A stretch of DNA of 64,000 nucleotides from Kosakonia radicincitans DSM 16656 (GTDB taxonomy: Bacteria; Pseudomonadota; Gammaproteobacteria; Enterobacterales; Enterobacteriaceae). The translations under genes and the position numbers were made by a program. Numbering within the stretch: position 1 is the stretch's first letter; the number at the start of each line of letters is the position of its first letter. The stretch covers positions 124,001 to 188,000 of the forward strand of contig NZ_CP018016.1 in assembly GCF_000280495.2 (NCBI RefSeq), read 5' to 3'. Below the pieces are notes generated by a model. The model searched no databases. It saw only the letters and a program-made list of their open reading frames with translations, and was not told where the DNA came from. Shown here in pieces: positions 1 through 64,000 of this stretch.

Positions 1-297
1 GTCGTATTGCGCGTTACTGTCACGGCTTCTCTTGGTGAAGAAACCGGCTTCCTGTGCGAAGTGCAGCAGGGCGGTATCTTCTCTATCGACGGTATCGAAG
101 GAACGCAGATGGCGCATTGCCTGGGTGCATACTGCCCGAACATTCTGTTCCCGTATGCCCGTGAATGCATCACCAGCCTGGTATCCCGCGGTACATTCCC
201 GCAACTGAACCTTGCGCCGGTTAACTTTGATGCGCTGTTCATGAACTACCTGCAACAGCAGACTGGCGAAGGTGCTGAACAACATCAGGATGCCTGA
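1..297 (+). CDS. secB: Protein-export chaperone SecB (5' end outside window)
   Basis: Holdase chaperone that keeps precursor proteins unfolded in the cytoplasm and hands them to SecA. Only the C-terminal ~98 residues are present; the reading frame is open from base 1, so the start lies upstream. The visible part contains the conserved segment around [16 protein letters not shown] and the family's acidic/glutamine-rich tail (EGAEQHQDA). The stop codon overlaps the start of gpsA in a TGATG arrangement, so the two are translationally coupled, as in E. coli. Identity is clear from the sequence; only the missing N-terminus limits it. Confidence 0.97.
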
Positions 298-1316
298 TGA
301 ACGCACTTAATGCTGCAATGACTGTGATCGGTGCCGGCTCTTACGGCACCGCTCTTGCTATCACGCTGGCAAGAAATGGCCACCAGGTTGTGCTGTGGGG
401 TCATGACCCGAAACATATCGCGACCCTGCAACACGATCGTTGCAATGCCGCATTTCTTCCCGATGTGCCTTTTCCTGATTCGCTGCAATTAGAAAGCGAC
501 CTTGCGCGTGCGCTGGCCGCCAGCCGCAATATTCTGGTGGTCGTACCCAGCCATGTGTTTGGCGATGTGCTGTCACAGATAAAGCCGCTGATGCGCGATG
601 ATGCACGCATTGTGTGGGCAACGAAAGGTCTGGAAGCGGAAACCGGACGACTGCTACAGGACGTGGCGCGTGAAGTTTTAGGTTCGGCGATCCCGCTGGC
701 GGTAATCTCCGGTCCGACATTTGCCAAAGAACTGGCGGCAGGTTTGCCGACGGCTATCTCGCTGGCTTCTACCGATCCGCAATTTTCTGAAGATCTTCAG
801 CAACTTCTCCACTGCGGCAAAAGCTTCCGTGTTTACAGCAACCCGGATTTCATCGGCGTGCAGCTTGGCGGCGCGGTGAAAAACGTGATTGCGATCGGCG
901 CGGGAATGTCTGATGGCATTGGTTTTGGCGCGAATGCTCGTACGGCGCTGATTACTCGCGGTCTGACGGAAATGTCGCGTCTTGGCGCGGCGCTGGGGGC
1001 CGATCCGTCCACCTTTATGGGCATGGCGGGTTTAGGCGATCTGGTGCTGACCTGTACCGACAACCAGTCGCGCAACCGTCGCTTCGGCATGATGCTTGGC
1101 CAGGGAATGGATGTGCAAAGCGCACAGGACAAAATTGGCCAGGTGGTGGAAGGTTATCGCAATACCAAAGAAGTTCGCGCTCTGGCGCACCGGTTTGGCG
1201 TTGAAATGCCAATAACCGAGGAAATTTATCAGGTATTGTATTGCGGAAAGAATGCACGCGAGGCAGCATTGACACTATTGGGTCGTGCTCGCAAAGACGA
1301 ACGCAGCAATCACTAA
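297..1316 (+). CDS. gpsA: Glycerol-3-phosphate dehydrogenase [NAD(P)+]
   Basis: Cytoplasmic enzyme reducing dihydroxyacetone phosphate to sn-glycerol-3-phosphate, the entry to phospholipid synthesis. The 339-residue product matches the family length. A dinucleotide-binding GAGSYG loop lies at residues 12-17, and the conserved [10 protein letters not shown] segment carrying the catalytic lysine lies near residue 195. The ATG at 297 is fixed by its one-base overlap with the secB stop. It is followed 142 bases later by cysE on the same strand, the secB-gpsA-cysE order seen in E. coli. Confidence 0.97.
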
Positions 1317-1458
1317 ATACACTTCTTCTTGTTGCCTCTTTGTTGGCTAAGCCTGTGTCCCCGGTGGCTTGTATAAGTACCAGGGCGCACGGGCTTACTG
1401 CTTTGACGCATCCTGAATACTTTTGTTTATTGAAACGCAGATATTCCTGGAGTAAGCA

Positions 1459-2280
1459 ATGCCGTGTGAAGAACTGGATCTGGTCTGGAATAATATCAAA
1501 GCCGAAGCCCGGGCGCTGGCGGAGTGTGAGCCGATGCTTGCCAGTTTTTATCATGCAACGCTACTCAAGCACGAGAATCTGGGCAGCGCCCTGAGTTATA
1601 TGCTGGCGAACAAACTGGCTTCGCCGATTATGCCGGCGATTGCCATCCGTGAAGTGGTGGAAGAAGCCTACGCTGCCGACCCGGAAATGATCGCCTCCGC
1701 CGCCTGCGATATTCAGGCCGTGCGCACGCGCGACCCGGCGGTGGATAAATACTCCACGCCGCTGCTCTATCTGAAAGGTTTTCACGCCTTACAGGCCTAT
1801 CGCATTGGTCATTGGCTGTGGTCACAGGGCCGTCAGGCGCTGGCAATTTTCCTGCAAAATCAGGTGTCGGTGAGCTTCCAGGTGGATATTCACCCGGCGG
1901 CGAAAATCGGTCGTGGCATTATGCTCGATCACGCCACCGGTATTGTGGTTGGTGAAACCGCCGTCATTGAAGACGACGTCTCGATTCTCCAGTCGGTTAC
2001 TCTCGGCGGTACCGGGAAAACCAGCGGCGATCGCCATCCGAAGATCCGCGAAGGGGTGATGATTGGTGCCGGAGCGAAAATTCTCGGTAATATTGAAGTC
2101 GGACGCGGCGCGAAAATCGGTGCCGGTTCGGTGGTGCTACAACCCGTGCCGCCGCACACCACTGCGGCCGGGGTTCCGGCGCGCATCGTGGGCAAACCCG
2201 AAAGCGATAAACCGTCGATGGATATGGATCAGCATTTTAATGGGATCAACCACGGGTTCGAGTACGGCGACGGCATCTAA
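1459..2280 (+). CDS. cysE: Serine O-acetyltransferase
   Basis: Acetylates L-serine with acetyl-CoA to O-acetylserine, the first step of cysteine synthesis; in E. coli it is feedback-inhibited by cysteine. The 273-residue length equals the E. coli protein. An alpha-helical N-terminal domain (about 1-140) precedes a left-handed beta-helix of hexapeptide repeats (about 145-245). The catalytic Asp143 (QVDIHP) and His158 (LDHATG) are present. The start is supported by GGAG eight bases upstream. The 142-base gap after gpsA leaves room for its own promoter. Confidence 0.97.
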   Translation: MPCEELDLVWNNIKAEARALAECEPMLASFYHATLLKHENLGSALSYMLANKLASPIMPAIAIREVVEEAYAADPEMIASAACDIQAVRTRDPAVDKYSTPLLYLKGFHALQAYRIGHWLWSQGRQALAIFLQNQVSVSFQVDIHPAAKIGRGIMLDHATGIVVGETAVIEDDVSILQSVTLGGTGKTSGDRHPKIREGVMIGAGAKILGNIEVGRGAKIGAGSVVLQPVPPHTTAAGVPARIVGKPESDKPSMDMDQHFNGINHGFEYGDGI

Positions 2281-2309
2281 TTTTCCGGCTATTTTGCTCG
2301 CCTGAACCA

Positions 2310-2382
2310 GGGCAGTGCTCAAAATCCTCACGTACATTGTGTACGCTCCGATTTTTCCGCGCTGTCCGTGTTCTGTCTGCCC
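2310..2382. repeat. Nested palindromic intergenic element downstream of cysE
   Basis: An outer inverted repeat GGGCAG (2310-2315)/CTGCCC (2377-2382) encloses a perfect inner one, CGTACA-TTG-TGTACG (2331-2345), flanked by AAATC and GATTT that can extend the stem. It sits in the convergent cysE-trmL gap. I remember similar units (CTCAAAATCCTCACGTAC...) in other enterobacterial intergenic regions but cannot name the family. It may act as a terminator or mRNA-end structure for cysE. Confidence 0.55.
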
Positions 2383-2428
2383 TCGCCAATAACGCCAGAA
2401 AAATTGACGCGTTAACACCAACTTCCAG

Positions 2429-2456
2429 GTCGGATAAGGCATTGCCGCTATCCGAC
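2429..2456. repeat. REP-like hairpin between cysE and trmL
   Basis: GTCGGATA (2429-2436) pairs perfectly with TATCCGAC (2449-2456) around AAGGC...GCC, the style of enterobacterial REP/BIME units. It lies just past the trmL stop codon, where REP sequences commonly protect mRNA 3' ends. Confidence 0.55.
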
Positions 2457-2462
2457 AATCCG

Positions 2463-2936
2463 TTAACTCCGCAGCACCGCGCCGGGATAGCCCAGCTGGC
2501 GCCAGGCTTCATACACCACCACGGATACGGCATTTGACAGGTTCATGCTGCGGCTGTCCGGCATCATCGGAATACGGATTTTTTGCTGTGGCGGCAGCGC
2601 ATCAAGGATCGTGGCGGGCAGGCCGCGCGTTTCCGGGCCAAACATCAGATAATCCCCGTCCTGAAAACTGACCGCGCTGTGTGCAGGGGTACCTTTAGTG
2701 GTGAGCGCAAACAGGCGCTGCGGCTGCTGAGCTTCGACAAACGCAGCGTAATCCGCGTGGCGCTTCACGGCAGCGAACTCATGATAATCCAGCCCCGCGC
2801 GGCGCAGACGTTTATCGTCCCAGGTAAAACCCATCGGTTCGATAATGTGCAGGCTGAAACCGGTATTGGCGCACAGGCGAATAATGTTCCCGGTATTGGG
2901 TGGGATTTCTGGTTCAAATAATACGATGTTTAACAT
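2463..2936 (-). CDS. trmL: tRNA (cytidine/uridine-34 2'-O)-methyltransferase TrmL
   Basis: SPOUT-family (trefoil-knot) methyltransferase that 2'-O-methylates the wobble base of tRNA-Leu isoacceptors using S-adenosylmethionine. The product is 157 residues, the usual length. Family landmarks are the N-terminal [18 protein letters not shown], the central [12 protein letters not shown]-binding loop and the C-terminal [15 protein letters not shown] segment. AAGGGGG precedes the ATG at a good distance. It is convergent with cysE and lies 36 bases upstream of the lldD stop codon. Confidence 0.95.
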
Positions 2937-2972
2937 ACTGCCCCCTTAATAGCGGGGGCAGGATAGCACTCT

Positions 2973-4160
2973 CTAAGCCGCATCGCCATGCGTCAGCGGT
3001 GCCAGCGCGGCGGGTAGCTGGTGGAGCGTTTGTACCAGCGATTCTTTGCTGATTTCGCGAATCGATTTCGCGCCGGTCAGCGTCATTGCCACTTTCATTT
3101 CTTTCTCGATCAGATCCAGCAAGTTCGCCACGCCCTTGCGGCCATGCGTTGCCAGCGCATACAGATACGCGCGGCCCAGCAGCACGGAATCGGCACCGAG
3201 CGCAATCATACGCACCACATCAAGACCGTTGCGAATACCGCTGTCAGCCAGAATGGTGATATCGCCTTTTACCGCATCGGCAATCGCTGGTAATGCACGG
3301 GCGGAAGAGAGCACGCCATCCAGCTGGCGGCCACCGTGGTTGGAAACCACAATGCCATCAGCGCCGAAACGCACCGCATCGCGGGCATCTTCCGGATCGA
3401 GGATCCCTTTGATCACCATCGGGCCGTCCCAGAATTCGCGGATCCACTCCAGGTCTTTCCAGGAAATGGAGGGATCGAAATTCTTCGCCAGCCAGCCAAT
3501 ATAGTCTTCCAGCCCGGTCGGTTTGCCGAGATAGGCGGAAATATTGCCCAAATCATGCGGACGGCCATTTACCCCCACATCCCACGCCCATTGTGGATGC
3601 AATACCGATTGCACATAACGGCGCAGGGCGGCATTGGGGCCGCTCATTCCGGAATGGGCATCGCGGTAGCGCGCGCCCGGCGTCGGCATATCCACGGTGA
3701 AGACCAGCGTCGAGCAGCCTGCGGCTTTTGCCCGCTCCAGCGCGTTACGCATAAAACCGCGATCGCGCAGCACATAGAGCTGGAACCACATCGGGCGTTT
3801 GATGGTTGGTGCCACTTCTTCAATCGGGCACACCGAAACGGTGGAGAGTGTGAATGGAATGCCTTTCGCATCGGCAGCGCCTGCGGCCTGCACTTCGCCA
3901 CGACGGGCATACATACCGCACAGCCCGACCGGTCCCAGCGCCACCGGCATACTGAGCTTCTCATTGAATAGCGTGGTGTCGAGGCTGAGCGTGGACATAT
4001 CCTTCAACACCCGCTGGCGCAGCGCCACCTGTGACAAATCTTCCACGTTGCGGCGCAGGGTATATTCGGCATATGCGCCACCGTCGATATAGTGAAACAG
4101 GAACGGCGGCAAAATGCGTTTTGCCGCTGCGCGATAGTCGCTGGCTGCGGAAATAATCAT
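2973..4160 (-). CDS. lldD: L-lactate dehydrogenase (FMN-dependent, quinone-linked)
   Basis: Membrane-associated flavoenzyme oxidising L-lactate to pyruvate and passing electrons to quinone. The 395 residues form an alpha-hydroxy-acid oxidase TIM barrel. The [10 protein letters not shown] signature carries the catalytic histidine and substrate arginine, and FMN-contact segments such as [22 protein letters not shown] are conserved (only short parts quoted here are needed: ADSGIR, GLDVVR). Last gene of lldPRD; its start overlaps the lldR stop by 4 bases (ATGA), so it is translationally coupled. Confidence 0.97.
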
Positions 4161-4933
4161 GCTTTTTTCTCCCTTGAATGCGAATTCTGCTCGTCGGGCA
4201 GGCGGGTGATGCGCGCCTGGCGGGCCTGATCTTCATCAAATTGTCGAATAGTGGTATGCACAAAACCGAGGTGCGCCATCATCGCCTGACGCGCGCCATC
4301 AGCATCGCCCGCGAAAATGGCGTCCATCACCGCGCGGTGCTGTTCGGTCAGACGGGCAAAAACGGGCGGCACGAGATACATGCGCTGGCGGCTCTGTTTT
4401 ACCGAGGATTGCAGCAGGTCGAAGAAGCCGCGCATCGTTTGCAGCAGCACCACATTATGCGAGGCTTCTGCAATGGCGAGATGGAAACGCACATCTGCCT
4501 GCGACGCGAGATCGGGGTCATCCGACTGCGAGGCGTCAAAGCACAGGGCAATCTTCTCTTTATCCGCTTCGGTGGCGCGCATGGCAGCATGCCATGCGGT
4601 GCTGGCTTCAATGGCGTGACGGGCTTCGAGGATATCAAAGCTGTAATCGGGGTCATCGCTGAGCAGCGTTTTCAGCGGCTGAACAATATTCTGTTCTGAC
4701 CAGGTTTCGTGCTGCCAACGTACAAAAGTACCGCCGCCGCGACGGCTCAGCAGCACGCCTTCGCTGACCAGTTTCGCAAGGGCTTCACGCAACGAATTGC
4801 GCGAAACCCCAAGCTGTACGGACAGCTGGCGTTCGGCGGGCAGTTTCATGCCCGCTTCCAGTTGTTGTTCAGCAATCAGCGCCCGAACGCGGTCTGCAAC
4901 CTCGTCAGCCAGGCGTCGGGGTAAAACCGTCAT
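4157..4933 (-). CDS. lldR: GntR-family repressor of the lactate operon
   Basis: FadR-subfamily regulator: a winged helix-turn-helix at about residues 8-75 ([19 protein letters not shown]) and an all-helical ligand-binding domain at about 95-235. In E. coli it represses, and with L-lactate activates, lldPRD. The 258-residue length matches. It overlaps lldP upstream and lldD downstream by 4 bases each. Two matching operators lie upstream of lldP (6663-6679 and 6789-6805). Confidence 0.96.
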
Positions 4934-6585
4934 GGGATCATCCAGGTCAGTACATAAGCCTGAAGTGTGGTGATCACACCCACCATGCAGGTGAAAATCA
5001 GACTGTGTTTAACGGTAAAGCGGAACAGGTCTGACTCTTTGCCAACCAGTCCGACCGCCGCACAAGCAATGGCGATCGACTGCGGCGAGATCATTTTGCC
5101 GGTGACGCCGCCGGTGGTGTTGGCTGCGACCATCAGCACATCCGAGACGCCGATCTGCTGAGCGGCGGTCGCTTGCAGCGCGGCAAACAGCGCATTCGAC
5201 GACGTGTCGGAACCGGTGAGAAATACCCCCAGCCAGCCGAGGAATGGCGAGAAGAAGGTGAAGGCGCTGCCGGTATGTGCCAGCGCGAGTGCCAGCGTCG
5301 ACGACAGCCCGGAATAGTTCGAGATAAAGGCGAAGGCCAGTACCATACCGATTGAGTAAATCGGCAGCGCCAGATCTTTCAGCGTACTGACAAAGGTGCT
5401 GACCGCCTCTTTTGGTTTCATGCGCAGCCAGACAATTGACAGGATCGCCGCGAACAGAATGGCGGTGCCGGTGGCAGAGAACCAGTCGAATTTATACACC
5501 GCGGCATACGGCGTGGCGGCACTGACAACCGGCGGCATGCGGGCAACCAGCTTGTCGAGATGCGGCACGGAAATATTGAATACCCAGTCATACAGCGCGC
5601 CGCCTGGTGCAAACAGCGCTTTGAACGGCGGTACGCTCCACAGCGTGACGGTTGCTGTCAGGAACAGGAACGGCGACCAGGCGCGCAGAACCTGCCCGGC
5701 ACTGTAGTGCGTGCGTTTTAAATCGAGATCAACCTGCGCCGCACCCATATCGCCAAAGCGGAAGATGCGCACCGGCCGCCAGCGTTTCAGGAACAGCGTC
5801 AGGCACACCAGCGAAACCAGCGACGAAATGATATCCGGCAGTTCCGGGCCGATAAAGTTGGAGCTCAGATATTGGGCAACAGCAAACGAGCCGCCCGCTA
5901 CCAGCACCGCAGGCCAGGTCTCTTTCACGCCGCGCCAGCCATCCATAATCGCCATGATCCAGAACAGCACGATAATGGTCAGGAACGGCAACTGGCGGCC
6001 TACCATCTGGCCAATCTCAAAGCTCTCCAGCCCGGTGACCTGGCCTGCGACCAGAATCGGAATACCCATCGCGCCAAACGCCACGGGCGCAGTATTCACA
6101 ATCAGGCATAAACCGGCGGCATACAGTGGATTAAAGCCCAGCCCGACCAGCAATGCGGCGGTGATTGCCACCGGCGCGCCGAACCCGGCCGCCCCTTCGA
6201 GAAACGCGCCAAACGAGAAGCCAACAATTAACATTTGCAGGCGCTGGTCGGGCGTAATCGAGAGGATTGATGAGCGGATAATGTCGAACTGCCCGGTTTT
6301 CACCGAGATCTTGTAGACAAATACTGCCGCCACGATGATCCACGCAATCGGCCACAGGCCATAGAAGAAGCCGTAAACCACCGAGGCAAGGGCGTGATCC
6401 ACGGGCATATGGTAAAACAGCAGCGCCACCGCAAGGGCGATGGCGACCGTCCAGCTCGCGGCCACATAGCCTTTGAGCTTGAGTTTTATCAGAGCAAAAA
6501 AGAAAAACAGGATCGGTAGCGATGCGATCAGACTTGATAGCCAGAGGTTCCCGGCCGGGTCGTAATTCTGTTGCCAGAGGCTCAT
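4930..6585 (-). CDS. lldP: L-lactate permease
   Basis: Inner-membrane proton symporter for L-lactate (also D-lactate and glycolate in E. coli), first gene of lldPRD. From the ATG at 6585 it encodes 551 residues, exactly the E. coli length, beginning [12 protein letters not shown]. An upstream in-frame ATG at 6612 would add nine residues but lacks a ribosome site, whereas GGGAG lies just before 6585. Hydrophobic segments run along the whole length. LctP-family landmarks include [17 protein letters not shown] and the C-terminal [13 protein letters not shown]. Confidence 0.97.
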
Positions 6586-6662
6586 GCAGGTGTCTCCCGA
6601 GAACCACAACAAAGCCGGTACGCGGTAAGTCTGTGCTTAACGCTGCGTCACAAGTTTTGTAA

Positions 6663-6679
6663 AAGTGGTCCTGCCAATG
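6663..6679 (-). promoter_or_regulatory. LldR operator O2 (downstream site)
   Basis: AAGTGGTCCTGCCAATG is a degenerate copy of the AATTGGTnnnACCAATT pattern used by LldR/PdhR-type regulators. Its centre is 126 bases from the O1 site, the spacing I recall for the two E. coli lldP operators. By that geometry the start of transcription falls near 6700. A weak TTGCCC (6734-6729) and TAACCA (6712-6707), 16 bases apart, would be the promoter hexamers. Confidence 0.6.
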
Positions 6680-6788
6680 CGATGGTGTAGGGTTGGTGAT
6701 AACGAATGGTTATCCAAATGTTGCATTTGGGCAATGGCTATGTGACGGGATTTGATGGAACTGTGAAGCAGGGAGAGAATCAAAGTGG

Positions 6789-6805
6789 AATTGGTAGGGC
6801 CAATT
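6789..6805 (-). promoter_or_regulatory. LldR operator O1 (upstream site)
   Basis: AATTGGTAGGGCCAATT is a near-perfect dyad matching the LldR consensus AATTGGTnnnACCAATT at all but one base. It lies about 200 bases upstream of lldP and about 40 bases past the yibL stop. Together with O2 it would allow looping across the lldP promoter. Confidence 0.75.
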
Positions 6806-6847
6806 CAGATCGCCCCCGCGCTCAGCACGCGACAAGGGCGATACCAA

Positions 6848-7210
6848 TTAGAATTCGCTTTTGGCAAAGCCAGTCATCACGTCGAGACCCATTTCGCGGC
6901 CCAGCGCCGTCATCGGGTGCACAACCACCAGCCCACGAACGCTTTTTTTCAGCTTACCGAGATCGGCCTGCTCTTTTTTGCTGATGGCGCGGCTGAACGG
7001 CATTTTCAGTAGCTTTTGCGCTTCTTTGCTCAGCTTCTGATTGTGCTGCTCGCGCAGGCGGGCAATTTCCGTCTCCAGCGTGGATTTCTCTTTTTCCAGT
7101 TCGGCGTATTTTTCTGCCGCATCGACTAAAGAGAGGTCAGCCTGCTGGTGGTGAATTGCATCGAGGCGGTCGCTCAGGCGCTTGATTTCGTTCTTTTCAA
7201 CGTCTTTCAT
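6848..7210 (-). CDS. yibL: YibL, ribosome-associated small protein of unknown role
   Basis: A 120-residue, lysine-rich, coiled-coil-like protein (strong heptads at about 1-65) with a conserved C-terminal [26 protein letters not shown] segment (recognisable from its core [12 protein letters not shown]). The E. coli homologue co-fractionates with ribosomes; no biochemical activity is known to me. The start at 7210 ([12 protein letters not shown]) gives the E. coli length; an in-frame ATG ten codons upstream is not supported. It sits between lldP and mtlR, all on the minus strand. Confidence 0.92.
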
Positions 7211-7263
7211 GGTGCTCAGTTTTGTTGGGGGAAAATGCAAGGATACAACATTTGCGGCGGCGC

Positions 7264-7854
7264 TTACTTATGGAATGCCTTTTTTAAGCTGATGCGGGAG
7301 ATGAGCTCAGTCAATGAAAGCACCATGGTGGAGCGCACCACTTGCTGGTAGCGCTGCTTCTGCATGGCGAACAGATCGGCATCGCTGGTATCAAATTGTG
7401 GGGTTGGCGGCAGGGCGGCCACGCAATGCAGTTCGCCGAACGGACCGAGAATTTCATCGTCGGTAAATGCGTATTCCGTACCGTCGTGATTCAGCTCTTC
7501 ACGCAGCGCCATCAGGAGCTCCGCGTCTTCATACTCCGCACGGGAAATCACGCCCAGGCCGTAAATCAGCTTCAGCCGTACGGATAAATTGCCCAGCGGT
7601 CCATCTCCGTCAAGCAGCGGCTCTACAGCATATTTCACCGCGTAGTCATCTTTGCGAAATACCTGCAACACCAGAATATTGATGGCTTCATTGAGCAGTT
7701 CAACGGCAGCAATCAAAAAGCTTCGTACGGTTTTGCCCGCATTCAGACGCTCGAGTACACGGTTTTCGAAAGCCTGCGTTTGTTCCATTATTGCCTGCAT
7801 ATCTGACAATTTCGTTAACTGGCGCGGGGATTCCCGCGCCAAAACCGGCATCAT
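7264..7854 (-). CDS. mtlR: Mannitol operon repressor
   Basis: MtlR-family repressor of mtlAD, 196 residues (195 in E. coli), lacking a classical helix-turn-helix. Conserved blocks are [40 protein letters not shown] and the C-terminal [15 protein letters not shown]. The start codon overlaps the mtlD stop (ATGA). A second ATG follows directly, so translation could begin one codon later. Third gene of mtlADR. Confidence 0.95.
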
Positions 7855-8999
7855 GCCTTTGCGTTATATGCGTCGATGGCTTCGGTAACGACCGGGCTGT
7901 TAGCATCCAGGCCAGAAATTTGCGCCAGCGCAGCCTGCGGGCCTTTCTCTTCGATAAGCTGGGCCAGCTCTTGCGCCTGCGGATCCTGCTCGCTGCGGTA
8001 GTGCATTGCAGCGGCGATACCTTTCACCAGGTTTGCGTGCGGCAGGTTGTACTCCAGCGTACCGAGCAGCGGTTTAATCAGACGGTCGCCGGCGCTCAGT
8101 TTACGCAGCGGCTGACGGCCAACGCGTTCCACATCGTCTTTCAGCCACGGGTTTTCAAAACGACCGAGGATTTTCTGAATGTACGCAGCGTGCTTTTCGG
8201 GATCGAAGCCATAACGCTTGATCAGTACCGCGCCGCTCTCTTCCATTGCGCCTTTCACTACGGCGCGGATAGCGTCGTCGAGGATGGCATCGCGAATGGT
8301 CTGATGGCCGGTCTGTTTTCCAAGGTACGCGGTTATAGCATGCCCGGTATTCAGCGTGAAGAGCTTGCGCTCAACAAATGCCATCAGGTTATCGGTTAAC
8401 TCCATGCCAGGAATGGCTGGCAGCGCGCCTTTGAACTGGGTTTTATCAACAATCCACTCGCTGAAGGTTTCCACTGTCACTTCCAGCGGATCGTTGGTGG
8501 CGGATTCCGCTGGCGGAACGATGCGGTCAACGGCCGAGTCGACAAAGCCGACATGCTCTTCCACCCACGCTTTATCGGCATCGGCCAGTGCGGCGATCAC
8601 ATGGCCTTTCAGTTGGGTGGTGCCGCGTACCATGTTTTCACAGGCAATGATATTCAGCGGCGTGTTGATGCCCTGCGCTTTGCGCTTCGCCAGACCTTTG
8701 GCAATCGCCGGGGCGATACGCTCCAGAACAACCGGTCCCACGGCAGTGGTAACCAGGTCGACGTGCGCTATCAGGTCAATCACTTCATCACCGATGCTGC
8801 TGACAGCGTTGACGCCGGAAACGGTATCAATCTGCTGTTTTTCTCCCACAACGTGAACCTGATAGCTATGACGGGCATTCAGGGCGTCGAGCACCACCTG
8901 ATTCACATCGGCGAATGTCAGTTCAATCCCCGCGTCGGCAAGCAGTTTGCCGATGAAGCCACGTCCGATATTACCTGCGCCAAAATGTAATGCTTTCAT
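7851..8999 (-). CDS. mtlD: Mannitol-1-phosphate 5-dehydrogenase
   Basis: Cytoplasmic NAD-dependent enzyme oxidising mannitol-1-phosphate (made by MtlA) to fructose-6-phosphate. From 8999 the product is 382 residues, the E. coli length, starting [17 protein letters not shown] with the Rossmann GAGNIGRG loop. An in-frame ATG five codons upstream is disfavoured by length. The catalytic Lys region of polyol-specific long-chain dehydrogenases ([10 protein letters not shown]) is present. Second gene of mtlADR. Confidence 0.97.
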
Positions 9000-9073
9000 A
9001 GAATTAACCTTCATAAATGTTTTACCCGAGAGGGCCTGGGTGAAGGAACATATACCGTTCTCCTCACCCTGAC

Positions 9074-9093
9074 CCTCTCCCCGAAGGGAGAGG
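9074..9093. repeat. Palindromic unit between mtlA and mtlD
   Basis: CCTCTCCC-CGAA-GGGAGAGG forms a perfect 8-base-pair stem with a tetraloop. An element of similar design lies between dppA and dppB (55813-55842). Both sit after the first, membrane- or periplasm-targeted gene of a sugar or peptide transport operon, where such hairpins usually stabilise the upstream mRNA. Confidence 0.6.
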
Positions 9094-9096
9094 ACA

Positions 9097-9128
9097 AAAG
9101 CCCGGTAAGCATTTTGCTACCGGGCTTT
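9097..9128 (-). terminator. Hairpin directly downstream of mtlA
   Basis: On the minus strand AAAGCCCGGTA (9128-9118) pairs with TACCGGGCTTT (9107-9097), followed by TGTCC rather than a long T run. It starts about six bases after the mtlA stop. It probably gives partial termination or 3'-end protection, making mtlA mRNA more abundant than mtlDR. Confidence 0.65.
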
Positions 9129-9133
9129 GGGGA

Positions 9134-11044
9134 TTACTTGTTCAGCAACGCCAGCACTTCTTCAACGCTGGAAGTCTGAGCCAGACGTTCAATGACCGTC
9201 TCATCGTCCAGTGCGTTCGTCAGGCTGGTGATCACCTGGATATGCTCGTTGTTACGTGCGGCGATACCGATGACCAGACGGGCGATATCATCTTCTTCTT
9301 CGCCGAAACGTACACCTTGCGGATACTGGCAGAACACCACGCCGGTTTTCAGTACGCGGTCTTTGGCTTCCACCGTACCGTGCGGAACGGCGATCGACTC
9401 ACCCAGATAGGTCGGGGTTAGTTTTTCACGATCCAGCATTGCTTGCACGTATTCCGGCTCAACATAGCCGCCTTTCACCAGTTGCTCACCGGCAAAACGA
9501 ATCGCTTCTTCTTTGGTGCTCGCGCTGAGACCAAGGAAGATATTCTCTGCGCCCAGCCTGAACAGATTGCTGTCGGTCTCATCAAAACTGTCTTTCAGGC
9601 TGGTCGTCACCTTTGCTTCGTTGTCCGTGTGGCGCTGCGCGGCGACCAGACGTTCAGTCAGGCTGGTGTACAGGCCGCTGTCCAGGAAGTTGGTCAGCGA
9701 AATATGCTGCGCCTGCGGTACCTGACGCATTGCACGCTCGGTCAGATCGCGGTGCGTGATCACCAGGTCGACATCCGGCGGCAGGCTGTTAATCGCACTG
9801 TTGGTCACTGAGATGTTGGTCAGGCCAGCATCCTGCACTTTCTTACGCAGTACGCCTGCGCCCATGGCGCTGGAACCCATACCGGCATCACAGGCCACGA
9901 TGATTTTACGTACGTGGCTCAGGTCGTTAGTGACATCGCCAGCCGACAGCGGAGTTGCGCCTTTGGACTCGGCTTTCATGTCCTGTACGCGACGGGTAGC
10001 GGCTTCAATATCTTCATCTTCTTCTTTCACTTTGCTGGTTTTCAGCAGGATAGAAGAGATAACGAAGGAGACGACCAGCGCAGCCAGAATTGCCGTGATG
10101 TTAGCGAAGTAGGCACCTTTCGGCGTCATCGCCAGCACTGCCAGGATGGAACCCGGAGAAGCCGGAGAAACCAGACCGCCGTTCAGCACGCTCAGCGTAA
10201 ACACGCCAGTCATACCGCCGAGGATCACCGCCAGCAGCAGACGCGGGTTCATCAGCACATACGGGAAGTAAATTTCGTGGATACCACCCAGGAAGTGGAT
10301 GATTGCCGCGCCGCCCGCAGACTGTTTCGCGCTGCCGCGACCGAAGAACATATATGCCATCAGCACGCCCATACCCGGACCCGGGTTTGCTTCAATCAGG
10401 AAGAAGATGGACTTGCCGAGTTCATGAGACTGCTGAATACCCAGCGGCGAGAAGATACCGTGGTTGATGGCGTTGTTGAGGAACAGGATTTTCGCCGGTT
10501 CAACAAAGATGGACGCCAGCGGCAGCATGTCATGCACAACCATGAAGTTAACGCCCGCAGCCAACGCTTTGGACAGCACTTCAACGGCCGGGCCGATGCC
10601 CAGGAACGCCAGAATGGCGAGGATCATACCGATGATGCCAGCGGAGAAGTTATTCACCAGCATTTCGAAACCGGATTTGATCTTGCCGTCTACAGCGGCG
10701 TCAAATTTCTTGATGCAGTAGCCGCCCAGCGGGCCGGCAATCATCGCGCCGAGGAACATCGGCATATCCGCACCGACGATAACCCCCATTGTGGTGATAG
10801 CACCCACCACGCCGCCGCGATCGCCGCCAACCAGACGACCACCGGTGAAACCGATGAGCAGCGGCAGCAAATACGTAATCATGGGGCCGACGAGTTTCGC
10901 CAGCGTCTCGTTTGGTAACCACCCTGTAGGAATAAACAATGCGGTAATGATACCCCACGCGATAAACGCGCCGATGTTGGGCATCACCATATTGCTGAGA
11001 AAGCGACCAAAGCTTTGCACCTTGATCTTGATATCGGATGACAT
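9134..11044 (-). CDS. mtlA: Mannitol-specific PTS enzyme IICBA
   Basis: Membrane permease that imports and phosphorylates D-mannitol with phosphate from PEP via HPr. The 636 residues comprise the IIC membrane domain (about 1-340), the IIB domain with the phospho-cysteine in IIVACDAGMGSS (about residue 385) and the IIA domain with the phospho-histidine in PHGTVEAKD (about residue 555). The start at 11044 (MSSDIKIKVQSF) is preceded by AAGGGG. The frame stays open 93 codons further upstream but that part runs through the CRP-site promoter region and has no family similarity. Confidence 0.98.
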   Translation of the reverse strand: MSSDIKIKVQSFGRFLSNMVMPNIGAFIAWGIITALFIPTGWLPNETLAKLVGPMITYLLPLLIGFTGGRLVGGDRGGVVGAITTMGVIVGADMPMFLGAMIAGPLGGYCIKKFDAAVDGKIKSGFEMLVNNFSAGIIGMILAILAFLGIGPAVEVLSKALAAGVNFMVVHDMLPLASIFVEPAKILFLNNAINHGIFSPLGIQQSHELGKSIFFLIEANPGPGMGVLMAYMFFGRGSAKQSAGGAAIIHFLGGIHEIYFPYVLMNPRLLLAVILGGMTGVFTLSVLNGGLVSPASPGSILAVLAMTPKGAYFANITAILAALVVSFVISSILLKTSKVKEEDEDIEAATRRVQDMKAESKGATPLSAGDVTNDLSHVRKIIVACDAGMGSSAMGAGVLRKKVQDAGLTNISVTNSAINSLPPDVDLVITHRDLTERAMRQVPQAQHISLTNFLDSGLYTSLTERLVAAQRHTDNEAKVTTSLKDSFDETDSNLFRLGAENIFLGLSASTKEEAIRFAGEQLVKGGYVEPEYVQAMLDREKLTPTYLGESIAVPHGTVEAKDRVLKTGVVFCQYPQGVRFGEEEDDIARLVIGIAARNNEHIQVITSLTNALDDETVIERLAQTSSVEEVLALLNK

Positions 11045-11191
11045 AAAACACCCCTTCTTATGTTTACTATCGCACAGGCCGGAAGCCCGAGGTTTTGTTG
11101 TTAACGTGGCGGCAGAGGTAGCCGGACCTGGGTTATCTGTGAGGCGAAATCTCGCACCGAATTGCGTAACTGTCCAGACGATGGCCTTTAA

Positions 11192-11207
11192 CGTGATGTT
11201 GATCACA
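11192..11207. promoter_or_regulatory. CRP site 1 upstream of mtlA
   Basis: CGTGATGTTGATCACA matches the TGTGA-N6-TCACA consensus at nine of ten core positions. It is one of an array of similar sites in the mtlA/yibF divergent region, nearest to mtlA. Confidence 0.8.
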
Positions 11208-11235
11208 CTAATGAGGGGGATACCCTGCCACTTAG

Positions 11236-11251
11236 CGTGATGTTCATCACA
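11236..11251. promoter_or_regulatory. CRP site 2 upstream of mtlA
   Basis: CGTGATGTTCATCACA matches the CRP consensus at nine of ten core positions. It lies 44 bases (about four helical turns) from site 1, allowing binding on the same DNA face. Confidence 0.8.
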
Positions 11252-11308
11252 AAAAATCAGTGTAAAAAAAGAACAAAGGATAAAAACTGAACGATTAAAG
11301 GGGGTAAA

Positions 11309-11324
11309 TGTGATCATGTTCACA
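11309..11324. promoter_or_regulatory. CRP site 3 upstream of mtlA
   Basis: TGTGATCATGTTCACA is a perfect match to the TGTGA-N6-TCACA core. Confidence 0.85.
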
Positions 11325-11352
11325 ATTGATGTGCGTGACTTTGTTATTTATT

Positions 11353-11368
11353 TGTGACCTAAATCACA
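11353..11368. promoter_or_regulatory. CRP site 4 upstream of mtlA
   Basis: TGTGACCTAAATCACA is a perfect match to the CRP core, 44 bases from site 3. A fifth, weak half-site (TGTGA at 11396-11400) follows, giving the multi-site arrangement known for the E. coli mtl promoter. Confidence 0.85.
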
Positions 11369-11559
11369 AGATATTTTTGTCAGGAGTTTTCCGAGTGTGA
11401 TCGCCAGCAAACTGTATTTTTTACACTCAGGACAACCTGTAACTTCCTTTCACGTCGTCTGGCGAGGCTTAATCTAGTATCGGAAGTTTTCACATTGATG
11501 AAACAATTTACGACGACTAGTACATAATTAGGTTTTTGTTGGCAAAAAAGGACCCAAAA

Positions 11560-12168
11560 ATGAAACTTATCGGCAGCTACACCAGCCCTTTTGTCCGCAA
11601 AATCTCCGTGATGCTGCTGGAAAAGGGGATCACCTTTGAATTTATCAACGAGCAGCCCTACAACGCGATCAACGGCGTGGCGCAATACAACCCGCTCGGT
11701 AAGGTCCCCGCGCTGATTACGGATGAGGGTGAAGTCTGGTTCGACTCGCCGATCATCGCGCAATACATTGAGTTACTGGCTATCGCACCGGCGTTATTGC
11801 CGACGGAGCCTGTGGCTGCGCTAAAAATTCGCCAGCTGGAAGCGCTGGCCGACGGCATTATGGATGCTGCGCTGGTCTCGGTGCGTGAACTGGCGCGCCC
11901 GGTTGAGCAGCAATCGCAAAGCGAGCTGCTGCGCCAGCGGGAGAAAGTTTCGCAGGGCCTGGATACGCTGGAACGCTACCTGCAAGAGGGAACGCTCAGC
12001 GTGGATACGCTGAACCTGGCGACCATTGCCATCGCCTGCGCGATTGGTTATCTCAACTTCCGCCATGTCTCGCCGGGCTGGTGCGTGAATCGCCCGCTGC
12101 TGGTGAAGCTGGTCGAGAACCTCTTCCAGCGTGAGAGTTTCGCCCGTACGGAGCCGCCAAGGGCCTGA
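11560..12168 (+). CDS. yibF: YibF, glutathione S-transferase homologue
   Basis: A 202-residue GST-fold protein. The N-terminal thioredoxin-like domain (about 1-80) has SYTSPFVRK at the position of the catalytic Ser/Tyr/Cys and the PALIT...[10 protein letters not shown] glutathione-binding segment; the helical C-terminal domain spans about 88-200. The physiological substrate of the E. coli homologue is unknown to me. The ATG at 11560 is preceded by AAGGA and gives the E. coli length; an in-frame upstream start at 11536 is not needed. Divergent from mtlA. Confidence 0.93.
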
Positions 12169-12220
12169 TAAGCATGGTGTCGGCCTGAGCAAAGTCGCTG
12201 TACAATCCCCTCACGTCAAT

Positions 12221-12238
12221 CCCCCTGACGGGAGGGGG
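12221..12238 (+). promoter_or_regulatory. Leader hairpin upstream of selA (possible SECIS-like element)
   Basis: CCCCCT (12221-12226) pairs with AGGGGG (12233-12238) around a GACGGG loop, ending 22 bases before the selA start. A competing stem CGTCA (12214-12218)/TGACG (12226-12230) overlaps it. In E. coli the selAB leader holds a SECIS-like RNA bound by SelB that lowers selA expression; position and size fit, but I could not verify the SelB contact bases. Confidence 0.4.
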
Positions 12239-12260
12239 CAACTCATAGCCAGGCCTTTTC

Positions 12261-13637
12261 ATGACAACTCTTTACAGCCAGATCCCATCGACCGATCGCC
12301 TGTTACGTGACGAGGCGTTCGCCACTTTATTAACGCTTTTCGGCCATAGCCGCGTAACGCAGATGCTGCACCAGCTACAGGATGAAGCGCGTGAGCAAAT
12401 CCGTCAGCAGCAGGCATTACCCGACTGGTGCGATGCCTGGGCCAGTGAAACGCAAAAGCGGCTGGAACAGAGCAACGCCAGCGCGCTGCGCCCGGTGTTT
12501 AACCTGAGCGGCACCGTACTGCATACCAACTTAGGCCGCGCGGTGCAGCCGCAGGCAGCGGTCGATGCTGTTGCGGCGGTCATGGGTTCTGCGGTGACGC
12601 TGGAATATGATCTCGACGGCGCCGGGCGGGGGCATCGCGATCGCGCGCTGGCGGATTTACTCTGCCAGCTAACCGGCGCGGAAGACGCCTGCATCGTCAA
12701 TAACAACGCTGCTGCCGTGTTGCTGATGCTGGCAGCCACGGCGGCGGGGCGTGAAGTGGTGGTGTCGCGCGGCGAGCTGGTGGAGATTGGCGGCGCGTTC
12801 CGCATTCCGGACGTGATGCGCCAGGCGGGCTGCGTGCTGCATGAAGTGGGAACCACTAACCGCACGCATGCTAAAGATTACCGCCAGGCGATCAACGACA
12901 ACACGGCGCTGCTGATGAAGGTGCATACCAGCAATTATCATATTGACGGTTTTACTGCCGCGGTGGACGAAGCGGAGCTGGTGACCCTTGCCGAAGCGGC
13001 TGGTCTGCCGGTGATTGTCGATCTGGGTAGCGGCTCGCTGGTGGATTTAACCTGTTACGGCCTGCCAAAAGAGCCGATGCCGCAGGCGCTGATCGCCGCA
13101 GGCGTCAGCCTGGTGAGCTTCTCCGGTGATAAGCTGCTCGGCGGCCCGCAGGCGGGGATTATCGTCGGTAAAAAAGCGCTGATTGCGCAGTTGCAGCAGC
13201 ACCCGCTGAAACGGGCGCTGCGGGCGGACAAAATGACGCTGGCGGCGCTGGAAGCTACGCTGCGTCTCTATCTGCACCCGGAAAAGTTACCGCAGAGCCT
13301 GCCGACGCTACGTTATCTGACGCGCCCGGAGCCGGAGATCCGCGAGCAGGCGTTGCGGCTGTGCGCGGCGCTGAATGCGCGATATAGCGAGTTCGACCTG
13401 CGTGTCGAAGCCTGTTTGTCACAGATTGGCAGCGGCTCTTTGCCGGTCGATCGCCTGCCTGGCGCAGCCGTGACCTTTACGCCGCGTAACGGCAGCGGGC
13501 GTCGGCTGGAAGCGCTGGCGGCGCAGTGGCGGGCGTTGCCGCAGCCGGTGATTGGCCGCATTTACGATGGTCGCTTGTGGCTGGACTGCCGCTGTCTTGA
13601 TGATGAATCCCGCTTGCTGGAGATGTTGCTGAAATGA
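12261..13637 (+). CDS. selA: Selenocysteine synthase (L-seryl-tRNA(Sec) selenium transferase)
   Basis: PLP enzyme converting seryl-tRNA(Sec) to selenocysteinyl-tRNA(Sec) with selenophosphate. The product is 458 residues (463 in E. coli), with the PLP lysine at residue 291 in [10 protein letters not shown]. Conserved blocks include [24 protein letters not shown] and [12 protein letters not shown]. The extreme N-terminus is more divergent than the core, as is usual. The stop codon overlaps the selB ATG by four bases, so SelA and SelB are made from one transcript. Confidence 0.97.
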
Positions 13638-15478
13638 TTATTGCCACTGCCGGGCATGTTGACCACGGCAAAACAACTCTGATCGAGGCGCTGACCGGCG
13701 TGAATGCCGATCGTTTGCCGGAAGAGAAAAAACGCGGCATGACTATCGATCTGGGCTACGCCTACTGGCCGCAACCGGACGGGCGCGTACCGGGGTTTAT
13801 TGATGTGCCGGGGCACGAAAAATTCCTCTCGAACATGCTGGCGGGCGTCGGCGGCATCGATCATGCGCTGCTGGTGGTTGCCTGCGATGATGGTGTGATG
13901 GCGCAGACTCGCGAGCATCTGGCCATTTTGCAGCTCACCGGTAACCCGGCGCTGACCGTGGCGCTAACGAAGGCCGATCGCGTGGATGGCGCACGAATTG
14001 AGCAGGTGCGCGCAGAAGTACAAGAAACGCTGAAAGCCTTTGGTTATCCGCAGGCAACCCTGTTTGTCACTGCCGCAACAGAGATGCGTGGCATCGCTGA
14101 ATTACGTGCGCATCTGTTGCAGTTGCCGGAGCGCGCGCACCCGGAAAATCAACGTTTTCGTCTTGCGCTGGATCGCGCGTTTACCGTCAAAGGTGCCGGG
14201 CTGGTGGTGACCGGTACAGCGCTCTCTGGCGATGTGCGCGTGGGCGATACGTTGTGGCTGACCGGAGTGAATAAACTGATGCGCGTGCGCGGCCTGCATG
14301 CGCAGAATCAGCCAGTTGATCATGCTCATGCCGGGCAGCGTATTGCGCTCAATATTGCCGGGGACGCGGAAAAAGAGGCGCTCAGCCGCGGTGACTGGTT
14401 GCTGTCACAGCAACCGCCGGAGCCAACGGAGCGGGTGATTGTCGCGCTGCAAACGCACACGCCGCTGACCCAGTGGCAGCCGGTGCATATCCACCATGCC
14501 GCCAGCCATGTTACCGGCCGCGTTTCGCTGCTGGAAAACGGTCTCGCCGAGCTGGTACTGGATATGCCGCTGTGGCTGGCCGATAACGATCGGCTGGTGC
14601 TGCGTGATATCTCTGCGCGCAGTACGCTGGCCGGAGCGCGCGTGGTAACACTCAACTCACCGCGTCGCGGCAAACGTAAAACCGAGTATCTGCAATGGAT
14701 CGCGGAGCTGGCGCAGGCGGGTGATGATGCGCAGGCGCTGCTGGCGCATTTATCGCGCGGCGCTGTTGATCTGACGGCGTTTGGCTGGGCGCGGCAGCTC
14801 AGCGCGCGCGGGCTGGAAGCGCTGCTGGATAACCCCGGTTTTATTCGCGCTGGTAATAACCTGTTGAATGCGCCGGTAGCGGCGCGCTGGCAGCGGAAGC
14901 TGCTGGATACGTTGGCAATCTACCATGAGCAGCACCGCGAAGAGCCAGGCCCTGGGCGCGAGCGTCTGCGGCGCATGGCGTTGCCGATGGAAGATGAAGC
15001 GCTGGTGCTCACCCTTATCGAACGGATGCGCGAGGCGGGCGACATTCACAGCCATCATGGCTGGCTGCATCTGCCGGATCATAAAACTGGCTTCAGCGAT
15101 GAACAGGAGCATCTGTGGCAAAAGGTGGCTCCGCTGTTTGGTGACGAACCATGGTGGGTGCGCGATCTGGCACGCGAAACCGCAAGCGACGAACAGGTGA
15201 TGCGCGGCGTGCTGCGACAGGCGGCTCAGCAGGGGCTCATTACGGCGATCGTGAAAGATCGTTATTACCGTAACGATCGGATTGTCACTTTTGCCAGCAT
15301 GATCCGCGATCTGGATCAGGCGCGCGGTTCCACCAGCGCCGCCGATTTCCGCGATACGCTGAACGTGGGACGCAAACTGGCGATTCAGATCCTGGAATAT
15401 TTTGACCGCATTGGTTTTACCCGCCGACGCGGCAATGACCATATCCTGCGTGACAAAGCCCTTTTCCTGAAGGAATAA
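13634..15478 (+). CDS. selB: Selenocysteine-specific elongation factor SelB
   Basis: GTPase that delivers selenocysteinyl-tRNA to UGA codons by binding the mRNA SECIS hairpin. The 614 residues equal the E. coli protein. The G domain (about 1-170) has P-loop [18 protein letters not shown] and TKAD motifs. Beta-barrel domains II and III follow to about residue 370, then four winged-helix domains to the end, the last binding SECIS RNA. Translationally coupled to selA. Confidence 0.97.
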
Positions 15479-15490
15479 ACCCCAGGCAGA

Positions 15491-15527
15491 GCGCCAGAAA
15501 TGTTCATGCAAATGACAAATCTGGCGC
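15491..15527 (+). terminator. Hairpin after selB
   Basis: GCGCCAGA (15491-15498) pairs with TCTGGCGC (15520-15527); a short TTTCCCC stretch follows. It lies 12 bases past the selB stop. It may be a weak terminator separating selAB from the ferredoxin gene. Confidence 0.5.
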
Positions 15528-15604
15528 CTTTCCCCTCTGCGATCAAAGCGCAGCAGCGACGCTTTCGGCACTCTTGGCTTTTTTAATGCCTGCTGGAGTG
15601 GAAA

Positions 15605-16078
15605 ATGAACCGTTTTATTATCGCCGATTCGGCAAAATGCATTGGCTGCCGCACCTGCGAAGTGGCCTGCGTGGTGTCGCACCAGGATAATCAGGACTGC
15701 TCAACCCTCTCGGCCTCCGCCTTTTCTGCCCGCATTCGGGTGGTTAAAACCGGTACATTTTCCACGGCAGTAACCTGCCATCACTGCGAAGATGCGCCCT
15801 GTGCAAATGTCTGCCCTGTTGGTGCGATTCATCGCGCCGACGGTGCGGTACGGGTGGAACAATCCCGCTGTATCGGCTGTAAAAGCTGCATGATCGCCTG
15901 CCCGTTTGGCGCGATGCAGGTGACGCGGGTTGACGCGCGGGCGCAGGCGCTGAAGTGCGATCTGTGCCAGCACCGCGAAACCGGACCCGCCTGTGTGGAA
16001 GCCTGCCCGACCAGCGCTCTCAGCTGTGTGAACCCGTCGCAACTGCGCGAGTATCGTCTGCGAAGCCAGTTAGCGTAA
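15605..16078 (+). CDS. ysaA: HydN/YsaA-type four-cluster ferredoxin (electron carrier subunit)
   Basis: A 157-residue iron-sulphur protein with four cysteine groups: CIGCRTCEVAC, CHHCEDAPCANVC, CIGCKSCMIAC and CDLCQHRETGPACVEAC, as in the HydN/HycB family that carries electrons for formate dehydrogenases and hydrogenases. E. coli YsaA, of the same length, is encoded beside avtA, as here (avtA follows at 16.9 kb). The direct neighbour on the other side is selAB, suggestive for a selenoprotein formate dehydrogenase partner but not proof. GGAG precedes the ATG. Confidence 0.88.
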   Translation: MNRFIIADSAKCIGCRTCEVACVVSHQDNQDCSTLSASAFSARIRVVKTGTFSTAVTCHHCEDAPCANVCPVGAIHRADGAVRVEQSRCIGCKSCMIACPFGAMQVTRVDARAQALKCDLCQHRETGPACVEACPTSALSCVNPSQLREYRLRSQLA

Positions 16079-16210
16079 GTCGTTAAAGTTCTACGTCAGC
16101 GTGTTGGCGCGCGTTCGCCAGGAGCGGGCTGCGGCACAATAAGCGTTTCATCACGCAATCCCTTTTCAATCAGTGCGCTGAACGGCGATGACAAGTATTG
16201 CTGTGAAGAC

Positions 16211-16240
16211 GTGCCCCCTTGCGGGGGCACAAAAATTTTT
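16211..16240 (+). terminator. Probable terminator downstream of ysaA
   Basis: GTGCCCCC-TTGC-GGGGGCAC forms a perfect 8-base-pair GC-rich stem (16211-16230), followed by AAAAATTTTT with the T run at 16236-16240. It lies 133 bases past the ysaA stop. Confidence 0.6.
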
Positions 16241-16817
16241 ACTGCTGGGTTGGTTTTTATCTGCCGCCGACGATACCGCTCATATCGCTGAGAGGCTTCG
16301 AGGTGGTGCTTCCCCGGTGCTGGTGGAATTGCTGATAGTTGAGCCTGTATGACCGTATTCGGGGGGGATTGACGTTCGCCAGCAGCCCGGAGGCCTTGGC
16401 AGAAACACCGTCGTCGCCGCAATTGCGCTGAGGTGGCGAATGTTATTAGTTGCCATGCTGATACTCCGCTCAATTAACACGCCGGACGACGCATGAATTA
16501 AGTGTAAATCGCATTTATAGACCAGCAACGTTGGCGCATTAATATTTTGCAAAAAAATGAAAAATATGATTATTCCTAAAGTGCCAGTTTTTTCCTTTTG
16601 TATGTGATTTAAAATCAATTAGTTAGGTTTGTGACTTTAATTTAATTCATACTTAACAAAGATTTGCGTTTTTAGATTTTATTAAAAATAGATATGTCCT
16701 TGACAATTATTTTGATTAACAGAAAGCAAGTTTAGTTTTTATTTATGGAATATATCCATGTAAAAACAAATCTCTGTTTAATTAAAATTAACCTTTGTGT
16801 GGTTATCTGGCAGGCAT

Positions 16818-16847
16818 AAAAAAGCCATCCTGATGATGGCTTTTTTT
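16818..16847 (-). terminator. Bidirectional terminator downstream of avtA
   Basis: AAAAAAGCCATC and GATGGCTTTTTTT flank a five-base loop, giving an intrinsic terminator readable from either strand. It begins nine bases after the avtA stop. Confidence 0.9.
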
Positions 16848-16855
16848 AATTCTTT

Positions 16856-18112
16856 TCAGGCCTCGTTTTCTTGCCAGGCTTTTTCAACCTCTTCGGCGAG
16901 AATTTTTACCCCGGCTTCGATAAGCGCCAGTTCCGGCACATAGTTCATGCGCATGCACTGGTGCGTGTGCGGCCAGGGTTTATCCAGCCCCGGGAAGAAG
17001 TAATCGCCCGGCACCATCAGCACGCCGCGTTTTTTCAGGCGCTGATAAAGTAATTCGGTACTGATAGGCAGATCCTTGAACCACAGCCAGAGGAAAATCG
17101 CCCCTTCCGGTTTATGGATCAGACAGCGCTCTTCGGGCAGGTAGCGGCGCAGAACGGCGATGGTTTCCTGAACTCGCTGGTAATAGAACGGTTTGATCAC
17201 GTTTTCAGAGAGGCGCAGCAGATCTTTGCGCTTAATCATCTCGCACATCATTGCCGGGCCGATGCCGCCAGGCGCAAGGCTGATGATGCCGTTCATATTG
17301 CGAATGGCGGAGATAATTTTGTCGTTGGCAATGATAATTCCGCAGCGGCTGCCTGGCAGGCCCAGCTTCGACAGGCTCATGCACAGGATGATATTCGGGT
17401 TCCACAGCGGACGCGCTTCGCTAAAGATGATGCCCGGGAAAGGCACGCCGTAAGCGTTATCGATCACCAGCGGAATGTTGTGCTGATTCGCCAGCACATC
17501 GAGTTTCATTAACTCTTCGTCGGTGATCACGTTGCCGGTAGGGTTGGTTGGCCGCGAGACGCAAATCATCCCGGTCTCTTCGCCGATATGCAGATGTTCG
17601 AAATCGACATGGTATTTAAACTGGCCATCAGGCAGCAGTTCAATATTGGGTCGCGCCGAAACAAACATCTCCTCTTCCAGCCCGGAATCCGCATAGCCGA
17701 TGTACTCCGGCGCCAGCGGAAATAATACTTTTCTGGTACTTCCATCGGCACGACGGCCTGCAAACAGATTGAACAAGTAGAAAAACGCGCTCTGGCTGCC
17801 ATTTGTCAGTGCAATATTCTGCGGTTCAATATCCCAACCCAGCTCTTCGCGCAGCATCGCGGCCAGCGCCGTCAGCAGCTCGGTTTTGCCTTGCGGACCG
17901 TCATAATTGCACAGCGCATCAATCGCTTTGCCGTTTTCTACCATCCCGGCAAGCAGGTTATGGAAGTAATCGGTCATGGCCGGGATTTGTGCCGGGTTAC
18001 CGCCGCCGAGCATGATAGCGCCAGGGGTGCGTAAACCGTCGTTGAGATCCTCCATCAGGCGCGTAATGCCTGCATGGCGGGTAAATTTGTCGCCGAAAAG
18101 TGAAAATGTCAT
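16856..18112 (-). CDS. avtA: Valine-pyruvate aminotransferase
   Basis: PLP-dependent transaminase (AvtA, transaminase C) interconverting valine plus pyruvate with 2-oxoisovalerate plus alanine. The 418 residues match E. coli (417). Landmarks are LTNGSQSAFFYLFNLFAGRR, the SRPTNPTGNV cofactor-contact loop and the SLSKLGLPGSRCG segment with the PLP lysine. It is monocistronic, followed by a strong terminator and preceded by malS on the same strand across a 149-base gap. Confidence 0.96.
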   Translation of the reverse strand: MTFSLFGDKFTRHAGITRLMEDLNDGLRTPGAIMLGGGNPAQIPAMTDYFHNLLAGMVENGKAIDALCNYDGPQGKTELLTALAAMLREELGWDIEPQNIALTNGSQSAFFYLFNLFAGRRADGSTRKVLFPLAPEYIGYADSGLEEEMFVSARPNIELLPDGQFKYHVDFEHLHIGEETGMICVSRPTNPTGNVITDEELMKLDVLANQHNIPLVIDNAYGVPFPGIIFSEARPLWNPNIILCMSLSKLGLPGSRCGIIIANDKIISAIRNMNGIISLAPGGIGPAMMCEMIKRKDLLRLSENVIKPFYYQRVQETIAVLRRYLPEERCLIHKPEGAIFLWLWFKDLPISTELLYQRLKKRGVLMVPGDYFFPGLDKPWPHTHQCMRMNYVPELALIEAGVKILAEEVEKAWQENEA

Positions 18113-18261
18113 CGCTACTGCTCTGTCGGGCTACTGTTCAAAGTGGCTAACCATAACGCTCCGCAGAGCAGTGTGCAAATTGCCGCGTCGTGACGATTTT
18201 CGCTGTTTATACTAACTCTGTATTTTTTGTCAGCATAATATGCTGATATTTGCCTTATGGC

Positions 18262-20298
18262 TCAGCGCGTGGCCGCACCCGCCCAGACAACCATGACTTT
18301 GTCTTCTCCTTGCTCGCGTACGAACCCATATCCTTGCGGCAATGTCAGCGTGGTTTGTTTTCCTGCGCCCAGTGCCGGATGGCGCGCGCGGAACTGGCCA
18401 AGCGTTTGCCAGTGGCGCACGCTTTGCGCGGCTTTGCCGTCAAGATCCTGCCAGTTCATGTCCGATCGCGTGCCTTGCAGCGGATCGGATCCCGTGGGGC
18501 CAAACGGACGGGCGGATTCATCACCGTAGAAGATCTGCACCGCGCCTGGCGCAAGCAATAACAGCTCTGCCGATTGCTGGCCGCCTTCGCGGAACAGGCG
18601 GGTATCATGCGAGGAGAGATAACTCAGGGCGTTAAAGCTTTGCAGTTTGTCCGCCATTTGCTGCCAGACAGTATCCATATTCGCCAGGCACGGCACGGCG
18701 CTGGCGGCCTGCTCCTGATAATCAAAATTGATCATCGCGTCGAAACCGTGGTCGTAGTAAGCGCTGCGCATGACGCCGTGGCCCCAGGATTCGCCGGTCA
18801 TCCAGAATGGCGCATCATCAATTTTCTTCTGCGGGTTGGCTTTTTTCCACTCGGCCAGCGCCTCTGTCGCCTGGGTTTTCAGCTGCTGCCAGGCCGCCAG
18901 CTCAACGTGTTTGGCAGTATCAACGCGAAAACCGTCGATACCATAATCACGCACCCACTGGCTGAGCCAGTGAGTCAGATAATCGCGCGGCGTGTAACCG
19001 GCAATCTCCCGCGCGTGGGTGTCCGGTTTATGTTGGTAGAAGACGGGCAAGCCGGATGGCGTGGTCGATTCTGTTTTCAGGTCAGGCAAGAACGCCAGCG
19101 ACATGGTCAGATCGTCAAAGCCGGGGTTGTCATAATCGCCAATATCTGTGCGGATCCAGTTTTTGCCCCACCAGTTTTGCCACGCCGTTTTATCGCTGAA
19201 GTTGATGTAGTCATTGAAACTGTGCCAGGTCTGGCCAGCGGCGGGCTTCCAGTCTGTCCAGTGCTCGCCGAGGATTTTGCGCCGTTCATCCTCTTTCAGA
19301 TAAAGCGCGCCAAACTGATACGTCTGCATATCCGCAAGTGTGGCGTAACCGGTGTGGTTCATCACCACGTCAAACAACACGCGGATGCCGCGTCGGTGCG
19401 CTTCATCTACCAGCGTGCGCAAATCCTCTTCGCGGCCCATATTGGCATCCAGGCGCGTCCAGTCTTGCGTGTAGTAGCCGTGGTAAGCGTAATGGGGAAA
19501 ATCGCCTTTCGTGCCGCCGCCTACCCAGCCGTGGATCTGCTCCAGCGGTGAGCTTATCCATAACGCGTTCACGCCCAGTTGCTGCAAATAATCAAGTTTG
19601 CTGGTTAGCCCTTTCAGATCGCCGCCGTGGAAGGTGCCGATCTCCTGCATGCCATCTTTGTGTCGCCCGTAGCTGTTGTCGTTTGACGGGTCGCCATTCA
19701 CATAACGGTCAGTTAAAACAAAATAAACGGTGGCGTTATGCCACTGGAAAGGCGCGGGACCATTGGTTTCCGCACGTTCTAACAGCAGCAACCCGTCACT
19801 CTCTGGCGCAGGCTGAAGGGTAATTTTGCCGTTGCGGACGGTGGTGATTTGCTGGCTGTAGAAATCGCGCACCTGGCTGCCTTCCGGGAACGTTGTGCCG
19901 ACGTCTATCGTCAGTGGCTTATCGCTGCGCACCGGGCACTGGCGCGCCACGTTTGCGCGGGCGTCGGTATTCTCGCTTTTCACGCTCAGTAACAGAGTGG
20001 GCGTGCCGGAACGGGTATCGAGCTGCAACTGGTAATCGCCGTCGCGGAAAATGCGCCACTGCGGTGGGCTGCCTGTGCAGGGAACCAGGGATAACATCTG
20101 GTTGAGCTTCACCCCTTCAGCAGGCTGCCAGCATTGCTGCCCCTCCTGCAATGTGAGTGGATAAGCCCCTTTTTTCAGCGTCGCCTGGCTGCGCCACAGA
20201 CCGGTGCCATCGTTGGTTAAGGCGGGAAAACGGCTGGCGGACCAGTCGGCGAAGGCGAAGCAGGGTATAAAAAGCAGTGAAAGCGCGGCGTGTTTCAT
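18262..20298 (-). CDS. malS: Periplasmic alpha-amylase MalS
   Basis: GH13 alpha-amylase that cleaves maltodextrins in the periplasm. The 678 residues begin with a signal peptide (MKHAALSLLFIPCFAFA, cleavage before DWSAS). A beta-rich N-terminal extension lies at about 20-185. The catalytic barrel has the family regions VLFDVVMNHTG, GFRVDTAKHVE (nucleophile Asp), MTGESWG (acid/base Glu) and LSSHDT. It belongs to the maltose regulon in E. coli; possible MalT boxes lie in the divergent malS-bax region. Confidence 0.95.
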   Translation of the reverse strand: MKHAALSLLFIPCFAFADWSASRFPALTNDGTGLWRSQATLKKGAYPLTLQEGQQCWQPAEGVKLNQMLSLVPCTGSPPQWRIFRDGDYQLQLDTRSGTPTLLLSVKSENTDARANVARQCPVRSDKPLTIDVGTTFPEGSQVRDFYSQQITTVRNGKITLQPAPESDGLLLLERAETNGPAPFQWHNATVYFVLTDRYVNGDPSNDNSYGRHKDGMQEIGTFHGGDLKGLTSKLDYLQQLGVNALWISSPLEQIHGWVGGGTKGDFPHYAYHGYYTQDWTRLDANMGREEDLRTLVDEAHRRGIRVLFDVVMNHTGYATLADMQTYQFGALYLKEDERRKILGEHWTDWKPAAGQTWHSFNDYINFSDKTAWQNWWGKNWIRTDIGDYDNPGFDDLTMSLAFLPDLKTESTTPSGLPVFYQHKPDTHAREIAGYTPRDYLTHWLSQWVRDYGIDGFRVDTAKHVELAAWQQLKTQATEALAEWKKANPQKKIDDAPFWMTGESWGHGVMRSAYYDHGFDAMINFDYQEQAASAVPCLANMDTVWQQMADKLQSFNALSYLSSHDTRLFREGGQQSAELLLLAPGAVQIFYGDESARPFGPTGSDPLQGTRSDMNWQDLDGKAAQSVRHWQTLGQFRARHPALGAGKQTTLTLPQGYGFVREQGEDKVMVVWAGAATR

Positions 20299-20613
20299 CT
20301 GATGTCCCGTTAACGGCGGTTTCTTTCAGTTTGCCACGCCGAAAACAGGGCCGACTCATCCTGGGCGCGTTATCGCCAGGGAGGAGAGCAACGGGTGAGT
20401 GATAAGCCACACAGAACGTCACGGATTTGCGATAACCACCACATTTATCACTCTCTGTCCATTTTCTACACAATTTCCTGGTGACATGGTTTCGGAATTG
20501 GATTATTTCTGTACGTGCTCTTGTAAGCTATTTTTGGTATGATTTGAGATTCAGCTCTCAAATTTATGCAAAAAAGAAGGTGTTGGAATGTTCATATCCG
20601 ACCAGGAGACCTA
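20299..20613. promoter_or_regulatory. malS-bax divergent promoter region with possible MalT boxes
   Basis: Two sequences resemble the MalT box GGGGA(G/T)GAGG: AGGGAGGAGA on the plus strand at 20378-20387 and CAGGATGAGT on the minus strand at 20363-20354. For bax, TTGGTATGAT (20534-20543) is an extended -10 element. Both box assignments are tentative because each has two or three mismatches. Confidence 0.35.
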
Positions 20614-21441
20614 ATGATATCGATACCCATGCGACGACCTGGGGCTACGATACTCATGTTTTTCACCCTTATATTTTCGGGTGGGGTGCTGGCAAAGACG
20701 CACACAGAAACAGCGAGTCACAAAGCCCACGTCACTAAGGCAAACGTAAAGAAGCAGGCAAGCAGTAAACAAGAGTATTCTCGCAATAGTGTAAATAGCA
20801 GTTCACTTCCTGATTTGCGAAAATACCCTTCCGGAACCCCAAGGAAAAAAGCGTTTCTCCGGACAGTAATGCCTTATATCACCAGTAAAAACTCAGCGAT
20901 TACCGCTGAGCGTAACTGGCTGCAAAAGAAACAGTACGACAGCCAATGGTCGCCTGCTGAACGCACGCGCCTGAAGGATATTGCCAAACGCTACAAAGTG
21001 AGCTGGTCCGGGAATACGCGCCGTATCCCCTGGAACACGCTGCTGGAGCGCGTTGACATTATTCCTGACAGCATGGTCGCCACCATGGCGGCGGCGGAAA
21101 GCGGTTGGGGCACCTCCAAACTGGCGCGTACCAACAACAATCTGTTTGGTATGAAGTGTGCCAAAGGTGCCTGTAAAAATGGCCCGGGTAAGGTGAAAGG
21201 CTATTCCCACTTTGAATCCTTGCAGGAGTCGGTGGATGCCTACGTCACCAATCTGAACACGCATGCTGCTTATGCGTCGTTCCGTAAATCCCGCGCACAG
21301 TTACGCAAGGCCGATCAGGAAGTGACGGCTTCAAACATGATTCATAAGCTGAAGGGTTACTCGACCCGCGGTGCGAGTTACAACAACTATCTGTTTGCCA
21401 TGTATCAGGACAATCAGCAGTTAATCGCCGCGCACATGTAA
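20614..21441 (+). CDS. bax: Bax, glucosaminidase-fold protein
   Basis: A 275-residue exported protein (N-terminal hydrophobic segment at about 10-27) with a C-terminal lysozyme-like glucosaminidase domain (about 110-270). The AAAESGWGTSKLA motif carries the expected catalytic glutamate, followed by NNLFGMKC and KGYSxFESLQESVDAYV. It is presumably a peptidoglycan hydrolase or binder; the E. coli protein is uncharacterised as far as I know. I chose ATG 20614 because AGGAGA lies five bases before it; an in-frame start at 20566 has no such site. The N-terminal third is low-complexity and divergent. Confidence 0.9.
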   Translation: MISIPMRRPGATILMFFTLIFSGGVLAKTHTETASHKAHVTKANVKKQASSKQEYSRNSVNSSSLPDLRKYPSGTPRKKAFLRTVMPYITSKNSAITAERNWLQKKQYDSQWSPAERTRLKDIAKRYKVSWSGNTRRIPWNTLLERVDIIPDSMVATMAAAESGWGTSKLARTNNNLFGMKCAKGACKNGPGKVKGYSHFESLQESVDAYVTNLNTHAAYASFRKSRAQLRKADQEVTASNMIHKLKGYSTRGASYNNYLFAMYQDNQQLIAAHM

Positions 21442-21455
21442 CTGTTTTCGCTGCT

Positions 21456-21483
21456 AAAACGCCTTCCCTGTGGAAGGCGTTTT
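21456..21483. terminator. Bidirectional terminator between bax and xylR
   Basis: AAAACGCCTTCC and GGAAGGCGTTTT flank a CTGT tetraloop. Placed between convergent genes, it serves both. Confidence 0.9.
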
Positions 21484-21493
21484 TCTTTGCGCG

Positions 21494-22672
21494 TTATATC
21501 AGCACTTCGCTGTAGCGGTCGCGGTAGTCTTTCGGCGTGCTGTCGTACTCTTTGCGGAAGACGGAATAGAAATATTGCAACGACGGGTAGCCGCACATTT
21601 GTGAAATCTCGTTGATCGAGAGTGACGTTGAAATCAGCAGGCTGCGCGCTTTTTCCAGTTTCTCCGCGTGGATCACCGCGTGGATAGTTTCCCCCACTTC
21701 CTCTTTAAAGCGCTTCTCCAGATTGGAACGTGAAATACCAACAGCATCCAGCACCTGATCGACCTTGATCCCCTTGCAGGCATGATTACGGATGTAGTGC
21801 ATCGCCTGGATGACCGCCGGATCGTTCAGCGACCGGTAATCAGTCGAACGTCGTTCCACCACCCGCACCGGCGGCACCAGTAGTCGCTGAAGCGGCAGGG
21901 TTTCGCTATCCAGCAGACGATGCAGTAATTTTGCCGCCTGATAGCCCATCTGCCGCGTACCCTGCGCCACCGACGAGAGCGCGACGCGTGAGAGATAACG
22001 GGTCAGCTCTTCATTATCGATGCCAATGACGCACAACTTTTCCGGCACCGGAATATGCAGATGGTCGCACACTTGCAGCACGTGGCGGGCGCGGGCGTCG
22101 GTAACGGCAATGATGCCGGTTTGCGGCGGGAGCGTTTGTAGCCAGTCGGCGAGCCGGTTCTGTGCGTGCTGCCAGTTTTCTGGCGCGGTGGTCAGCCCCT
22201 GATAGACCACACCGCGGTATTTCTCCTGCGCGACAAGCCGGCAAAAAGCATATTCACGTTCAGCAGCCCAGCGTTTACCGCTGGAAACGGGCAGGCCGTA
22301 AAAAGCAAAACGGTGTACACCTTTCTCTTTCAAATGCAGGAATGCGCTCTCAACCAGCGCGTGATTGTCGGTGGCGATGTAATGGACCGCAGGGTAGCTT
22401 TCTGGCGTGTGATAGGAGCCGCCAACGCCGACGATCGGAACGTCAACATCGGCCAGTACCTGTTCTATTTCTGGGTCGTCGTAATCGGCAATAACACCGT
22501 CGCCAACCCACTCTTTAATGTTTTCAATGCGCGCGCGGAAATCTTCCTCGATAAAGATGTCCCACTCGGATTGCGACGCCTGCAAATACTCGCCGACGCC
22601 CTCGACAACCTGGCGGTCATAGGCTTTATTCGCATTAAATAACAGCGTGATGCGATGGCGTTTTTCAAACAT
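21494..22672 (-). CDS. xylR: Xylose operon activator XylR
   Basis: AraC-family activator of xylAB and xylFGH that responds to D-xylose. The 392 residues equal E. coli. The N-terminal two-thirds (about 1-280) is a LacI/periplasmic-binding-protein-like sugar domain (FGLP, DNEELTRYLSRVALSSV). The C-terminal AraC domain has two helix-turn-helices (VDQVLDAVGISRSNLEKRF and INEISQMCGYPSLQYFYSVF). It sits downstream of xylH on the same strand, separated by a strong hairpin. Confidence 0.97.
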   Translation of the reverse strand: MFEKRHRITLLFNANKAYDRQVVEGVGEYLQASQSEWDIFIEEDFRARIENIKEWVGDGVIADYDDPEIEQVLADVDVPIVGVGGSYHTPESYPAVHYIATDNHALVESAFLHLKEKGVHRFAFYGLPVSSGKRWAAEREYAFCRLVAQEKYRGVVYQGLTTAPENWQHAQNRLADWLQTLPPQTGIIAVTDARARHVLQVCDHLHIPVPEKLCVIGIDNEELTRYLSRVALSSVAQGTRQMGYQAAKLLHRLLDSETLPLQRLLVPPVRVVERRSTDYRSLNDPAVIQAMHYIRNHACKGIKVDQVLDAVGISRSNLEKRFKEEVGETIHAVIHAEKLEKARSLLISTSLSINEISQMCGYPSLQYFYSVFRKEYDSTPKDYRDRYSEVLI

Positions 22673-22720
22673 GTCTCTATGATTCCTGGCTTTCGACCTG
22701 TTCTGATTATCATATTCAGG

Positions 22721-22751
22721 ACACTGCCGGATAAAAAAGATCCGGCAGTGT
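22721..22751 (-). terminator. Strong hairpin between xylH and xylR
   Basis: ACACTGCCGGAT (22721-22732) pairs perfectly with ATCCGGCAGTGT (22740-22751). No T run follows on the minus strand, so it looks more like a REP-type mRNA end or attenuator than a classical terminator. Confidence 0.6.
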
Positions 22752-22774
22752 GATCGCGCCTGTATTCACTCCTT

Positions 22775-23956
22775 TCAGGCCCGGCGTTTGGTCGCGGAAT
22801 CCATCCACACCGCCAGCAGTAAAATCGCACCTTTGACGATGTATTGCCAGAAGGTGGGCACATCCATCATGCTCATGCCGTTATCCAGCGAAGCCATAAT
22901 AAACGCCCCCATTACGGCACCCGCAACGCTACCGATCCCGCCTGCGAGGCTGGTGCCGCCAATGACACAAGCAGCAATGGCGTCCAGCTCGGCGATATTC
23001 CCGGCCGAAGGCGAACCCGCGCCGAGGCGTGAACTGAGGATTAACCCGGCGATAGCCACCATCAAACCATTGATGGCGAATACCGCCAGCTTGGTTCGCT
23101 CAACGTTGATACCGGAAAGCCGGGCAGCTTCCAGATTGCCGCCGATGGCGTAAATCCGGCGGCCAAACGCGGTTCGCGTAGCCATAAACATCCCGGCCAG
23201 CAGCAGAAATGCCAGCAGCAGCACGGGTGTAGGAACACCGCGATAATCATTGAGCAGCCAGATAGCACCCAGCACAATCACTGCGATAAGCGCCTGACGG
23301 CCAATCGCGCTGGTGGAGGCGGGTGTTGTGAGGCCGAGCGACTGGCGGCGCAACCGCCCGCGCCATTGCCAGAGCACAAACACCACCATCCCCAGAACGC
23401 CGACGCCGAAACCGACGCCGTCTGGCAGATAGCTCTGGCCGATTTGCGACATCGCCGCGCTGGTAGGAGAAACCGTGGTGCCGTTGGTGATGCCGATTAA
23501 CACGCCGCGAAACGCCAGCATACCGGCGAGAGTGACGATGAATGACGGTACCTTGCGGTAGGCCACCCACCAGCCGTTCCATGCGCCCAGCAACAGGCCG
23601 AGCACCAGCGTTACTGCCACTGTGAGCGGCAGCGGCCAGCCAAGCCAGACATCAAAAATCGCCGCTGCGCCGCCGAGCAGGCCCATCATTGAGCCAACGG
23701 AAAGGTCAATTTCAGCGGAAATAATGACGAACACCATGCCGACCGCCAGAATGCCGGTGATGGCGGTCTGGCGTAGCAGGTTAGAAATATTGCGTGCGCT
23801 CAGATAAGCACCATCGGTCATACCGGTGAAAAACAGCATGATCACCACGATGGCCGCGATCATGACAAAGACCTGTAAGTTGAGGGATTTCAGACCGGAA
23901 AATACGCCCGGTGAGACCGTGGATAGCTTCATTTCAGACGGGTTGCTTTTCGACAT
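22775..23956 (-). CDS. xylH: Xylose ABC transporter permease
   Basis: Inner-membrane permease of the XylFGH high-affinity xylose importer, 393 residues as in E. coli. It has about ten hydrophobic helices and the AraH/RbsC-family motifs [12 protein letters not shown] and [20 protein letters not shown]. Its start overlaps the end of xylG by 23 bases, giving tight coupling. Confidence 0.96.
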
Positions 23957-25475
23957 GATGTTCGCTCCTCAGTGCCGCTTCCATGACCTGCTCCTGGGTC
24001 AGATTACGATTGATAAGATCGGCTTTCAGCTTGCCTTCATGCATCACCAGCACCCGGTCACTTAAGCCCAGCACTTCGGGCAGCTCGGATGAGATAACGA
24101 TGACGGCAATCCCTTGCTGCACCAGTTGGTTAATGAGTTTGTAGATTTCGTATTTCGCGCCGATATCAATACCGCGCGTCGGTTCGTCGAGGATTAAAAT
24201 GCGCGGGTTAAGCAGCAGGCAGCGGGCTAAAATCGCCTTTTGCTGATTGCCGCCGCTGAGGCGACCTATGGCAAGTGCTGGCGATGAGGTTTTCACTTTC
24301 AGCCGCTGCAGAGACTGTAAAATGCAGGCTTGTTCTGCGGCATCGTCCAGGCTGCTGAGCACGCCGGTAAACTGATCCAGCGCCGCAAGGGTAATATTTT
24401 TTCCCACCGCCATCACCGGCACGATGCCGTCTTTTTTGCGATCTTCCGGCACCATTGCAATGCCGTGCGCGATGGCCTGCTGGCAGTTGTGGATCTCCAC
24501 CTGCTTGCCATCAAGGTAAATCGCGCCCTCCCAGCGGCCAGGCCACACACCGAACAGGCACTGCACGGCTTCGGTTCTGCCTGCGCCGACTAACCCGGCA
24601 ATACCAAGGATTTCGCCGCGTTTCAGGCTGAAGGAGACGTCGTTGACGCGTTTAATATGGCGATTAACCGGGTGCCAGGCGGTCAGATGTTCAACGCGCA
24701 GGATCTCCGTGCCGGTAGTATGTGGCTCACTGGGATAAAGCGCCGTAAGCTCGCGGCCGACCATCATGGTGATGATGTCATCTTCACTCATGCCCGTCGC
24801 ATCGCGGGTGCCGATATGTTTGCCATCGCGAATGACGCAAATCATGTCAGATATCGCTTTGACTTCATTGAGTTTGTGGGAAATGTAGATACAGGCGATA
24901 TCATGGTTGCGCAGGTCGCGGATGATATCCAGCAGCACCGCGGTTTCCTGTTCGGTAAGCGAGGCCGTCGGTTCATCCAGAATAAGCAGCCGCACCTGCT
25001 TATTCAGCGCCTTGGCAATTTCCACCAGTTGCTGTTGCCCCAGCCCTAAATCGCCCACCCGGGTGTCCGGTGAAATGGCCAGGCTCACCTGGTTAAGGAG
25101 TTTTTCGCAGCGCAGTGTCATCAGGTCGTAATCCATCACGCCATTACGGGTGATTTCCGCGCCGAGGAAGATATTTTCCAGCACCGTCAGGTGCTTCACC
25201 AGCGCCAGTTCCTGGTGAATGATGGCGATACCTTTACGTTCGGTGTCGCGGATATGGCTGGCCTGCAAGGTTTCGCCGGCAAACACGATCTCCCCGTCGT
25301 AGCTGCCCGCCGGGTAGATCCCGCACAGAACTTTCATCAGTGTTGATTTACCGGAACCATTCTCGCCGCACAGTGATAACACTTCGCCGGCATTCAGTCG
25401 CAGGCTGACATTATCAATGGCTTTCACAGCACCAAAGGCTTTGGTGATGTTTTTCATTTCGAGTAAATAAGGCAT
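23934..25475 (-). CDS. xylG: Xylose ABC transporter ATP-binding protein
   Basis: Duplicated ATPase of the xylose importer, 513 residues. The first nucleotide-binding domain has Walker [10 protein letters not shown] (about 37-45) and Walker B LLILDEP. The second half has the degenerate P-loop GLVGAGRTE typical of sugar-type ATPases, signature SGGNQQKA and Walker B ILILDEP. Situated between xylF and xylH; palindromic sequences in the xylF-xylG gap may set relative expression. Confidence 0.96.
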
Positions 25476-25526
25476 AGCTGCTCCACGTCATTTGCTGGTC
25501 TGACAACGCCTGAAAGAGGAGGCGGA

Positions 25527-25554
25527 GGGCGCGCCCGCAATGGAGAGGCGCGCC
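25527..25554. repeat. Paired palindromes in the xylF-xylG gap
   Basis: GGGCGCGCCC (25527-25536) and GGCGCGCC (25547-25554) are each self-complementary and can also pair with one another around a 10-base loop. They lie just after the xylF stop on the minus strand, where a hairpin would protect the binding-protein mRNA. Confidence 0.55.
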
Positions 25555-25561
25555 GAACGTG

Positions 25562-26554
25562 CTAGAGCTGGTTTTTCTGATGGAAACCATCTTTGATGAC
25601 GGTGGCGTCGATATTGTCTTTCGTCACCTCGATAGGCGTCAGCAAGCGGGACGGAACATCCTTCAGACCGTTGTTGAGCGTGGTATCTGCTTTCGGCTGC
25701 TGGCCGTTGCCCAGTTCAACGGCAATTTCCGCCGCGGTGTTGGCAAGCTGTGTAATCGGCTTGTAGACGGTCATGGTCTGGCTGCCGTTAATCAGCCGTT
25801 TTACCCCGGCGAGATCCGCATCCTGGCCGGAGATGGCGACTTTCCCTGCCAGCCCCTGGGCGCTAAGCGCCTGGATTGCGCCGCCAGCGGTGGCATCATT
25901 TGAGGCGACGACAGCATCAATCTTGTTGTTGTTAGCGGTGAGCGCGTTTTCCATTATTTTCAGCGCATTTTCCGGCAGCCAGCCATCGACCCACTGATCG
26001 CCGACAATTTTGATTTTTCCGCTATCGATATACGGTTTTAAAACTTTCATCTGCCCGGCGCGGAACAGCTTAGCGTTATTATCCACCGGTGAGCCGCCCA
26101 TTAAAAAGTAATTCCCTTGCGGCACTTTCTTGACCAGGCTTTGCGCCTGTAATTCCCCGACTTTTTCATTGTCGAAGGAAATATAGAAGTCGATGTCGGC
26201 ATTATTAATCATGCGATCGTAAGCCAGAACTTTAATTCCTTCCTGTTTGGCTTCTTTTATTACGTTACTTAATACCTGACCGTTGTAGGGAATAATAACC
26301 AGCACATCAACGCCACGGTTTATCATATTTTCAATTTGCGACATTTGTGTTTCTTCATTGCCGTTGGCGGATTGAACAAACACATCAGCACCGAGCGATT
26401 CGGCTTTTTTAACAAAAATATCGCGATCTTTTTGCCAACGTTCAAGGCGCAGATCGTCAATCGCCATGCCAATCTTCACTTCTTTGGCGTGACCAACGGC
26501 GCTGGCAAGGAGCAGGGAGGCGCAGAGTGTAAGGCAAAGGTTCTTTATCTTCAT
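25562..26554 (-). CDS. xylF: D-xylose-binding periplasmic protein
   Basis: Substrate-binding protein of XylFGH. From ATG 26554 it has 330 residues, as in E. coli, with a signal peptide (MKIKNLCLTLCASLLLASAV..HA, cleaved before KEVKIG). Sugar-binding blocks include SANGNEETQMSQIENMINRG, VLAYDRMI, VASNDATAGG and ISGQDADLAG (quoted in short pieces). An in-frame ATG 22 codons upstream lies in the operator region and lacks a ribosome site; GAAAGG precedes 26554. First gene of xylFGH, divergent from xylA. Confidence 0.97.
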   Translation of the reverse strand: MKIKNLCLTLCASLLLASAVGHAKEVKIGMAIDDLRLERWQKDRDIFVKKAESLGADVFVQSANGNEETQMSQIENMINRGVDVLVIIPYNGQVLSNVIKEAKQEGIKVLAYDRMINNADIDFYISFDNEKVGELQAQSLVKKVPQGNYFLMGGSPVDNNAKLFRAGQMKVLKPYIDSGKIKIVGDQWVDGWLPENALKIMENALTANNNKIDAVVASNDATAGGAIQALSAQGLAGKVAISGQDADLAGVKRLINGSQTMTVYKPITQLANTAAEIAVELGNGQQPKADTTLNNGLKDVPSRLLTPIEVTKDNIDATVIKDGFHQKNQL

Positions 26555-26903
26555 AATAGTAATACCTTTCGTAGGGTGATGAGCGAGATAAAAGAAACAT
26601 GCAATGCTTTGGACGAGCAAATTTTTAACACGGAACGTTAAGTTGGCAATTACTGATTTTTATCCACGCATTACGTTTTTTGGTTTATTTGCTGATTTAT
26701 GACCGCGATCTTATTTTAAAAAAAGCAAAACCGATTTTGCATAAAAAAGAGGAAGGCGACACGCAACAATTGTCGGCGTTATTTTGCGAGCCAGCGCACG
26801 TTTGTGCATTCTCTTAATAGCGGTGTGAAATAACGTAATTGAGCAAGCCAGAGAGAGAATCCAGTATTACTTCAGAATTGTTCACTCGCCAATGGAGCTC
26901 ATT
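26555..26903. promoter_or_regulatory. xylF-xylA divergent control region (XylR and CRP sites)
   Basis: This 349-base region aligns from memory with the E. coli xyl intergenic region. A central CRP-like site TATGACCGCGATCTTA lies at 26698-26713. The presumed XylR site for xylA spans about 26827-26872 (GAAATAACGTAATTGAGC at its upstream end, AGTATTACTTCAGAA at the other). The one for xylF lies at about 26645-26682 in reverse orientation (GCAATTACT and GCATTACG halves). The shared repeat element is AATTA(C)/ATTAC. Boundaries are approximate. Confidence 0.6.
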
Positions 26904-28226
<1,323 letters not shown>

Positions 28227-28276
28227 CCGGTGCCGCGCCGCGGATAACGCGGCGCACATCAACAGGAGTGGTCACT

Positions 28277-29731
28277 ATGTATATCGGGATCGATCTCGGC
28301 ACCTCAGGCGTGAAAGCTATTCTGCTCGGTGAGCAGGGGGATGTGCTGGCCTCTCATACGGAAAAACTCAGCGTATCGCGCCCGCAGCCATTATGGTCCG
28401 AGCAGGATCCTGAACAGTGGTGGCAGGCAACGGATCGTGCAATTCAGGCGCTGGCCGCCGCGCATTCGTTACAGCAGGTGAAAGCCATCGGGCTTGCCGG
28501 GCAGATGCACGGCGCCACGCTGCTGGATAACGAAAACCGCGTGCTGCGCCCGGCTATTTTGTGGAATGACGGCCGCTGCGGCGAAGAGTGCAAGCTACTG
28601 GAAGCGCAGGTGAAAAATTCCCGCGCCATTACCGGCAACCTGATGATGCCTGGTTTCACCGCGCCGAAGCTGCTGTGGGTTCAGCGCCACGAGCCGGACG
28701 TCTTCGCCAGAGTCGCGAAAGTATTGCTGCCCAAAGATTATCTGCGTCTGAAAATGTCCGGTGTTTTTGCCAGCGATATGTCGGATGCGGCGGGCACTAT
28801 GTGGCTGGATGTCGCGAAGCGCGACTGGAGCGATGAGATGCTGGCGGCCTGCTCGCTCACCCGCGCACATATGCCGGCGCTGTTTGAAGGCAGCGAAATA
28901 ACCGGCGAACTGCTGCCGGAGGTTGCCCGACGCTGGTCAATGCCCGTTGTTCCCGTGGTGGCGGGCGGCGGTGATAATGCGGCAGGCGCCGTGGGTGTGG
29001 GCATGGCCGATGCCGGGCAGGCGATGCTCTCGCTGGGGACGTCCGGTGTTTATTTCGCGGTCAGCGAAGGGTTTCTGAGCAAGCCGGAGAGCGCGGTACA
29101 CAGCTTTTGCCACGCGCTGCCGGGGCGCTGGCATCTGATGTCGGTGATGCTTAGCGCTGCTTCCTGTCTGGACTGGGCCGCAAGGCTTACGGGGCTGGAA
29201 TCGGTGCCCGCGCTGATTCACGCGGCGGAGCAGGCGGACGACAAGGCGGGCGATCTCTGGTTTTTGCCCTATCTTTCTGGCGAACGCACACCGCACAACA
29301 ACCCGCAGGCGAAGGGCGTTTTCTTCGGCCTGACGCATCAGCACGGGCAGGGCGAACTGGCGCGCGCAGTGCTGGAAGGTGTCGGTTATGCGCTGGCGGA
29401 TGGTATGGATGTGGTGCATGCCTGCGGCGTGACGCCTAAGAGTATTACGCTTATCGGCGGCGGCGCACGCAGCGCCTGGTGGCGGCAAATGCTGGCGGAT
29501 ATCAGCGGCCTGCAACTCGATTACCGTACTGGTGGCGATGTTGGCCCGGCGCTGGGTGCGGCGCGGCTGGCGCAGGTCGCGGTGAACCCGGATGTTCCGC
29601 TGGCAACGTTGCTACCACAGCTTCCCATTGAACAACAACACCTGCCGAACGCTGAACGTCATGGTGGATACGCTTCGCGTCGCGAGACGTTCCGGCGCAT
29701 CTATCAGCAGCTGTTGCCGCTAATGTCCTGA
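28277..29731 (+). CDS. xylB: Xylulokinase
   Basis: FGGY-family kinase phosphorylating D-xylulose to xylulose-5-phosphate for the pentose phosphate pathway. The 484 residues match E. coli, starting MYIGIDLGTSGVKA. The catalytic Asp lies in GGGDNAAGAVGVG, and substrate segments QMHGATLL, WNDGR and SLGTSGVY are conserved. The ATG at 28277 follows AGGAG by eight bases; a GTG three codons earlier is less likely. Located 50 bases after xylA. Confidence 0.97.
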   Translation: MYIGIDLGTSGVKAILLGEQGDVLASHTEKLSVSRPQPLWSEQDPEQWWQATDRAIQALAAAHSLQQVKAIGLAGQMHGATLLDNENRVLRPAILWNDGRCGEECKLLEAQVKNSRAITGNLMMPGFTAPKLLWVQRHEPDVFARVAKVLLPKDYLRLKMSGVFASDMSDAAGTMWLDVAKRDWSDEMLAACSLTRAHMPALFEGSEITGELLPEVARRWSMPVVPVVAGGGDNAAGAVGVGMADAGQAMLSLGTSGVYFAVSEGFLSKPESAVHSFCHALPGRWHLMSVMLSAASCLDWAARLTGLESVPALIHAAEQADDKAGDLWFLPYLSGERTPHNNPQAKGVFFGLTHQHGQGELARAVLEGVGYALADGMDVVHACGVTPKSITLIGGGARSAWWRQMLADISGLQLDYRTGGDVGPALGAARLAQVAVNPDVPLATLLPQLPIEQQHLPNAERHGGYASRRETFRRIYQQLLPLMS

Positions 29732-29734
29732 CCG

Positions 29735-29764
29735 TTCCGGCTCACTTTCTTCAGTGGGCCGGAA
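29735..29764 (+). terminator. Hairpin downstream of xylAB
   Basis: TTCCGGC (29735-29741) pairs with GCCGGAA (29758-29764), with an inner CACT/AGTG extension and a TTCTTC loop. A T-rich stretch (CCTTTTTTGG) follows about 20 bases later. Probable end of the xylAB transcript. Confidence 0.6.
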
Positions 29765-29852
29765 TCACCCTGAGGTTGTCCTTTTTTGGTCTTAGCAGAC
29801 GTAACACTCCTTGCCAGAATAGCGTTATCCCCACTGAGCAAGGAGTCCTGAA

Positions 29853-30389
29853 ATGTCACGTACCGCCCTTATCAATATCGATACACAACAATCTTTCTTT
29901 CATCGTGAATACTGGCAGGAGAAGGATTTTCCTGCTTTCCAGCAGGCCATTTCTGCTCTGATTTCCGGCTGTGAAGCGCGCGGCATTCCGGTTGTCGATA
30001 TCTTTCACGTTGCAGACAGCGGCCCCTTCTCGCTGGAAAGCGGTTTTGTTGTGCCGATGCCTTTTCTGACGCATCAACCAGCCGTTACCTTTTACAAGCA
30101 TGTGCACAATGCCTTTACCGATACTGGCCTGGATCACTGGCTGCGCGCGCGTGATATAAATCATCTGATTATTTGCGGTATTCGCACTGAACAGTGCTGC
30201 GAAACCACGGCGCGCGTGGCGTCGGATTTGGGCTATCGTGTGACGTTTGCCAGCGAAGCGACGCTGACCTTTCCGATGACGCATAAAGGGATTACGCTGG
30301 ATTGCGATGCGTTGCGTCATCGTACTGAAACGGTGCTGGAAGGCCGCTTCGCCACGATTCAAACTGTCCACGAAATTCTGGAACGCTAA
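29853..30389 (+). CDS. Isochorismatase-family cysteine hydrolase
   Basis: A 178-residue hydrolase of the isochorismatase/nicotinamidase-like fold. The expected catalytic triad is visible: Asp10 (NIDTQQSF), Lys82 (TFYKHVHNAF) and Cys115 in GIRTEQCCETTARVASDLGY. The substrate cannot be told from the sequence; the family acts on amides and isochorismate-like compounds. Its stop overlaps the ATG of the GlxA-type regulator that follows (TAATG), so the two are an operon. It lies between xylB and wecH, where E. coli has no such pair. Confidence 0.85.
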   Translation: MSRTALINIDTQQSFFHREYWQEKDFPAFQQAISALISGCEARGIPVVDIFHVADSGPFSLESGFVVPMPFLTHQPAVTFYKHVHNAFTDTGLDHWLRARDINHLIICGIRTEQCCETTARVASDLGYRVTFASEATLTFPMTHKGITLDCDALRHRTETVLEGRFATIQTVHEILER

Positions 30390-31309
30390 TGACGACAGAT
30401 GTCTGGTTTGTGATGTTGCCGGGAGTGCTGGCGCTGGATATGACCGGCCCGGCGGAAACATTCGTGCTGGCGCAGGATGCTTTCCGCCTGCATTACATCG
30501 GGCCAGACGCCGAAGTGCCCACGTCGATTGGCCTGAATATGGGCAACATCTCGCCGCTGCCGGAAACATTGCCAGCAGGCAGTTTGCTGGTGTTGCCTGG
30601 CGTCAGCGATTCGGCGAATTTTTTCAACACGCCGCAGGCCAGTCTTGTGCTGCACTGGCTGATGCGCCTGCAACCGCAGATCCACAACCAGAGCATTACC
30701 CTGATGTGCGTCTGTTCGGGCGCAGTGCTGGCGGCGAAAGCAGGGTTGTTGAGCGGCGTGCAGTGCACCACGCATCATGACGTGATTGCGCGTTTAAAAG
30801 CGGCAGCGCCGACGGCGCAGGTGAAAGAGAACCGTATTTTTATTGAAGATCGCGGTATCTGGACCAGCGCGGGTATCACCTCCGGCATCGATCTGGCCCT
30901 ACATCTGATCAACCGCCTGCGGGGGCCGGAAACGGCGCTGGCGGTAGCACGTGAGATGGTGGTCTGGTTCCGCCGTTCCGGCGACGATCCGCAGATTTCG
31001 CCGTGGCTGCGTTACCGCAATCATCTTCACCCGGCAGTGCATCGTGCGCAGGATGCGCTTACCGCCGAGCCGCAAAAAGCGTGGCAATTGGCGGAAATCG
31101 CCGAATGCGCGCACGTCAGCCCGCGCCATTTGACGCGCCTGTTCCAGCAACATCTGGGTATCAGCGTGCGTGACTACCTTGAACAGTTACGCCTGGTGAT
31201 TGCTGAGCAGTGCTTATTGCAGGGGCACGGCGCGGAGCAGGCGGCGCTGGCCGCCGGGTTCTCTTCGCCGCGCCAGTTGCACCGGGCACGGGCACGGACG
31301 GCTAACTAA
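30389..31309 (+). CDS. GlxA-family transcriptional regulator (DJ-1/PfpI plus AraC domain)
   Basis: 306 residues. The N-terminal DJ-1/PfpI-like domain (about 1-180) has [14 protein letters not shown] at its start and the elbow motif [16 protein letters not shown] with Cys107 or nearby. The C-terminal AraC-type domain (about 210-300) has two helix-turn-helices, the first [20 protein letters not shown]. Such proteins usually activate neighbouring catabolic genes in response to amides, amines or similar ligands. Likely target here is its own operon with the cysteine hydrolase. Its end overlaps the convergent wecH end by eight bases. Confidence 0.85.
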
Positions 31310-32297
31310 CGAAACGCCGTCGGTCGAGGCGCTGAACCAGCATCGACAGCGCCAGGCTTGCCAGCAGCGTGGCGACAAAAATCCACACGATATCGAGTAG
31401 CGGCCAGTTGCGCAGCTCCATGCCGCGCGTGCGCAGCGCATGGATAATAAGTGCGTGGAAACCGTAAATTCCCAGCGAGTGGCGTGAAACCAGCGCCAGG
31501 CCCGGTAGCGTGCGATCGTTGAGCGTATTTTTAACCAGCGTGAACAGCGCGATGGCGCAGAGGAACACTAACGGACCGCAGTAAAGATACCAGGTGTCGG
31601 CAAAGTTGCCGCGCCACTTCAACTCGTGCAGCGTACCGCGCGAAATTCCCCAGACCGCCAGCAAAAAGATCGCCGCGCTGAAAAGCGTCAACTGCCGTCT
31701 TTGCGTCTCCATCATGCCGATCGCCCGTCCCAGCATGCCGTAAAGAATGTAGTAAAACGTGTCGCCACTGATGTAGAGATTGATGGGCAGCCATTCAAAA
31801 TGGCCGATCTTCTGCGACACCGTATTCGGGTTAGCCACGATGCCAATCACTATAACCAGCGCCAGCAGCATTTTGCCGCTGAGTGCTTTCACCTGAATCA
31901 ACGGCGAAACCAGGTAGATAACGATAATCGCGAAGAAAAACCACAGATGGTAGAACACCGGTTTTTGCAGCAGGTTACGCAGCGATAACTCGCTGTTAAT
32001 CGAGGTAAACAGCACGATATAGAGCAGGGCGATAAGGCTGTAAAACATCAGACACAGTGCGATGCGCAGGAAATGGCGCGGCTGCGCGCTGCGTTCGCCA
32101 AAAAAGAGATAACCTGAAATCATAAAAAACAGCGGTACGCTGACGCGGGAGGCGGAATTCAGCAGATTCGCGACATTCCAGTCGAAAGTGGTAATGCTGG
32201 CCGGGTTGGTGATGTACCAGGTGGTGGTATGGATCATCACCACCATCAAACAGGCTATCCCTCGCAGATTATCTATCCAGTAAATTTTCGACTGCAT
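31302..32297 (-). CDS. wecH: O-acetyltransferase WecH (enterobacterial common antigen)
   Basis: Acyltransferase-3 family membrane protein that O-acetylates GlcNAc residues of enterobacterial common antigen in E. coli. From ATG 32297 it has 331 residues, as in E. coli, starting [20 protein letters not shown] with the family N-terminal RGIA motif and His in MIHTTTW. About ten hydrophobic helices follow, then [16 protein letters not shown] near the C-terminus. The start 14 codons upstream has no support from the family. Confidence 0.93.
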
Positions 32298-32466
32298 CAG
32301 TTCCTCTGTTTCAATGTTAAATATCCTCTGACCTGCCATTTATCCACCTGACGCTCTGGATAATTCTGAGTTTTCCCGCATCCGCTTGTGCAGTTTTCCA
32401 CAGATTTGCAAAACTAGTGTTCTTCCCCTTTAAAAATAACAGCCAGCGAACAGGGCAGTGATAAAA

Positions 32467-32766
32467 ATGATGAAATCTCTTGTACCGATGTTGCTGCTGT
32501 TAGTGGCAGGATGCAGCGCTGCACCGGGCACGCCCGTGCAGCGCGCGCAAAACGCCAGACCGGACCCCGTTCACTCCCTCGATATGGAGCAGTTATGCCG
32601 GCAAAACGCTGCGCATCGCTACAATACCGCAACGCAAAAAATTGCCGTTACCGGTTTTGAACAATTTCGCGGCAGCTACGAAATGCGTGGTATGACACCC
32701 CGTAGCGAGGCGTTTGTCTGCACTTTTGACGCAGAAGGTCAGTTTCTACATCTTTCGATGCGCTAA
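32467..32766 (+). CDS. ysaB: YsaB-like small lipoprotein
   Basis: A 99-residue lipoprotein: a short signal with lipobox LVAGC (Cys16), then an uncharacterised domain with LCRQNAAHRYNT, VTGFEQFRGSYEMRG and a C-terminal FVCTFDAEGQFLHLSMR. E. coli ysaB occupies the same place between wecH and glyQ. A GTG three codons upstream is also in frame. Function unknown. Confidence 0.85.
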   Translation: MMKSLVPMLLLLVAGCSAAPGTPVQRAQNARPDPVHSLDMEQLCRQNAAHRYNTATQKIAVTGFEQFRGSYEMRGMTPRSEAFVCTFDAEGQFLHLSMR

Positions 32767-32902
32767 GCGTCCAGAATGCGGCCTGCGGCCGTGTGATTTT
32801 CCCAATTTTCCGTAAACACCTCCGTTTCATACTGTATATCTTGCAGTCAGCGGGTATACTGGTCGCTTCCTTTAAATCCACACGTATCCAGCACGAAAGA
32901 AT

Positions 32903-33814
32903 ATGCAAAAGTTTGATACCAGGACCTTTCAGGGTCTGATCCTGACCTTACAGGATTATTGGGCCCGTCAGGGCTGCACCATCGTTCAACCTCTGGACAT
33001 GGAAGTTGGCGCTGGCACCTCCCACCCAATGACCAGTCTGCGCGCGCTGGGGCCAGAACCGATGGCGACTGCTTATGTCCAGCCATCCCGCCGCCCGACC
33101 GATGGCCGTTATGGCGAAAACCCGAACCGCTTACAGCACTATTACCAGTTCCAGGTGGTGATTAAACCCTCCCCGGATAACATTCAGGAGCTGTACCTCG
33201 GGTCACTGAAAGAGCTGGGCATGGATCCGACGATTCACGATATTCGTTTCGTGGAAGATAACTGGGAAAACCCGACGCTGGGTGCCTGGGGTCTCGGCTG
33301 GGAAGTGTGGCTGAACGGCATGGAAGTGACGCAGTTCACTTACTTCCAGCAGGTAGGCGGTCTGGAGTGCAAACCGGTTACCGGTGAGATCACGTACGGT
33401 CTGGAACGTCTGGCCATGTACATTCAGGGCGTAGACAGCGTTTACGATCTGGTCTGGAGCGATGGTCCGCTGGGTAAAACCACTTACGGCGACGTTTTCC
33501 ATCAGAACGAAGTGGAGCAGTCCACTTACAACTTTGAATACGCAGACGTCGATTTCCTCTTTAGCTGCTTCGAGCAATATGAAAAAGAAGCGCAGAAGCT
33601 GCTGGCGCTGGAAAACCCGCTGCCGCTGCCTGCGTACGAACGCATTCTGAAGGCCGCCCATAGCTTCAACCTGCTGGATGCGCGTAAAGCCATCTCCGTA
33701 ACGGAACGTCAGCGCTATATCCTGCGTATCCGTACGCTGACCAAAGCAGTCGCTGAAGCGTATTACGCTTCCCGTGAAGCCCTTGGCTTCCCGATGTGCA
33801 ACAGAAATAAATAA
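32903..33814 (+). CDS. glyQ: Glycyl-tRNA synthetase alpha subunit
   Basis: Catalytic alpha chain of the bacterial alpha2-beta2 GlyRS, charging tRNA-Gly. The 303 residues equal E. coli. Class II synthetase core with [35 protein letters not shown] and [21 protein letters not shown] segments (motifs 1-3; identifiable from GAGTSHP, RPTDGRY and ELITYGLE-type cores). glyS begins nine bases after it in the same operon. A TATACT at about 32854-32859 is a plausible -10 element. Confidence 0.98.
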
Positions 33815-33823
33815 GAGGCGGCC

Positions 33824-35893
33824 ATGTCTGAGAAAACATTCCTGGTGGAAATCGGCACCGAAGAGCTGCCACCAAAAGCACTGCGCAGCCTGGCCGAGTC
33901 CTTCGCTGCCAATTTTACCGCTGAACTGGATGCCGCGGGCCTGGCTCACGGCGACGTACAGTGGTTTGCCGCGCCGCGCCGTCTGGCGCTGAAAGTGGCA
34001 AAACTTGCCGCATCGCAGCCGGATCGTGAAGTTGAAAAACGCGGCCCGGCGATTGCGCAGGCGTTTGATGCCGAAGGCAAACCAAGCAAAGCTGCTGAAG
34101 GCTGGGCGCGTGGTTGCGGTATTACTGTCGATCAGGCCGAGCGCCTGACCACCGACAAAGGCGAGTGGCTGCTCTATCGCGCCCATGTAAAAGGCGAAAG
34201 CGTCGAAACGCTGCTGCCGAACATGGTTGCCACCTCGCTTGCTAAGCTGCCGATCCCGAAACTGATGCGCTGGGGCGCGTCGGAAGTGACGTTTGTGCGT
34301 CCGGTGCACACCGTTACGCTGCTGCTGGGCGACACCGTTGTTCCGGCGACGATTCTGGGCATCAATTCCGATCGTGTGATCCGCGGCCATCGCTTTATGG
34401 GCGAGCCGGAATTCACTATCGATAATGCCGATCAGTATCCGCAAATTCTGCTCGAGCGCGGCAAAGTGATCGCCGATTACGACGCGCGTAAAGCCAAAAT
34501 CAAAGCGGATGCTGAAGAAGCGGCGCGCAAAATCGGCGGTAATGCCGATCTGAGCAACAGCCTGCTGGAAGAGGTCACTTCGCTGGTGGAATGGCCGGTG
34601 GTGCTGACGGCGAAGTTCGAAGAGAAATTCCTCGCGGTTCCGGCGGAAGCGCTGGTCTACACCATGAAAGGTGACCAGAAGTACTTCCCGGTTTACGGTA
34701 ACGACGGCAAACTGCTGCCGAACTTTATCTTCGTCGCCAACATCGAATCGAAAGATCCGCAGCAGATTATCTCCGGTAACGAGAAAGTAGTGCGCCCGCG
34801 TCTGGCGGATGCCGAGTTCTTCTTCAATACCGACCGCAAAAAACGTCTTGAGGATCATCTGCCGCGCCTGCAAACCGTGCTGTTCCAGCAGCAACTGGGT
34901 ACGCTGCGCGACAAAACCGACCGCATTCAGGCGCTGGCAGGCTGGATCGCCGGGCAGATTGGCGCTGACGTCAATCATGCCACCCGCGCGGGTCTGCTCT
35001 CCAAGTGCGACCTGATGACCAACATGGTGTTTGAATTTACCGACACCCAGGGCGTGATGGGCATGCACTATGCGCGTCACGACGGCGAAGCAGAAGATGT
35101 TGCTGTTGCGCTGAACGAGCAGTATCAGCCGCGTTTCGCCGGTGATGAACTGCCGTCGAACCCAATTGCCTGCGCGCTGGCGATTGCCGATAAAATGGAC
35201 ACGCTGGCGGGTATCTTTGGTATCGGCCAGCATCCAAAAGGCGATAAAGACCCGTTCGCACTGCGCCGCGCCGCTCTGGGTGTGCTGCGTATTATCGTTG
35301 AGAAGAACCTGGCGCTGGATCTGCAAACGCTGACCGAAGAAGCGGTGCGTCTGTACGGCGACAAGCTGACCAATGCTAACGTGGTGGATGATGTGATCGA
35401 CTTTATGCTGGGTCGCTTCCGCGCCTGGTATCAGGACGAAGGTTTCAGCGTTGACACCATTCAGGCCGTACTGGCGCGCCGTCCAACCAAACCGGCGGAC
35501 TTCGATGCGCGCATGAAGGCGGTTTCGCACTTCCGTACCCTGGAAGAAGCGGCGGCGCTGGCGGCAGCCAACAAGCGTGTCTCCAACATTCTGGCGAAGT
35601 CTGATGAAACGCTGAACGATATCGTTCATGCTTCGGTGCTGAAAGAAGCGGCCGAAATCAAGCTGGCCGGTAATCTGGTGGTGCTGCGCGATAAGCTGGA
35701 GCCGTTCTTTGCAGAAGGTCGCTATCAGGAAGCACTGATCGAACTGGCGCAACTGCGTGAGCCGGTTGATGAGTTCTTCGAAAAGGTAATGGTAAACGCC
35801 GACGACAAAGACGTGCGTATTAACCGCCTGACGCTGCTGGCGAAACTGCGTGAACTGTTCCTGCAGGTAGCGGATATCTCCCTGCTGCAATAG
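33824..35893 (+). CDS. glyS: Glycyl-tRNA synthetase beta subunit
   Basis: Beta chain of GlyRS, needed for tRNA binding. The 689 residues equal E. coli. It starts [20 protein letters not shown] and has the HD-like and anticodon-binding C-terminal regions ([19 protein letters not shown] in short form [12 protein letters not shown]). The ribosome site AAGAGGCGGCC precedes the ATG. An intrinsic terminator follows 13 bases after the stop. Confidence 0.98.
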
Positions 35894-35906
35894 GTCATCT
35901 GCAACG

Positions 35907-35933
35907 AAAAAACCCGCTCCGGCGGGTTTTTTT
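35907..35933. terminator. Bidirectional terminator between glyS and the GGDEF gene
   Basis: AAAAAACCCGC and GCGGGTTTTTTT flank a TCCG loop. It ends the glyQS transcript and, read on the minus strand, the response regulator-CheC-GGDEF operon. Confidence 0.92.
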
Positions 35934-35947
35934 ATAGCCCCACTTCA

Positions 35948-36904
35948 TCAGCTCTTAACCGGTTGCGATTGTCTGGTGGCGGATTTTACGCGCACCGTAT
36001 TGCGGCCCGCGCGTTTGGCTACGTACAGCGCGTCATCCGCACTCTGAATAAGCTGGCCGTATTCTGCGTGTTGTTGCTGGTTGAGACTGGCGACACCAAT
36101 GCTCACGCTGACGATGCGGTCGGGCGAGTTAGCATGGGGTAAATCCAGCAGTTGAACGCTGGTGCGCAACCGTTCGGCAATTTCCACCGCATCGGCGGAG
36201 CGCGTTTCCGGCAGCAGGGCGCAGAACTCTTCGCCGCCATAGCGAAACAGAATGTCGTTTGGGCGATCCAGTGCATTACGCATAGCGGTCGCGATCTGTT
36301 GCAGGCACTCATCTCCGCGCTGGTGGCCGTAGCAATCGTTATAGCGTTTGAAGTGATCGACATCGATAAGCAGTAGCGACAGCGATTTGTTGTTGCGCTT
36401 GCTGGCGCGCCATTCGCGGTCAATGCAGAGATCGAAGTAACGCCGGTTGCCCACGCCGGTAAGGCCGTCCGACAGCGATTGTGATAACAGTTCGTGCGCC
36501 TGATCGCGCAGCAGGGATTCGCGGCGGACTGCGGCCGTAACGTCCACAATCTGGATCAGGCAAAACCGTTCAGCATCACCCAGCGGAACAATAGTCACGG
36601 CCTGGCTCAGCCGGGCAGCAGGCCGTGCCGGTTCGGCATAAAGCGGAAACGGAGAACGGTGCAGCGACTGCGACAGCAGGGCTGATAAATTGTGGCCAAT
36701 CGCCTGGCGGATAGCATCGCCCACGCGGTGATACTGCAAGTCAGGAAAGACAGTAAAAAAATCCTCCCCCAGCGTTTCGCTGGCGGCAAGGCCGGTATGG
36801 GCTTCCAGCCAGGCGTTCCACAACGTAATGCGGTATTGCGCATCAACGATGATCACGCCGAGGCTGAGCGCAGAGAATGCATCCAGTAGCAACTTATCTT
36901 TCAT
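35948..36904 (-). CDS. PAS-GGDEF diguanylate cyclase
   Basis: Predicted cytoplasmic synthase of c-di-GMP from two GTP, 318 residues from ATG 36904. A PAS-like sensor domain (about 1-125: GVIIVDAQYRITLWNAWLE) is joined by a helix to a GGDEF domain (about 148-312). The active-site loop is GGEEF (223-227), the substrate segment DVDHFKRYND is intact, and an RPND inhibitory I-site lies five residues before GGEEF, so product inhibition is expected. No transmembrane helix is seen. The ATG lies two bases after the CheC stop; an upstream ATG at 36928 would overlap CheC. Third gene of a response regulator-CheC-GGDEF operon. Confidence 0.88.
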   Translation of the reverse strand: MKDKLLLDAFSALSLGVIIVDAQYRITLWNAWLEAHTGLAASETLGEDFFTVFPDLQYHRVGDAIRQAIGHNLSALLSQSLHRSPFPLYAEPARPAARLSQAVTIVPLGDAERFCLIQIVDVTAAVRRESLLRDQAHELLSQSLSDGLTGVGNRRYFDLCIDREWRASKRNNKSLSLLLIDVDHFKRYNDCYGHQRGDECLQQIATAMRNALDRPNDILFRYGGEEFCALLPETRSADAVEIAERLRTSVQLLDLPHANSPDRIVSVSIGVASLNQQQHAEYGQLIQSADDALYVAKRAGRNTVRVKSATRQSQPVKS

Positions 36905-36906
36905 GA

Positions 36907-37545
36907 TTACATTCCGTCGGGAACACAACCGGATTCAAGGCGGCTGATATAGAGCCGGATTTGCTCACGTAAGTCTTGCAGCGCAGACATATCCAGGATA
37001 AACGCGAGATACCCCTGAATTTGCTGGCGCTCCAGCGCAAAATCGATGCGCAGCATCATCACTATCGGATCGTTTTCATCTTTGTCCGGATTGAGGATCT
37101 CCTTGCTGGTGCCGACGCGCACTTCGGGCAGTGAGCCCTGTAGCTCTTTCTGGAACATATTCGCCAGCGTACCGACACAGGCGTTGAGCACGATATTACC
37201 GATTTCGCTCATCGCTTCACGTTCCATCTCCCCCAGTTCGTGGGCGGGGATCAGATCGCCAACCATCATGCGTACGATTTCAAAACTGGCGGCTTCCGGA
37301 AACATCAAAATCGCTTCCGTAGCATACGCGCCCTCATAATGCTGACTGATACCAAACAGTGAGACACCTGCGCCCAGCTCATCGGCAGCGTCGGAGCGGG
37401 TGGTAAAGCGGATGGTTGGTACCGACATGCGTACTTCTTCATTGACGATATTGCTCATCGCTGCAGCCGCATGGCCGACGCCAATGTTGAAGATCTCCAT
37501 CAGGCTGTCAGCTTCGATATCGCTGATATCCGTCAGCGCGTTCAT
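36907..37545 (-). CDS. CheC-type chemotaxis phosphatase
   Basis: A 212-residue protein with both CheC active-site motifs intact. The first fits D-x3-E-x2-N-x22-P (Asp13, Glu17, Asn20, Pro43); the second has Glu110, Glu114, Asn117 and Pro140. CheC/CheX/FliY proteins dephosphorylate phospho-CheY, and CheC also binds CheD. E. coli uses CheZ and has no CheC, so this is an accessory gene. It overlaps the upstream response regulator by four bases (ATGA), its obvious substrate candidate, and is followed two bases later by the GGDEF gene. Confidence 0.85.
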   Translation of the reverse strand: MNALTDISDIEADSLMEIFNIGVGHAAAAMSNIVNEEVRMSVPTIRFTTRSDAADELGAGVSLFGISQHYEGAYATEAILMFPEAASFEIVRMMVGDLIPAHELGEMEREAMSEIGNIVLNACVGTLANMFQKELQGSLPEVRVGTSKEILNPDKDENDPIVMMLRIDFALERQQIQGYLAFILDMSALQDLREQIRLYISRLESGCVPDGM

Positions 37546-37913
37546 GAATTCGTCTCCAGGCTATTCAGCAATGCATGGAGCTGCGGCTCTTTCAGCGGTT
37601 TCGGCAGAAAACCAAGGCCAAGTTCTTCGGCGGCGGCTTGCACGGAATGCTGCACATTGGCAGTGAGCAGAATAATGTGGGTCTGCGGGTGGCTTTTACG
37701 AATGCGCGAAGCCGTCTCCAGCCCGCCAATGCCCGGCATATTAACGTCCAGCAAGATCAGATACGGTGGCGTCGTCGCGGCCAGAGCGATCGCCTCTTCG
37801 CCCGTGCCGGCCTCGTCAATTTTCCAGTCGTTATGCAAATTAGTGACAAACTGCCGTGAAATCATGCGCGACAGGCGGCTGTCGTCAACAATCAGAATAT
37901 ATCTGGACATCAT
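37542..37913 (-). CDS. CheY-like single-domain response regulator
   Basis: A 123-residue receiver domain with no output domain. All key residues are visible: acidic pair Asp10-Asp11, phospho-acceptor Asp56 (LLDVNMPG), Thr84 (ILLTAN) and Lys105 (PKPL). No histidine kinase is encoded nearby, so the phosphodonor must be elsewhere, for example CheA. Two adjacent ATGs at 37913 and 37910 are possible starts, with AAGAGAA upstream. First gene of the operon with CheC and GGDEF; a sigma-28-like promoter lies about 190 bases upstream. Confidence 0.88.
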   Translation of the reverse strand: MMSRYILIVDDSRLSRMISRQFVTNLHNDWKIDEAGTGEEAIALAATTPPYLILLDVNMPGIGGLETASRIRKSHPQTHIILLTANVQHSVQAAAEELGLGFLPKPLKEPQLHALLNSLETNS

Positions 37914-38104
37914 TCATTCTCTTTTAGTGGTTCGTTGCCGTAACACCAGAACAATGCTTCTCTATGGAACTGCCTTCCCTGATTATTGCTTGCACTTGCC
38001 GCAGCGTTGCGCTTTGCGCTAATGCCTTGTTTAGTCGTTTCCTTTGTGAAATTGCGTACCTGGATTACACGCCCTGTCTGCTGCTTTTAGTTAAGTCATC
38101 ATAT

Positions 38105-38131
38105 TCATCGGCAATCGCGCGCAAAAAATTA
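38105..38131 (-). promoter_or_regulatory. Sigma-28 (FliA)-like promoter for the response regulator-CheC-GGDEF operon
   Basis: On the minus strand TAATTTTT (38131-38124), an 11-base spacer, then GCCGATGA (38112-38105). The E. coli FliA consensus is TAAAGTTT-N11-GCCGATAA: 13 of 16 positions and the exact spacer agree. It points into the operon. Transcription would start near 38098. Confidence 0.45.
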
Positions 38132-38250
38132 GCGCTGAATAACAGCATCACGTGAAATTTAATCCTGAAGCGCAGAGAGTCAGGCCTGTCGTTGTGGGGG
38201 CTTCAATCGTGGGTATGGGTTGTCTGGGGGACTTTAAAGCAGAAATAACA

Positions 38251-38272
38251 AACCCCCGGCTCAGCGGGGGTT
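38251..38272 (-). terminator. Terminator downstream of yiaG
   Basis: On the minus strand AACCCCC pairs with GGGGGTT around GCTGAGCC, followed by TGTTATTT. It begins 17 bases past the yiaG stop. Confidence 0.75.
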
Positions 38273-38288
38273 CTGGTGGTAAATACGT

Positions 38289-38582
38289 TCAATCAATAAG
38301 CTGTTTGCTGAGCGTCGGGTTAGCATTAATCAGACGCATCAGTTTCATTTCAGTCGCGGTGGGTTTTATTCGTTGTGATTCCCACTCATGCACCATTGAT
38401 ACTGAGACTCCCATTACACGAGCGAAGTCATCAATTTGAAGCCCGGTTCCGCGTCGCAATTGTTCAAAGTCACTAAAGGAATTCGGATTTTTGCTCAGAG
38501 TTACCGGCTGCGTTACTTCATTTTTCAAAACAATCTGTTCCAGACTGCTCAGCAGTTCAAACATAGGATCTTTATACTCCAT
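38289..38582 (-). CDS. yiaG: YiaG, small helix-turn-helix regulator
   Basis: A 97-residue XRE-like DNA-binding protein (96 in E. coli). The C-terminal helix-turn-helix covers about residues 43-85 (GLQIDDFARVMGVSVSMVHE), and the N-terminal MEYKDPMFELLSSLEQIV segment is typical of YiaG. Single-domain proteins of this type are often antitoxin-like but no toxin partner is adjacent. Divergent from yiaF. Confidence 0.9.
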   Translation of the reverse strand: MEYKDPMFELLSSLEQIVLKNEVTQPVTLSKNPNSFSDFEQLRRGTGLQIDDFARVMGVSVSMVHEWESQRIKPTATEMKLMRLINANPTLSKQLID

Positions 38583-38973
38583 TGAGAACTCCTCGTAAAA
38601 ATCACACAGCGGGATCGTGATACAGCTTATTAAGAATAGTCGTGAAAATTCCTGGTGTGTGGTTTTGGCTGTGATTAATTAGACGGTAAATGACTTTTCA
38701 TGCGCTTCAGATGCATCTTAAGTGAGTTTTCTGCCGCTTAATTGTTTGATTCATATGCATCTGTCGGCGCTCAGTATTTTTGTGTAAAACCTTTCGTTTA
38801 ATTTGGATTAAGAATTATCTGCACGCCTTCCGGGAAATTTTCATGCCAGGTCGAATTCATCGTATTAAGAATGTAAGGAAAGGGTATCTTGCGAGGCGGA
38901 CCTGGACTATCCTTGTAAGCCGTCAGGCACGCGTGTGCCGGTGTGCGCTTTTATGGGTGAAAGGAGTAATAAA
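38583..38973. other. yiaG-yiaF divergent intergenic region
   Basis: These 391 bases are AT-rich in the first two-thirds and hold no gene I can support. A small hairpin GGCAC-GCGT-GTGCC lies at 38926-38939 close to yiaF, whose ribosome site AAGGAG ends about eight bases before its ATG. I could not assign promoter hexamers with confidence. Confidence 0.5.
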
Positions 38974-39687
38974 ATGGCGACAGGAAAGTCCTGCTCTCGC
39001 TGGTTTGCGCCTCTTGCGGCGTTATTAATGGTAGTTAGCCTGAGTGGGTGTTTCGATAAAGAAGGCGATCAGCGCAAGGCGTTTATCGACTTCCTGCAAA
39101 ATACGGCGATGCGTAGCAGTGAACGTCTGCCCGCTCTGACAGCAGATCAGAAAAAACAGTTCGGTCCGTTTGTCTCTGATTATGCTGTGATTTATGGCTA
39201 TTCCCAGCAGGTGAACCAGGCGATGGACTCCGGTCTGCGTCCGGTAGTGGACAGCGTTAACGCCATCCGGGTACCGCAGGATTATATGACCCAGCGTGAA
39301 CCGCTTCGTCAGGCCAATGGCTCGCTCGGCGTACTTAGCCAGCAACTGCAGAATGCAAAAATGCAGGCGGATGCTTCCCACGCGGCGTTAAAACAGGCGG
39401 ACGATCTCAAGCCGGTGTTTGACCAGGTGTATACCAAAGTGGTTACCAATCCGGCCAACGCACTGCAACCGCTGATCCCGGCGGCGCAGGTCTTCACTCA
39501 GCAACTGGTGCAGGTGGGCGACTTTATTGCCCAGCAGGATACGCAGGTGAGCTTTGTTGCTAACGGCATCCAGTTCCCGACGTCCCAGCAGGCCAGCCAG
39601 TATAACGCGCTGATTGCTCCGCTGGCGGCGCAGCATCAGGCGTTCAACCAGGCCTGGACCGCGACCGTTAACGCCACGCAGCAGTAA
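38974..39687 (+). CDS. yiaF: YiaF, DUF3053-type lipoprotein
   Basis: A 237-residue lipoprotein with signal MATGKSCSRWFAPLAALLMV and lipobox SLSGC (Cys26), followed by a mainly helical domain with KKQFGPFVSDYAVIYGYSQQ and RPVVDSVNAIRVPQDYMT blocks. E. coli YiaF is very similar and of unknown function, reported as a presumed membrane-associated protein. AGGAG precedes the ATG; starts upstream at 38935 or 38953 are not supported by the signal peptide. Confidence 0.92.
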   Translation: MATGKSCSRWFAPLAALLMVVSLSGCFDKEGDQRKAFIDFLQNTAMRSSERLPALTADQKKQFGPFVSDYAVIYGYSQQVNQAMDSGLRPVVDSVNAIRVPQDYMTQREPLRQANGSLGVLSQQLQNAKMQADASHAALKQADDLKPVFDQVYTKVVTNPANALQPLIPAAQVFTQQLVQVGDFIAQQDTQVSFVANGIQFPTSQQASQYNALIAPLAAQHQAFNQAWTATVNATQQ

Positions 39688-39699
39688 GCGGGCGCAGAC

Positions 39700-39731
39700 A
39701 AAAAAAGAGGCGATTAATCGCCTCTTTTTTT
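39700..39731. terminator. Bidirectional terminator between yiaF and ghrB
   Basis: AAAAAAAGAGGCGATT and AATCGCCTCTTTTTTT are perfectly complementary with almost no loop. It serves both the yiaF transcript and the leftward kgu-ghrB operon. Confidence 0.93.
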
Positions 39732-39753
39732 ATGTCCGCAGCAGGGTGAATCG

Positions 39754-40728
39754 TCAGCCTGCGACCTGCGGGTTGACGCAGTTTTTCTCCACCTTGCCAT
39801 TGAGCGCGTCAATCAGGTTATCCACCGCGCAGGCCGCCATGTTGTAGCGTGTCTCGTGCGTTGCGGAGCCGATGTGCGGTAGCGCCACGACGTTGGGCAG
39901 TGACAGCAGCGGTGAATCAACGGGCAGCGGCTCTTTCTCGAAGACGTCCAGCCCGGCCGCATGGATTTCGCCGTTTTGCAGGGCTTCCACCAGCGCATTT
40001 TCATCCACTACCGGGCCGCGTCCGGCGTTAATGAAGATCGCCGATTTTTTCATCATTTCAAACTGCGCTTTACCGATCAGATGATGCGTCTCTTCGGTCA
40101 GAGGCAGCACCAGACACACAAAGTCGGACTCCTGCAACAGGGTATCGAGATCGCAATAGCGCGCCTGGAAGCGCGCTTCCGCTTCGGCGTGATGGCGACG
40201 CGCGTTATAGAGAATCGGCATGCCGAAACCAAAGTGCGCGCGTTGCGCCAGCGCCAGCCCGATACGACCCATCCCGATGATGCCCATTGTTTTGTGATGC
40301 ACATCGATGCCGAACCAGTCTGCGCCAATACCGGATGTCCATTCCCCCGCTTTTACCCGCCCGGCGACCTCTACCACGCGGCGGGCGCTGCTCAGTACCA
40401 GCGCCATAATGGTATCGGCGACCGTTTCCGTCAGCACGGTCGGGGTATGCATCAATAAAATCTTACGTGCGTTCAGCGCGTCCACATCAAAGTTGTCATA
40501 GCCTACCGAGACCGTTGACGTCGCGCGCAACTGCGGCATTTTCTCCAGCAGCGCGGCATCGACTTTCTCGCTGGAACCCAGCAGCCCTTGCGCAGTGGCG
40601 AAAGCCTCAGCGTGCTGTTGCACCGTTTCCGGTTTCAGGTTGGCAACCTGGGTTACGGTGAAGTGCTCGGCCAGACGTTGTTGCAGGTCATCGGGTAAGG
40701 CTTTGTACAGGATGATAGACGGCTTCAT
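39754..40728 (-). CDS. ghrB: 2-ketoaldonate/glyoxylate reductase GhrB, probable KguD
   Basis: D-isomer-specific 2-hydroxyacid dehydrogenase, 324 residues like E. coli GhrB, which reduces glyoxylate, hydroxypyruvate and 2-keto-D-gluconate with NADPH. Rossmann loop GMGRIGLA, catalytic Arg in [10 protein letters not shown], Glu in LDVFEKEPL and His in [12 protein letters not shown] are present. Its ATG overlaps the stop of the MFS transporter (ATGA), and it is the last gene of ptxS-kguEKT, so its likely role here is 2-keto-6-phosphogluconate reduction (KguD) and not only glyoxylate reduction. Confidence 0.93.
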
Positions 40729-42017
40729 GCGGTTCTCCCTTGTGATGGTGCGCCTGCCGGAATCTGCTTATTGTTAGCAGGCTTAACAATTAAAGTAAGC
40801 CACACAGAGGCGAAAAGTGCTACCCCCATGAAAATGTACGAGGCCGACGGGCTGCCGGTTGCGCCATTCAGGTAACCTACCACCCATGAGCCGCAGAATG
40901 AGCCGAGCGCGCCCATGCTGTTAATCAGCGCCATTGCGCCACCAGCGACGTTGCGCGGCAGCATTTCCGGGATGATGGCGAAGAACGGCCCGTATGGGGC
41001 ATACATTGCGGCACCGGCAATCACCAGCAGGGTATAAGAGATCCAGAAATGGTTGGCGCCCACTGCCCATGAACCGATAAAGGCGAATGCGCCAATCAGC
41101 AGCAGCGGCCAGACAAACAGTTTACGGTTTTGCAGCTTATCGGAAGCCCAGGAGGCCAGGATCATTGCCAGCGTTGCGGCAAGGTACGGAACGGCAGAGA
41201 GCCAGCCTACTTCGACCATGCCGAGGTTTTCGCCGCCGCTGCGAATAATTGACGGCAGCCACAGTACAAAACCGTATACGCCAATGCTCCAGGCAAAATA
41301 TTGCAGGCACAGCAGAACGACATTACGCGAGCGGAAGGCTTCACTGTAATTACGTACGGCTTTGATGCCCTGCTGCTCTTTTTCAAGCTGGGCCTGCAAC
41401 GCCGCTTTCTCATCGCTGGAGAGCCACGCTACCTGCGCCGGTTTGTCTTTCACCAGCACCCACCAGCAAAACGCCCAGATCACTGCCGGAATGCCTTCAA
41501 TAATGAACATTTCGCGCCAGCCGAAAGCCTGGATCAGATAGCCGGACACCACCGACATCCACAGTACTGTCACCGGGTTGCCGAGGATTAAGAAGGTATT
41601 GGCGCGTGAGCGTTCCGATTTGGTAAACCAGTTGCTGATGTAGATAAGCATCGCGGGCATGACCGCCGCTTCCACCACGCCGAGAATAAAGCGGATGGCG
41701 GCCAGCATTGGGATATTGCTGACGATACCGGTTAATGACGCACAGCCGCCCCACAAAATCAGGCAGATAAAAATCAGTTTGCGGACGCTGCGGCGCTCTG
41801 CATAAATCGCGCCGGGGATCTGGAAAAAGAAGTAGCCGAGAAAGAAGAGTGCGCCGAGCAGCGAAGAGATGCCTTTGGTGATGCCCAGGTCGTCATTGAT
41901 ACCGGCGGCGGAGGCGAAACTGAAGTTTGCACGGTCGAGATACGCCAGACTGTAAGTGATAAATACAATCGGCATGATGTACAGCCAGCGTTTGGACGAA
42001 TTTGTCGCGTTACTCAT
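40725..42017 (-). CDS. kguT: MFS transporter, probable 2-ketogluconate permease KguT
   Basis: Major facilitator of the anion:cation symporter family, 430 residues from ATG 42017 (AGAGG site upstream; a start 16 codons earlier is unsupported). About twelve transmembrane helices. Conserved family signature [11 protein letters not shown] in helix 1 and the [14 protein letters not shown] segment at the start of the second half. Placed between kguK and ghrB in one operon, so the substrate is most likely 2-keto-D-gluconate. Confidence 0.85.
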
Positions 42018-42109
42018 AAGATTGCCTCTATGGTTGAGGTTACTTACCGCCTGTGTGTAGGGCACAGTGCGGCGGATGTTTTTGGTTGAATAACTTTCAG
42101 GCTTTACAA

Positions 42110-43051
42110 CTACAACGCGCCTAACTGTGCGCGTGTCGGCAATCCTTCGCTGTCGCCCGGCACCTGAATGGCCATCGCGCCGATGGCGTTACCCCGGCGT
42201 ACCGCTTCAGGCAGGGTTTTATCTTCCAGCAGCGCGCTCAGTACGCCCACGGCGAAACCATCCCCGGCACCGACCGTATCGACAACATTTTCCACTTTGA
42301 CCGGCGGCACCGCGCCCTGCTCACCGCTGGCGGTTTTAAACCATGCGCCATCGGCGCCCGTTTTGATCACCACCGCCTGAACGCCGCGCTGCAGATAGAA
42401 ATCGGCGATCCCTTCCGGTGTGCGCTGGCCGGTCAGAATGACACCCTCTTTCAGCCCCGGCAGCACCCAATCGGACTGAAAGGCGAGGCGGTTCAGTTTC
42501 TCCACCATTTCGGCTTCGCTGTTCCACAACACCGGGCGCAGATTCGGATCGAACGAAATGGTTTTGTTTTGTGCTTTCATCCGCGCGACGGCATGTTCCA
42601 GCAGCGCATATGAGGTTGCAGACAGCGCAGCCGCCACGCCGCTGATGTGCAAATGGCGCGCCTGGCTAAAGATGTCGGCGTTAAAATCCTCCGGCGACAG
42701 ATGGCTGGCCGCAGAGCCCTTACGGAAATACTCCACGATGGGATCGGTTCCATTTTCGGCTTTAGATTTAAGCTGAAACCCGGTAGCGAAGCGCCCATCC
42801 AGCGTCACGCAACGGGTATCAATTCCCTCCTGGCGCAGCGTATTGAGGATGAAACGCCCGAAGCTGTCATCGCCGACGCGGCTGACCCAACTGACTTTCA
42901 AACCCAGCCGCGACAGGCCCGTCGCCACATTCAGTTCTGCGCCTGCCGCGCGTTTAATAAAGTGTCCGGCCCCGGCGAGGTCGCCGGTTTCGGTGGCGAC
43001 AAACATGGCCATTGCTTCGCCAATAGTGATGACATCCAGCGCGTTATGCAT
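42110..43051 (-). CDS. kguK: PfkB-family sugar kinase, probable 2-ketogluconokinase KguK
   Basis: Ribokinase/PfkB-family kinase, 313 residues. N-terminal sugar-binding GGHF-like segment (AGAELNVATGLSRLG), and C-terminal PfkB signature with the catalytic Asp in VVDTVGAGDGFAVGVLSAL (quoted core DTVGAGDGFA). Its ATG overlaps the end of kguE by eight bases, which fixes the start at 43051. The neighbours favour 2-ketogluconate as substrate; 2-keto-3-deoxygluconate kinase (KdgK) is the alternative for this fold. Confidence 0.85.
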   Translation of the reverse strand: MHNALDVITIGEAMAMFVATETGDLAGAGHFIKRAAGAELNVATGLSRLGLKVSWVSRVGDDSFGRFILNTLRQEGIDTRCVTLDGRFATGFQLKSKAENGTDPIVEYFRKGSAASHLSPEDFNADIFSQARHLHISGVAAALSATSYALLEHAVARMKAQNKTISFDPNLRPVLWNSEAEMVEKLNRLAFQSDWVLPGLKEGVILTGQRTPEGIADFYLQRGVQAVVIKTGADGAWFKTASGEQGAVPPVKVENVVDTVGAGDGFAVGVLSALLEDKTLPEAVRRGNAIGAMAIQVPGDSEGLPTRAQLGAL

Positions 43052-43805
43052 GGCGTGGCTCCTTACGTAACTGTTCAACGTAATGACGGGTAACGGCGAT
43101 CAGGTCGTCGCCCTGCAGGGGGAATTCAATACCGCGCGGCGCGTCGGCGGGCAGGTTATCCAGCAGCGCCAGCCAGCGGGCATCGGCTTCATCCGGCGGT
43201 ACGGCGCGAAAAGTGTGCCCATGAACGACAGCCGCTTTGACGTGGATATAGCTGACCGCTGGCGCCAGATGGCGGGCAGCTTCTTCGGGTGAATCACCGA
43301 CCCACAACCAGTTGCCAGTATCGAATGTCAGCGTCACCGGCAGCGAGAGGGTATGGCAGGCAGCTTTAAAGCGCAGCATCGGCGCAAGTTTGCCGCAGTC
43401 CGTCTGGTCGTTTTCCACCACCAGCGGCACCGGGCCGGTCAGTAGCCAGTCGCGCAGCGTTGCCAGTACCGCCTGATCGGTAAAATGGCCCAGCGAGACT
43501 TTCAACCAGCGGGCTTTAAGCGTATGGGCTTCGTGCAGCAAAGCGGGTAAACGAGGATTGAGCGCGCCATCCGCCAGGCACAGTGGCTCCGGCGCGGAGT
43601 AACAAGCTTGCAGATTGTGCATTTCAATGGCGAACGCCAGCGAGGACAAATGGCCGATCTCTTCGCTGCTCAGCAGCTCGCGGCGGATTTCTACGCCGTC
43701 AGCTCCGGCGGCGGCGATAACGGGCAGCAGGGCCATCTGCCCGCCCATTGCGTGGATCGTGTCATGACCGTATGCGGCGGTAACAACGATAATTTTTCTC
43801 GGCAT
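43044..43805 (-). CDS. kguE: TIM-barrel sugar isomerase/epimerase-like protein KguE
   Basis: A 253-residue xylose-isomerase-like TIM barrel. Expected metal ligands appear in GVEIRRE, VVENDQ, LTFDTGNW and YIHVKAA. KguE accompanies the 2-ketogluconate genes of Pseudomonas and enterobacteria; its exact reaction is unclear to me. The frame is open 22 codons further upstream, but that part would contain the palindromic operator at 43857-43870; ATG 43805 has GGAG just before it. Confidence 0.82.
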   Translation of the reverse strand: MPRKIIVVTAAYGHDTIHAMGGQMALLPVIAAAGADGVEIRRELLSSEEIGHLSSLAFAIEMHNLQACYSAPEPLCLADGALNPRLPALLHEAHTLKARWLKVSLGHFTDQAVLATLRDWLLTGPVPLVVENDQTDCGKLAPMLRFKAACHTLSLPVTLTFDTGNWLWVGDSPEEAARHLAPAVSYIHVKAAVVHGHTFRAVPPDEADARWLALLDNLPADAPRGIEFPLQGDDLIAVTRHYVEQLRKEPRHA

Positions 43806-43856
43806 ACTCCGGCTCCCCGGCAAAGACAGCAAATAGGTTCTGTCTTTAACGCTAGA

Positions 43857-43870
43857 TGGAACCGGTTCCA
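43857..43870. promoter_or_regulatory. PtxS-type operator upstream of kguE
   Basis: TGGAACCGGTTCCA is a perfect 14-base palindrome. Pseudomonas PtxS binds TGAAACCGGTTTCA, which differs by one symmetric base pair. It lies 52 bases upstream of the kguE start and 49 bases past the stop of the LacI-type regulator, the right place to control kguEKT-ghrB. Confidence 0.8.
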
Positions 43871-43918
43871 AAGAAAAGCGCGGTATGTTGAATTTATGAT
43901 CGCTATCACGCAGTGTCG

Positions 43919-44935
43919 TTAACGAGACGTGGAGCCGCGGACGATCAGTTCGCCGGAAAATACCTGCTCGCGCACCGTGTCGCTCTGGCCTTCAATGCGT
44001 CGTACCACCTGCTCTACAGCGGCGTAACCGATTTGCCAGGTTGGCTGTTTAAGCGTGGTAATGCCCACGCCCGCCAGCTCAGCCCACTCCAGCTCGTCAA
44101 AACCGAGCAGGCCGATGTCGCTGCCCCAGTTCAGGCCGATGCGTTTGAGTGAACGCGCTACCTGTAAGGTCAGCGCGCCGTTGGCGGAGATCACCGCTTT
44201 GCGCATCCCGCGGTGGCGGGCATGGAACTGGCGCAGGGCATTGTCCAGTAGTGCAGCTTCATGCAGCGGCACTTCGGCGTTTTCCGCCACCACGCCCGGA
44301 TAGCGGGCAAGGGTAGCGCGAAAGGCGCTGAGCCGCTCGCGGCGGGTGTTTACCGTTCCCAGCGGTTCGCTGAGGAAGAGTAACGCCTCAAAACCCTGTT
44401 CAATCAGGTGCTCTGTGGCCGTGGTGGCGGCCTGGGTGTTATCCAGCCCAACCACATCGCAGGCGAAATCAGGGATTTTACGGTCAATCAATACCATCGG
44501 CAGGGCGGATTGTTGCAGCCGGTTTAACCCCTCTTCGCGCATGCCGACCGCATTCACCACAATGCCTTCTACCTGATAACTGCGCAGCAGGTCGAGGTAA
44601 TGCAGCTCCTGATCCAGCTCGTTGTTGGTATTACAGACCAGCGGCGTAAACCCTTTTTCCCGGCAGGCAGCTTCGATACCGCTTAGCACATGCACTGAAT
44701 AGGGGTTGGTGATATCGGCGATAATCAGGCCGATAAGGCGGGTTCGGCCGCGCTTAAGGCCACGCGCCATCAGGCTGGGGCGATAATCCAGATCGGCAAT
44801 GGCTTGCTCAATACGCGCCAACAAGTCAGCCGACAGCAGATGCCTTTCACCGTTAAGGTAACGCGAAATGCTGGTTTTCCCCGTTTTCGCTGCTTTTGCC
44901 ACATCGCTGATGGTTGGGCGTGCCGTTTTCGCCAT
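43919..44935 (-). CDS. ptxS: LacI-family repressor, PtxS-like
   Basis: LacI/GalR regulator of 338 residues from ATG 44935 (GAGGGAAG site). The N-terminal helix-turn-helix and hinge (ISDVAKAAKTGKTSISRYLN, DYRPSLMARGLK) precede a periplasmic-binding-like effector domain (GLIIADITNPYSVHVLSGIE). Located directly upstream of kguEKT on the same strand, with a PtxS-style palindrome between, so it is the likely repressor of 2-ketogluconate use, released by 2-ketogluconate. Confidence 0.85.
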   Translation of the reverse strand: MAKTARPTISDVAKAAKTGKTSISRYLNGERHLLSADLLARIEQAIADLDYRPSLMARGLKRGRTRLIGLIIADITNPYSVHVLSGIEAACREKGFTPLVCNTNNELDQELHYLDLLRSYQVEGIVVNAVGMREEGLNRLQQSALPMVLIDRKIPDFACDVVGLDNTQAATTATEHLIEQGFEALLFLSEPLGTVNTRRERLSAFRATLARYPGVVAENAEVPLHEAALLDNALRQFHARHRGMRKAVISANGALTLQVARSLKRIGLNWGSDIGLLGFDELEWAELAGVGITTLKQPTWQIGYAAVEQVVRRIEGQSDTVREQVFSGELIVRGSTSR

Positions 44936-45140
44936 TGCTGCTTCCCTCGCCGTAAATGATTGTCCACACCTTAGCGCGAAATCGCGGGCAATCAAGCACT
45001 AACACAGGCATATCACCCGGAGTGTGCGCGTAATGACGTTTAATTCTTTGCGATTACACCGCGGCTGTGGATGATAGAGCGAACAGAACATCAGAGCGGC
45101 ATCGTGCCGCCATCACCTGCAAGCTATTCAGGAGCGCGCT

Positions 45141-47471
45141 TTGGCAAACCCTGCTATCAAAACAGTTCTTACGGCGGCCCACTGGGGGCCGATGCTGGTC
45201 GATACCGACGGTGAAAACGTGCTCGCTTCGCGCGGTGCGCTACCGACTCGCCATCCGAACTCACTGCAAACCGTGGTGCAGGAGCAGGTGCACAGCCCGA
45301 CGCGCGTGCGCTATCCGATGGTGCGCAAAGGCTTTCTCGCTTCGCCGTCCAATCCGCAGGGTGTGCGCGGGCAGGACGAATTTGTGCGTGTGAGCTGGGA
45401 GGATGCGCTGGCGCTGATCCACGCCCAGCACAAACGGATTCGCGACAGCTACGGCCCGTCGTCTATTTTTGCCGGCTCCTACGGCTGGCGCTCCAACGGC
45501 GTGCTGCATAAAGCGGCGACGCTGTTGCAACGCTATATGAGCCTGGCGGGCGGTTACACGGGCCATCTGGGTGATTATTCCACTGGCGCGGCGCAGGCCA
45601 TCATGCCGCACGTCGTCGGCAGCAACGAAGTCTATCAGCAGCAAACCAGTTGGCCGTTGATTCTGGAGCACAGCGAAGTGGTGGTGCTGTGGAGCGCAAA
45701 CCCGCTCAACACTCTGAAAATTGCCTGGAATGCGACCGACGAACAGGGCATTCCTTACTTTGATGCGCTGCGTAAAAGCGGCAAGCGGGTGATCTGTATC
45801 GATCCGATGCGATCGGAGACCGTTGATTTCTTTGGCGAGAGCATGGAGTGGATTGCTCCGCATATGGGAACCGATGTTGCCCTGATGCTGGGCATCGCCC
45901 ATACGCTGGTGGAAAATGGCTGGCAGGATGACGATTTCCTGGCCCGCTGCACAGAAGGTTACCCCACGTTTGCCGCCTACCTGACCGGCGAGCAGGACGG
46001 CGTCGCGAAAACGGCAGAATGGGCAGCGGCAATTTGCGGCATTGATGCGGCGAAAATCCGCGAACTGGCGCAACTTTTTCATGAAAATACCACAATGCTG
46101 ATGTCCGGCTGGGGTATGCAGCGCCAGCAGTATGGTGAGCAGAAACACTGGATGCTGGTCACGCTCGCCGCCATGATCGGGCAGATTGGTACGCCCGGCG
46201 GCGGTTTTGGTCTCTCTTACCATTTTGCCAACGGCGGTAACCCGACGCGGCGCGCAGCCGTGCTGGCATCGATGCAGGGCACGGTGCAGGGCGGCGTTGA
46301 CGCGGTGGATAAAATCCCGGTCGCCCGCATTGTGGAAGCGCTGGAAAACCCCGGCGCACCGTATCAGCACAATGGCATGGACAGGCACTTCCCACAGATC
46401 CGTTTTGTCTGGTGGGCCGGCGGTGCGAACTTTACCCATCATCAGGATACCAATCGCCTGATCCGCGCCTGGCAGAAGCCGGAGCTGGTGGTGATTTCGG
46501 AGTGTTTCTGGACAGCAGCGGCGAAGCATGCGGACATCGTTCTGCCTGCCACCACCTCGTTCGAGCGCAACGATCTGACGATGACCGGCGATTACAGCAA
46601 TCAACATCTGGTGCCGATGAAGCGCGTGGTTGCTCCGCAGTATGAAGCGCGCGATGACTGGGAGGTGTTTGCCGAGCTGAGCGAGCGCTGGGAAACGGGC
46701 GGCCGCGAGCGTTTTACCGAAGGCAAAAGCGAGCTTCAGTGGCTGGAAACCTTTTACAATATTGCCGCTGAGCGCGGTGCCAGCCAGCAGGTGACGCTAC
46801 CGCCGTTTGCCGAATTCTGGGAAGCAAACCAGCTCATTGAGATGCCGGAAAGCGATCAGAATGCCCGGTTTGTGCGCTTTGCCGATTTCCGTCGCGATCC
46901 TGCACAGTTCCCGCTGAAGACGCCGAGCGGCAAAATCGAAATCTTCTCGGAGCGCATTCGTAGCTTTGGTTACGCTGATTGTCCGCCGCATCCGATGTGG
47001 CTGGAGCCGGACGAATGGCACGGTAATGCCGAACCGGATCAGTTGCAGGTGCTGTCGGCTCATCCGGCGCATCGTCTGCACAGTCAGCTTAACTTTACCC
47101 GTTTGCGTGAACAGTATGCTGTTGCTGGCCACGAACCCATTACCCTGCATCCTGCCGATGCGCAGGCGCGCGGAATTGTCGCGGGCGATGTTGTGCGCGT
47201 ATGGAATGCGCGTGGGCAGGTTCTGGCGGGGGCGGTGGTGACCGAGGGTATCAAGCCTGGCGTGATCTGTATTCACGAAGGCGACTGGCCGGACCTGGAG
47301 CCTGCGGCGGGCGGCATCTGTAAAAACGGCGCCGTGAACGTGCTGACCAAAGATCTGCCCAGCTCGCGCCTGGGCAATGGTTGTGCAGGAAACACGGCGC
47401 TGGCATGGGTAGAGAAGTATACCGGCCCGGCGCTTACGCTGACGGCCTTTGATCCGCCTGCCAGTTCATGA
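45141..47471 (+). CDS. bisC: Biotin sulfoxide reductase (molybdopterin enzyme)
   Basis: Cytoplasmic bis-MGD enzyme of the DMSO reductase family that reduces biotin and methionine sulfoxides. The 776 residues match E. coli BisC (777). The molybdenum-ligand serine is Ser147 in [12 protein letters not shown], equal in number to the ligand in DMSO reductase; no N-terminal FeS cysteine motif and no twin-arginine signal, as expected. The start is a TTG with AGGAG six bases upstream; no in-frame ATG gives the family N-terminus. Its 3' end overlaps convergent yiaC by 38 bases. Confidence 0.93.
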
Positions 47472-47880
47472 TCCACGTCGGGTGGCGGGTCTCTTCCTGC
47501 CAGGCGCTCTCTTCAATACGAAAGCCCTGCGCATGGTAGAACTTCACCGCCCGTTCGTTTTTCTGATACACCTCCAGGCTTAGCCAACGAAAGCGCTGTT
47601 TGACGTGATTCATCAGCGCTTTGCCAATTCCCTGGCCAATGGCGGCAGGGCGCACGAACAGCGCCCCGATAAATTGTTCATCCATCACGCTGATAAACCC
47701 TTCCAGCTCGCCATGCGCTTCCCAGACCCAGGTTTTCGCCGACGGGAGATAGGCATTACGCACCAGCGCTTCGCTCTCCTGCCAGTAGCGTGTGTCGATA
47801 AACGGGTGAGCAAAACAGGTGCTTTCCATCCACAGCGTCAGCAGAGGCGATAAATCCCGGCTATGCCACGCGCGGATCAT
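47434..47880 (-). CDS. yiaC: YiaC, GNAT-family N-acetyltransferase
   Basis: A 148-residue GNAT acetyltransferase. Acetyl-CoA-binding motif A is [19 protein letters not shown] (pyrophosphate loop GQGIGKA), and the C-terminal [20 protein letters not shown] is typical. E. coli YiaC is reported as a lysine acetyltransferase. Starting at 47880 ([10 protein letters not shown]), it overlaps the end of tag by 20 bases, so the pair is coupled. Further upstream starts would lie deep in tag. Confidence 0.9.
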
Positions 47881-48439
47881 GCATGCCTCCGGGGTGGCAA
47901 AAGCAGCCGGTAATATGGTCATTGACCAGACCGCAGGCCTGCATAAACGAGTAGCAAATGGTGGTGCCGACGAATTTAAAGCCGCGCTTTTTCAGCGCCT
48001 TTGATAAAGCATCTGACGCTGCTGTCGAAGTTGGAATTTCGCCGAGCGTCGCCGCTTGGGTGATTTGCGGCGTGTTATCGACAAACCCCCAGACAAATTC
48101 TGAAAATGACTCGCCGTTTTGCGCCATTGCCAGGTATGCGCGGGCGTTGCCAATAATGGCTTCTATCTTGCCGCGATGGCGAATGATGCCGGCATTTTGC
48201 AGCAGAATCTCCACATCTTCTGCGCTCATCGCCGCTACGCGTTCAGGATCGAATTGATGAAAAGCCGCGCGATAATTCTCCCGTTTTTTCAATACGGTAA
48301 TCCATGACAGCCCGGCTTGTTGCCCTTCCAGGCAGATCATTTCAAACAGCTTTTTACCATCCCTTTGCGCGACGCCCCACTCGGTATCATGGTACGTGAG
48401 ATACAGAGGATCCTGAGTAACCCAACCACAACGCTGCAT
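47861..48439 (-). CDS. tag: 3-methyladenine DNA glycosylase I
   Basis: Constitutive base-excision enzyme removing 3-methyladenine, 192 residues (187 in E. coli). Helix-hairpin-helix-related fold with a structural zinc: Cys4 and His17 near the N-terminus (RCGWV, YHDTEW) and the C-terminal His/Cys pair (DHITGCFCHP). Active-site Glu in LFEMICLEGQQAGLSW. ATG 48439 has GGAG upstream. Divergent from yhjY. Confidence 0.95.
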   Translation of the reverse strand: MQRCGWVTQDPLYLTYHDTEWGVAQRDGKKLFEMICLEGQQAGLSWITVLKKRENYRAAFHQFDPERVAAMSAEDVEILLQNAGIIRHRGKIEAIIGNARAYLAMAQNGESFSEFVWGFVDNTPQITQAATLGEIPTSTAASDALSKALKKRGFKFVGTTICYSFMQACGLVNDHITGCFCHPGGMHDPRVA

Positions 48440-48585
48440 ATTCTTACTCCATTTATGCCTGGTAAAATAAACGTCCGCCTGCCTTGACGCGCACAACAGA
48501 AAGACAATATTTAGTAAAGGGCTTTAGCCCATAAACAATCATAACGAATACGCCGGATTCGGCTCTTCTCTGGAGTCGCAACTTG

Positions 48586-49275
48586 ATGAAAATAAAAAAC
48601 AGTGGCCTTCCGCTGGCGCTGCTGCCTGCGTGTCTGCTTTTTGCTCAGACGGCGGCGGCGTGGCAGCAAGAATATATAGTTACCGACCCGCAAAGTACCG
48701 CGACCGAACGCTATACCTGGGATAGCGAACGACAACCACGTTATAACGATATTCTGGAAGAGCGTATCCGCTCTGCGCAAAATTCGCCGGGTATTGCGCT
48801 GAATTTGCCGGATGACACACCGCTAGATCCGATCACTACCATGAGTATTGGCTGGAATATTCCGCTGGTCAGCAGCGTTACCACCGGCCCGGTTGCGGCC
48901 TGGCATTACGATGGCTCAGCCACGTCAATGTATAACGAATTTGGCGACAGCGCGACCACCGCGCAGTACAGCGATCCTTTATGGCACGCCAGTGTTAGCT
49001 CGCTTGGATGGCGCGTAGACAGCCGTTTTGGCGACCTTCGCCCGTGGGCGCAAATCAGCTTCAATCAGCAGTTCGGCGATAATGTCTGGAAAAACCAGTC
49101 CGGGCTTAATCGCTTAACGGCGGCGAATCAGTACGGTAACTGGATGGATGTGACTTTAGGCGCCGATATGCTGCTGAATCCACACCTTGCCGCTTATGCG
49201 TCGTTATCGCAGTCGGAAAATGTAACGCTGGGGCAACATTATTTATACAGTATGGGCGTTAGTGCACGTTTTTGA
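48586..49275 (+). CDS. yhjY: YhjY, outer-membrane autotransporter-domain protein
   Basis: A 229-residue exported protein with signal peptide MKIKNSGLPLALLPACLLFAQTAAA. The C-terminal part alternates as beta strands (HASVSSLGWRVDSRFGDLRPWAQISFNQQFG in pieces) and ends VSARF, the aromatic end of outer-membrane barrels, consistent with an autotransporter beta-domain. No passenger or lipase catalytic domain is present, so the exported fragment has no predicted activity. E. coli yhjY occupies the same place between tag and yhjX. Confidence 0.88.
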   Translation: MKIKNSGLPLALLPACLLFAQTAAAWQQEYIVTDPQSTATERYTWDSERQPRYNDILEERIRSAQNSPGIALNLPDDTPLDPITTMSIGWNIPLVSSVTTGPVAAWHYDGSATSMYNEFGDSATTAQYSDPLWHASVSSLGWRVDSRFGDLRPWAQISFNQQFGDNVWKNQSGLNRLTAANQYGNWMDVTLGADMLLNPHLAAYASLSQSENVTLGQHYLYSMGVSARF

Positions 49276-49405
49276 AGCACGCTTAAAACAAACTTTTTAC
49301 ACTTAAGAAACAATAGCTGGCACGTTTCTTATTGATAGTATGTACTAACTTACCTTGATTTATTGATGGCATGAAATTTCACTGTGTCATTCATTCCCGC
49401 TTAGA

Positions 49406-49436
49406 TGCATTTCATTCCTCCTCTGCTGCATTTCAT
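49406..49436 (+). promoter_or_regulatory. YpdB (PyrR)-type operator upstream of yhjX
   Basis: Two direct repeats TGCATTTCAT (49406-49415 and 49427-49436) are separated by exactly 11 bases. The published YpdB site in the E. coli yhjX promoter is GGCATTTCAT-N11-GGCATTTCAT, so only the first base of each repeat differs. The operator ends 83 bases before the yhjX start. Confidence 0.85.
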
Positions 49437-49462
49437 GCCTTTTTTCACCAGGCATGAAATGC
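49428..49462. repeat. Inverted repeat overlapping the yhjX operator
   Basis: GCATTTCATGCC (49428-49439) and GGCATGAAATGC (49451-49462) are perfect 12-base arms around an 11-base loop. The left arm is part of the second YpdB repeat; the half-motif GGCATGAAAT recurs at 49368-49377. It may be extra regulator sites or a leader hairpin. Confidence 0.7.
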
Positions 49463-49519
49463 GCTTCGTTATGGTTGTCGGCAGTGAAACTTCTCATTTA
49501 TTTCTGCAGGACAACTGCC

Positions 49520-50722
49520 ATGAAAACTTCAACTGCTAATCACACTCGCTGGCTGACGCTGATCGGGACCATTATTACGCAATTCGCGTTAGGGTCTGTT
49601 TATACCTGGAGCCTGTTCAACAGCTCGCTGGCGGAAAAACTGAACGAGCCCGTCAGTCAGATTGCGTTCTCTTTCGGTTTGTTGAGCCTTGGCCTTGCGC
49701 TTTCCTCCTCTATTGCCGGGAAATTGCAGGAGCGCTTTGGCGTGAAACGCGTCACCATAGCTTCCGGTATTCTGCTGGGTCTGGGGTTCTTCCTGACCGC
49801 GCACTCCAACAACCTGTTGATGCTGTGGATGAGCGCAGGCGTGCTGGTGGGTTTGGCAGATGGCGCGGGTTATCTGTTAACGCTCTCGAACTGCGTGAAA
49901 TGGTTCCCGGAACGTAAGGGCCTGATTTCTGCCTTCTCTATTGGTTCTTACGGCCTCGGCAGCCTCGGTTTTAAATTCATCGACAGCCACTTGCTGGCAA
50001 GTGTTGGCCTGGAAAAAACCTTTATGATCTGGGGCCTGATTACGCTGGTGATGATTGTCTTCGGCGCAACCCTGATGACCGATGCGCCGCTGCAGAAAGC
50101 TGCGACCGTGAATGGTGTTGTTGCAAACGACTTCACCCTGGCGCAGTCCATGCGTAAACCGCAATACTGGATGCTGGCTGTTATGTTCCTCACCGCCTGC
50201 ATGAGCGGCCTGTATGTGATTGGTGTTGCGAAAGATATCGCCCAGGGCATGGTTCATCTGGATGTCGCAACAGCGGCGAATGCGGTTACCATTATCGCCA
50301 TTGCTAACCTCAGCGGTCGCCTGGTGCTCGGCATTCTCTCTGATAAAATTGCCCGTATCCGTGTGATTACTATCGGTCAGGTGATTTCGCTGGTCGGTAT
50401 GGCGGCTCTGCTGTTCGCACCGCTGAATGCGACTACATTCTTTGCAGCCATTGCCTGTGTTGCCTTTAACTTCGGCGGTACGATCACCGTCTTCCCGTCG
50501 CTGGTCAGCGAGTTCTTCGGCCTCAACAACCTGGCGAAAAACTACGGTGTGATTTACCTGGGCTTCGGTATCGGCAGTATCTGTGGTTCGCTGATTGCGT
50601 CGGTGTTTGGCGGCTTCTATGTCACCTTCTGCGTTATCTTCGCACTGCTGATTCTTTCGCTGGCGCTCTCCACCACCATTCGTCAGCCGCAGCGTAGCGT
50701 GTATAAAGAAGCGCACGCCTGA
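49520..50722 (+). CDS. yhjX: YhjX, pyruvate-induced MFS transporter
   Basis: Oxalate/formate-antiporter-like major facilitator, 400 residues, about twelve helices (e.g. ITQFALGSVYTWSLFN, GFFLTAHSNNLLMLWMSAG). In E. coli yhjX is the main target of the YpdA/YpdB pyruvate-sensing two-component system; the operator upstream here is conserved. ATG 49520 follows AGGA; upstream in-frame codons pass through the operator hairpin and are excluded. A terminator follows at 50741-50765. Confidence 0.94.
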   Translation: MKTSTANHTRWLTLIGTIITQFALGSVYTWSLFNSSLAEKLNEPVSQIAFSFGLLSLGLALSSSIAGKLQERFGVKRVTIASGILLGLGFFLTAHSNNLLMLWMSAGVLVGLADGAGYLLTLSNCVKWFPERKGLISAFSIGSYGLGSLGFKFIDSHLLASVGLEKTFMIWGLITLVMIVFGATLMTDAPLQKAATVNGVVANDFTLAQSMRKPQYWMLAVMFLTACMSGLYVIGVAKDIAQGMVHLDVATAANAVTIIAIANLSGRLVLGILSDKIARIRVITIGQVISLVGMAALLFAPLNATTFFAAIACVAFNFGGTITVFPSLVSEFFGLNNLAKNYGVIYLGFGIGSICGSLIASVFGGFYVTFCVIFALLILSLALSTTIRQPQRSVYKEAHA

Positions 50723-50740
50723 TCGCGAACCGACAACATG

Positions 50741-50765
50741 AAAAGCCGCCGTTTTGGCGGTTTTT
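50741..50765 (+). terminator. Terminator downstream of yhjX
   Basis: AAAAGCCGCC-GTTTT-GGCGGTTTTT forms a GC-rich stem with a T run, 19 bases past the stop. Confidence 0.88.
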
Positions 50766-50840
50766 CTGTCTCTGCCGCCAACCTTCTCCAGAGCGTCTAT
50801 CCTTATTGGTCAGGTTCTTCCCTACTGAAGGAGTCTATAG

Positions 50841-51272
50841 ATGTCTTTAGAAAAAGTAGTTTATCGCGCTAAAGCAAAAGCAACCGGTGGCCGTGATGGT
50901 CGTGCCACCTCCTCTGACGGCGTTCTGGATGTAAAACTTGGCGTACCCAAAGAGATGGGCGGTGCTGGCGGTGAAGTCACTAACCCGGAGCAGCTTTTTG
51001 CCGCAGGTTATTCAGCCTGTTTCCTTGGAGCGCTGAAACATGTTGCCTCGGTAGAGAAAAAGAAAGTACCGCAGGATGCTTACATTGAAGGACAAGTTGG
51101 CATTGGGCCACTACCGACCGGGTTTGGTATTGAAGCGCAGCTGGATATTCACTTGCCGGGTATGGATCATCAGGAAGCCGAAGCGCTGGTACAAAAAGCC
51201 CATATTGTGTGTCCTTACTCCAACGCAACGCGTGGCAACATTGACGTAAAACTTAACGTGATTACCTCCTGA
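50841..51272 (+). CDS. Ohr/OsmC-family organic hydroperoxide peroxidase
   Basis: A 143-residue thiol peroxidase of the Ohr class. The two catalytic cysteines are Cys60 (YSACFLGA) and Cys124 ([13 protein letters not shown]), with the active-site Arg of Ohr proteins expected near residue 18 (GRDGRA). Ohr reduces fatty-acid and other organic hydroperoxides with lipoylated partners. The usual neighbour OhrR (MarR family) is absent here. E. coli K-12 has no gene at this position. AAGGAG precedes the ATG. Confidence 0.9.
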
Positions 51273-51301
51273 TAACGCTCTTTCGTGCTAAATTTCTGAC
51301 G

Positions 51302-51332
51302 CCAGCCATATATTTTGTAAATATATGGCTGG
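51302..51332 (+). terminator. Perfect inverted repeat after ohr
   Basis: CCAGCCATATAT (51302-51313) and ATATATGGCTGG (51321-51332) flank a seven-base loop, 30 bases past the stop. The T run is poor (TTAAGCTTT), so it is a likely but atypical terminator. Confidence 0.6.
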
Positions 51333-51470
51333 TTAAGCTTTCCGCATGACACTTTTCCGCCCCGCTATGGTCTACTTACCACGCTTCAGAAGTTTCCGCT
51401 GTTAACTTCCGCTGCCAATTAATAGCCTGCCTGAGTCAGGATTTTTCCCCTTAGTTGTAGAGTTGCTTGC

Positions 51471-53153
51471 ATGAGTTATATCAAAACAATGACGCAGCAG
51501 AAGCTGAGCTTCCTGCTAGCGCTATATATCGGTCTGTTTATGAATAGCGCGGTTTTTTTCCGTCGGTTTGATGGATATGCGCAATCCTTCACTGCGTTGA
51601 AAGGTATCTCCGCAGTTGTTGAACTCGTTGGTACGGTACTGGTCACTTTCTTTTTATTACGCCTGTTGTCGCTGACGGGGCGCCGTGTCTGGCGCGTGCT
51701 GGCTTCGCTGGTGGTTGTGTGCTCTGCGGCTGCCAGCTATTACATGACGTTTCTCAACGTGGTGATTGGCTATGGCATCATTGCTTCGGTCATGACCACG
51801 GATATCGATCTCTCCAAAGAAGTGGTGGGCTGGCAGCTTATTGTCTGGATGGTGGCAGTGAGCGCGCTGCCGTTGCTGCTGATTTGGGGCAACCGCTGCC
51901 GCTTTACGCTGCTGAACGAGCTGCGTACGCCGGGGATGCGCATTCGCAGTCTGGGCCTGGTGCTGTTGGCGGGGTTGCTGGTCTGGGGGCCAATCCGTCT
52001 GCTGGACATGGAGCAGAAACAGGCCGAGCGGACGTCAAAGGTTGATATGCCGAGCTATGGCGGGGTAGTGGCGAACTCCTATCTGCCGTCAAACTGGCTC
52101 TCTGCGCTGGGGCTGTATGCCTGGGCACAGGTGGATGAATCCTCCGGCAATAAATCGCTGATCAACCCGGCGACGAAGTTTACCTATGTCGCGCCAAAAG
52201 ATATCGATGATACCTGGGTGGTATTCATTATTGGCGAGACCACGCGTTGGGATCATATGGGGCTGCTGGGTTACTCCCGCGATACCACGCCGAAGCTGGC
52301 GAAGGAGAAGAACCTCGTGGCGTTTCGCGGTTACTCATGCGACACCGCGACCAAGCTCTCTCTGCGCTGTATGTTTGTGCGTGAAGGCGGCGCGGAAGAT
52401 AACCCGCAGCGCACGCTGAAAGAGCAAAACGTCTTTGCCGTGCTTAAACAACTGGGCTTCGCCAGCGATTTGTACGCCATGCAGAGCGAGATGTGGTTCT
52501 ACAGCAATACCATGGCCGACAACATTGCTTATCGCGAGCAGATTGGTGCGGAGCCGCGTAACCGTGGCAGAAGCGTGGACGATATGCTGCTTGTCGATGA
52601 AATGCAGAATTCGCTGGACAATAAATCCGCAGGTAAGCATTTGATTATTATGCATACCAAAGGCTCACACTTTAACTATACCCAGCGTTATCCGCGCAAC
52701 TTTGCGCAGTGGACGCCAGAGTGTGTCGGCGTCGATGACAAGTGCAGCAAAGCAGAGCTGATAAACTCCTTCGATAACTCTGTCAGCTATGTGGATTACT
52801 TTATTGATAGCGTGATTGATAAGATGCGCGACCGGAAAGCGATCATTTTCTATGCCGCTGACCACGGGGAGTCGATCAATGAAAAGGAGCATCTGCACGG
52901 TACGCCGCGCAAAATGGCGCCACCGGAGCAGTTCCGCGTGCCGATGATGGTGTGGATGTCCGACAAGTATCTTGAGGATCCGCAAAAGGCGCAGATGTTT
53001 GCTCAGCTTAAGCAGCAGGCAGCGTTTAAAACGCCGCGTCGCCATGTTGAACTGTACGACACCATTATGGGTTGCCTCGGTTATACCTCGCCAAATGGCG
53101 GTATTAACGAGAACAATAACTGGTGCCATTTGCCGGCTCAGGCGGCGAAGTAA
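51471..53153 (+). CDS. eptB: Kdo2-lipid A phosphoethanolamine transferase EptB
   Basis: Inner-membrane enzyme adding phosphoethanolamine to the outer Kdo of LPS. The 560 residues (563 in E. coli) comprise five N-terminal transmembrane helices (about 10-185) and a periplasmic sulfatase-fold domain. Metal and nucleophile motifs: IIGETTRWDHMG with the catalytic Thr region (CDTATKLSLRC), HTKGSH and AADHGES. In E. coli its mRNA is repressed by the MgrR small RNA. Transcribed towards proK; no strong terminator but a small GGC/GCC hairpin with a T run lies at about 53168-53195. Confidence 0.95.
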   Translation: MSYIKTMTQQKLSFLLALYIGLFMNSAVFFRRFDGYAQSFTALKGISAVVELVGTVLVTFFLLRLLSLTGRRVWRVLASLVVVCSAAASYYMTFLNVVIGYGIIASVMTTDIDLSKEVVGWQLIVWMVAVSALPLLLIWGNRCRFTLLNELRTPGMRIRSLGLVLLAGLLVWGPIRLLDMEQKQAERTSKVDMPSYGGVVANSYLPSNWLSALGLYAWAQVDESSGNKSLINPATKFTYVAPKDIDDTWVVFIIGETTRWDHMGLLGYSRDTTPKLAKEKNLVAFRGYSCDTATKLSLRCMFVREGGAEDNPQRTLKEQNVFAVLKQLGFASDLYAMQSEMWFYSNTMADNIAYREQIGAEPRNRGRSVDDMLLVDEMQNSLDNKSAGKHLIIMHTKGSHFNYTQRYPRNFAQWTPECVGVDDKCSKAELINSFDNSVSYVDYFIDSVIDKMRDRKAIIFYAADHGESINEKEHLHGTPRKMAPPEQFRVPMMVWMSDKYLEDPQKAQMFAQLKQQAAFKTPRRHVELYDTIMGCLGYTSPNGGINENNNWCHLPAQAAK

Positions 53154-53203
53154 GCGCTCTGCTGGCTTTATCGCCAGTCAGTATGGTTTTTTACATTAGG
53201 GGA

Positions 53204-53232
53204 TTGACGGGGTAGCTTCACGGCAGTAAGAT
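53204..53232 (+). promoter_or_regulatory. Promoter of tRNA-Pro
   Basis: TTGACG (53204-53209), a 17-base spacer and TAAGAT (53227-53232), followed by the GC-rich discriminator GCGCCCCGC expected of stringently controlled tRNA promoters. Confidence 0.85.
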
Positions 53233-53244
53233 GCGCCCCGCATT

Positions 53245-53321
<77 letters not shown>

Positions 53322-53333
53322 AATTCAAAAAAG

Positions 53334-53357
53334 CCCAACCGCAAGGTTGGGTTTTTT
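53334..53357 (+). terminator. Terminator of tRNA-Pro (first copy)
   Basis: CCCAACC-GCAA-GGTTGGG followed by six T. An identical stem and T run recurs at 53504-53527 after the RtT unit. Confidence 0.93.
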
Positions 53358-53374
53358 GCTTTCCGGCCTCGAAA

Positions 53375-53480
53375 AGAGGATGAGAACCTCCGGGGGAAGA
53401 GGTTCGACTCGAGCATCGCGAGAGAACGTTGCTTCAGAAACGGCCCGCAGGGCGAGCCACACAGTGGCGGGTCATCCTCT
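53375..53480 (+). ncRNA. rttR: RtT-type RNA unit downstream of tRNA-Pro
   Basis: Perfect end pairing AGAGGATGA (53375-53383)/TCATCCTCT (53472-53480). Inside are the elements I remember from the E. coli RtT RNA of the tyrT operon: GGTTCGACTCGAGC, GAGAGAACGTTG and CCGCAGGGCGAG. As in tyrT, the unit ends in a copy of the 3' end of the preceding tRNA. Symbol used by analogy with the tyrT-linked gene. Confidence 0.75.
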
Positions 53481-53527
53481 ATCACCGACCAAATTCAGAA
53501 AAACCCAACCGCAAGGTTGGGTTTTTT
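53474..53527 (+). repeat. Duplicated tRNA-Pro 3' end and terminator
   Basis: ATCCTCTATCACCGACCAAA and the following TTCA repeat bases 53304-53327 (the tRNA 3' end and flank) exactly, offset by 170 bases, then the terminator stem CCCAACC-GCAA-GGTTGGG with T run repeats too. It is part of the RtT-style tandem, not a second tRNA. Confidence 0.9.
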
Positions 53528-54191
53528 GCTTTCTGCATCCTGGAAAATAGCCTGAAGGCCGCTTCGCCTTACCGGCCTGGCGCGATCCCGTAGACCGGAC
53601 AATCGCAGCGCCAGCCGGCGAAATTATCGAAAATCTCCGTTATCCCCACTTCTCGCTACCAGTTCACAATTTTGTACGATATTCCATTGTATTTTTTTAT
53701 ATATGTTTGGATCTTTTTTCGCGTTGCTTATGGATAATGACAGCATTTTTCGCTGTGCGTTTTAGCGTTCATGGCATTAATCGCTCAGATAATCATCATT
53801 CTGCAAGAAATTTTTCATAATCTGCATGAAAGTTAAGCACTGGATTTTGGTGGTTAATGAGCGAATTATTCTGCTGCCTCGGCGCTAGCACAAATTTCCC
53901 TGCTGAAAATAGAGGCTTGAAGTTTTTTTAAACTTTGTTTACCGATTCTCACCGTCGTTGTAAATCCCGATTACCTGTATTGACGTTTTGACATTCTGTT
54001 GACAGATTGTAGGGCATGAGGGGCATTTCAAGGAGAATCTGCACTGCAACTCAGTCAACCTTGTGAAAGGAATCCCCATCTCTCATAACGCCTTCGGGCA
54101 CAACCGACCAGACCGGGTAAAAAACTAATAAAGGTCTGTCGGACATACCCACTGCATGGGTAACAACACATATCACATTGGAGCAGAATCA
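53528..54191. other. proK-dppA intergenic region and dppA leader
   Basis: About 660 bases without a gene. The first 100 bases hold a degenerate REP-like palindrome (GGCC GCTTCGCCTTA CCGGCC at about 53557-53576, then GTAGACCGGACA). An AT-rich stretch follows (53650-53940). Two TTGACA hexamers (53988-53993, 53999-54004) may belong to the dppA promoter. The leader contains AACAACACA (54162-54170) just before the ribosome site GGAG (54180-54183), a fit to the GcvB small RNA target known in dppA. Confidence 0.55.
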
Positions 54192-55799
54192 ATGAGTATT
54201 TCCTTGAAGAAGTCAGGGATGCTGAAGCTCGGTCTTAGCCTGGTGGCCATGACCGTCGCGGCAAGCGTGCAGGCTAAAACCCTGGTTTATTGTTCTGAAG
54301 GCTCGCCTGAAGGCTTTAACCCACAGCTTTTCACCTCTGGTACCACCTATGATGCCAGCTCCGTACCGATTTATAACCGTCTGGTGGAATTCAAAATCGG
54401 CACCACGGAAGTGATTCCTGGCCTGGCTGAGAAGTGGGAAATCAGCGCTGATGGCAAAACCTACACTTTCCACCTGCGTAAAGGCGTGAAGTGGCAGGAC
54501 AACAAAGACTTCAAACCGACGCGCGATTTCAACGCGGATGACGTGGTGTTCTCCTTTGACCGTCAGAAAAACGATCAGAACCCGTACCATAAAGTCTCTG
54601 GCGGCAGCTACGAATATTTCGAAGGCATGGGTCTGCCTGACCTGATTAGCGAAGTGAAGAAAGTCGACGACAATACCGTTCAGTTCGTGCTGACCCGTCC
54701 GGAATCGCCGTTCCTGGCCGACCTGGCAATGGACTTCGCTTCTATTCTCTCCAAAGAGTACGCGGACAACATGCTGAAAGCCGGTACGCCGGAGAAAGTG
54801 GACCTCGACCCGATCGGTACCGGTCCGTTCCAGTTGCTGCAATATCAGAAAGATTCCCGCATCCTGTACAAAGCGTTTGACGGTTTCTGGGGCACCAAGC
54901 CGAAAATCGATCGTCTGGTCTTCTCCATCACCCCGGATGCTTCCGTACGTTATGCCAAACTGCAGAAAAACGAGTGCCAGGTTATGCCGTACCCGAACCC
55001 GGCGGATATCGCTCGTATGAAGCAGGACAAAAACATCACGCTGATGGAGCAGGCTGGCCTGAACGTTGGCTACATGTCCTTCAACACCGAGAAGAAACCG
55101 TTTGATGACGTGAAAGTGCGTCAGGCGCTGACTTACGCGGTGAACAAAGAAGCGATCATCAAAGCGGTATACCAGGGCGCTGGCGTGGCGGCGAAAAACC
55201 TGATCCCGCCGACCATGTGGGGCTATAACGACGACGTTAAAGACTACACCTACGATCCGGAGAAGGCGAAACAGCTGCTGAAAGAAGCCGGTCAGGATAA
55301 AGGCTTTACCGTTGAACTGTGGGCGATGCCGGTACAGCGTCCGTACAACCCGAACGCTCGCCGTATGGCTGAGATGATTCAGGCTGACTGGGCGAAAGTC
55401 GGCGTACAAGCCAAAATCGTGACCTACGAGTGGGGTGAATACCTGAAGCGCGCGAAAGCGGGCGAACACCAGGCAGTCATGATGGGCTGGACCGGCGACA
55501 ACGGGGATCCGGATAACTTCTTCGCCACCCTGTTCAGTTGCGCAGCGGCGAAAGACGGTTCTAACTACTCTCGCTGGTGCTACAAGCCGTTTGAAGATCT
55601 GATTCAACCGGCTCGCGCAACCGACGATCACAACAAGCGTGTTGAACTCTACAAGCAGGCTCAGGTAGTGATGCATGACCAGGCTCCGGCGCTGATCGTC
55701 GCTCACTCCACCGTGTATGAGCCGGTGCGTAAAGAAGTCAAAGGCTATGTTGTTGATCCGTTAGGCAAACACCACTTCGAAAACGTGTCTGTCGAATAA
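54192..55799 (+). CDS. dppA: Dipeptide-binding periplasmic protein
   Basis: Substrate-binding protein of the DppABCDF importer, also involved in haem uptake and dipeptide chemotaxis in E. coli. The 535 residues equal E. coli. Signal peptide of 28 residues (ending TVAASVQA), mature start KTLVYCSEG. SBP family 5 signatures include GLAEKWEISADGKTYTFHLR and DPIGTGPFQL. ATG 54192 has GGAG eight bases upstream; the in-frame ATG at 54156 lacks one. Expression is probably curbed by GcvB through the leader. Confidence 0.98.
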   Translation: MSISLKKSGMLKLGLSLVAMTVAASVQAKTLVYCSEGSPEGFNPQLFTSGTTYDASSVPIYNRLVEFKIGTTEVIPGLAEKWEISADGKTYTFHLRKGVKWQDNKDFKPTRDFNADDVVFSFDRQKNDQNPYHKVSGGSYEYFEGMGLPDLISEVKKVDDNTVQFVLTRPESPFLADLAMDFASILSKEYADNMLKAGTPEKVDLDPIGTGPFQLLQYQKDSRILYKAFDGFWGTKPKIDRLVFSITPDASVRYAKLQKNECQVMPYPNPADIARMKQDKNITLMEQAGLNVGYMSFNTEKKPFDDVKVRQALTYAVNKEAIIKAVYQGAGVAAKNLIPPTMWGYNDDVKDYTYDPEKAKQLLKEAGQDKGFTVELWAMPVQRPYNPNARRMAEMIQADWAKVGVQAKIVTYEWGEYLKRAKAGEHQAVMMGWTGDNGDPDNFFATLFSCAAAKDGSNYSRWCYKPFEDLIQPARATDDHNKRVELYKQAQVVMHDQAPALIVAHSTVYEPVRKEVKGYVVDPLGKHHFENVSVE

Positions 55800-55812
55800 T
55801 AAGCACGATAGC

Positions 55813-55867
55813 TACCCTCTCTCCTTTCCGGGAGAGGGGGTAAAGCGTTTTCCCTCTGCGGAGGGAA
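55813..55867. repeat. Two hairpins between dppA and dppB
   Basis: TACCCTCTCTCC (55813-55824) pairs with GGGAGAGGGGGTA (55830-55842), and TTCCCTC (55850-55856) pairs with GAGGGAA (55861-55867). The first resembles the unit between mtlA and mtlD. They lie right after dppA, which must be made in excess over the permease genes. Confidence 0.65.
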
Positions 55868-55933
55868 TTCCTGTTTGTGAGCAATACAGACGCGCCGCCG
55901 CCAGGCGCTGCGTCACTACTGAGAATCCGGGTT

Positions 55934-56953
55934 ATGTTGCAGTTCATTCTCCGACGTCTGGGGCTGGTTATCCCAACGTTTATCGGTATCACCCTTCTCA
56001 CCTTTGCCTTTGTCCATATGATCCCCGGCGACCCGGTAATGATCATGGCGGGTGAGCGTGGTATCTCTCCTGAGCGTCACGCTCAATTGCTGGCTGAGCT
56101 TGGTCTTGATAAGCCGCTTTGGGAACAATATGTCCACTATGTTTGGGGCGTATTGCACGGTGACTTAGGCATCTCTCTGAAGAGCCGACTTCCGGTGTGG
56201 GACGAGTTTGTGCCGCGTTTTAAAGCGACGCTGGAACTCGGTATCTGCGCCATGATTTTTGCGGTCGCTGTGGGTATTCCGGTGGGCGTACTGGCCGCCG
56301 TCAAACGTGGCTCTATTTTCGATCATACTGCGGTGAGCCTTGCGCTGACCGGCTACTCCATGCCTATCTTCTGGTGGGGCATGATGTTGATCATGCTGGT
56401 TTCGGTGCAGCTCAACCTGACGCCGGTTTCCGGACGCGTCAGCGATATGGTGTTCCTTGACGACAGCAATCCGTTAACCGGATTTATGCTGATAGATACC
56501 GCCATCTGGGGCGAGCAGGGCAACTTTATCGATGCCCTTGCGCATATGATCCTGCCAGCCATTGTGCTCGGCACCATTCCGCTGGCGGTGATCGTGCGTA
56601 TGACCCGCTCCTCTATGCTGGAAGTTTTGGGTGAAGATTACATCCGTACCGCGCGCGCAAAAGGGCTGACCCGCATGCGCGTGATCATCGTGCATGCGCT
56701 GCGCAACGCCATGCTGCCGGTGGTGACGGTTATCGGCTTGCAGGTCGGCACGCTGCTGGCGGGCGCGATCCTGACGGAAACCATCTTCTCCTGGCCGGGT
56801 CTGGGTCGTTGGTTGATTGATGCGCTGCAGCGCCGCGACTATCCGGTGGTGCAGGGCGGGGTATTACTGGTCGCGACGATGATTATCCTCGTCAACCTGC
56901 TGGTCGACCTGCTCTACGGCGTGGTGAACCCGCGTATTCGGCATAAGAAGTAA
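55934..56953 (+). CDS. dppB: Dipeptide ABC transporter permease DppB
   Basis: Inner-membrane permease, 339 residues as in E. coli, about six helices. BPD-transporter inner-membrane motif with the EAA loop MLEVLGEDYIRTARAKGL. Begins MLQFILRRLGLVIPTF at ATG 55934. A GTG 19 codons upstream is in frame but lies within the spacer that follows the intergenic hairpins and encodes no family sequence. Confidence 0.96.
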   Translation: MLQFILRRLGLVIPTFIGITLLTFAFVHMIPGDPVMIMAGERGISPERHAQLLAELGLDKPLWEQYVHYVWGVLHGDLGISLKSRLPVWDEFVPRFKATLELGICAMIFAVAVGIPVGVLAAVKRGSIFDHTAVSLALTGYSMPIFWWGMMLIMLVSVQLNLTPVSGRVSDMVFLDDSNPLTGFMLIDTAIWGEQGNFIDALAHMILPAIVLGTIPLAVIVRMTRSSMLEVLGEDYIRTARAKGLTRMRVIIVHALRNAMLPVVTVIGLQVGTLLAGAILTETIFSWPGLGRWLIDALQRRDYPVVQGGVLLVATMIILVNLLVDLLYGVVNPRIRHKK

Positions 56954-56962
56954 GGGGCCATC

Positions 56963-57865
56963 ATGTCACAAGTTACTGAAAATAAAGTTATTGCTGCACC
57001 GGTGCCAATGACGCCGTTGCAGGAGTTCTGGCACTATTTCAAACGCAACAAAGGTGCGGTTGTTGGCCTGGCTTACGTGGTGATCATGCTGATTATCGCC
57101 GTGTTTGCTAACTTCCTTGCGCCGCACAACCCGGCCGATCAGTTCCGCGATGCGCTGCTGGCGCCACCGGTCTGGCAGGACGGCGGCACCTGGACGCACA
57201 TTCTGGGTACCGATGATGTGGGCCGCGATACGCTGTCGCGCCTGATGTTTGGCGCCCGTCTGTCGCTGCTGGTGGGCTGTCTGGTGGTCGTGCTGTCGTT
57301 GATTGCGGGCATCGTGCTCGGCCTGGTGGCCGGTTACTTTGGCGGCGTTATCGACAGCATCATTATGCGTGTCGTCGACATTATGCTGGCGCTGCCGAGC
57401 TTGCTGCTGGCGCTGGTGCTGGTGGCTATCTTCGGCCCGTCGATCGTCAACGCCTCGCTGGCGCTGACGTTTGTCGCCCTGCCGCACTATGTGCGACTCA
57501 CGCGCGCCGCCGTACTGGTGGAGGTGAATCGCGACTACGTGACCGCTTCCCGCGTTGCTGGTGCGGGCGCGATGCGCCAGATGTTCGTCAATATTTTCCC
57601 CAACTGCCTCGCGCCGCTGATCGTTCAGGCGTCGCTGGGCTTCTCGAACGCCATTCTCGACATGGCCGCCCTTGGCTTCCTTGGCATGGGTGCGCAGCCG
57701 CCAACACCGGAGTGGGGCACGATGCTCTCCGACGTGTTGCAGTTCGCGCAGAGTGCCTGGTGGGTCGTGACCTTCCCGGGTCTGGCGATCCTGCTGACGG
57801 TGCTGGCATTTAACCTGATGGGTGACGGACTGCGTGATGCGCTCGACCCCAAACTGAAGCAGTAA
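56963..57865 (+). CDS. dppC: Dipeptide ABC transporter permease DppC
   Basis: Second permease subunit, 300 residues, about six helices, with the N-terminal cytoplasmic segment [19 protein letters not shown] and EAA loop [17 protein letters not shown]. It starts nine bases after dppB with AAGGGGCC as ribosome site. Forms the membrane channel with DppB. Confidence 0.96.
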
Positions 57866-57875
57866 GAGGTTCGAG

Positions 57876-58859
57876 ATGGCGTTATTAAATGTAGATAAAT
57901 TATCGGTGCACTTCGGCGACGTTGGCTCCGAGTTCCGCGCCGTAGACCGCGTAAGTTATAGCGTGAACCAGGGCGAAGTGGTTGGCATCGTCGGTGAATC
58001 TGGCTCCGGTAAATCCGTCAGTTCACTGGCGATTATGGGATTGATTGATTTCCCCGGTCGCGTAATGGCCGAAAACCTGGAGTTCAACGGCCAGGATCTG
58101 AAACGCATTTCTGAAAAAGAGCGCCGCAGTCTGGTGGGCTCCGAAGTCGCGATGATTTTCCAGGATCCGATGACCAGCCTGAACCCGTGCTACACAGTCG
58201 GTTTCCAGATAATGGAAGCGATTAAGGTGCATCAGGGCGGGAATAAGAAAACCCGTCGTCAGCGCGCAATTGACCTGCTGACGCAGGTCGGTATTCCCGA
58301 TCCGGCCTCGCGTCTGGACGTATACCCGCACCAGCTCTCTGGCGGGATGAGCCAGCGCGTGATGATTGCCATGGCGATTGCCTGTCAGCCAAAACTGCTG
58401 ATTGCCGATGAACCGACCACCGCGCTGGATGTGACCATCCAGGCGCAGATCATCGAGCTTTTGCTGGAGTTGCAGCAAAAAGAGAATATGGCGCTGATCC
58501 TGATCACTCACGATCTGGCGCTGGTGGCGGAAGCGGCGCACAAAATCATTGTGATGTACGCAGGCCAGGTGGTGGAAACCGGCGAAGCGAAAGATATCTT
58601 CCGCGCGCCGCGTCATCCTTACACCCAGGCGCTGCTACGTGCGCTGCCGGAGTTTGCGCAGGACAAAGCGCGTCTGGCTTCGCTGTCGGGCGTTGTTCCT
58701 GGCAAATATGACCGCCCCACTGGCTGCCTGCTGAATCCGCGCTGCCCGTATGCAACGGACAAATGCCGCGAGCAGGAACCGGCACTGAACACCGTCGATG
58801 GCGGCCGTCAGTCCAAATGTCACTACCCACTCGATGACGCCGGGAGGCCGACACTATGA
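57876..58859 (+). CDS. dppD: Dipeptide ABC transporter ATPase DppD
   Basis: ATP-binding subunit, 327 residues as in E. coli. Walker A GESGSGKS (about 44), signature [12 protein letters not shown], Walker [13 protein letters not shown], and a C-terminal oligopeptide-transporter extension with a cysteine group ([20 protein letters not shown]). Starts ten bases after dppC; its stop overlaps the dppF ATG by four bases. Confidence 0.97.
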
Positions 58860-59869
58860 GTACGCACGAGGCCACCTCGCAGCAGCCGCTGTTGCAGGCT
58901 ATCGACCTGAAAAAATACTACCCGGTGAAGAAGGGAATGTTTGCCCCGGAACGCCTGGTGAAAGCACTGGATGGCGTATCGTTCAACCTGGAACGCGGTA
59001 AAACGCTGGCAGTGGTGGGCGAATCCGGCTGTGGTAAATCCACGCTCGGCCGTCTGCTGACGATGATTGAAACCCCGACCGGCGGCGAGCTGTATTACCA
59101 GGGTCAGGATCTACTGAAACACGATCCCCATGCGCAGAAGCTGCGTCGGCAGAAGATTCAGATCGTCTTCCAGAACCCGTATGGCTCGCTGAACCCGCGT
59201 AAAAAAGTAGGGCAGATCCTCGAAGAACCTCTGCTGATTAACACTTCTCTCAGCAAAGAGGCGCGTCGGGAAAAAGCGCTGGCGATGATGGCGAAAGTTG
59301 GCCTGAAAACCGAGCATTACGATCGTTATCCGCATATGTTCTCCGGCGGTCAGCGTCAGCGTATCGCTATCGCCCGTGGTCTGATGCTCGATCCGGATGT
59401 CGTGATTGCCGACGAACCCGTTTCCGCGCTGGACGTCTCCGTGCGCGCTCAGGTGCTCAACCTGATGATGGATTTGCAGCAGGATTTGGGGCTCTCTTAC
59501 GTCTTTATCTCCCACGATCTCTCTGTGGTTGAGCACATCGCCGATGAAGTGATGGTGATGTATCTCGGCCGCTGCGTGGAAAAAGGCACGAAAGACCAGA
59601 TCTTTTCCAACCCGCGTCACCCGTACACTCAGGCGCTGCTCTCTGCAACGCCGCGCCTGAATCCGGATGAGCGCCGCGAGCGTATTAAACTGACCGGCGA
59701 GCTGCCAAGCCCGCTGAATCCACCGCCGGGCTGCGCGTTTAACGCCCGCTGCTCCCGTCGTTTCGGCCCCTGCACGCAGCTGCAGCCGCAGCTGAAAGAT
59801 TACGGCGGTCAATTGGTTGCCTGCTTTGCCGTCGACCAGGATGAGAACGGCGAGAAACCGCACGCGTAA
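58856..59869 (+). CDS. dppF: Dipeptide ABC transporter ATPase DppF
   Basis: Second ATPase, 337 residues (334 in E. coli). Walker [10 protein letters not shown] (about 58), signature [15 protein letters not shown], Walker [13 protein letters not shown], and the C-terminal cysteine group ([15 protein letters not shown]). Translationally coupled to dppD. Pairs with DppD to power peptide import. Last gene of the operon; a GC-rich hairpin without a T run follows at 59879-59904. Confidence 0.97.
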
Positions 59870-60494
59870 TCCTCATGTGCCCGGCAGCGTTCAGGTTGCC
59901 GGGCCTGCCACTTTACTCTGCACCCGACAATCGATATTCTCCGCTGCTGACAATCCTTATAAACGTTCCGACTTAATTTTGAAATTTTCAATAAATTTAC
60001 CTTAAAACGAACGGAGAGATAATTTCAGTAGGAATAATGGGTTAGCGGAATAAAACAGTTTTATGACTCCCAATAATTATTTCTAAATATTTCTCTGAGT
60101 AAGCAAAAATTAAGGTTATTATTTCTTTGTCTGGATTATTACTCTTTTAATCAAGGTAAAAATGACATTTATTAATATAAATTTAGGTTAAGCTGGTTTT
60201 TATCCCCATAATATCCCTACATTTTTGGACGTTAATACTTTAATAGATACAGCAGCAAAAAAAGATGGCACATGTATGGGTATTGTTTATATATTTACCG
60301 GAAATAAACACCGTGTTAGCAATGCTGAAATGTAACACGTAAAAACAGGCGGAAGATCATCGCCGAAACATTATCTTGTACCCGCGCAAACACAGCACAG
60401 CCAAAATAAAAAGCCACAACTCGACCAATATCCGGGCGCTGAGATCTTTAGCGGTGGTGGGTACAATATTATTTTGTAAATCATGAGATTAACA
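59870..60494. other. AT-rich dppF-bcsO intergenic region
   Basis: These 625 bases hold the dppF hairpin GCCCGGCA/TGCCGGGC (59879-59886/59897-59904), then a markedly AT-rich stretch (about 59950-60340) unlike the coding DNA on either side, typical of H-NS-bound promoter DNA. One 25-codon frame begins at 60265 but lacks a ribosome site and I do not call it. The bcs operon promoter must lie here or just upstream of 60480; I could not fix its hexamers. Confidence 0.6.
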
Positions 60495-60986
60495 ATGAAT
60501 CATTATGATGATTTGCAGAGGTTTAAGGATAAAACCCGCAACCAGAAACACGATTTTAAGGATCTCTCCGCGCAAAACCCTGGCAGCGACCAGGGAAACT
60601 GGGCACTGATCCAGCAGCTCTCTCCGGCAACGGATGAATCGACGCTGACCATGGGCGGCCATGTTTCTCTTCCTGTCCCGCAATCCGTTGAACCGGATCT
60701 CTTTGCCCGCACAGAGAATGCGCCCGCAGTCGACGTCAGCGAACCTGCGTCAATACCGGCTCCTTCCATTTTTCAAGGAGTTGCCAGCCAGCTTGCGACG
60801 GTCATTCCGCCCCCGGCGCCTGTGCTCGCCCCCACACCGGTGAGAGCGTTGCCTGCCGAGGGGGTAAAATCTGCCACCGTCAATTACGCGCAACTCTTCG
60901 CCGCCAAAGTGCCGGAAGCAAAGCCGAAAACGGAAAAAAACCAGCCATTACACTCGTTGTTAGAAAGGATCGCGTCATGCCGTTGA
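60495..60986 (+). CDS. bcsO: BcsO-like proline-rich cellulose operon protein
   Basis: A 163-residue acidic, proline- and alanine-rich protein, largely unstructured in its middle (about 60-125, many P and A), with a conserved-looking N-terminus NHYDDLQRFKDK and C-terminus LHSLLERIASCR. BcsO is the name for proline-rich first-gene products of one class of enterobacterial bcs operons; its function is not established. ATG 60495 is preferred to 60483, neither having a strong ribosome site. Overlaps bcsQ by ten bases. Confidence 0.75.
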   Translation: MNHYDDLQRFKDKTRNQKHDFKDLSAQNPGSDQGNWALIQQLSPATDESTLTMGGHVSLPVPQSVEPDLFARTENAPAVDVSEPASIPAPSIFQGVASQLATVIPPPAPVLAPTPVRALPAEGVKSATVNYAQLFAAKVPEAKPKTEKNQPLHSLLERIASCR

Positions 60987-61780
60987 TTTGTGTTTGTTCA
61001 CCGAAAGGCGGTGTCGGAAAAACGACCCTGACGGCGAATCTGGCGTACGCGCTGGCCCGTTCGGGCAGCAAAGTTCTGGCGCTCGATTTTGACGTGCAGA
61101 ATGCGCTGCGCCTGCATTTTGGCGTACCGCTAACGGACGGACGCGGCTACGTTGCCAAAGCGGCGGAATCGTCGGACTGGAGCCAGTTTGTCCTCACCGC
61201 AGGCGGCAATATCTTCGTCCTGCCTTATGGCGACGCCACGGAAGAGCAGCGACTCACATTTGAAGAGCGGCTGGCGAATGACGAGCACTTTTTAACGCGT
61301 GGACTGAATACGCTGTTGAACTATCCGGGTCTGATTATCGTCGCGGATTTTCCGCCAGGGCCGTCGGCTGCGTTAAAAGCCATGTCGCGGCTGGCCGATG
61401 TGCATCTGGTGACGTTGCTGGCGGATACCGCATCGCTCTCCCTGCTGCCGCAAATCGAAAACAACCGCCTGACGGGGGACGTGCTCAACCGTAAAGCTGG
61501 TCACTATTTTGTGGTCAACCAGAGTGATAACCGCCGCCAGATCAGCCGTGATGTCACCACGTTTCTTGAGCAGCGCCTGGGCAACCAGCTCCTGGGTGTG
61601 CTGCACCGCGATGAAAGCGTTGCCGAAGCGAATGCCTCACAGCAATCGGTGTTCGATTTTAGCCCGGCTTCCGCAGCCGCTTTCGATATTGAACTCATTG
61701 CAAAACGCGTCGCCGGCATCTTAGGCGTCAAAATCGGTGACGGGACGGTTCACAACTCGCCGCGCATGTCAGGTTTCTAA
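60977..61780 (+). CDS. bcsQ: BcsQ, MinD/ParA-type ATPase of cellulose synthesis
   Basis: A 267-residue SIMIBI ATPase with deviant Walker A KGGVGKTTL (10-18), switch segment LALDFDVQNALR and VADFPPGPS. BcsQ is needed for cellulose production and its polar localisation in E. coli and belongs to the cytoplasmic part of the Bcs secretion machine. ATG lies inside the end of bcsO. Sixteen bases separate it from bcsA. Confidence 0.9.
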   Translation: MPLICVCSPKGGVGKTTLTANLAYALARSGSKVLALDFDVQNALRLHFGVPLTDGRGYVAKAAESSDWSQFVLTAGGNIFVLPYGDATEEQRLTFEERLANDEHFLTRGLNTLLNYPGLIIVADFPPGPSAALKAMSRLADVHLVTLLADTASLSLLPQIENNRLTGDVLNRKAGHYFVVNQSDNRRQISRDVTTFLEQRLGNQLLGVLHRDESVAEANASQQSVFDFSPASAAAFDIELIAKRVAGILGVKIGDGTVHNSPRMSGF

Positions 61781-61796
61781 CGCTCACGGGCAACCT

Positions 61797-63911
61797 ATGA
61801 AAAAGCTTCTTTCTGTTTTGCTGGTACTGGCAATGGTTCCTGTCGCCCTGCTGGTGGTCATTACGCCGATGGACAGCCAAAAGCAGTATATTTTTGGCCT
61901 GATCAGCATGGGTATTTTGTTCCTGCTTGGATTCAGCAAAAAGCGCAGTGTTTCGGTGATTATGGTCGTGATGTCAGCGCTGTTGTCGACACGCTACATG
62001 TATTTCCGCCTGACCCAAACCCTGCATTTTAACTCTGAGATTGAAACCCTGCTCGGCATGGGACTGTTCCTTGCGGAAGTCTATGTCTGGGTGATGCTGC
62101 TGCTGAGCTACCTGCAAACTGTGTGGCCGCTGAAGCGTGAAATAGTGCAACTGCCGGATGATATGAGCCAGTGGCCGACGGTGGATGTCTACATTCCGAC
62201 CTACAACGAACCGCTGGATGTGGTGCGTGATACGGTGCTCGCCGCGCAATGTATTGATTACCCGCGTGATAAGATGAAAATCTACCTGCTTGATGACGGT
62301 AAACGCCGGGAGTTTGCGGTGTTCGCCGCCGATGTCGGCGTTGGGTATATCACCCGTAACGACAATGCGCACGCCAAAGCCGGCAACCTGAACCACGCGA
62401 TGAAGCTTACCCACGGCGAGCTGATCTGCGTCTTCGACTGCGACCATGTTGCCACGCGAATTTTCCTGCAAGCTACGGTCGGCGGTTTCCTGAAAGATCC
62501 GAAACTGGCGCTGGTACAGACGCCGCACTACTTCTATTCACCGGATCCGTTCGAACGCAACCTGTCGGTAGGCCGCAACATTCCTAATGAAGGCTCACTG
62601 TTCTACGGCCCGATCCAGCAAGGCAACGACAACTGGAACGCCACCTTTTTCTGCGGCTCGTGCGCGGTGATCCGCCGTAGCGCGCTGGAGGAGATTGGCG
62701 GTTTTGCCGTGGAAACGGTGACCGAAGATGCACATACCGCGCTGAAATTGCAGCGCCTGGGCTGGGGCACAGCGTTTATCGATATCCCGCTGGCGGCCGG
62801 TCTGGCGACCGAACGCCTGGTACTGCATGTGATCCAGCGTACCCGCTGGGCGCGCGGCATGACGCAGATTTTCCGCCTCGATAACCCGCTGCTGGGACGT
62901 GGGCTGACCCTTCCGCAGCGTCTGTGCTACCTGAGCGCGATGCTTTATTACCAGTTTGCGCTGCCGCGAATCGCCTTTTTGACCGCGCCGCTGGCTTATT
63001 TGCTGTTTAACCTGAACATTATTCACTCTTCGGCCACGTTGGTCTTCGCCTACGCGCTGCCGCATTTGTTCCTTGCCGTGTTCGTTAACTCGCGTCTGAA
63101 CGGACGTTTCCGTTACAGCTTCTGGGGAGAGATTTATGACATCGTGCTGGCGTTCCATATTGTCCTGCCGACCGTCGTCACCATGCTGTTCCCGAAACGC
63201 GGGAAATTTAACGTCACCGATAAAGGCGGCCTGCTGAACGTTGGCTATTTCGATTTCAGCGTGGTGCGCCCGCATTTGATTATCGCGGTGTTGCTGGCAG
63301 CTGGCGTGGTGGCCGGGATTGTCCGCGCCTGCGCCCATGATTACTTCGGCGTCGATCCGCGCGTTATCGCCCTTAACGTCGGCTGGGGGCTGTACAGCCT
63401 GATCTTCCTGCTGGCGGCAATTGCCGTGGCGCGGGAAACCCGTCAGACCCGCAAAACCATCCGTATTGATGTCGATATTCCGGTGTTGATCCACTATGCC
63501 AGCGGTATTACCTCGCGCAGCCAGACCGCCGATTTATCGATGGGCGGCTGCCGTATCGTGGTACCGGACGAGCGCCACCAGAGCGATGAAATCGAAGAGA
63601 TTGAGCTGCTGCTGCAATCGGGTGCGATTGCCATTCCGGCTCGCATCATCGCCAGCGATGCAGAGTATATCCGCCTGATGTTCGACGATATTCCGCTGTC
63701 GCGCCGCCGTGAACTGGTGCGCGTGGTGCTTTCCCGCGCGGATGCGTGGATCCATCCGCCGAAACCGCAGGACAACCCGTTCCGCTCGATGCTGACCATT
63801 GTGCGCTGCGTCTTTGATCTCTTCTGGCTGACCTGGACATCGCGTCGGGAAAACCGCCGCCTGCGGGCAGAGCTGGCGGCGAAGGCGACGTCGGAGGAGG
63901 GCGGCGTATGA
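61797..63911 (+). CDS. bcsA: Cellulose synthase catalytic subunit BcsA
   Basis: Processive inner-membrane GT2 enzyme making beta-1,4-glucan from UDP-glucose under c-di-GMP control. The 704 residues include N-terminal helices (to about 110), a GT2 domain with DDG (166-168), DCD (214-216), TED (309-311) and QRTRW (347-351), further helices, and a PilZ domain from about residue 545 with RQTRKTIR and the DLSMGG motif that bind c-di-GMP. It lacks the long N-terminal extension of E. coli BcsA. An upstream in-frame ATG lies inside bcsQ. Confidence 0.94.
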   Translation: MKKLLSVLLVLAMVPVALLVVITPMDSQKQYIFGLISMGILFLLGFSKKRSVSVIMVVMSALLSTRYMYFRLTQTLHFNSEIETLLGMGLFLAEVYVWVMLLLSYLQTVWPLKREIVQLPDDMSQWPTVDVYIPTYNEPLDVVRDTVLAAQCIDYPRDKMKIYLLDDGKRREFAVFAADVGVGYITRNDNAHAKAGNLNHAMKLTHGELICVFDCDHVATRIFLQATVGGFLKDPKLALVQTPHYFYSPDPFERNLSVGRNIPNEGSLFYGPIQQGNDNWNATFFCGSCAVIRRSALEEIGGFAVETVTEDAHTALKLQRLGWGTAFIDIPLAAGLATERLVLHVIQRTRWARGMTQIFRLDNPLLGRGLTLPQRLCYLSAMLYYQFALPRIAFLTAPLAYLLFNLNIIHSSATLVFAYALPHLFLAVFVNSRLNGRFRYSFWGEIYDIVLAFHIVLPTVVTMLFPKRGKFNVTDKGGLLNVGYFDFSVVRPHLIIAVLLAAGVVAGIVRACAHDYFGVDPRVIALNVGWGLYSLIFLLAAIAVARETRQTRKTIRIDVDIPVLIHYASGITSRSQTADLSMGGCRIVVPDERHQSDEIEEIELLLQSGAIAIPARIIASDAEYIRLMFDDIPLSRRRELVRVVLSRADAWIHPPKPQDNPFRSMLTIVRCVFDLFWLTWTSRRENRRLRAELAAKATSEEGGV

Positions 63912-64000
63912 AACGTCTGACAACGCTGGCTATGCTGGTCGGTATGCTGTTTATGGCGCCGCTGCACAGTGAGGAAACAACGGTTTCATCGCTGCTGCCG
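63908..64000 (+). CDS. bcsB: BcsB, cellulose synthase periplasmic subunit (3' end outside window)
   Basis: Only the first 31 codons are present: a start overlapping the bcsA stop (ATGA) and a signal-peptide-like sequence MKRLTTLAMLVGMLFMAPLH. By position it should be BcsB, the membrane-anchored periplasmic partner that guides the glucan out. The identification rests on operon position and signal peptide alone. Confidence 0.75.
   Translation, partial: MKRLTTLAMLVGMLFMAPLHSEETTVSSLLP

Follow-up and report, generated by a model that had tools for sequence, protein, structure and literature searches.

In Kosakonia radicincitans DSM 16656, a stand-alone receiver, a CheC-type phosphatase and a PAS-containing diguanylate cyclase are encoded by three consecutive genes, which raises the questions of where the receiver obtains its phosphate, what the phosphatase acts on and in which direction the cyclase is switched. 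We addressed these questions in a window of 64,000 nucleotides (the whole stretch analysed; NZ_CP018016.1, positions 124,001 to 188,000) and by comparison with related loci in other genomes.

Organization of the operon and its surroundings

The operon runs on the minus strand from 37913 to 35948 in the order receiver, CheC and PAS-GGEEF cyclase, with the catalytic residues intact. The features, in window positions, are as follows.

37542..37913, minus strand: stand-alone receiver (REC), 123 aa (Pfam Response_reg, E 1.6e-23)
37746-37748, minus strand: phospho-acceptor D56 of the receiver, predicted from sequence
36907..37545, minus strand: CheC-type phosphatase, 212 aa, with two intact sites, E17/N20 and E114/N117 (Pfam CheX, E 6.1e-10; CheC, E 2.9e-07)
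35948..36904, minus strand: PAS-GGDEF diguanylate cyclase, 318 aa from ATG (Pfam GGDEF, E 2.4e-51; PAS_4, E 3.3e-06)
36539..36883, minus strand: N-terminal PAS domain of the module type (motifs WN-W and LSQ-L---PFPLY), common to relatives with different outputs; putative docking site of the receiver
36224..36265, minus strand: RPND inhibitory site (I-site) and GGEEF active site of the cyclase, from sequence
35905..35940, no strand assigned: hairpin flanked by A/T runs, between the cyclase and the converging gene, read by eye

An initial annotation, made without database searches, had described three minus-strand genes with a 4-base overlap and a 2-base spacing, and the coordinates confirm this: the receiver and CheC genes overlap by four bases (ATGA), and two bases separate the CheC stop from the cyclase ATG. 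It had also credited the receiver with all of its phosphorylation residues (D10, D11, D56, T84 and K105) and CheC with both active sites (D13/E17/N20/P43 and E110/E114/N117/P140); all are present, and each was invariant in 81 of 81 sequences (the window and 80 relatives). The GGEEF motif, RPND I-site and N-terminal PAS domain attributed to the cyclase were likewise found. CheC carries two E-x2-N-x22-P sites and the CheC fold, the best match of its model being Thermotoga maritima CheC (2f9z/1xkr; TM 0.77 by query length, Foldseek E ~1e-14).

Upstream of the operon lies a 97-aa gene that we take to be yiaG, and the converging gene downstream is presumably glyS. Read by eye, the hairpin at 35905..35940 may be a terminator shared by the cyclase and the converging gene; a consensus scan did not list it, and the consensus promoter scan gave no match above shuffles. 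The genome comprises 6.12 Mb in three contigs, and the operon CheC is its sole CheC match. As the initial annotation had stated, no kinase or CheD is nearby: the CheA genes are located elsewhere in the genome, none in cis with the operon, CheD has no match in the genome, and no MCP or other kinase was recognised by eye among the translated ORFs of the window.

At 60483-63911 of the window we observed the apparent start of a bcs cellulose operon, consisting of a ParA/BcsQ-like gene and a 704-aa BcsA-like gene (by eye), so that the bcs-like genes begin ~23 kb from the receiver-CheC-cyclase operon. The links of the latter to chemotaxis and to cellulose that the initial annotation proposed stay presumptive.

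Close relatives and probable origin

Scanning genome contigs with a CheC alignment revealed 149 relatives, of which 80 loci were kept: seven from Kosakonia (one labelled Enterobacter), three from Phytobacter, and the rest from Oxalobacteraceae or from metagenome-assembled genomes labelled Burkholderiaceae. Gene order, read by tblastn and profiles, was the same in 80 of the 80 kept loci, CheC being preceded by the receiver and followed by the cyclase. This rules out chance neighbours, and the trio is far from the rare association that the initial annotation had named as grounds for doubting its circuit.

Among the Enterobacteriaceae, ten of 295 genomes had a CheC match, including G176 with a mere 4e-4 and 23% identity and G028 with a match in broken pieces. 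The nearest named CheC proteins were from Kosakonia (97%), and on the yiaG side the K. sacchari locus (L014) is flanked by related genes. The operon sits at different sites in Kosakonia and Phytobacter, and is also borne by plasmid pTMTA97303 of P. diazotrophicus (98,997 bp, typed as non-mobilizable). In the CheC tree, Kosakonia, Phytobacter and six protein-search sequences (one named Duganella) formed a clade (100/100) with a long stem (0.76), nested inside the Oxalobacteraceae; support was 99/98 for the whole set and 83/76, 92/97, 93/83 and 98/78 for the inner nesting branches, which we regard as moderate evidence that the enterobacterial copies nest there. This nesting, together with the plasmid copy in Phytobacter, suggests that the operon probably arrived in Kosakonia horizontally. 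Since the GC3 of the three operon genes matches that of glyQS, we infer that the transfer, if any, was not recent.

In the enterobacterial genome G028, the CheC relative (G028:C1:197329-197966) is split over frames and has in-frame stops, and may be either a decaying copy or an assembly error. In the Oxalobacteraceae locus L041, the upstream neighbour is presumably rpiA, and other recurrent flanks of the relatives resemble genes that we take to be argA, yggX, eda and edd. Another receiver-bearing gene is present ~2.3 kb further on in L053.

A decayed or unused import, in which the genes were transferred together, the kinase was left behind and no working circuit exists, would fit the probable horizontal origin, the lack of a kinase recognised by eye nearby and the broken CheC frame of G028. 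However, invariance of the tested catalytic residues in all 81 sequences and the GC3 match to glyQS are as expected under long selection, and we consider such an import highly improbable.

A constant receiver-CheC-PAS core with changing outputs

To describe the wider family we used two draws. In the first, from the class, 45 of 369 genomes had a CheC match; six with E above 1e-10 (G515, G329, G387, G398, G373 and G382) were left out and the Kosakonia genome (G000) was set aside, giving 40 loci in 38 genomes of 22 families. In the second, phylum-wide, 58 of 398 genomes matched at E 1e-10, and 20 loci were taken from the 57 non-own genomes, mostly among the strongest matches (G984, G1002 and G1021 belong to the class of the window). 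The receiver and PAS profiles were built from the close and class loci, so that the phylum set alone is a fair test, and tandem CheC pairs were counted as one. The receiver was found upstream of CheC in 35 of the 40 class loci, the module PAS downstream in 33, and both in 29; the corresponding numbers for the 20 phylum loci were 14, 18 and 12.

The third gene varied. By motif (ten outputs being confirmed by Pfam), the 40 class loci had GGDEF in 17, GGDEF-EAL in six, REC-GGDEF-EAL in two, a shorter GGDEF in one, and a histidine kinase in nine, no third gene being found in five. When the window PAS was searched against 26 chosen genomes, the third gene of the operon was its best match in 25 (the exception being G642), with scores of 74-91 bits even in eight histidine-kinase versions, dropping to 28-33 bits in G346, G432, G358 and G330. 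An alignment of 23 module PAS domains displayed the shared motif WN-W(M) ... LSQ-L---P-PL ... Q ... P ... CLIQI-DVS. As the PAS domain, receiver and CheC are shared across relatives with different third genes, the constant parts are the receiver, CheC and PAS, and it is the output that changes; judged from sequence, this suggests that the same relay pair has been re-used with different output enzymes.

Several loci depart from this layout. Two CheC genes are present at one module in L136, L143, L208 and L213. In L148 (4111-6462) and L151, which are of the same genus, the third gene starts with a receiver in place of PAS (REC-GGDEF-EAL; by Pfam in L148), and the second CheC site reads H, T and K for E, N and P. 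A small protein, STAS-like by eye, is encoded just ahead of REC-CheC in L135 (1699-3816), L140 (6966-9085), L176, L180 and L219, and in L135 the STAS-like gene is followed by a REC-SpoIIE phosphatase gene (Pfam). We take these genes to be HsbA/HsbR-like, which may point to a connection to a partner-switching pathway.

Source of the phosphate

CheA was scored with a local profile built from L174, L175, L149 and L146, at a threshold of 200 bits. It exceeded the threshold in six of the 20 phylum loci (L209, confirmed by Pfam, and L205, L208, L211, L213 and L214, by the local profile alone) and in three of the 40 class loci (L136, L146 and L149), all three of which were used in building the profile. 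In these nine loci of 60, from eight families, CheA and the module are ~0.5-1.8 kb apart; cases at ~10 kb (G621, G1021 and G984) lie outside this count. By rough arithmetic, with three CheA genes per 3.5 Mb, fewer than 1% of genes would have a CheA gene closer than 2 kb.

Longer stretches were read for nine genomes chosen on hints (G621, G526, G405, G335, G525, G492, G522, G1021 and G984). Ahead of the module in G621, genes for a receiver, CheA, CheW, MCP, CheR, CheD, CheB and a second MCP form one same-strand run, and in G526 CheA adjoins the module, both confirmed by Pfam. Pfam also identified CheA-like, CheB and MCP genes just upstream of the module in both G335 and G525, joined by a CheW gene in G335, the MCP of G525 being one with protoglobin. 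Having no PF02895 match, G525 and G335 had been candidates for evidence against CheA, which we rejected since in both a CheA-like gene (Hpt, HATPase, CheW and REC) precedes the module by two to three genes. With CheA-like genes counted, G522 is the only one of the 38 CheC-bearing class genomes without one. In addition, CheA, CheR and CheB are encoded on a plasmid of Azospirillum argentinense next to CheC and to a histidine kinase that bears the module PAS (131 bits); the receiver there is of another type (21 bits). With CheA encoded this close to the module in several relatives, a chemosensory source of the phosphate is plausible. Against a CheA donor, none was linked to the module in the Kosakonia, Phytobacter and Oxalobacteraceae loci, save in L037, the only one of the 80 loci with CheA above 200 bits, where it is ~7 kb off.

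At the genome level, CheA (PF02895) was present in 50 of 50 CheC-bearing genomes of the close set, the Kosakonia genome included and that of L018 excluded. Among the distant genomes it was found in 35 of 38 with CheC versus 24 of 42 controls (Fisher p 3.7e-4), and FliM in 34 of 38 versus 17 of 42 (p 5.6e-6); the 38 include some without a full module, and the controls were class genomes without a CheC match, taken by handle number, unmatched for size and family and in some cases small. FliM was not found in G525 and three f35 genomes.

The donor may alternatively be a HisKA- or Hpt-bearing hybrid kinase, with the operon unrelated to taxis, a proposal that concerns the donor only and is compatible with the mechanism favoured below. 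A histidine kinase is itself the third gene in nine of the 40 class loci, and in L134 a gene for a MASE3-PAS-HisKA-HATPase-REC-REC-Hpt hybrid kinase lies directly upstream of REC (L138 looks alike by eye), indicating that the donor need not be CheA; the genomes without FliM and the lack of a PF02895 match in G522 point the same way. However, CheA lies beside the module in the nine loci of eight families and on the Azospirillum plasmid, and is commoner in CheC-bearing genomes than in the unmatched controls, and we regard a donor unrelated to chemotaxis as possible but somewhat doubtful.

Target of the phosphatase

CheC acts on phospho-CheY in other bacteria. The Kosakonia CheC resembles those of T. 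maritima and Bacillus subtilis in having two phosphatase sites (and, for T. maritima, in fold), but differs in that its genome lacks CheD, and a CheC-CheD adaptation circuit is therefore not expected. CheD was also not found in five other operon-bearing Enterobacteriaceae genomes, and was present in 11 of 11 Oxalobacteraceae tested. CheZ had three matches in the Kosakonia genome and was found in 48 of 55 genomes tested. With CheZ present and CheD absent, it is unlikely that CheY is dephosphorylated mainly by the operon CheC. The operon receiver shares 29-30% identity with the two 131-aa receivers beside CheZ in the same genome, which argues that it is not a CheY duplicate; on these grounds we rejected CheC as the main CheY phosphatase or as a CheD partner.

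Two or more chemotaxis or flagellar systems appear to coexist in the Kosakonia genome: two CheA genes lie at ~1.23-1.25 Mb and 2.16 Mb of G000:C1, each region with CheZ and a CheY-length receiver, and the third CheZ is at 3.79 Mb.

CheC could still serve as an extra phosphatase for flagellar CheY, so that the operon would tune swimming directly, as its activity in other bacteria and the higher frequency of FliM in CheC-bearing genomes might suggest. We consider this very unlikely, given that CheZ is already present threefold and that CheC adjoins its own receiver, of low identity to the CheY-length ones, in all 80 close loci. The simplest reading is that CheC and the operon receiver are a dedicated pair. 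In the genus of G621, compared in three genomes only, G405 has lost the CheA of the cluster and its receiver reads V, E and Y for D, D and D, and no receiver and no CheA were found in G522, a pattern that counts in favour of the switch proposed below. The CheC sites are intact in both, suggesting that CheC may have other targets as well.

Comparison with known systems and direction of the switch

In the Wsp system, a CheA-type kinase feeds a receiver that controls a GGDEF enzyme, and WspR is activated by phosphorylation. WspR proteins are the closest solved relatives of the Kosakonia cyclase domain by sequence (3i5a, 158 bits; 42-48% identity in the WspR entries) and are also among its closest folds. 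In contrast to Wsp, the Kosakonia receiver and GGDEF domain are separate, unfused proteins and are accompanied by a CheC; nor was any MCP, CheW, CheA, CheB or CheR of the Wsp kind recognised in cis in the window (CheW, MCP, CheB and CheR by eye).

A stand-alone receiver acting on diguanylate cyclases is also described in Shewanella oneidensis, in which CheY3 binds the cyclases PdgA, PdgB and SO4207 and, when phosphorylated, promotes biofilm together with cyclases; the phosphorylation that accompanies biofilm formation reportedly does not depend on CheA3 (PMC7666153). However, CheY3 is the flagellar CheY, and the passages on it in that paper mention no dedicated CheC or operon partner cyclase (PMC7666153).

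The closest parallel in composition is pdcABC of Burkholderia thailandensis, consisting of BTH_II2363 (GGDEF), BTH_II2364 (CheC/CheX) and BTH_II2365 (receiver) (Wang et al. 2022, as cited in PMC9899790). According to the section of that review on these genes, pdcABC controls motility, biofilm and virulence, and the phosphorylated receiver inhibits the cyclase via its PAS domain, an inhibition relieved by the CheC/CheX phosphatase (PMC9899790); a second account likewise mentions that PdcC represses PdcA (PMC12421958). As described there, a PAS-containing cyclase, a CheC/CheX phosphatase and a phosphate-accepting receiver have three consecutive tags, and the Kosakonia operon has the same trio side by side, with PAS, an intact GG(D/E)EF and intact catalytic residues, but in another host and at another genomic site. 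PdcABC agrees with the Kosakonia trio in composition, and its reported mechanism through PAS fits the docking on PAS that the swapped outputs suggest.

In the passages retrieved from CC-licensed PMC literature, we found no other account of a REC-CheC-cyclase trio. KoBdcA/B of K. oryzendophytica FY-07 were considered and rejected as the same operon, since they adjoin bcsIII and the main text names no CheC, CheY or response regulator (PMC13141831). Elsewhere, a secondary mutation in a motility suppressor of Vibrio cholerae was noted in VC0377, a CheX-family gene (PMC8789113), and for Pseudomonas syringae each genome is listed with a single orphan response regulator whose output domain is CheC-like (PMC2222644), possibly a natural REC-CheC fusion.

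We consider it reasonably probable that the Kosakonia operon is a PdcABC-type c-di-GMP switch, probably acquired horizontally, with its kinase in trans. A histidine kinase encoded elsewhere, perhaps of the CheA type, would phosphorylate D56 of the receiver; the phosphorylated receiver would keep the partner cyclase of the operon low by docking on the PAS domain of that enzyme; CheC would strip the phosphate and free the cyclase; and the freed cyclase would raise c-di-GMP and favour the sessile state. The inhibitory sign is carried over from B. thailandensis, as given in the review (PMC9899790), and under it CheC would activate the cyclase. Against this reading, the profile test found no receiver in six of the 20 phylum and five of the 40 class loci, and PAS was missing in seven of the 40 class loci.

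The same parts could work with the opposite sign, the phosphorylated receiver activating the cyclase in the manner of WspR or of CheY3 with its cyclases, and CheC turning it off. The kinship of the cyclase domain with the phosphorylation-activated WspR speaks for this, as does the binding of cyclases by phosphorylated CheY3 in support of biofilm in Shewanella (PMC7666153); the sign reported for B. thailandensis, where a system of the same three parts works by inhibition via PAS (PMC9899790), speaks against it, and we judge the activating version unlikely. The circuit of the initial annotation is largely right in that a receiver phosphorylated elsewhere would be reset by CheC and act on the cyclase, as reported for PdcABC (PMC9899790); it needs correcting in that, with the reported PdcABC sign, CheC would be the activator of the cyclase.

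Implications

This kind of switch is already known from PdcABC; what seems new is a receiver-CheC-PAS unit whose outputs can be exchanged and which sometimes lies next to CheA, the swapping of outputs and the linkage to CheA appearing to be less familiar than the switch itself. More tentatively, and with slightly less than an even chance of being right, REC-CheC plus one PAS subtype may form a general, output-swappable adaptor of Proteobacteria, in which REC would be loaded by CheA-type or other kinases and unloaded by CheC, and would gate, through the shared PAS, whichever enzyme is fused to that domain; PdcABC and the Kosakonia operon would then be two cyclase versions, and copies without a kinase would plug into the chemotaxis kinase of the host after transfer. 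If true, a finding made in one species (PdcABC) would extend to a cassette of many proteobacterial families, a PdcABC-type cassette would have reached plant-associated Enterobacteriaceae, and there would be a testable route from chemosensory kinases, via one PAS docking domain, to the gating of c-di-GMP enzymes or of other kinases.
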